Source of the DNA: a bacterium
Lineage (GTDB): Bacteria > Spirochaetota > Spirochaetia > Treponematales > Rectinemataceae
Length of the DNA: 15,751 bases
Reading direction: 5' to 3'
NCBI GenBank assembly: GCA_021813065.1
Contig: JAKALZ010000006.1
Coordinates: forward strand, 1,399 to 17,149
The stretch's first letter is position 1, and each line of letters opens with the position of its first letter. Shown here piece by piece: positions 1 through 15,751 of this stretch. The notes beneath the pieces were generated by a model that was not told the origin of the DNA, made no database searches, and saw only the letters and a program-made list of their open reading frames with translations. A program made the translations under genes and the position numbers.

Positions 1-61
1 CTATCGGTTAGGACAAAAGATTCTCAATCTTTAAAGAGGGGTTCGATTCCCCTAGGGGCTA
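1..61 (+). tRNA. tRNA-Glu(CTC), 5' end cut by window
   Basis: This is the 3' part of a tRNA. The D-loop segment CGGTTAGGAC resembles glutamate tRNAs. The anticodon stem AAAGA/TCTTT encloses loop TTCTCAA (21-27), giving anticodon CTC at 23-25, which reads GAG (Glu). The T arm is AGGGG-TTCGATT-CCCCT, followed by acceptor strand AGGGGCT and discriminator A. CCA is not encoded. Roughly the first dozen bases lie outside the window, so acceptor pairing cannot be checked. Confidence 0.9.
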
Positions 62-73
62 TTTTTTATATTA

Positions 74-104
74 TAACTCGCTACAATGTAGCGAGTTATT
101 TTTT
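74..104 (+). terminator. Rho-independent terminator after tRNA-Glu
   Basis: A perfect 11-bp inverted repeat, TAACTCGCTAC / GTAGCGAGTTA, closes a 3-nt AAT loop and is followed by six T (99-104). It starts 12 bases after the tRNA and should end the tRNA transcript. Confidence 0.92.
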
Positions 105-125
105 GCTTATCGAAATCATCCTTGA

Positions 126-139
126 TATCCGCGCGGATA
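126..139. repeat. 14-bp perfect palindrome upstream of the EF-hand gene
   Basis: TATCCGCGCGGATA is a perfect palindrome in the gap between the tRNA terminator and the gene starting at 239. It could be an operator for that gene. No confident promoter was found in 105-238; TACAAT at 190-195 is a possible -10 with a poor -35. The site may also be chance in GC-rich DNA. Confidence 0.3.
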
Positions 140-238
140 GCCGCCTGATTCTCTATATCAGCTCTCTCGCTTCCAACGCCGTTCGGCATTACAATCAGCG
201 CAAGAATATTGAGAATATCGATTTTAAGGGGGACGTAC

Positions 239-2350
239 ATGGCGGACAAAACCCATACATGGAGATTCAGGCGAATCGGCGGCATGGATCAGGTAGTCCT
301 CAAAACCGGCGACGACATCGCGGCGCTCACGGAGCTGGATCCCAAACTATGGGTAGCCCTCGCGATGCCGACTTCGCAGCACCAGTGTCGTGAGACTCTG
401 GCGCTCCTCGATATAGATAACGACGGCAAGGTGCGGGTGCCCGAACTGCTACGCGCGATAGCCAGATGCCAAGAAGCCTTCTCGAACCTCGACGTGCTCT
501 TCGATGAGACGAGCGCGATTAGCATGGAAATGCCGCGGAACGAAAACCTTCGGACGAGCTGCGCGTACGCCGCGGAGCTCGCTGGGGTTAGTGCCGATAG
601 TGTCGACCTCAAGACTGTCGAACTCGCCTCATCTCGCTACAGCGGGAAACCGTTTAATGGCGATGGCGTCATCGTTCCTGGATCCTCTGTGGACGAAGCG
701 CGTGCATCCTCGATTTCGATGATCATCGGCGCGGGATATCAGACTCAGGACAGCTCAGGCGCGCCGGGTCTGAGCCAAGCGAATCTCGAAGCGTTTACGG
801 CCGACGCGAAGGCATTTCTCGCCTGGTCAGACGCAGGTGCGGCACTCTTGAAAAGCTTGCCTGATATTCGTTTCGACGCTGTTCTCCCCGCATATCAGGC
901 GATAGCCCCCGCAATCGATGACTATTTCCGTAGATGCGCGGTGCTTGGCCTCGCTGGCAATCAAGAGGCGCTCAAAGATCTTTCAGCCCAGATGGCCGCG
1001 ATACTCGCCGCTCCCCCCTCAGAGGGCGACGCATCGCTCCAGAAGCTGCCGCTGGCGCTTCCTCGCGCCGACGGGCTGCTCCCCCTCGACGCCGCGTTCA
1101 ATCCGCTCTTCTCGGATGCGGCCGCCATTCTCTTCAGTGCCCTCAAAACACCGTACGCGCTCGGATCGACGATCGACAGAAGCGCCTGGGCCGCGCTCGC
1201 GGCGGATATGGACCGCTATGCCGACTGGATTTCTCAGCGCCCCAACAGCGGCGCCGGGAATCTCTCCAAAGAAGCGCTCTTCTCCACACTCACAGAGACC
1301 ACCATCGACGCCATTAGGGCGCTCATTGAAAAGGATCTCGCGGAAGCTCCCCGCGCGCAGGGTTTGCGCGAGCTTCGCGATATTCTGATCCTTAAGCGCG
1401 ATCTTTTGAAGGTTCTAAGGAATTTCGTGTCTATGGATGAGTTCTACGGGCGGCACAAGGGTCTCTTCCAGAGCGGCCGGCTTTATATCGATGGACGCGA
1501 ACTGGAGCTCTGCCTCGAAGTGCGAAATCCAGCCGCGCACGCTACCCTCGCGGGCTTTTCGGCGATCTGTCTCCTCTACTGCGATATCGCGCGCACCTCT
1601 GGGGAAAAGGCATCGATCGTCGCCGCGCTCACCGCGGGTGCCGCGGATCGCGTCTATGCCGGACGCAACGGCATCTACTTCGATGAAGATGGGAAAGACT
1701 GGAACGCGACAATCACTAAGGTCGTGATTCAGCCAGTGAGTATACGAGAAGCTTTCTTGAGCCCCTACAAGTGGCTCGCGCGCACCATCGAAGAACTCGC
1801 GGCCAAGCGTGCGGGAGCCGCTGAGGCGAATCGCCAAAATCAATTGAAGGATATCGCCCAGAAAACCGTGGAGCAACCTACGAAAACCGCTCAAGCCGTC
1901 GAGCAGGTCGTGCCGAAGAAGATCGACGTCGGCACCGTCGCGGCGATAGGCGTCGCGTTGGGCAGCATTGGGGCTATGATTACAAGCATTCTCGGCCTCT
2001 TCATCGGAATGGGCGTTTGGATGCCGATCGGTTTTGTCGCGGTGTTTCTCCTCATCTCGGGCCCCTCGATGATTCTCGCGGCGATCAAACTCCGCAGGCG
2101 AGACTTGAGCCCGCTCTTGAACGCGGAGGGCTGGGCGATCAATGGCAGTTTGAAGCTCAATATCCCCTTCGGCGTGACATTGAGTCACCTCGCGCAGTTG
2201 CCTCCGAACTCGATTCGAACGATGAACGACCCCTACGCTCCGAAGAGAAAACCCTGGGGTCTCTATATCGCCGCGCTCATCGTCGCGCTCCTCGCGGTCG
2301 CGTGGCTGCTGGGTTGGCTCAAGCCAGTCATCGCCCTCTTCGCGCGATAG
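239..2350 (+). CDS. Conserved hypothetical EF-hand membrane protein
   Basis: The protein has 703 residues and I cannot name a function. The ATG at 239 is chosen because AAGGGGG (226-232) lies 6 bases upstream; an in-frame ATG at 209 lacks such a site. The N-terminus is basic and aromatic (WRFRRIGG), with no signal peptide. Residues 58-69 (DIDNDGKVRVPE) form a textbook EF-hand loop, with D at 1, 3 and 5, G at 6, a hydrophobic residue at 8 and E at 12, between helix-like flanks. This implies Ca2+ binding at a single motif. Residues 70-520 look soluble and mostly helical. A charged helical linker (about 525-560) leads to two hydrophobic segments (about 566-592 and 595-617), and a last one lies near 676-695. 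The bulk is therefore probably cytoplasmic and tethered at its C-terminus. Large EF-hand proteins of this shape exist in other bacteria without known function, from memory. The gene ends with TAG. Confidence 0.85.
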   Translation: MADKTHTWRFRRIGGMDQVVLKTGDDIAALTELDPKLWVALAMPTSQHQCRETLALLDIDNDGKVRVPELLRAIARCQEAFSNLDVLFDETSAISMEMPRNENLRTSCAYAAELAGVSADSVDLKTVELASSRYSGKPFNGDGVIVPGSSVDEARASSISMIIGAGYQTQDSSGAPGLSQANLEAFTADAKAFLAWSDAGAALLKSLPDIRFDAVLPAYQAIAPAIDDYFRRCAVLGLAGNQEALKDLSAQMAAILAAPPSEGDASLQKLPLALPRADGLLPLDAAFNPLFSDAAAILFSALKTPYALGSTIDRSAWAALAADMDRYADWISQRPNSGAGNLSKEALFSTLTETTIDAIRALIEKDLAEAPRAQGLRELRDILILKRDLLKVLRNFVSMDEFYGRHKGLFQSGRLYIDGRELELCLEVRNPAAHATLAGFSAICLLYCDIARTSGEKASIVAALTAGAADRVYAGRNGIYFDEDGKDWNATITKVVIQPVSIREAFLSPYKWLARTIEELAAKRAGAAEANRQNQLKDIAQKTVEQPTKTAQAVEQVVPKKIDVGTVAAIGVALGSIGAMITSILGLFIGMGVWMPIGFVAVFLLISGPSMILAAIKLRRRDLSPLLNAEGWAINGSLKLNIPFGVTLSHLAQLPPNSIRTMNDPYAPKRKPWGLYIAALIVALLAVAWLLGWLKPVIALFAR

Positions 2351-2354
2351 TCAC

Positions 2355-2382
2355 TTGACGGCGCGAGGAATCAACCTATATT
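2355..2382 (+). promoter_or_regulatory. Sigma-70-type promoter of the B12 receptor gene
   Basis: TTGACG (2355-2360) and TATATT (2377-2382) are separated by 16 bp. Initiation would fall near 2389, just before the riboswitch P1 stem at 2391, as expected for a riboswitch leader. Confidence 0.65.
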
Positions 2383-2390
2383 CTGAGTCC

Positions 2391-2556
2391 GCTCCAGGGG
2401 CCAGAGGAATGCGGTGCGAATCCGCAGCGGTCCCGCCACTGTAACCGGGGATGCCCCAGCATGCGGAGGTTTTTTCTCCGCGGCCATTGCGGCTCTATGC
2501 CGTGAGAAGGCGCTGCGCGCGCAGGAGATCCGGAAGCCAGGATACCGCTCTGGGGC
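2391..2556 (+). ncRNA. Cobalamin (AdoCbl-type) riboswitch aptamer
   Basis: The conserved core is present: a GGAAT...GGTGCGAATCCGC segment, then GC-G-TCCCGCCACTGTAACCGG, and near the 3' side the B12 box AAGCCAGGATACC (2534-2546). P1 can form from GCTCCAG (2391-2397) and CTGGGGC (2550-2556). A peripheral hairpin GCGGAG/CTCCGC lies between the two halves. It precedes a TonB-dependent receptor gene, so it should lower that receptor's expression when cobalamin is plentiful. Confidence 0.95.
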
Positions 2557-2683
2557 ACGTCCAACCTATGTTTGGGCGAAACTTCGAGGTTTGAGGATCT
2601 AATCGTGCGCGGTTCCCCACGATCGAACGCTTGGGCGCCCCTCTCTCAGCGGCTCCTCGCGTCACCATCGCAATCAAGATTCT

Positions 2684-2737
2684 CCTCTGTGCATCGCGCG
2701 GCTCTTCTACCTCGAACACAATCGCGTTGCACGGAGG
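2684..2737 (+). promoter_or_regulatory. Putative ribosome-binding-site sequestering helix of the riboswitch
   Basis: CCTCTGTGCA (2684-2693) pairs with TGCACGGAGG (2728-2737) over 10 bp including one G-U pair. After one T-T mismatch, CGCG (2695-2698) pairs with CGCG (2723-2726). The helix buries the GGAGG (2733-2737) that serves the ATG at 2744. No rho-independent terminator is visible between the aptamer and the gene, so translational control is the better reading. A further 8-bp complement, TTCGAGGT (2583-2590) with ACCTCGAA (2709-2716), involves the loop. Confidence 0.55.
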
Positions 2738-2743
2738 TATGCA

Positions 2744-4720
2744 ATGAATTCCTTTCGCGTGTCTTGGAGTGTTCGGGTTCTTGTTGTCTTGTGCCTGGTC
2801 GCGGCAGCGCCCGCGGCCTTGTGGTCGCAGAACGTTGAACTGCCTAGTGTTGTCATAGAAGGAACGCTTCCTTCGCGCGCGCTCGCCGAGGCCGCGGGCG
2901 CTACGAGCATCGATGCGTCAACAATCGCGGCTTCAGCAGCCCAAGATTTGCCCAGTCTGCTCTCTTCGGTTTCAGGAGTGCGGATCTCACCCACCGGTTC
3001 GGCAGGAGCTCTCGCGACAATATCGCTCAGAGGCTCCTCATCGAACCAGGTACTTGTCCTCGTCGATGGAGTCCGCGTTACCGACCCTTCGACAGGGCAG
3101 ACGGACCTCTCTCGCCTTGCGATCCCGCTCGATCAGATTGAGCGCATCGACGTGCAGCGTGGCGCCCTCTCGGCACAGTACGGCGCCGACGCGGTGGGCG
3201 GTGTCATTCATATTCACACAAAAGCGGGCGCCACCGCTCCCTCGGTCCAATTCTCAGTTCAAAACAGCTCATATCTGCCCCTGCCGATCACGACGGGAAG
3301 CGGAGGATCCGCGACAGTCAATCCCTTCCCCTGGCAAACACTGATCGATGGGCAGACCGCGGAATTCTCCGCGAACATGAGAAATCTGTCAGTCTGGGCT
3401 AAGGCCGACCGCGCGGCGAACGCGTATCCCTACTACGATGCGACAGGCATACGCCGACAGAGGGAAAACTCCGAACTTCTCGAAGGCTCTGGCGGAATGC
3501 AGGGTAGAGTACCGCTCGCCATCGGTGAGATCTCCGCTTCTATGAGAGGCGAATATCGTTCTCTCGGAGTCGCTGGTACGGAGAGCTGGCCAACCTTAGA
3601 GGCTCACCAAAATGACTGGCGCGCGAATGCCGCGCTTTCATTTCGCACCGATGCCCCCTTCGGCGGAGCGCTCTCTCTCGAACTGAGCCCCTACGCCCAG
3701 GTGGCCGGAATCGAGTATCGCGCCTCAAGTTCCACAGGCCCGGATACGCATACCTCGCTCAGAGCCGGCGCGGATAGTGTCTTCTCGTGGCTCGCGCCAT
3801 GGCAGGGTGAACTGAAAGGAGGAGTATCCTTCCGCTACGACAGGCTCGATTCAAGCGTCGTAAAGCTCAGCGATGGCGGCGCCCCGCAGCGTTTCTCTGG
3901 TGGAATTTTCCTAGAACCGAGGTTCGAATTTGGAAAATGGACTGCGATTCCCGCGCTGCGTTACGATGTGACGAACGATTTCCCTTCAGGGTTTTCAGCC
4001 AGTCTCGGCGTGCTTAGAGACCTGGCTGCGGGAACGGTGCTCCGGACTTCGGTATCGAGCGCGTACAGGGCGCCTTCGTTCGACGACCTCTATTGGCCGG
4101 CGGACTCGTGGACTTCAGGAAATACAAGCTTAAAGCCCGAGAGCTCTTACTCGGCGGACATCGCGATCGCCCACCGCGATACGTCAAAGAGCTGGTCGAT
4201 CGGCGCTTTTGGGCGGTACACGAAGGATATCATCCTTTGGCAGCCCGACAGTCTCGGAGTGTGGAAACCCACGAATTACGGCAACGCTCTCTATCCCGGC
4301 ATCGAAGCTGAAGCTTCCGCGAAACGGGGCGCGTGGGAATTGAGCGGCAATTACACCTTTTTATATAGCTTCACGCTGAATGGGGCACTGACGCTCGCCG
4401 ACGATGCGCGGATACCCTATGTACCAGTACACAGTGCTTCCTTGAGTGCCATTCGATCCAGTAACGGTTTCGACACGGCCTTCCTCGTGACCTATTCAAG
4501 TCTCAAATACACATCAGCCGCGAACACTGATTATCTGCCATCGACCTTCATCGCCAATATCCGCCTTAATTGGCTTTTTGGCGCGAGCACGTCGTTCGAG
4601 ATCAACTTTCAAAACTTCTTCGATGAACGTTACTACATCGTCTCAGACTACCCGATGCCTGGTTTTTCAATGTCGGCGAAGCTCACGGTGCGCATAGAGC
4701 CCAAAAGGACAACCCGATAG
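2744..4720 (+). CDS. TonB-dependent outer-membrane receptor, BtuB-like (cobalamin uptake)
   Basis: The 658-residue protein is close to the usual size of BtuB-type receptors. The ATG follows GGAGG (2733-2737) by 6 bases. A signal peptide occupies about residues 1-28, then VELPSVVIEG is a TonB-box-like stretch. The plug domain (about 45-160) has typical segments: DLPSLLSSVSGVRI, ISLRGSSSNQVLVLVDGVRV and DVQRGALSAQYGADAVGGV. The rest is aromatic-rich alternating beta sequence of a 22-strand barrel, with the family's RAPSFDDLYW and NFFDERYY segments. The last residue is R rather than the usual F. The cobalamin riboswitch upstream indicates a corrinoid substrate. No btuCDF-like genes are in view. 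TonB is encoded convergently next door. Confidence 0.93.
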   Translation: MNSFRVSWSVRVLVVLCLVAAAPAALWSQNVELPSVVIEGTLPSRALAEAAGATSIDASTIAASAAQDLPSLLSSVSGVRISPTGSAGALATISLRGSSSNQVLVLVDGVRVTDPSTGQTDLSRLAIPLDQIERIDVQRGALSAQYGADAVGGVIHIHTKAGATAPSVQFSVQNSSYLPLPITTGSGGSATVNPFPWQTLIDGQTAEFSANMRNLSVWAKADRAANAYPYYDATGIRRQRENSELLEGSGGMQGRVPLAIGEISASMRGEYRSLGVAGTESWPTLEAHQNDWRANAALSFRTDAPFGGALSLELSPYAQVAGIEYRASSSTGPDTHTSLRAGADSVFSWLAPWQGELKGGVSFRYDRLDSSVVKLSDGGAPQRFSGGIFLEPRFEFGKWTAIPALRYDVTNDFPSGFSASLGVLRDLAAGTVLRTSVSSAYRAPSFDDLYWPADSWTSGNTSLKPESSYSADIAIAHRDTSKSWSIGAFGRYTKDIILWQPDSLGVWKPTNYGNALYPGIEAEASAKRGAWELSGNYTFLYSFTLNGALTLADDARIPYVPVHSASLSAIRSSNGFDTAFLVTYSSLKYTSAANTDYLPSTFIANIRLNWLFGASTSFEINFQNFFDERYYIVSDYPMPGFSMSAKLTVRIEPKRTTR

Positions 4721-4734
4721 CACCTTCGATGTGC
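4718..4734. terminator. Weak hairpin between convergent genes
   Basis: AGCAC...GTGCT flanks a 7-nt centre just at the stop of the receptor gene and before the 3' end of the convergent tonB. The stem is only 5 bp and has no T-tract on either strand, so a terminator role is tentative. Confidence 0.2.
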
Positions 4735-4746
4735 TGACGCCCGCGA

Positions 4747-6669
4747 TTATCTCGGAATCCGGTACTCGATGGGCACTACGAGTGAGATAGGAGCAGCGAG
4801 ATGAATTTCGATAGGGAAGATGCCGCGAGCGAGCGAGAGCGCGGCCTCGTCGAGGATTGAGCTGCCTGATCGCGCTTGAAGGGTGGCGGATACCAGTCTG
4901 CCATCCTTCTCGACCGAGAGAAGGAGCGTGACCGTCCCTTCGATCTTTCTTCGAAGGGCGGCCATTGGGTACAGCTTCCGCGCGGAGAGCTCGACGAGAA
5001 CGCGCGAAGCGAGCGTCTCCGCACTGTCGTAGTGAGGAGCGTGTTCGCGCGTCGCGGAAGGTTTCTGAGCGAGCCCTTCTGCCATGGCGGCAAGAGGTAT
5101 TGGCGGTTGCGGCACAGCAGAGTCCGACGCTGGAGAAATGGCGGAAGCTCGCGCGGCATCGTGAACAGGCGGGTTGACGGAGAGCGTTGCCGAAGCGGGG
5201 ATTATGGGCTGTGACGCGGTTGTTTGAGCCAGCGCATCAGAGGAAGCCGCGAGAGTTGCCGCTGCGGTTGAGACTGCATCCTTATTTGTGGCAGCGTGCT
5301 CGGCAGCGTGGGTTTGTTCGGATGAAGAAGGCTCCACCGCAGGCGTGAGAACCTGCGAATTGGCGCTCTCCTTCGGTGGGCCGCTTACGATTTTCTCTCC
5401 TGAATTTTGAGCGCCGCCTGACTCACTCACTGAAACTATCGTGGTCACATTTGTCGCCAAAGCACCACCACTGAGTATTGAAGGTGGGTCGAGCGTCCGC
5501 GCGACACGCATTTCGCCCTTCAGATTCTCAGGGCTCAACGAAGTGTCTTCGCCCCCTCCCACGTCCGCGGGTAATGGGACAGCCGCCCCCGCACCGATCG
5601 ACGCGGTCTGATTCGAATCTTGTGCCACGCCCCGTTGATCCACCGTCGATTTCATCGAAAGGATCTCATGATTGGAAAAATAATTCTTCACCTGCGCGTT
5701 CACGGGGCTCGCCTTCGAACTCAACGACGAAGTTTCCACAGTTGAAGTTGTTGAATGTGTGGAAGTCGAACCTGGTTCGAGAGCTTGCGCGGAAGGATTT
5801 TGAGGATCTAATGACGACGGCGGCGCATACGCCTCAGGCGCCAGCGCGACAATGGATGATGCGGCACGCGGAGCGCTCTCACGCGATGGAAAAGCGCTTT
5901 CAGGTTGCGGCGGATCAGCCTGAGAGACAGGCTTAGATTCGGTCGAGACTGGGTCGAGCACGGTAGCAGCGATCGCAAAAGATTCCTTGGTCGGGCTAAG
6001 CAGATTTCGAGCGTTCTTAAAATAGTTCTGAGCGGCCGGCGCAACGTTTTGAGCAGACCGCGAAGCGTCGGAGAGCGCCGTTGAGCTCGTGATTGGCGAC
6101 GGCGGGAGCGCATTTTGCGCGGAACCGCCAACATTGGATTGAGGTGTTTCGGCGTCGGTTGATCGCGAAGATTCGCGTATGAATATTCGCGCGAGCGGCG
6201 CGGGTGCCGGCGGCGCGGCAATATCGCTCACAGAGGGCGATAACTCCGCGTCGATCGGCGGCGAGGTTTCAGGTGGCGCCACGTTTTGGGCAGACAGCAG
6301 CGCGTCGATCGGCGGCAAGGTTTCAGCTTGCGCCGCGGCAATGGATGGCTCGCCGATGAGCGCGGACCTTGGCGCGGCGGTCGCATCTTTTGAGGAGGCC
6401 TCTGACGCGTGGGTCGGCGCTCGAGCGAGCGGCGCGGCAATATCGCTCGCAGCGGGCGACAACTCCTCGTAGGTTGGCACTCGAGCGAGCTGCTCCTTCT
6501 GCTCAGCCCACGGTCCAGAGCGACTCAGCGCTACCTGAAGCATCGTAGGAACTCGCTCTTTTGGCTCTGAAACGCCGAGCGGCACAAAGAGAATCGCGGC
6601 ATGAAACGCGGCGGAACCAAGAACAGCGATAGTCCAATACCGTCGCCGCAGCGAGGCCATTTGTGTCAT
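4747..6669 (-). CDS. tonB: TonB protein with an unusually long linker
   Basis: TonB couples the inner-membrane proton gradient to outer-membrane receptors. A basic start is followed by one membrane helix (about residues 11-32) holding S19-xxx-H23, matching the Ser/His pair in the TonB anchor. The C-terminal domain (about 549-640) has the family pattern: YP at 567, GTVTLLLSVEKDG, SGSSILDEAAL and FP. Between them lie about 500 residues rich in Ala, Ser, Pro, Thr and Gln, with no obvious fold and partial repeats (SAQNVAPP, PPIDAxLS, SDIAAP, NYFxNxxxLS). At 640 residues it is more than twice the usual length. The start is fixed by the ATGA overlap with the upstream TVP38-like gene. No exbB or exbD is in the window. 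The receptor gene opposite is a likely client. Confidence 0.88.
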   Translation of the reverse strand: MTQMASLRRRYWTIAVLGSAAFHAAILFVPLGVSEPKERVPTMLQVALSRSGPWAEQKEQLARVPTYEELSPAASDIAAPLARAPTHASEASSKDATAAPRSALIGEPSIAAAQAETLPPIDALLSAQNVAPPETSPPIDAELSPSVSDIAAPPAPAPLARIFIRESSRSTDAETPQSNVGGSAQNALPPSPITSSTALSDASRSAQNVAPAAQNYFKNARNLLSPTKESFAIAATVLDPVSTESKPVSQADPPQPESAFPSRESAPRAASSIVALAPEAYAPPSSLDPQNPSAQALEPGSTSTHSTTSTVETSSLSSKASPVNAQVKNYFSNHEILSMKSTVDQRGVAQDSNQTASIGAGAAVPLPADVGGGEDTSLSPENLKGEMRVARTLDPPSILSGGALATNVTTIVSVSESGGAQNSGEKIVSGPPKESANSQVLTPAVEPSSSEQTHAAEHAATNKDAVSTAAATLAASSDALAQTTASQPIIPASATLSVNPPVHDAARASAISPASDSAVPQPPIPLAAMAEGLAQKPSATREHAPHYDSAETLASRVLVELSARKLYPMAALRRKIEGTVTLLLSVEKDGRLVSATLQARSGSSILDEAALSLARGIFPIEIHLAAPISLVVPIEYRIPR

Positions 6670-7382
6670 ACGCGCGTTCTGTCGAGGAGCTTTTTCAGAA
6701 GCGCCTCAAACCGACCTCGGAAAGCGATGAGCGCGATCATCGCGATCGCGGCGACAACAGCGACCACAATCACCACGGCGTAATTGGCCCCGTACGCCGC
6801 GCTTCCCGCGAGAGTGGTCCCGATAATGCCAGGCATCCTCGCGATCATGGAGGCTACGAGAAAGGCCGCGAAAGGCCGCGAGCCCGCCCCCGCGAAGTAA
6901 CATAGCACATCTTTGGGAATCCCGGGGATCACGAAGAGAAGTATAAGCCCCGCGAAAGTCTTGGCGTCGTCCGAGGAATTTTTCAGCTTCTCATACTGGT
7001 CGCGCTTCAGAATCGACCTGAGAAAGCTCGGCCCAAGAAATTTGCCAAGCAGAAAATTGATGGCCGACCCAAGCCCGATACCTGCGGTCGTCAGCGCGAG
7101 TCCGCCCCAGAATCCGTAAATGAACCCTCCTGAAACCTGCATCACTTCGCCGGGAATTACGAAAATGACTACCTGGAGGACCTGCAGCGCGATGAACACA
7201 AGCCAGCTGAAGGCGCCAAACGAATTCACCCATGCGCGGAGCGTGTCTCGCTTCGACAATAGGGGCGCCAGAGTTCCTCGAAGGAGAAACCCGAGCACGA
7301 GGAGCGCGAGGATCAGCGCGGGGAAGGCGAGGCTCGAGAGCGTAAGGGGCGCTTTGGCATCCTTCTGTTCTTTGTCTTCCAT
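6666..7382 (-). CDS. TVP38/TMEM64 (VTT/DedA-like) membrane protein
   Basis: The 238-residue, strongly hydrophobic protein has the two conserved VTT-domain regions: IPGEVMQVSGGFIYGFWGG (77-94), then FVIPGIPKDVLCYFAG (150-165), both re-entrant-loop signatures. Several helices surround them (about 19-35, 55-76, 90-112, 143-160, 170-195 and 200-221). Relatives are linked to lipid or ion movement in membranes, but the substrate here is unknown. The ATG has AGGA about 7 bases upstream. It is the first gene of a - strand pair and overlaps tonB by four bases (ATGA), so the two are translationally coupled. The reason for pairing with tonB is unclear. Confidence 0.87.
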   Translation of the reverse strand: MEDKEQKDAKAPLTLSSLAFPALILALLVLGFLLRGTLAPLLSKRDTLRAWVNSFGAFSWLVFIALQVLQVVIFVIPGEVMQVSGGFIYGFWGGLALTTAGIGLGSAINFLLGKFLGPSFLRSILKRDQYEKLKNSSDDAKTFAGLILLFVIPGIPKDVLCYFAGAGSRPFAAFLVASMIARMPGIIGTTLAGSAAYGANYAVVIVVAVVAAIAMIALIAFRGRFEALLKKLLDRTRV

Positions 7383-7399
7383 AATGCCGTCCTAAGATA

Positions 7400-7412
7400 G
7401 CGCAGCCTGCGC
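7400..7412. repeat. 13-bp palindrome in the divergent intergenic region
   Basis: GCGCAG-C-CTGCGC is a perfect inverted repeat 18 bases upstream of the TVP38-like start codon. It could be an operator or leader hairpin of the - strand operon. It may also be chance. Confidence 0.25.
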
Positions 7413-7423
7413 CAAAAGTACAA

Positions 7424-7444
7424 GTCGACACTCGACGTGTCGAC
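7424..7444. promoter_or_regulatory. Inverted repeat upstream of the carD promoter (possible operator)
   Basis: GTCGACAC-TCGAC-GTGTCGAC is a perfect 8-bp inverted repeat with a 5-bp spacer, ending 5 bp before the carD -35. The location suits a regulator shared by the divergent TVP38-tonB and carD-ispDF units. No T-tract follows, so it is not a terminator. Confidence 0.4.
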
Positions 7445-7449
7445 GGCTT

Positions 7450-7478
7450 TTGACTCTCTTCTCATTTTATGATATGAT
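7450..7478 (+). promoter_or_regulatory. Sigma-70-type promoter of carD-ispDF
   Basis: TTGACT (7450-7455) and TATGAT (7473-7478) are separated by 17 bp. Initiation is expected at about 7484-7488. The A of the ATG at 7488 lies 10 bases after the -10, so the message could be leaderless or nearly so. That would point to 7488 as the ancestral start of carD. Confidence 0.7.
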
Positions 7479-7487
7479 ATTGGTTCT

Positions 7488-7562
7488 ATGCCAAATGACC
7501 AGACAACGAATTTTCTCGTTGACCAGCGTGTCTTGTAGCCCAGTCAGGGTGTCGGCCGAATT
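7488..7562 (+). pseudogene. N-terminal carD coding segment interrupted by an in-frame TAG
   Basis: Reading from ATG 7488 gives 16 codons ending FLVDQRVL, then TAG (7536-7538), then PSQGVGRI, which runs in frame into MEIREK at 7563. CarD-family proteins have V-Y-P-x-x-G-V-G at this place, so the stop replaces the conserved tyrosine. One base change from TAC or TAT explains it. With the stop read through, the product would be 166 residues, the normal CarD length. The cause could be a mutation, a sequencing error or suppression. Confidence 0.8.
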
Positions 7563-7988
7563 ATGGAGATCCGTGAGAAGATCTTCAACAATCAGAAGAC
7601 ACTCTACTATATCATTTATCTCGAATTTTCAGACATGACCGTAATGGTGCCCACCGACAAGGTCGAGACCTTGGGCATCCGCCCCCTCGTGTCGAAGAAA
7701 GAAGCGGAGACCGCCCTCGACTACATCTCGCAGGCCGCGTCGACGATTCCCTCAGACTGGAAGCTCCGATACCAGATGAACCTCGATCTGCTCAAGAAAG
7801 GCTCGATCATGGATATCGCGGCCGTGGTACGCTCGCTCTACCAGCGTTCGAAAATCAAGGAGTTGCCCATCCTTGAGCGCAAGCTCTACGAGTCCGCGCT
7901 CAATCTCCTTCAGGATGAGATCGCCTTCGCGCTGAGCCGTCCTAAAGATGAGATCGTCGCGATCATTCGCGAAAACCTCGACAAATGA
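7563..7988 (+). CDS. carD: CarD/CdnL-family RNA-polymerase-binding regulator (N-terminus lost as annotated)
   Basis: CarD-family proteins bind the RNA polymerase beta subunit through an N-terminal Tudor-like domain and stabilise open complexes at promoters, especially for rRNA. The 141 residues here contain the rest of that domain (TLYYIIYLEFSDMTVMVPTD), then the helical C-terminal domain (DWKLRYQMNLDLLKKGSI, VVRSLYQRSKIKELPILERKLYE). ATG 7563 is the first start after the TAG at 7536. It has only a distant AGGG (7546-7549, 13 bases away), so initiation may be poor. A product starting here would miss the first strand of the polymerase-binding domain. The stop overlaps the ispDF start (ATGA at 7985-7988), so ribosomes leaving carD probably feed ispDF. 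Confidence 0.85.
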   Translation: MEIREKIFNNQKTLYYIIYLEFSDMTVMVPTDKVETLGIRPLVSKKEAETALDYISQAASTIPSDWKLRYQMNLDLLKKGSIMDIAAVVRSLYQRSKIKELPILERKLYESALNLLQDEIAFALSRPKDEIVAIIRENLDK

Positions 7989-9190
7989 ACTCCGCTTCGT
8001 CTCGCTCTATACGCGCGCCACATCTGCCGCTCGCGGGAAAGGCGCATGCGCTCATCACCGCGGCTGGCACGAGCACCCGCTTCGGGGGGACGAAAAAGGA
8101 ATTCGAGCCACTCGATGACTCAACGGTGCTTGAGAAGGCTGTTGAGCCCTTCATCGCGATCTGCGACAGTGTGGTGATCACCTGCCCCAAGGGTGCGCGC
8201 GATGATTTTGAGCGCTTTTTCGAGCGTTCGCGCCTTGCGCCTTCGCTACGCGCGCTGCGAGGCGGTTTCTCTATAGTGGAGGGAGGCTCGGTCCGGCAGG
8301 AGTCAGTGCTTTTTGCGCTTCGCGCAATGCGGGGGGGAACGGGTGTCGGCGACCTTGTGCTCATCCACGACGCCGCTCGCCCCTGGGTATCCCCTAGCCT
8401 CATCCATCGAACCCTGCGCTCAGCCCGAGAACGGGGAGCGAGCCTGCCGCTCCTGCCGCTCACCGATACTCCCAAAGCGGTAGACGGAGACGCGGTCGTG
8501 GACCATCCCTCGCGGCTCTCCATGATGACCGCGCAAACGCCGCAGATCTTTTCTTTTCCTGAAATCCTCGAAGCGCACGAACTCGCCGCGCGCGAAAATT
8601 TCGCCGCAACCGACGACGCGATGATCTGGGACCGCTCCATCGGTCCTGTCGCGTGGGTTCACGGCGAGCGCGAAAACCGCAAGATCACATTCAAGGATGA
8701 TCTCGTGAAACAGACAGAATTCCGCACGGGCCAAGGGTACGACATCCACCCACTCGTAGAGGGCAGACGCCTTTTACTGGCAGGCGTTGAAGTGGAGAGC
8801 GCGCGCGGCGAGGCCGGATACTCCGACGGCGATGTGCTTTGGCACGCGATTATCGACGCGATGCTCGGCGCTTCGGCGCAAGGCGATATCGGCACGCATT
8901 TCCCGCCAGGAGCCCCCGAGTGGAAGGACGCCGACTCCACAGCCCTCGCCCGCGGCGCGGCATCGGCAGTCGCCACCTCAGGCTGGAAATGCTGCAACAT
9001 TGACTGCACGGTAATCTGCGAGCGCCCAAAACTTGCGCCCTATCGCGACCGGATTCGGGCCGCCATAGCGCGAACCCTGGCGCTGCCTATCGACGCGGTC
9101 TCGTTCAAAGCGAAAACGAAAGAGGGTTTTGACGCTACTGGAAGAGGCGAAGCGATAGAAGCATTCGCTTCAGTGCTCATGACTCGCTGA
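7985..9190 (+). CDS. ispDF: Bifunctional IspD-IspF, MEP isoprenoid pathway
   Basis: The 401-residue fusion joins two non-consecutive enzymes of the methylerythritol phosphate pathway. IspD (about 22-240) makes CDP-methylerythritol from MEP and CTP. It shows the nucleotide-binding start ALITAAGTSTRFGG, the LIHDAARPWV segment and AQTPQIF. IspF (about 246-401) forms the cyclic diphosphate. It shows QGYDIH with metal ligands D253 and H255, and SDGDVLWHAI with H287. The usual GHSD is GYSD here. The IspF part also has DIGTHFPP and a C-terminal VSFKAKTKEGFDATGRGEAIEAFA. Translation is coupled to carD by the ATGA overlap. It meets the - strand DMT gene tail to tail with only 9 bases between and no visible terminator. 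Confidence 0.96.
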   Translation: MNSASSRSIRAPHLPLAGKAHALITAAGTSTRFGGTKKEFEPLDDSTVLEKAVEPFIAICDSVVITCPKGARDDFERFFERSRLAPSLRALRGGFSIVEGGSVRQESVLFALRAMRGGTGVGDLVLIHDAARPWVSPSLIHRTLRSARERGASLPLLPLTDTPKAVDGDAVVDHPSRLSMMTAQTPQIFSFPEILEAHELAARENFAATDDAMIWDRSIGPVAWVHGERENRKITFKDDLVKQTEFRTGQGYDIHPLVEGRRLLLAGVEVESARGEAGYSDGDVLWHAIIDAMLGASAQGDIGTHFPPGAPEWKDADSTALARGAASAVATSGWKCCNIDCTVICERPKLAPYRDRIRAAIARTLALPIDAVSFKAKTKEGFDATGRGEAIEAFASVLMTR

Positions 9191-9199
9191 ATGTCTCGA

Positions 9200-10000
9200 T
9201 CAAATCGAAAGCAGCATAATCGACACGCTGATTCCAGCATACGCGAAGAGCTGTGGTGTGTGCAGCGGCACTTTTGAGACAAAATATGTCGCGATTGAGG
9301 GGTACAGCACCATAAATCCGTAGAATGTAGGCGCTACCGAGTTCATCCTCCCCTTCTCAAAGGCGAATTGCTTGATCATGAACGATGAAGCCCCGCAGAA
9401 CAGATACACGTAGAGATAGATCGAAAACACCCAGCTGAAAAAATCCGATCCATGGTTGATGCGCAGCGCTTCGAGGCAGAGCACCATGAATCCGCCAAGC
9501 GCGCCAGCCGCGCTACCAAGAAACATCCCAAGATGCTGCGCCGACAGCTTGCGGTTTCCCAAGAGCACAAGCATCGCGAAAGCTGTTGGCAAAAAGAAGG
9601 CGATCCAAAAAGCCTCTCTTTTAAACTGCTGCGATGATTCCTGTCCCACAAATCCCGCGTACGCAAGCGAAATCGCCATCAGCACGATCGCGGGAATCTT
9701 GCTTGCCTTAATTTTCTCGCCGAGAAGGAAATACGAGAGAAAAATGGTAAAAATAATATTTGATCCGCCTATGGAGGCGACGATGTTGGGCGCGAGTTTC
9801 CCGAGCGCGAAGTAGTTGAAGATGGGCTGGACATTCATGAGTATGAACCCCAACGTCCATCCTATAATCTCCCCATTCTTGACTTTTTCGCCTCGACGCT
9901 TCGCGGAGAGCCATCCAACGTGTTTCTTTTGGAGCGAGAACCCTAGAGAAAGCAAAAAATTCCCGCAGAGCGCCGTGAAATATGCAGCAACATTTGTCAT
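9200..10000 (-). CDS. DMT-superfamily (EamA-like) permease
   Basis: The 266-residue protein is almost wholly hydrophobic, with about nine to ten helices in two similar halves, as in drug/metabolite transporters. The start NFLLSLGFSLQKKHV is typical of the first helix and loop. A second segment, LGKLAPNIVASIGGSNIIFTIFLSYFLLGEKIKASKI, matches the helix 3-4 region of the superfamily (SLLLGEK-like). The start is taken at 10000 because its ATG overlaps the stop of the preceding gene (ATGA). A longer reading to 10039 is possible but lacks support. It is the last gene of a three-gene operon with an isomerase and a GH31-like protein, so a sugar or sugar-derived solute is a reasonable guess for the substrate. 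Direction of transport cannot be told. Confidence 0.78.
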   Translation of the reverse strand: MTNVAAYFTALCGNFLLSLGFSLQKKHVGWLSAKRRGEKVKNGEIIGWTLGFILMNVQPIFNYFALGKLAPNIVASIGGSNIIFTIFLSYFLLGEKIKASKIPAIVLMAISLAYAGFVGQESSQQFKREAFWIAFFLPTAFAMLVLLGNRKLSAQHLGMFLGSAAGALGGFMVLCLEALRINHGSDFFSWVFSIYLYVYLFCGASSFMIKQFAFEKGRMNSVAPTFYGFMVLYPSIATYFVSKVPLHTPQLFAYAGISVSIMLLSI

Positions 10001-11220
10001 AGTCTGCTCGCCATCTGCCGTATTGAATCGAAGAGCCACGCATACTCGCTCTCCGCTCGGTAAAAGAGCGCCGGATTACCCTTTGGTGCGTGCACGGTGG
10101 TCTTGCCGCCATAATACCGTCTCGAAGTCCAGAGGTGAACCCACTCCCCGGACGGAAGCGCGAGTTCGCACAGCTCGCCCTTCCGTATTAGATTGGGAGC
10201 GAATATCAGATCAGGACCGGAAAAGAGCAGGTCGTCCCTAGTGTCGAAGCCTACGCCGCACTCGCTCATGATAGAAGGATGCGCAAGGGCGGGCAGGCCT
10301 CGCTCCTTCCAGCGTCGCTCGCATGCGTCCCAGTACCGCGCGAATCCAGCTCGCAGCTTCGAGTATCGATTCCGTGCCCGCAAGCTGTGCGCCCCGGGTT
10401 CGTTGGCGTGGGGGAGTTCTCTTCGGTACTCAGGAGGTAGCACAATATCGGGCTGGCAGAGAATCATGTCATCAATTTTCCAACTGAGCTCGCCCTGCGC
10501 GTTACCCACGAATTCACGGTTCAGTCGCTGGTATGAAACCGGGTCTGCTCCTGAAAAGGAAAGCGCGCCGAGTCTTCCTACCGCAAATGTGCTGCTTTTA
10601 GGAGCTCTTCCATCGCGTCGAAGGGTCTCGATTCCACTCTCGACAGGCAACCTCCACTCTTCGCGCGTGTGCCAGAGCTCATAGGCCGCTTCTGTGGAAT
10701 CCGCGTATCCAAGCGCTACTGATGCGGGAAGTTTCAGATCAATCACCATGCGTGTGTCAGTAAAATTGAAGGTTTGTATTCCCTCTGAAACGCACTGTAG
10801 AAACCTGCCATCGAGCGCGAAGGCGACCGCGTTTTCCTCGGGCGGGAGCACGATTTTCCCATGCACATGGTGCGTTTCACGCGGACCGAGCCCGCCCCAT
10901 CGAGCACCGCGAATATCGTGGAACACGAGGCGCAGCGCGTCGATCTGTGGATCGGTCGTAAAAAATCGAAGTGAATAGATCGTGGAGCCGCCAGGATGCG
11001 ACGCGAGCGATTCGAGCATAGTGATGCCTGCTGTGAATACGCACCGCGCGCCCTCTACTGTCGCCATCGTCGCGCGAAGCGCCCCCGCTCCTCGCCACGC
11101 TGTGGAGATTTCTCCCGCGCGGTGAATAAAAACAGCCGGCCGCTTCGTGCTGTGCCACAGAAGCCTCTGGCCGGCGAGCGTTACCAGAAAACCATTGGTC
11201 CAGTTTTCGAATGAGATCAA
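9997..11220 (-). CDS. GH31-like protein without the catalytic barrel
   Basis: Residues about 281-395 match the region after the catalytic barrel in GH31 alpha-glycosidases: a helical RYSKLRAGFARYW, ERGLPALAHPSI, FSGPDLIFAPNL, ELALPSGEWVHLWTSRRYYGG and HAPKGNPALFYR. The first 200 residues look like beta-sandwich sequence. The (beta/alpha)8 barrel and its WxDMxE-type nucleophile motif are absent, and 407 residues is well short of the usual 600 or more. The protein may bind carbohydrate, have another active site, or be a degenerate enzyme. The TTG at 11220 is chosen because GGAG sits 7 bases before it and it lies 16 bases after the isomerase stop; an ATG at 11301 would overlap that gene by 65 bases. 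The 3' end overlaps the DMT permease gene. Confidence 0.6.
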   Translation of the reverse strand: MISFENWTNGFLVTLAGQRLLWHSTKRPAVFIHRAGEISTAWRGAGALRATMATVEGARCVFTAGITMLESLASHPGGSTIYSLRFFTTDPQIDALRLVFHDIRGARWGGLGPRETHHVHGKIVLPPEENAVAFALDGRFLQCVSEGIQTFNFTDTRMVIDLKLPASVALGYADSTEAAYELWHTREEWRLPVESGIETLRRDGRAPKSSTFAVGRLGALSFSGADPVSYQRLNREFVGNAQGELSWKIDDMILCQPDIVLPPEYRRELPHANEPGAHSLRARNRYSKLRAGFARYWDACERRWKERGLPALAHPSIMSECGVGFDTRDDLLFSGPDLIFAPNLIRKGELCELALPSGEWVHLWTSRRYYGGKTTVHAPKGNPALFYRAESEYAWLFDSIRQMASRL

Positions 11221-11236
11221 ATGCGCGCTCCAGTTG

Positions 11237-12553
11237 CTATTCGATGACCTCCCAGCCCGCGATCCTGGCGGCGATTCTGAAAGGTTCGATGTAATTACCA
11301 TATACGACAGACGCGTGATGAGCAACACCGTGCTGGATCACTTTGTCGAGCACTTTCTGAACCGGCTCGTCGAATTTCGCCTTGAGGTAGGTGCCCTTGA
11401 GCTCCTTCTCCATAGGAACCGCCCGTGCCCGCTGCAAAAATATTCTATATTTACCTTCGGATGAATCGAGGCGAAGCACGGATAATTCTCCATCTTTGAG
11501 CACAAAATCGGCCGTGACGCCCTTGCCGCCCGCGAAATAGGTGTCGAGCGAGCGCACGCAGCGCCCGTCCCAGAGGTTGCAGGGCGCGACACCGCAGTGC
11601 CAGAAAAGCGCGAAATCCTGTGCGAAGTCAACCTGCGAAAAATCGAAGAGGAATGGCGTCTGAGCTCCAACCGCGCGGTGCATGAGCATCGAGATCCCGC
11701 CTTCCACATCGCCCTCGCAGGCGAGAATCCTGTCTTCGCTCTGCAGAAGGCTCATCGCCGCGCAGGGCGAAATGCCATACTCGGCGGCGAATTCCGGCCA
11801 GCAGCGGATCGCGAGCGCGTCGATCGCATATTTATTTAAAAAGCCTTCGAGCTTCACCGCGAGAGTCGCCACTTTGAGGAGCTGGCCCGCGCTGATTCCC
11901 GACACATCGAAGATGGATTTGAGTTGCTCCGAGCGCGCGGCGATCGCCTGTTCGGAGGCCGGAAAGTTCCACACTTCCGACAGCTCATAGTGATCGATGA
12001 GGATCCCTGTCTGCTGATAAAGCGCGAGATCCGCAACGCTAAGATTGAAAAAACCGTGTGCGCGGTACCCGAGGATGCCGATGTGCGAGCGCGAGAGCAC
12101 CTTGAGCACCCGGATGGCATCCACCCAGCGCTCATCGATCTTGTTGCCGATGGTCACATGATAGTTGCGAATGCTCGATTTATACAGGTTGGACGCGTTG
12201 AGGTTGACGCCGCAGACCGAATTGAGTCGGATTTTGCCGCCATTGTAGGGAAGCTCAGGGAGCCCCCACAGGAGGATCGGCGCGCGCACCGATTTCGCGA
12301 GCTCAAGCGCGAGATGCCCCAGATGGAAGGTCCCCGATATGATGACGAGCCCATCGACGCGCGCTGAGGCGATCTCTTCCGCGGCTTTTTTCGCGTCATC
12401 CACCTCGAACACCAGCGCCTCCGGCGCCACGATTCGCACATTTTCCAGCGCGCCGAGGTCGCGCCGAATTCCATCCCACAGTTCTTTGGCCGCATTAAAA
12501 TCGAATGTCGTCCTCGCGAGACACACGACTCCGAGAGTAATCGCTTCTTTCAT
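11237..12553 (-). CDS. L-fucose/L-arabinose isomerase-like protein
   Basis: The 438-residue protein resembles the FucI/AraA ketol-isomerase fold, shorter than FucI itself. It begins with a Rossmann-like domain (ITLGVVCLARTTFD; DGLVIISGTFHLGHLALELA; PILLWGLPE). Candidate metal ligands fall where the family has them: E254 in RCWPEF, D282 in CEGDVEGGISM, and H412/H413 near the C-terminus, with another His in FWHCG (319). It would interconvert an aldose and a ketose using a divalent metal in the cytoplasm; the sugar is unknown. GAGGAG (12560-12565) precedes the ATG by 6 bases. It is the first gene of a - strand operon with a GH31-like protein and a DMT permease. It ends with TAG. Confidence 0.8.
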   Translation of the reverse strand: MKEAITLGVVCLARTTFDFNAAKELWDGIRRDLGALENVRIVAPEALVFEVDDAKKAAEEIASARVDGLVIISGTFHLGHLALELAKSVRAPILLWGLPELPYNGGKIRLNSVCGVNLNASNLYKSSIRNYHVTIGNKIDERWVDAIRVLKVLSRSHIGILGYRAHGFFNLSVADLALYQQTGILIDHYELSEVWNFPASEQAIAARSEQLKSIFDVSGISAGQLLKVATLAVKLEGFLNKYAIDALAIRCWPEFAAEYGISPCAAMSLLQSEDRILACEGDVEGGISMLMHRAVGAQTPFLFDFSQVDFAQDFALFWHCGVAPCNLWDGRCVRSLDTYFAGGKGVTADFVLKDGELSVLRLDSSEGKYRIFLQRARAVPMEKELKGTYLKAKFDEPVQKVLDKVIQHGVAHHASVVYGNYIEPFRIAARIAGWEVIE

Positions 12554-12604
12554 TGTATGCTCCTCACGCTGTAAGCACGTCAGCGGTTAATTTTCACAAA
12601 GTAA

Positions 12605-12633
12605 GTAAATCACAGCCCCGCGCGCGATGTCAA
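12605..12633 (-). promoter_or_regulatory. Promoter of the isomerase operon
   Basis: On the - strand, a perfect -35 TTGACA (12633-12628) is followed after 17 bp by ATTTAC (12610-12605), a moderate -10. Initiation would be near 12598, about 45 bases before the start codon. Confidence 0.55.
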
Positions 12634-12643
12634 CGAGCATTGT

Positions 12644-12667
12644 CATGCGTCAGAGGCGACATGCGTC
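12644..12667. repeat. Direct repeat CATGCGTC x2 upstream of the isomerase promoter
   Basis: CATGCGTC occurs at 12644-12651 and 12660-12667, 16 bp apart, starting 10 bp upstream of the isomerase -35 on the - strand. Tandem half-sites there would suit an activator. Two copies of eight bases are weak evidence. Confidence 0.25.
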
Positions 12668-12728
12668 CTGACTCGCCGGCCGCTACCGCCACGAACGGCG
12701 CATTTTCGATTTTTTTTTATCGATACTA

Positions 12729-12757
12729 TTGACCTTCTATGCGCAAAATGCTATGTT
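12729..12757 (+). promoter_or_regulatory. Promoter of the candidate small RNA
   Basis: TTGACC (12729-12734), 17 bp, then TATGTT (12752-12757). A run of nine T (12710-12718) lies just upstream. Initiation is expected near A12764. No convincing gene follows before the terminator at 12809. Confidence 0.6.
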
Positions 12758-12763
12758 TGGTTC

Positions 12764-12847
12764 ACTTAATAGATGCTCATGTTCACCTTGAACATTCTTC
12801 TATTTGGTGCCCCCGGATTAAGCCTCCTTCTTCGGGGGCTTTTTTTT
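12764..12847 (+). ncRNA. Candidate small RNA with anti-Shine-Dalgarno loop
   Basis: A promoter and a strong terminator on the + strand bracket about 84 nt with no believable gene. The predicted RNA has a 7-bp hairpin with a 3-nt loop (ATGTTCA-CCT-TGAACAT, 12779-12795), a short single-stranded stretch, and the terminator hairpin. The terminator loop carries CCTCCTT (12823-12829), complementary to AAGGAGG-type ribosome binding sites, including AGGAGG (12920-12925) of the next gene. It could be a trans-acting riboregulator or an attenuated leader of the TRAP operon. I do not recognise a known RNA family. Confidence 0.5.
12809..12847 (+). terminator. Strong rho-independent terminator
   Basis: GCCCCCG (12809-12815) pairs with CGGGGGC (12833-12839) around a 17-nt loop and is followed by eight T (12840-12847). 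Genes upstream of it are on the - strand, so on the + strand it can only end a short local transcript or attenuate readthrough into the TRAP operon. Confidence 0.9.
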
Positions 12848-12849
12848 CG

Positions 12850-12878
12850 TTGCGCTTCACTCTGATTCAGTGTATAAT
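12850..12878 (+). promoter_or_regulatory. Promoter of the TRAP transporter operon
   Basis: A perfect -10 TATAAT (12873-12878) lies 17 bp after a weak -35 TTGCGC (12850-12855), immediately after the terminator T-tract. Initiation near 12885 gives a leader of about 48 bases. The weak -35 leaves room for an activator. Confidence 0.65.
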
Positions 12879-12932
12879 CATAAAGTCAATACTCTCATTT
12901 CATGCAGCAAATACTATACAGGAGGTATAAGC

Positions 12933-13874
12933 ATGAAGAAGATTTTAGCGGTAGTGTTATGTCTGCTATTCGCCACAAGCGTATTCGCTCAGCAGCAATT
13001 CATTACCATCGCAACCGGTGGCACCGCGGGGACCTACTTCCCGCTTGGTGGCGCGCTCGCGGATATTTGGAATAAAAACATTCCAAAGATGAACTCCACA
13101 GCCCAGGCTACGGGAGCATCCATCGCCAATATCACCCTCCTCAAAGGTGGAAACGTCGACATCATCTTCACCCAGAACGATGTCTCGAGTTATTCCTACA
13201 ATGGTACTGAACTTCTGAAAGATCAGGCATACAAGGATCTCCGGGGAATGGCGTGTCTCTACAACGAAACCATTCAGCTCATCGCGCTTGAGTCGAGCGG
13301 CATCAAGACGATCGCCGATCTCAAGGGCAAAAAAGTGTCGGTTGGCGCCGCTGGTTCGGGCACCGAAGCGAACGCTCGCCAGATTCTCGAAGCCGCGGGG
13401 CTTTCCTACAGTGATATCAAGGTCCAGTATCTTTCCTTCGGCGAATCCGCCAGCAACATGAAAGATGGTAACATCGACGCCGCGTTCAACACCGCGGGCA
13501 TTCCGACCGCGGCTGTCCAGGACCTCGCGGTTTCCAGAAAGATGGTACTCGTGCCGATCGATGGCGCGATCGCCGCAAAGTTGATGTCTAAGTATCCATT
13601 CTATGCGACGCAGCTAGCTCCAGCCGGAACATATCAGGGACAGACGAAAGATGTCACCACGGTTGCTGTTAAATCGATGCTCGCGTGCAGCGCTAAGCTC
13701 AGTGCCAACCTTGTCTACGAACTCCTCGACACTATGTACAAGAATCAGGAGAGACTCATCGCGGCACATGCCCAGGGCAAGAATATTAAAATTGAGACCG
13801 CGCTCGAAGGCATGTCGATTCCTCTGCACCCAGGCGCTGAGAAATTCTTCAAGGAAAAAGGCGTTCTGAAATAA
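12933..13874 (+). CDS. TAXI-family TRAP transporter solute-binding protein
   Basis: This is the periplasmic receptor that hands a solute, usually a small organic acid, to a TRAP permease. The ATG at 12933 follows AGGAGG (12920-12925) by 7 bases, and the first residues are a clean signal peptide (MKKILAVVLCLLFATSVFA, cleavage after A19). The mature 294 residues begin FITIATGGTAGTYFPLGGALA, the hallmark of the TAXI family. They continue with the inner repeats GKKVSVGAAGSGTEANARQILEAAG and DAAFNTAGIPTAAVQDLA. No lipobox is present. The gene is followed by a hairpin, a DUF1850 gene and the fused permease, the standard TAXI-TRAP order. The substrate cannot be deduced. Confidence 0.95.
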   Translation: MKKILAVVLCLLFATSVFAQQQFITIATGGTAGTYFPLGGALADIWNKNIPKMNSTAQATGASIANITLLKGGNVDIIFTQNDVSSYSYNGTELLKDQAYKDLRGMACLYNETIQLIALESSGIKTIADLKGKKVSVGAAGSGTEANARQILEAAGLSYSDIKVQYLSFGESASNMKDGNIDAAFNTAGIPTAAVQDLAVSRKMVLVPIDGAIAAKLMSKYPFYATQLAPAGTYQGQTKDVTTVAVKSMLACSAKLSANLVYELLDTMYKNQERLIAAHAQGKNIKIETALEGMSIPLHPGAEKFFKEKGVLK

Positions 13875-13905
13875 TTATTTTCCGGATTCAGCAATCGGAA
13901 ATGGC

Positions 13906-13930
13906 GGCGCGGGACACTGCGTTCCGCGCC
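13906..13930 (+). terminator. Intercistronic hairpin, probable partial terminator
   Basis: GGCGCGGGAC (13906-13915) pairs with GTTCCGCGCC (13921-13930), ten pairs with one G-U and a 5-nt loop. GTTTGTTAG follows, an imperfect T-tract. It could stop some transcripts or protect the upstream message, giving more binding protein than permease. Confidence 0.55.
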
Positions 13931-13949
13931 GTTTGTTAGTGTGGGCTTT

Positions 13950-14453
13950 ATGAAACATAGGAGATCGACAGGAATCGCGATAGTCGCGGGAACGGCTTTG
14001 GTGGCCGCGATCATTATTCTCGTCCTTAATCTCCAGATCGTTCCAGCGCTGATCATCAAAAATAGCACTGGAACGATCATTGCGGAACTTCCACTTTATG
14101 ATGGGACATTTATCCATCATTTCATTCATTCGGTGCACAAGACACCAGTCGATGAATATTTCGAAGTTCGTGGAAAGACACTTGAACTAACTAAAGTAAA
14201 GTACGACACATACGGCGTGGGAATGCCCTCCGATGGGGGCGAGGGTTTCACTTTGGAAAATGGTCGCTTTGTCGTAATTCTACATAGGGCATTTTCAAGT
14301 ATCCCTATTCGTGTATCGATTGTTCCAGACCATGGCATTGTTGTGGGAGGAACATTCCTGCCTTTTACAAGGTGGGTGCCAAAAGAATCAGCAATTACAC
14401 TCTCCGCAAGGAGAATGCTGATATTTCATAACAGGAGGATTTCTCCAAAATGA
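13950..14453 (+). CDS. DUF1850 family protein of a TAXI-TRAP operon
   Basis: The 167-residue protein has an N-terminal membrane helix (about residues 7-29) and a small, probably periplasmic beta-rich domain. Family-typical segments are FIHSVHKTPVDEYFEV and TYGVGMPSDGGEGF. DUF1850 genes commonly sit between a TAXI binding protein and the fused TRAP permease, as here, so an accessory role in that transporter is likely; its biochemistry is not known to me. ATG 13950 is chosen over an in-frame GTG at 13941, although neither has a strong ribosome binding site. The stop overlaps the permease start (ATGA at 14450-14453). Confidence 0.85.
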   Translation: MKHRRSTGIAIVAGTALVAAIIILVLNLQIVPALIIKNSTGTIIAELPLYDGTFIHHFIHSVHKTPVDEYFEVRGKTLELTKVKYDTYGVGMPSDGGEGFTLENGRFVVILHRAFSSIPIRVSIVPDHGIVVGGTFLPFTRWVPKESAITLSARRMLIFHNRRISPK

Positions 14454-15751
14454 GTGATTCTCAGGCCATTCAGCAAGATAATTCAACGGTCGACGCCCAG
14501 GAAATCCTGAAGAAATTCGATAAAGAGTCGAATTTCCGAACTTATAGCGGTTTTTTCGCAAAGGTAGTAGCGGCGCTCGCGATCTCGTTCTCCGCCTTCC
14601 AGCTCTACACCGCCATTTTTGGCGTTCTGGACGCCATGCTCCAGCGATCGATCCACCTTTCATTTGGGCTCGTACTCATCTATCTGCTCTATCCAGCGAG
14701 CAAAAAGTGGTCTCACACCAAGCTGAACCCTCTCGACGCGGTGCTTGCGGTACTTGGTGCATTGGCGCCGATGTACATTGTGGTGAACTACCAGAAACTG
14801 GTGTTACGCGCAGGAACCGCGACGCCGCTCGACATTGTGTTCGGCGTGATCGGCGTCCTGCTCGTGCTCGAAGCGGCGCGCAGAGTTGTTGGAATCCCGA
14901 TGGTAGTGATCGCTGTGGTGTTCATCGCGTATGCGTTCGCGGGGCCCTACATACCGGGGAGACTCGCACACCGAGGCGCAAATTTCGAAACGCTCATCAA
15001 TCACCTCTATTTCACTACCGAAGGAGTGTTTGGCATACCGCTGGGTGTATCGAGCACCTTCATCTTTATGTTCATTTTGTTCGGGGCATTCCTTGAGAGA
15101 ACTGGTCTCGGTCAGCTCTTCATCGATCTCGCGAACGCGGTGGCAGGATGGGCAGCGGGCGGTCCGGCGAAAGTAGCCGTCCTCTCGAGCGCGTTGATGG
15201 GCACTGTTTCAGGCTCATCGGTCGCGAACGTCGTCGGAACAGGCTCCTTCACGATTCCGATGATGAAGCGCCTTGGCTACAAGCCCGAATTCGCGGGCGC
15301 TGTCGAAGCGACGGCCTCAACGGGCGGACAGCTCATGCCGCCAGTTATGGGCGCGGCTGCCTTCCTCATGGCAGAGTTCACCAATATCCCCTACGCGCGT
15401 ATCATCGGCGCGGCGGTTGTTCCCGCCCTTCTCTATTACTTTGGCGTGTGGGCCGGTGTTCATTTTGAAGCCAAAAAAAGCGGCCTCAAAGGCATGAGCC
15501 GCAGTGAGTTGCCCAAATTCAAGCAGATCGTTGTCGAGCGCGGACACCTCATTATCCCGCTTGTGGCGATTATCTACCTTCTCGTGACTGGATTCACGCC
15601 GATGAAAGCGGCTCTTTGGGCGATCATCCTCTCCATACTCTCTTCATGGCTCAAAAAAAGTACAAGAATTCCCCCTATCGAGATTGTGCGAGGCCTCGAG
15701 GCTGGCGCGCGCACGGCCATAGGCGCTTTGGCGGCAACCGCGTGCGCGGTC
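14450..15751 (+). CDS. TRAP transporter fused 4TM/12TM permease, 3' end outside window
   Basis: The open frame runs from ATG 14450 to the window end without a stop (434 codons). AGGAGG at 14433-14438 lies 11 bases upstream, within the DUF1850 gene, and the start overlaps that gene's stop. The N-terminal part (about 36-165) has the four helices of the small subunit DctQ. The large-subunit (DctM) part begins near 190 and shows the signature MGTVSGSSVANVVGTGSF (250-267) and EATASTGGQLMPPVMGAAAF (286-305). This fused arrangement pairs with TAXI binding proteins. The permease drives uptake with an ion gradient across the inner membrane. Full-length relatives have over 600 residues, so about a third is missing. 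Confidence 0.95.
   Translation, partial: MSDSQAIQQDNSTVDAQEILKKFDKESNFRTYSGFFAKVVAALAISFSAFQLYTAIFGVLDAMLQRSIHLSFGLVLIYLLYPASKKWSHTKLNPLDAVLAVLGALAPMYIVVNYQKLVLRAGTATPLDIVFGVIGVLLVLEAARRVVGIPMVVIAVVFIAYAFAGPYIPGRLAHRGANFETLINHLYFTTEGVFGIPLGVSSTFIFMFILFGAFLERTGLGQLFIDLANAVAGWAAGGPAKVAVLSSALMGTVSGSSVANVVGTGSFTIPMMKRLGYKPEFAGAVEATASTGGQLMPPVMGAAAFLMAEFTNIPYARIIGAAVVPALLYYFGVWAGVHFEAKKSGLKGMSRSELPKFKQIVVERGHLIIPLVAIIYLLVTGFTPMKAALWAIILSILSSWLKKSTRIPPIEIVRGLEAGARTAIGALAATACAV

Follow-up and report, generated by a model that had tools for sequence, protein, structure and literature searches.

An in-frame TAG in the carD gene of a Rectinema-like spirochaete draft genome most likely has no function in the organism

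The carD gene of a Rectinema-like spirochaete, read from a fragmented draft genome, is interrupted by an in-frame TAG which most likely plays no part in the biology of the organism. We infer that the base is wrong or is not the majority base, and a local consensus or assembly error, or sequence from a minority strain, is in our judgement the probable source. The sequence-only reading of this DNA had set out three options, namely a lost first strand, read-through or a wrong base, without choosing among them. A second in-frame TAG, in rpsB, together with normal termination at TAG, tips the balance to a wrong or minority base and leaves the lost strand and read-through as the less likely options.

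The window, by which we mean the whole stretch of 15,751 nucleotides that was analysed, comprises bases 1399-17149 of contig C216 in its own draft, G000, a metagenome assembly of 2,014,945 bases in 325 contigs with a completeness of 69.81% and a contamination of 1.73%. The congener locus L037 is from Rectinema subterraneum, and P0001, the best protein cluster, belongs to a Rectinema sp. according to its source name. Runs of 10 Ns were present in 6 of 40 sampled contigs of the draft, and one such run lies within rpsB. Ten other window genes were checked and are free of internal stops. The reading frame and the codons concerned are as follows.

7488..7988, + strand: carD (CdnL-type) reading frame with one interruption, 166 codon positions before the TGA
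7533..7538, + strand: codons 16-17, TTG TAG, a stop at the invariant Val-Tyr pair as judged from congeners and relatives

As had been noted from the letters of the DNA, the frame contains a single in-frame TAG (7536-7538) and is otherwise open as far as the TGA at 7986-7988; the translation from ATG 7488 runs MPNDQTTNFLVDQRVL-stop-PSQGVGRIMEIREK... The window thus has Leu-stop-Pro where the CarD/CdnL family has the Val-Tyr-Pro motif of the first strand. The stop was said to fall on a conserved tyrosine, and all 49 further distinct carD genes of spirochaetes do have Tyr there; the Leu of codon 16 (TTG) is also out of the ordinary, the same 49 relatives all having Val. These counts are based on loci L001-L063, which contain 50 distinct loci, one of them the window's own, and leave out 35 more distant loci (L064-L098) and four genomes with a match but no locus. 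Among the 120 homologues listed of 3930, Val-Tyr precedes Pro in 117, 115 of them recognized by pattern and two (P0005 and P0105) by eye.

Comparison with eight congeners locates the damage closely. At codons 16-17, three bases in six and both residues are different from those of every one of the eight. Codons 1-15 carry one to five amino-acid changes, codons 18-25 three to six synonymous and no amino-acid changes against each congener, and codons 26-166 between 59 and 87 synonymous and between 8 and 18 amino-acid codon changes; the cut locus L041 gave 62 synonymous and 8 amino-acid changes over 111 codons. On both sides of the stop, then, the frame was selected as a protein until very recently, or still is, and a chance frame is ruled out. 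The gene matched once in the draft, and the second copy which had been proposed as a check was not found in the 70% of the genome that the draft covers. A by-eye search for a nearby copy of the changed bases, from which a template switch might have drawn them, gave nothing convincing. Eight of nine congeners possess carD. Five of the searched genomes lack it; four of these also lack ispDF, and in the fifth ispDF lies 11 bases from the contig start, thus indicating missing sequence. Loss of carD in the congener G007 was not accepted, ispDF being missing there too.

The second in-frame TAG lies in rpsB, the gene of ribosomal protein S2, at 2653-2655 on the minus strand of locus L137 (contig C179 of G000). 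This gene also matched once in the draft. Fourteen genomes were searched, G000 included, of which two gave no match; in all 11 of the other genomes with the gene the codon encodes Gln. The pieces match the S2 model at positions 4-41 before the stop and 43-223 after it, and the 10-N scaffold joint in the same gene is approximately 340 nt downstream of the TAG. A true stop in rpsB would be lethal. A plain loss of function therefore cannot explain the rpsB TAG; either the base is wrong or the codon is read through, and carD is probably a case of the same kind. The rpsB TAG shows that an indispensable gene carries a similar defect, as expected of an artefact, and that at least some in-frame stops in this draft must be something other than true losses.

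A survey in which 79 gene queries from the congener draft G006 matched 72,760 bases of 40 G000 contigs returned 27 internal stops, of which 12 were flanked on both sides by stretches with 6 or more identities in 14 residues. A level of 13 or more identities on both sides was reached by rpsB alone; the next best stop, with 11 and 12, falls before the start of a transporter gene at window position 14450, and the remainder, on inspection by eye, resemble frames extended too far in the 5' direction, beyond the starts. Within the 72,760 compared bases, a set from which the overlap filter excluded carD, there was no convincing in-frame stop besides that in rpsB and no frameshift pair. The survey supersedes earlier reference comparisons limited to 16,977 and 24,809 G000 bases, where the stops lay in over-extended or wrong frames. 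Ab initio stop scans either lacked the sensitivity to find carD or gave too much noise; judged by eye, the majority of the other candidates resemble boundaries between genes or incorrect frames. Internal stops were likewise absent from the 86 ABC-transporter domain matches (six of which fell below the family cut-off) and the 42 permease domain matches in G000, 128 in total, and from the ABC domains of four genomes among the matches listed. Run the other way round, the comparison picked out three frameshift pairs in the congener draft G006. Two were inspected, one being a PTS IIA-type gene which is intact in G000 and the other a gene with a differing N-terminus; with such a shifted gene in a congener draft, flaws in drafts of this kind are ordinary. 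The shifted PTS IIA-type gene lies at 12513-13284 of L160, and a gene which appears short next to its G000 partner at 15925-16213 of L172.

The state of the draft, with its many contigs, incomplete coverage and scaffold Ns, one set of which interrupts rpsB, supports an artefact in carD, as do the selection still visible in codons 18-25 and the intact promoter and ATGA junction of the gene. However, a single miscall would not account for three altered bases out of six, the general error rate of the draft appears not to be high as judged from the survey and the domain matches, and the window is free of N. The choice of codon requires no special explanation: with G000 codon usage, TAG is the commonest stop produced by random single substitutions (49%), so that two TAGs would arise by chance with a probability of approximately 0.24 and no TAG-specific cause is needed. 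The case bears a likeness to the nonsense and frameshift artefacts of metagenome-assembled genomes, in that an isolated defect affects a conserved, single-match gene of a fragmented draft and is accompanied by a second defect in rpsB and by the shifted gene of G006, but differs from typical examples in having three clustered substitutions instead of one miscall or indel. Among the literature entries listed for premature stops in metagenome drafts, and for CdnL with a stop codon, there was no precedent for it.

In other respects the gene resembles CdnL-type CarD (the spirochaete branch, with Borrelia LtpA and Myxococcus CdnL) in its frame, its CarD_C domain, its place before ispDF, its length (166 aa in the congeners) and, apart from codons 16-17, its VYPSQGVG region. 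It departs from this type in the in-frame TAG and the Val-to-Leu change at the invariant pair and, if taken at face value, would allow only 141 residues, from ATG 7563. It is very probable that the species has an ordinary CdnL-type CarD of 166 residues.

The alternative that the gene is genuinely broken must be considered alongside the remaining potential start codon and the gene downstream.

7563..7988, + strand: possible restart product of 141 aa from MEIREK, in which the RNA-polymerase-interacting domain would lack its first strand and the beginning of its second
7985..9190, + strand: ispDF (fused IspD and IspF; PF01128, PF02542), its ATG overlapping the carD stop (ATGA)

A real nonsense mutation would leave a 16-residue peptide and, through some restart at ATG 7563, 24 nt downstream, a CarD of 141 residues with a defective RNA-polymerase-interacting domain, whilst keeping some translation into ispDF; we regard this as possible but rather unlikely. 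The cluster of three changes, Val16 to Leu among them, resembles a mutation event more than a miscall. Furthermore, CdnL proteins can be lost, as the ltpA mutant of Borrelia burgdorferi is viable, if slow and cold-sensitive (PMC6037790), and CdnL is non-essential in Caulobacter (PMC5324124); a real null is thus not absurd. Three metagenome CarD entries among the 120 homologues listed (P0002, P0067 and P0072) are exactly 141 aa long and have MEIREK as their N-terminus, corresponding to the internal Met of ATG 7563; they may be truncated genes, genes cut at contig edges or the outcome of how starts were called. The sequence-only reading had asked whether close relatives begin here, and apart from these three they do not in general: MEIREK was rejected as the natural start, the upstream residues being present in 117 of the 120.

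The protein from ATG 7563 would retain the CarD_C domain (PF21095, E 1.5e-20, 73.4 bits against a cut-off of 23.1) and, by alignment mapping in the register adopted here, the positions of the known contact residues. Its PF02559 (RID) domain is incomplete, only positions 22-56 of 57 being matched at 22.1 bits, below the cut-off of 23; the intact congener protein P0001 matches positions 3-56 with 51.8 bits. The AlphaFold2 model of the 141-aa protein has mean pLDDT values of 48, 45, 42 and 53 in its first four ten-residue blocks, and that of P0001 has values of 84-90 for residues 11-60, with strand 1 formed by residues 14-17. In Myxococcus CarD, the RNA polymerase-binding domain comprises five strands in the order 5-1-2-3-4 (PMC4374960). 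A CarD of 141 residues would probably bind polymerase poorly; were the mutation real, this would be a naturally occurring CarD that is cut short in the domain that binds polymerase.

Against a real mutation stand the presence of carD in all but one of the congeners, its absences in the searched genomes pointing to missing sequence, and the continued selection on the codons after the stop. A strong Shine-Dalgarno match is also lacking at ATG 7563 (-3.9 kcal/mol against a background median of -2.7), and the rpsB TAG would need a separate cause. The ATGA junction is found in all eight readable Rectinema-group loci, the window's own included, and ispDF is probably translationally coupled to carD. 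With this overlap, a real stop at codon 17 would be expected to hurt ispDF too, unless ribosomes restart.

Read-through of the TAG by a suppressor or near-cognate tRNA would give full-length CarD and would act likewise on rpsB. Both in-frame stops are TAG, their flanks are clean and one lies in an indispensable gene, as would suit such a mechanism. Pyrrolysine and suppressor tRNAs are known forms of stop-codon recoding, which the case resembles in having TAG inside conserved frames, but here TAG is a normal terminator and is rare within frames. In 54 G000-G006 orthologue pairs, all nine TAG-ended G000 genes end within 8 residues of their partner, and 11 of 13 TAA-ended and 29 of 32 TGA-ended pairs end together. 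Genome-wide reassignment is thereby ruled out, in agreement with the earlier view that it was unlikely; that view drew on the genes ending at 2350, 4720 and 11237, which on rechecking the window genes do use TAG as their stop. RF1 is present above its profile cut-off, although the first 21 profile positions are lost at a contig end. A tRNA with a CTA anticodon, which had been suggested as a check, was not among the 27 tRNA matches, typed with ARAGORN directly or as neighbours, nor was there a match to PylS, which counts against pyrrolysine; both results apply to a draft that is approximately 70% complete and may lack a tRNA of the genome. The lack of stops in any of the 86 and 42 domain matches counts against read-through too, as does the fact that relatives have different residues at the two sites (Tyr and Gln). 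Taken with these points, read-through seems improbable, and was ranked below both an artefact and a real nonsense mutation. If it did occur, rpsB would be a second essential gene reliant on it. Code 15, in which TAG encodes Gln, is found in some phages (PMC9523058).

There is a further form of this idea, an early stage of TAG suppression in which a tRNA absent from the draft reads TAG at a few sites, in carD and rpsB, with TAG still ending most genes. We consider this highly doubtful; if true, a global transcription regulator and a ribosomal protein would be tied to the efficiency of read-through.

A chimeric contig, with a short foreign or paralogous stretch stitched into carD, is very unlikely. 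One stretch does occur in the bin in two forms, which are 86.8% identical across 673 nt, but in carD the change is limited to six bases with matching flanks, and the gene matched only once. The stretch that is present twice carries tRNA-Gln(TTG) and lies on two contigs of the bin, at 18419-19090 of L132 (the end of C178) and 385-1055 of L145 (C202), suggesting either more than one related genome in the bin or a duplication. A wrong or minority base in carD remains the explanation we prefer, and the case illustrates that other essential genes should be checked before single stops in metagenome drafts are interpreted.

A solid by-product of this work concerns the start of the gene.

7450..7478, + strand: carD core promoter, -35 TTGACT, 17-nt spacer, -10 TATGAT, from a scan and comparison with relatives

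The -10 box ends 9 nt upstream of ATG 7488, and the same -35 box, spacer and 9-nt distance occur in all nine Rectinema-group carD genes, including the window's own. Under looser rules, a promoter 4-13 nt before an in-frame start codon was found in 38 of the 49 distinct relatives, with 1.26 expected at random places; for the first match listed in each of these 38 the gap is 6-11 nt, and a comparable promoter precedes 2% of ATGs elsewhere in the loci. The earlier proposals that ATG 7488 is the true start, and that the promoter places the start of transcription there, are thus upheld, and the closeness of the promoter in relatives suggests that the mRNA is almost leaderless. CarD would then be made from a nearly leaderless message beginning at ATG 7488 and be coupled to ispDF through the ATGA overlap, and spirochaete carD genes in general are probably expressed from such mRNAs. 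Another spirochaete, Leptospira, commonly has leaderless mRNAs (PMC5243855, where CarD is not named). Five bases 5' of the -35 box, at 7424-7444, lies a palindrome, GTCGACAC-TCGAC-GTGTCGAC, which is operator-like or may resemble a terminator stem on the minus strand.
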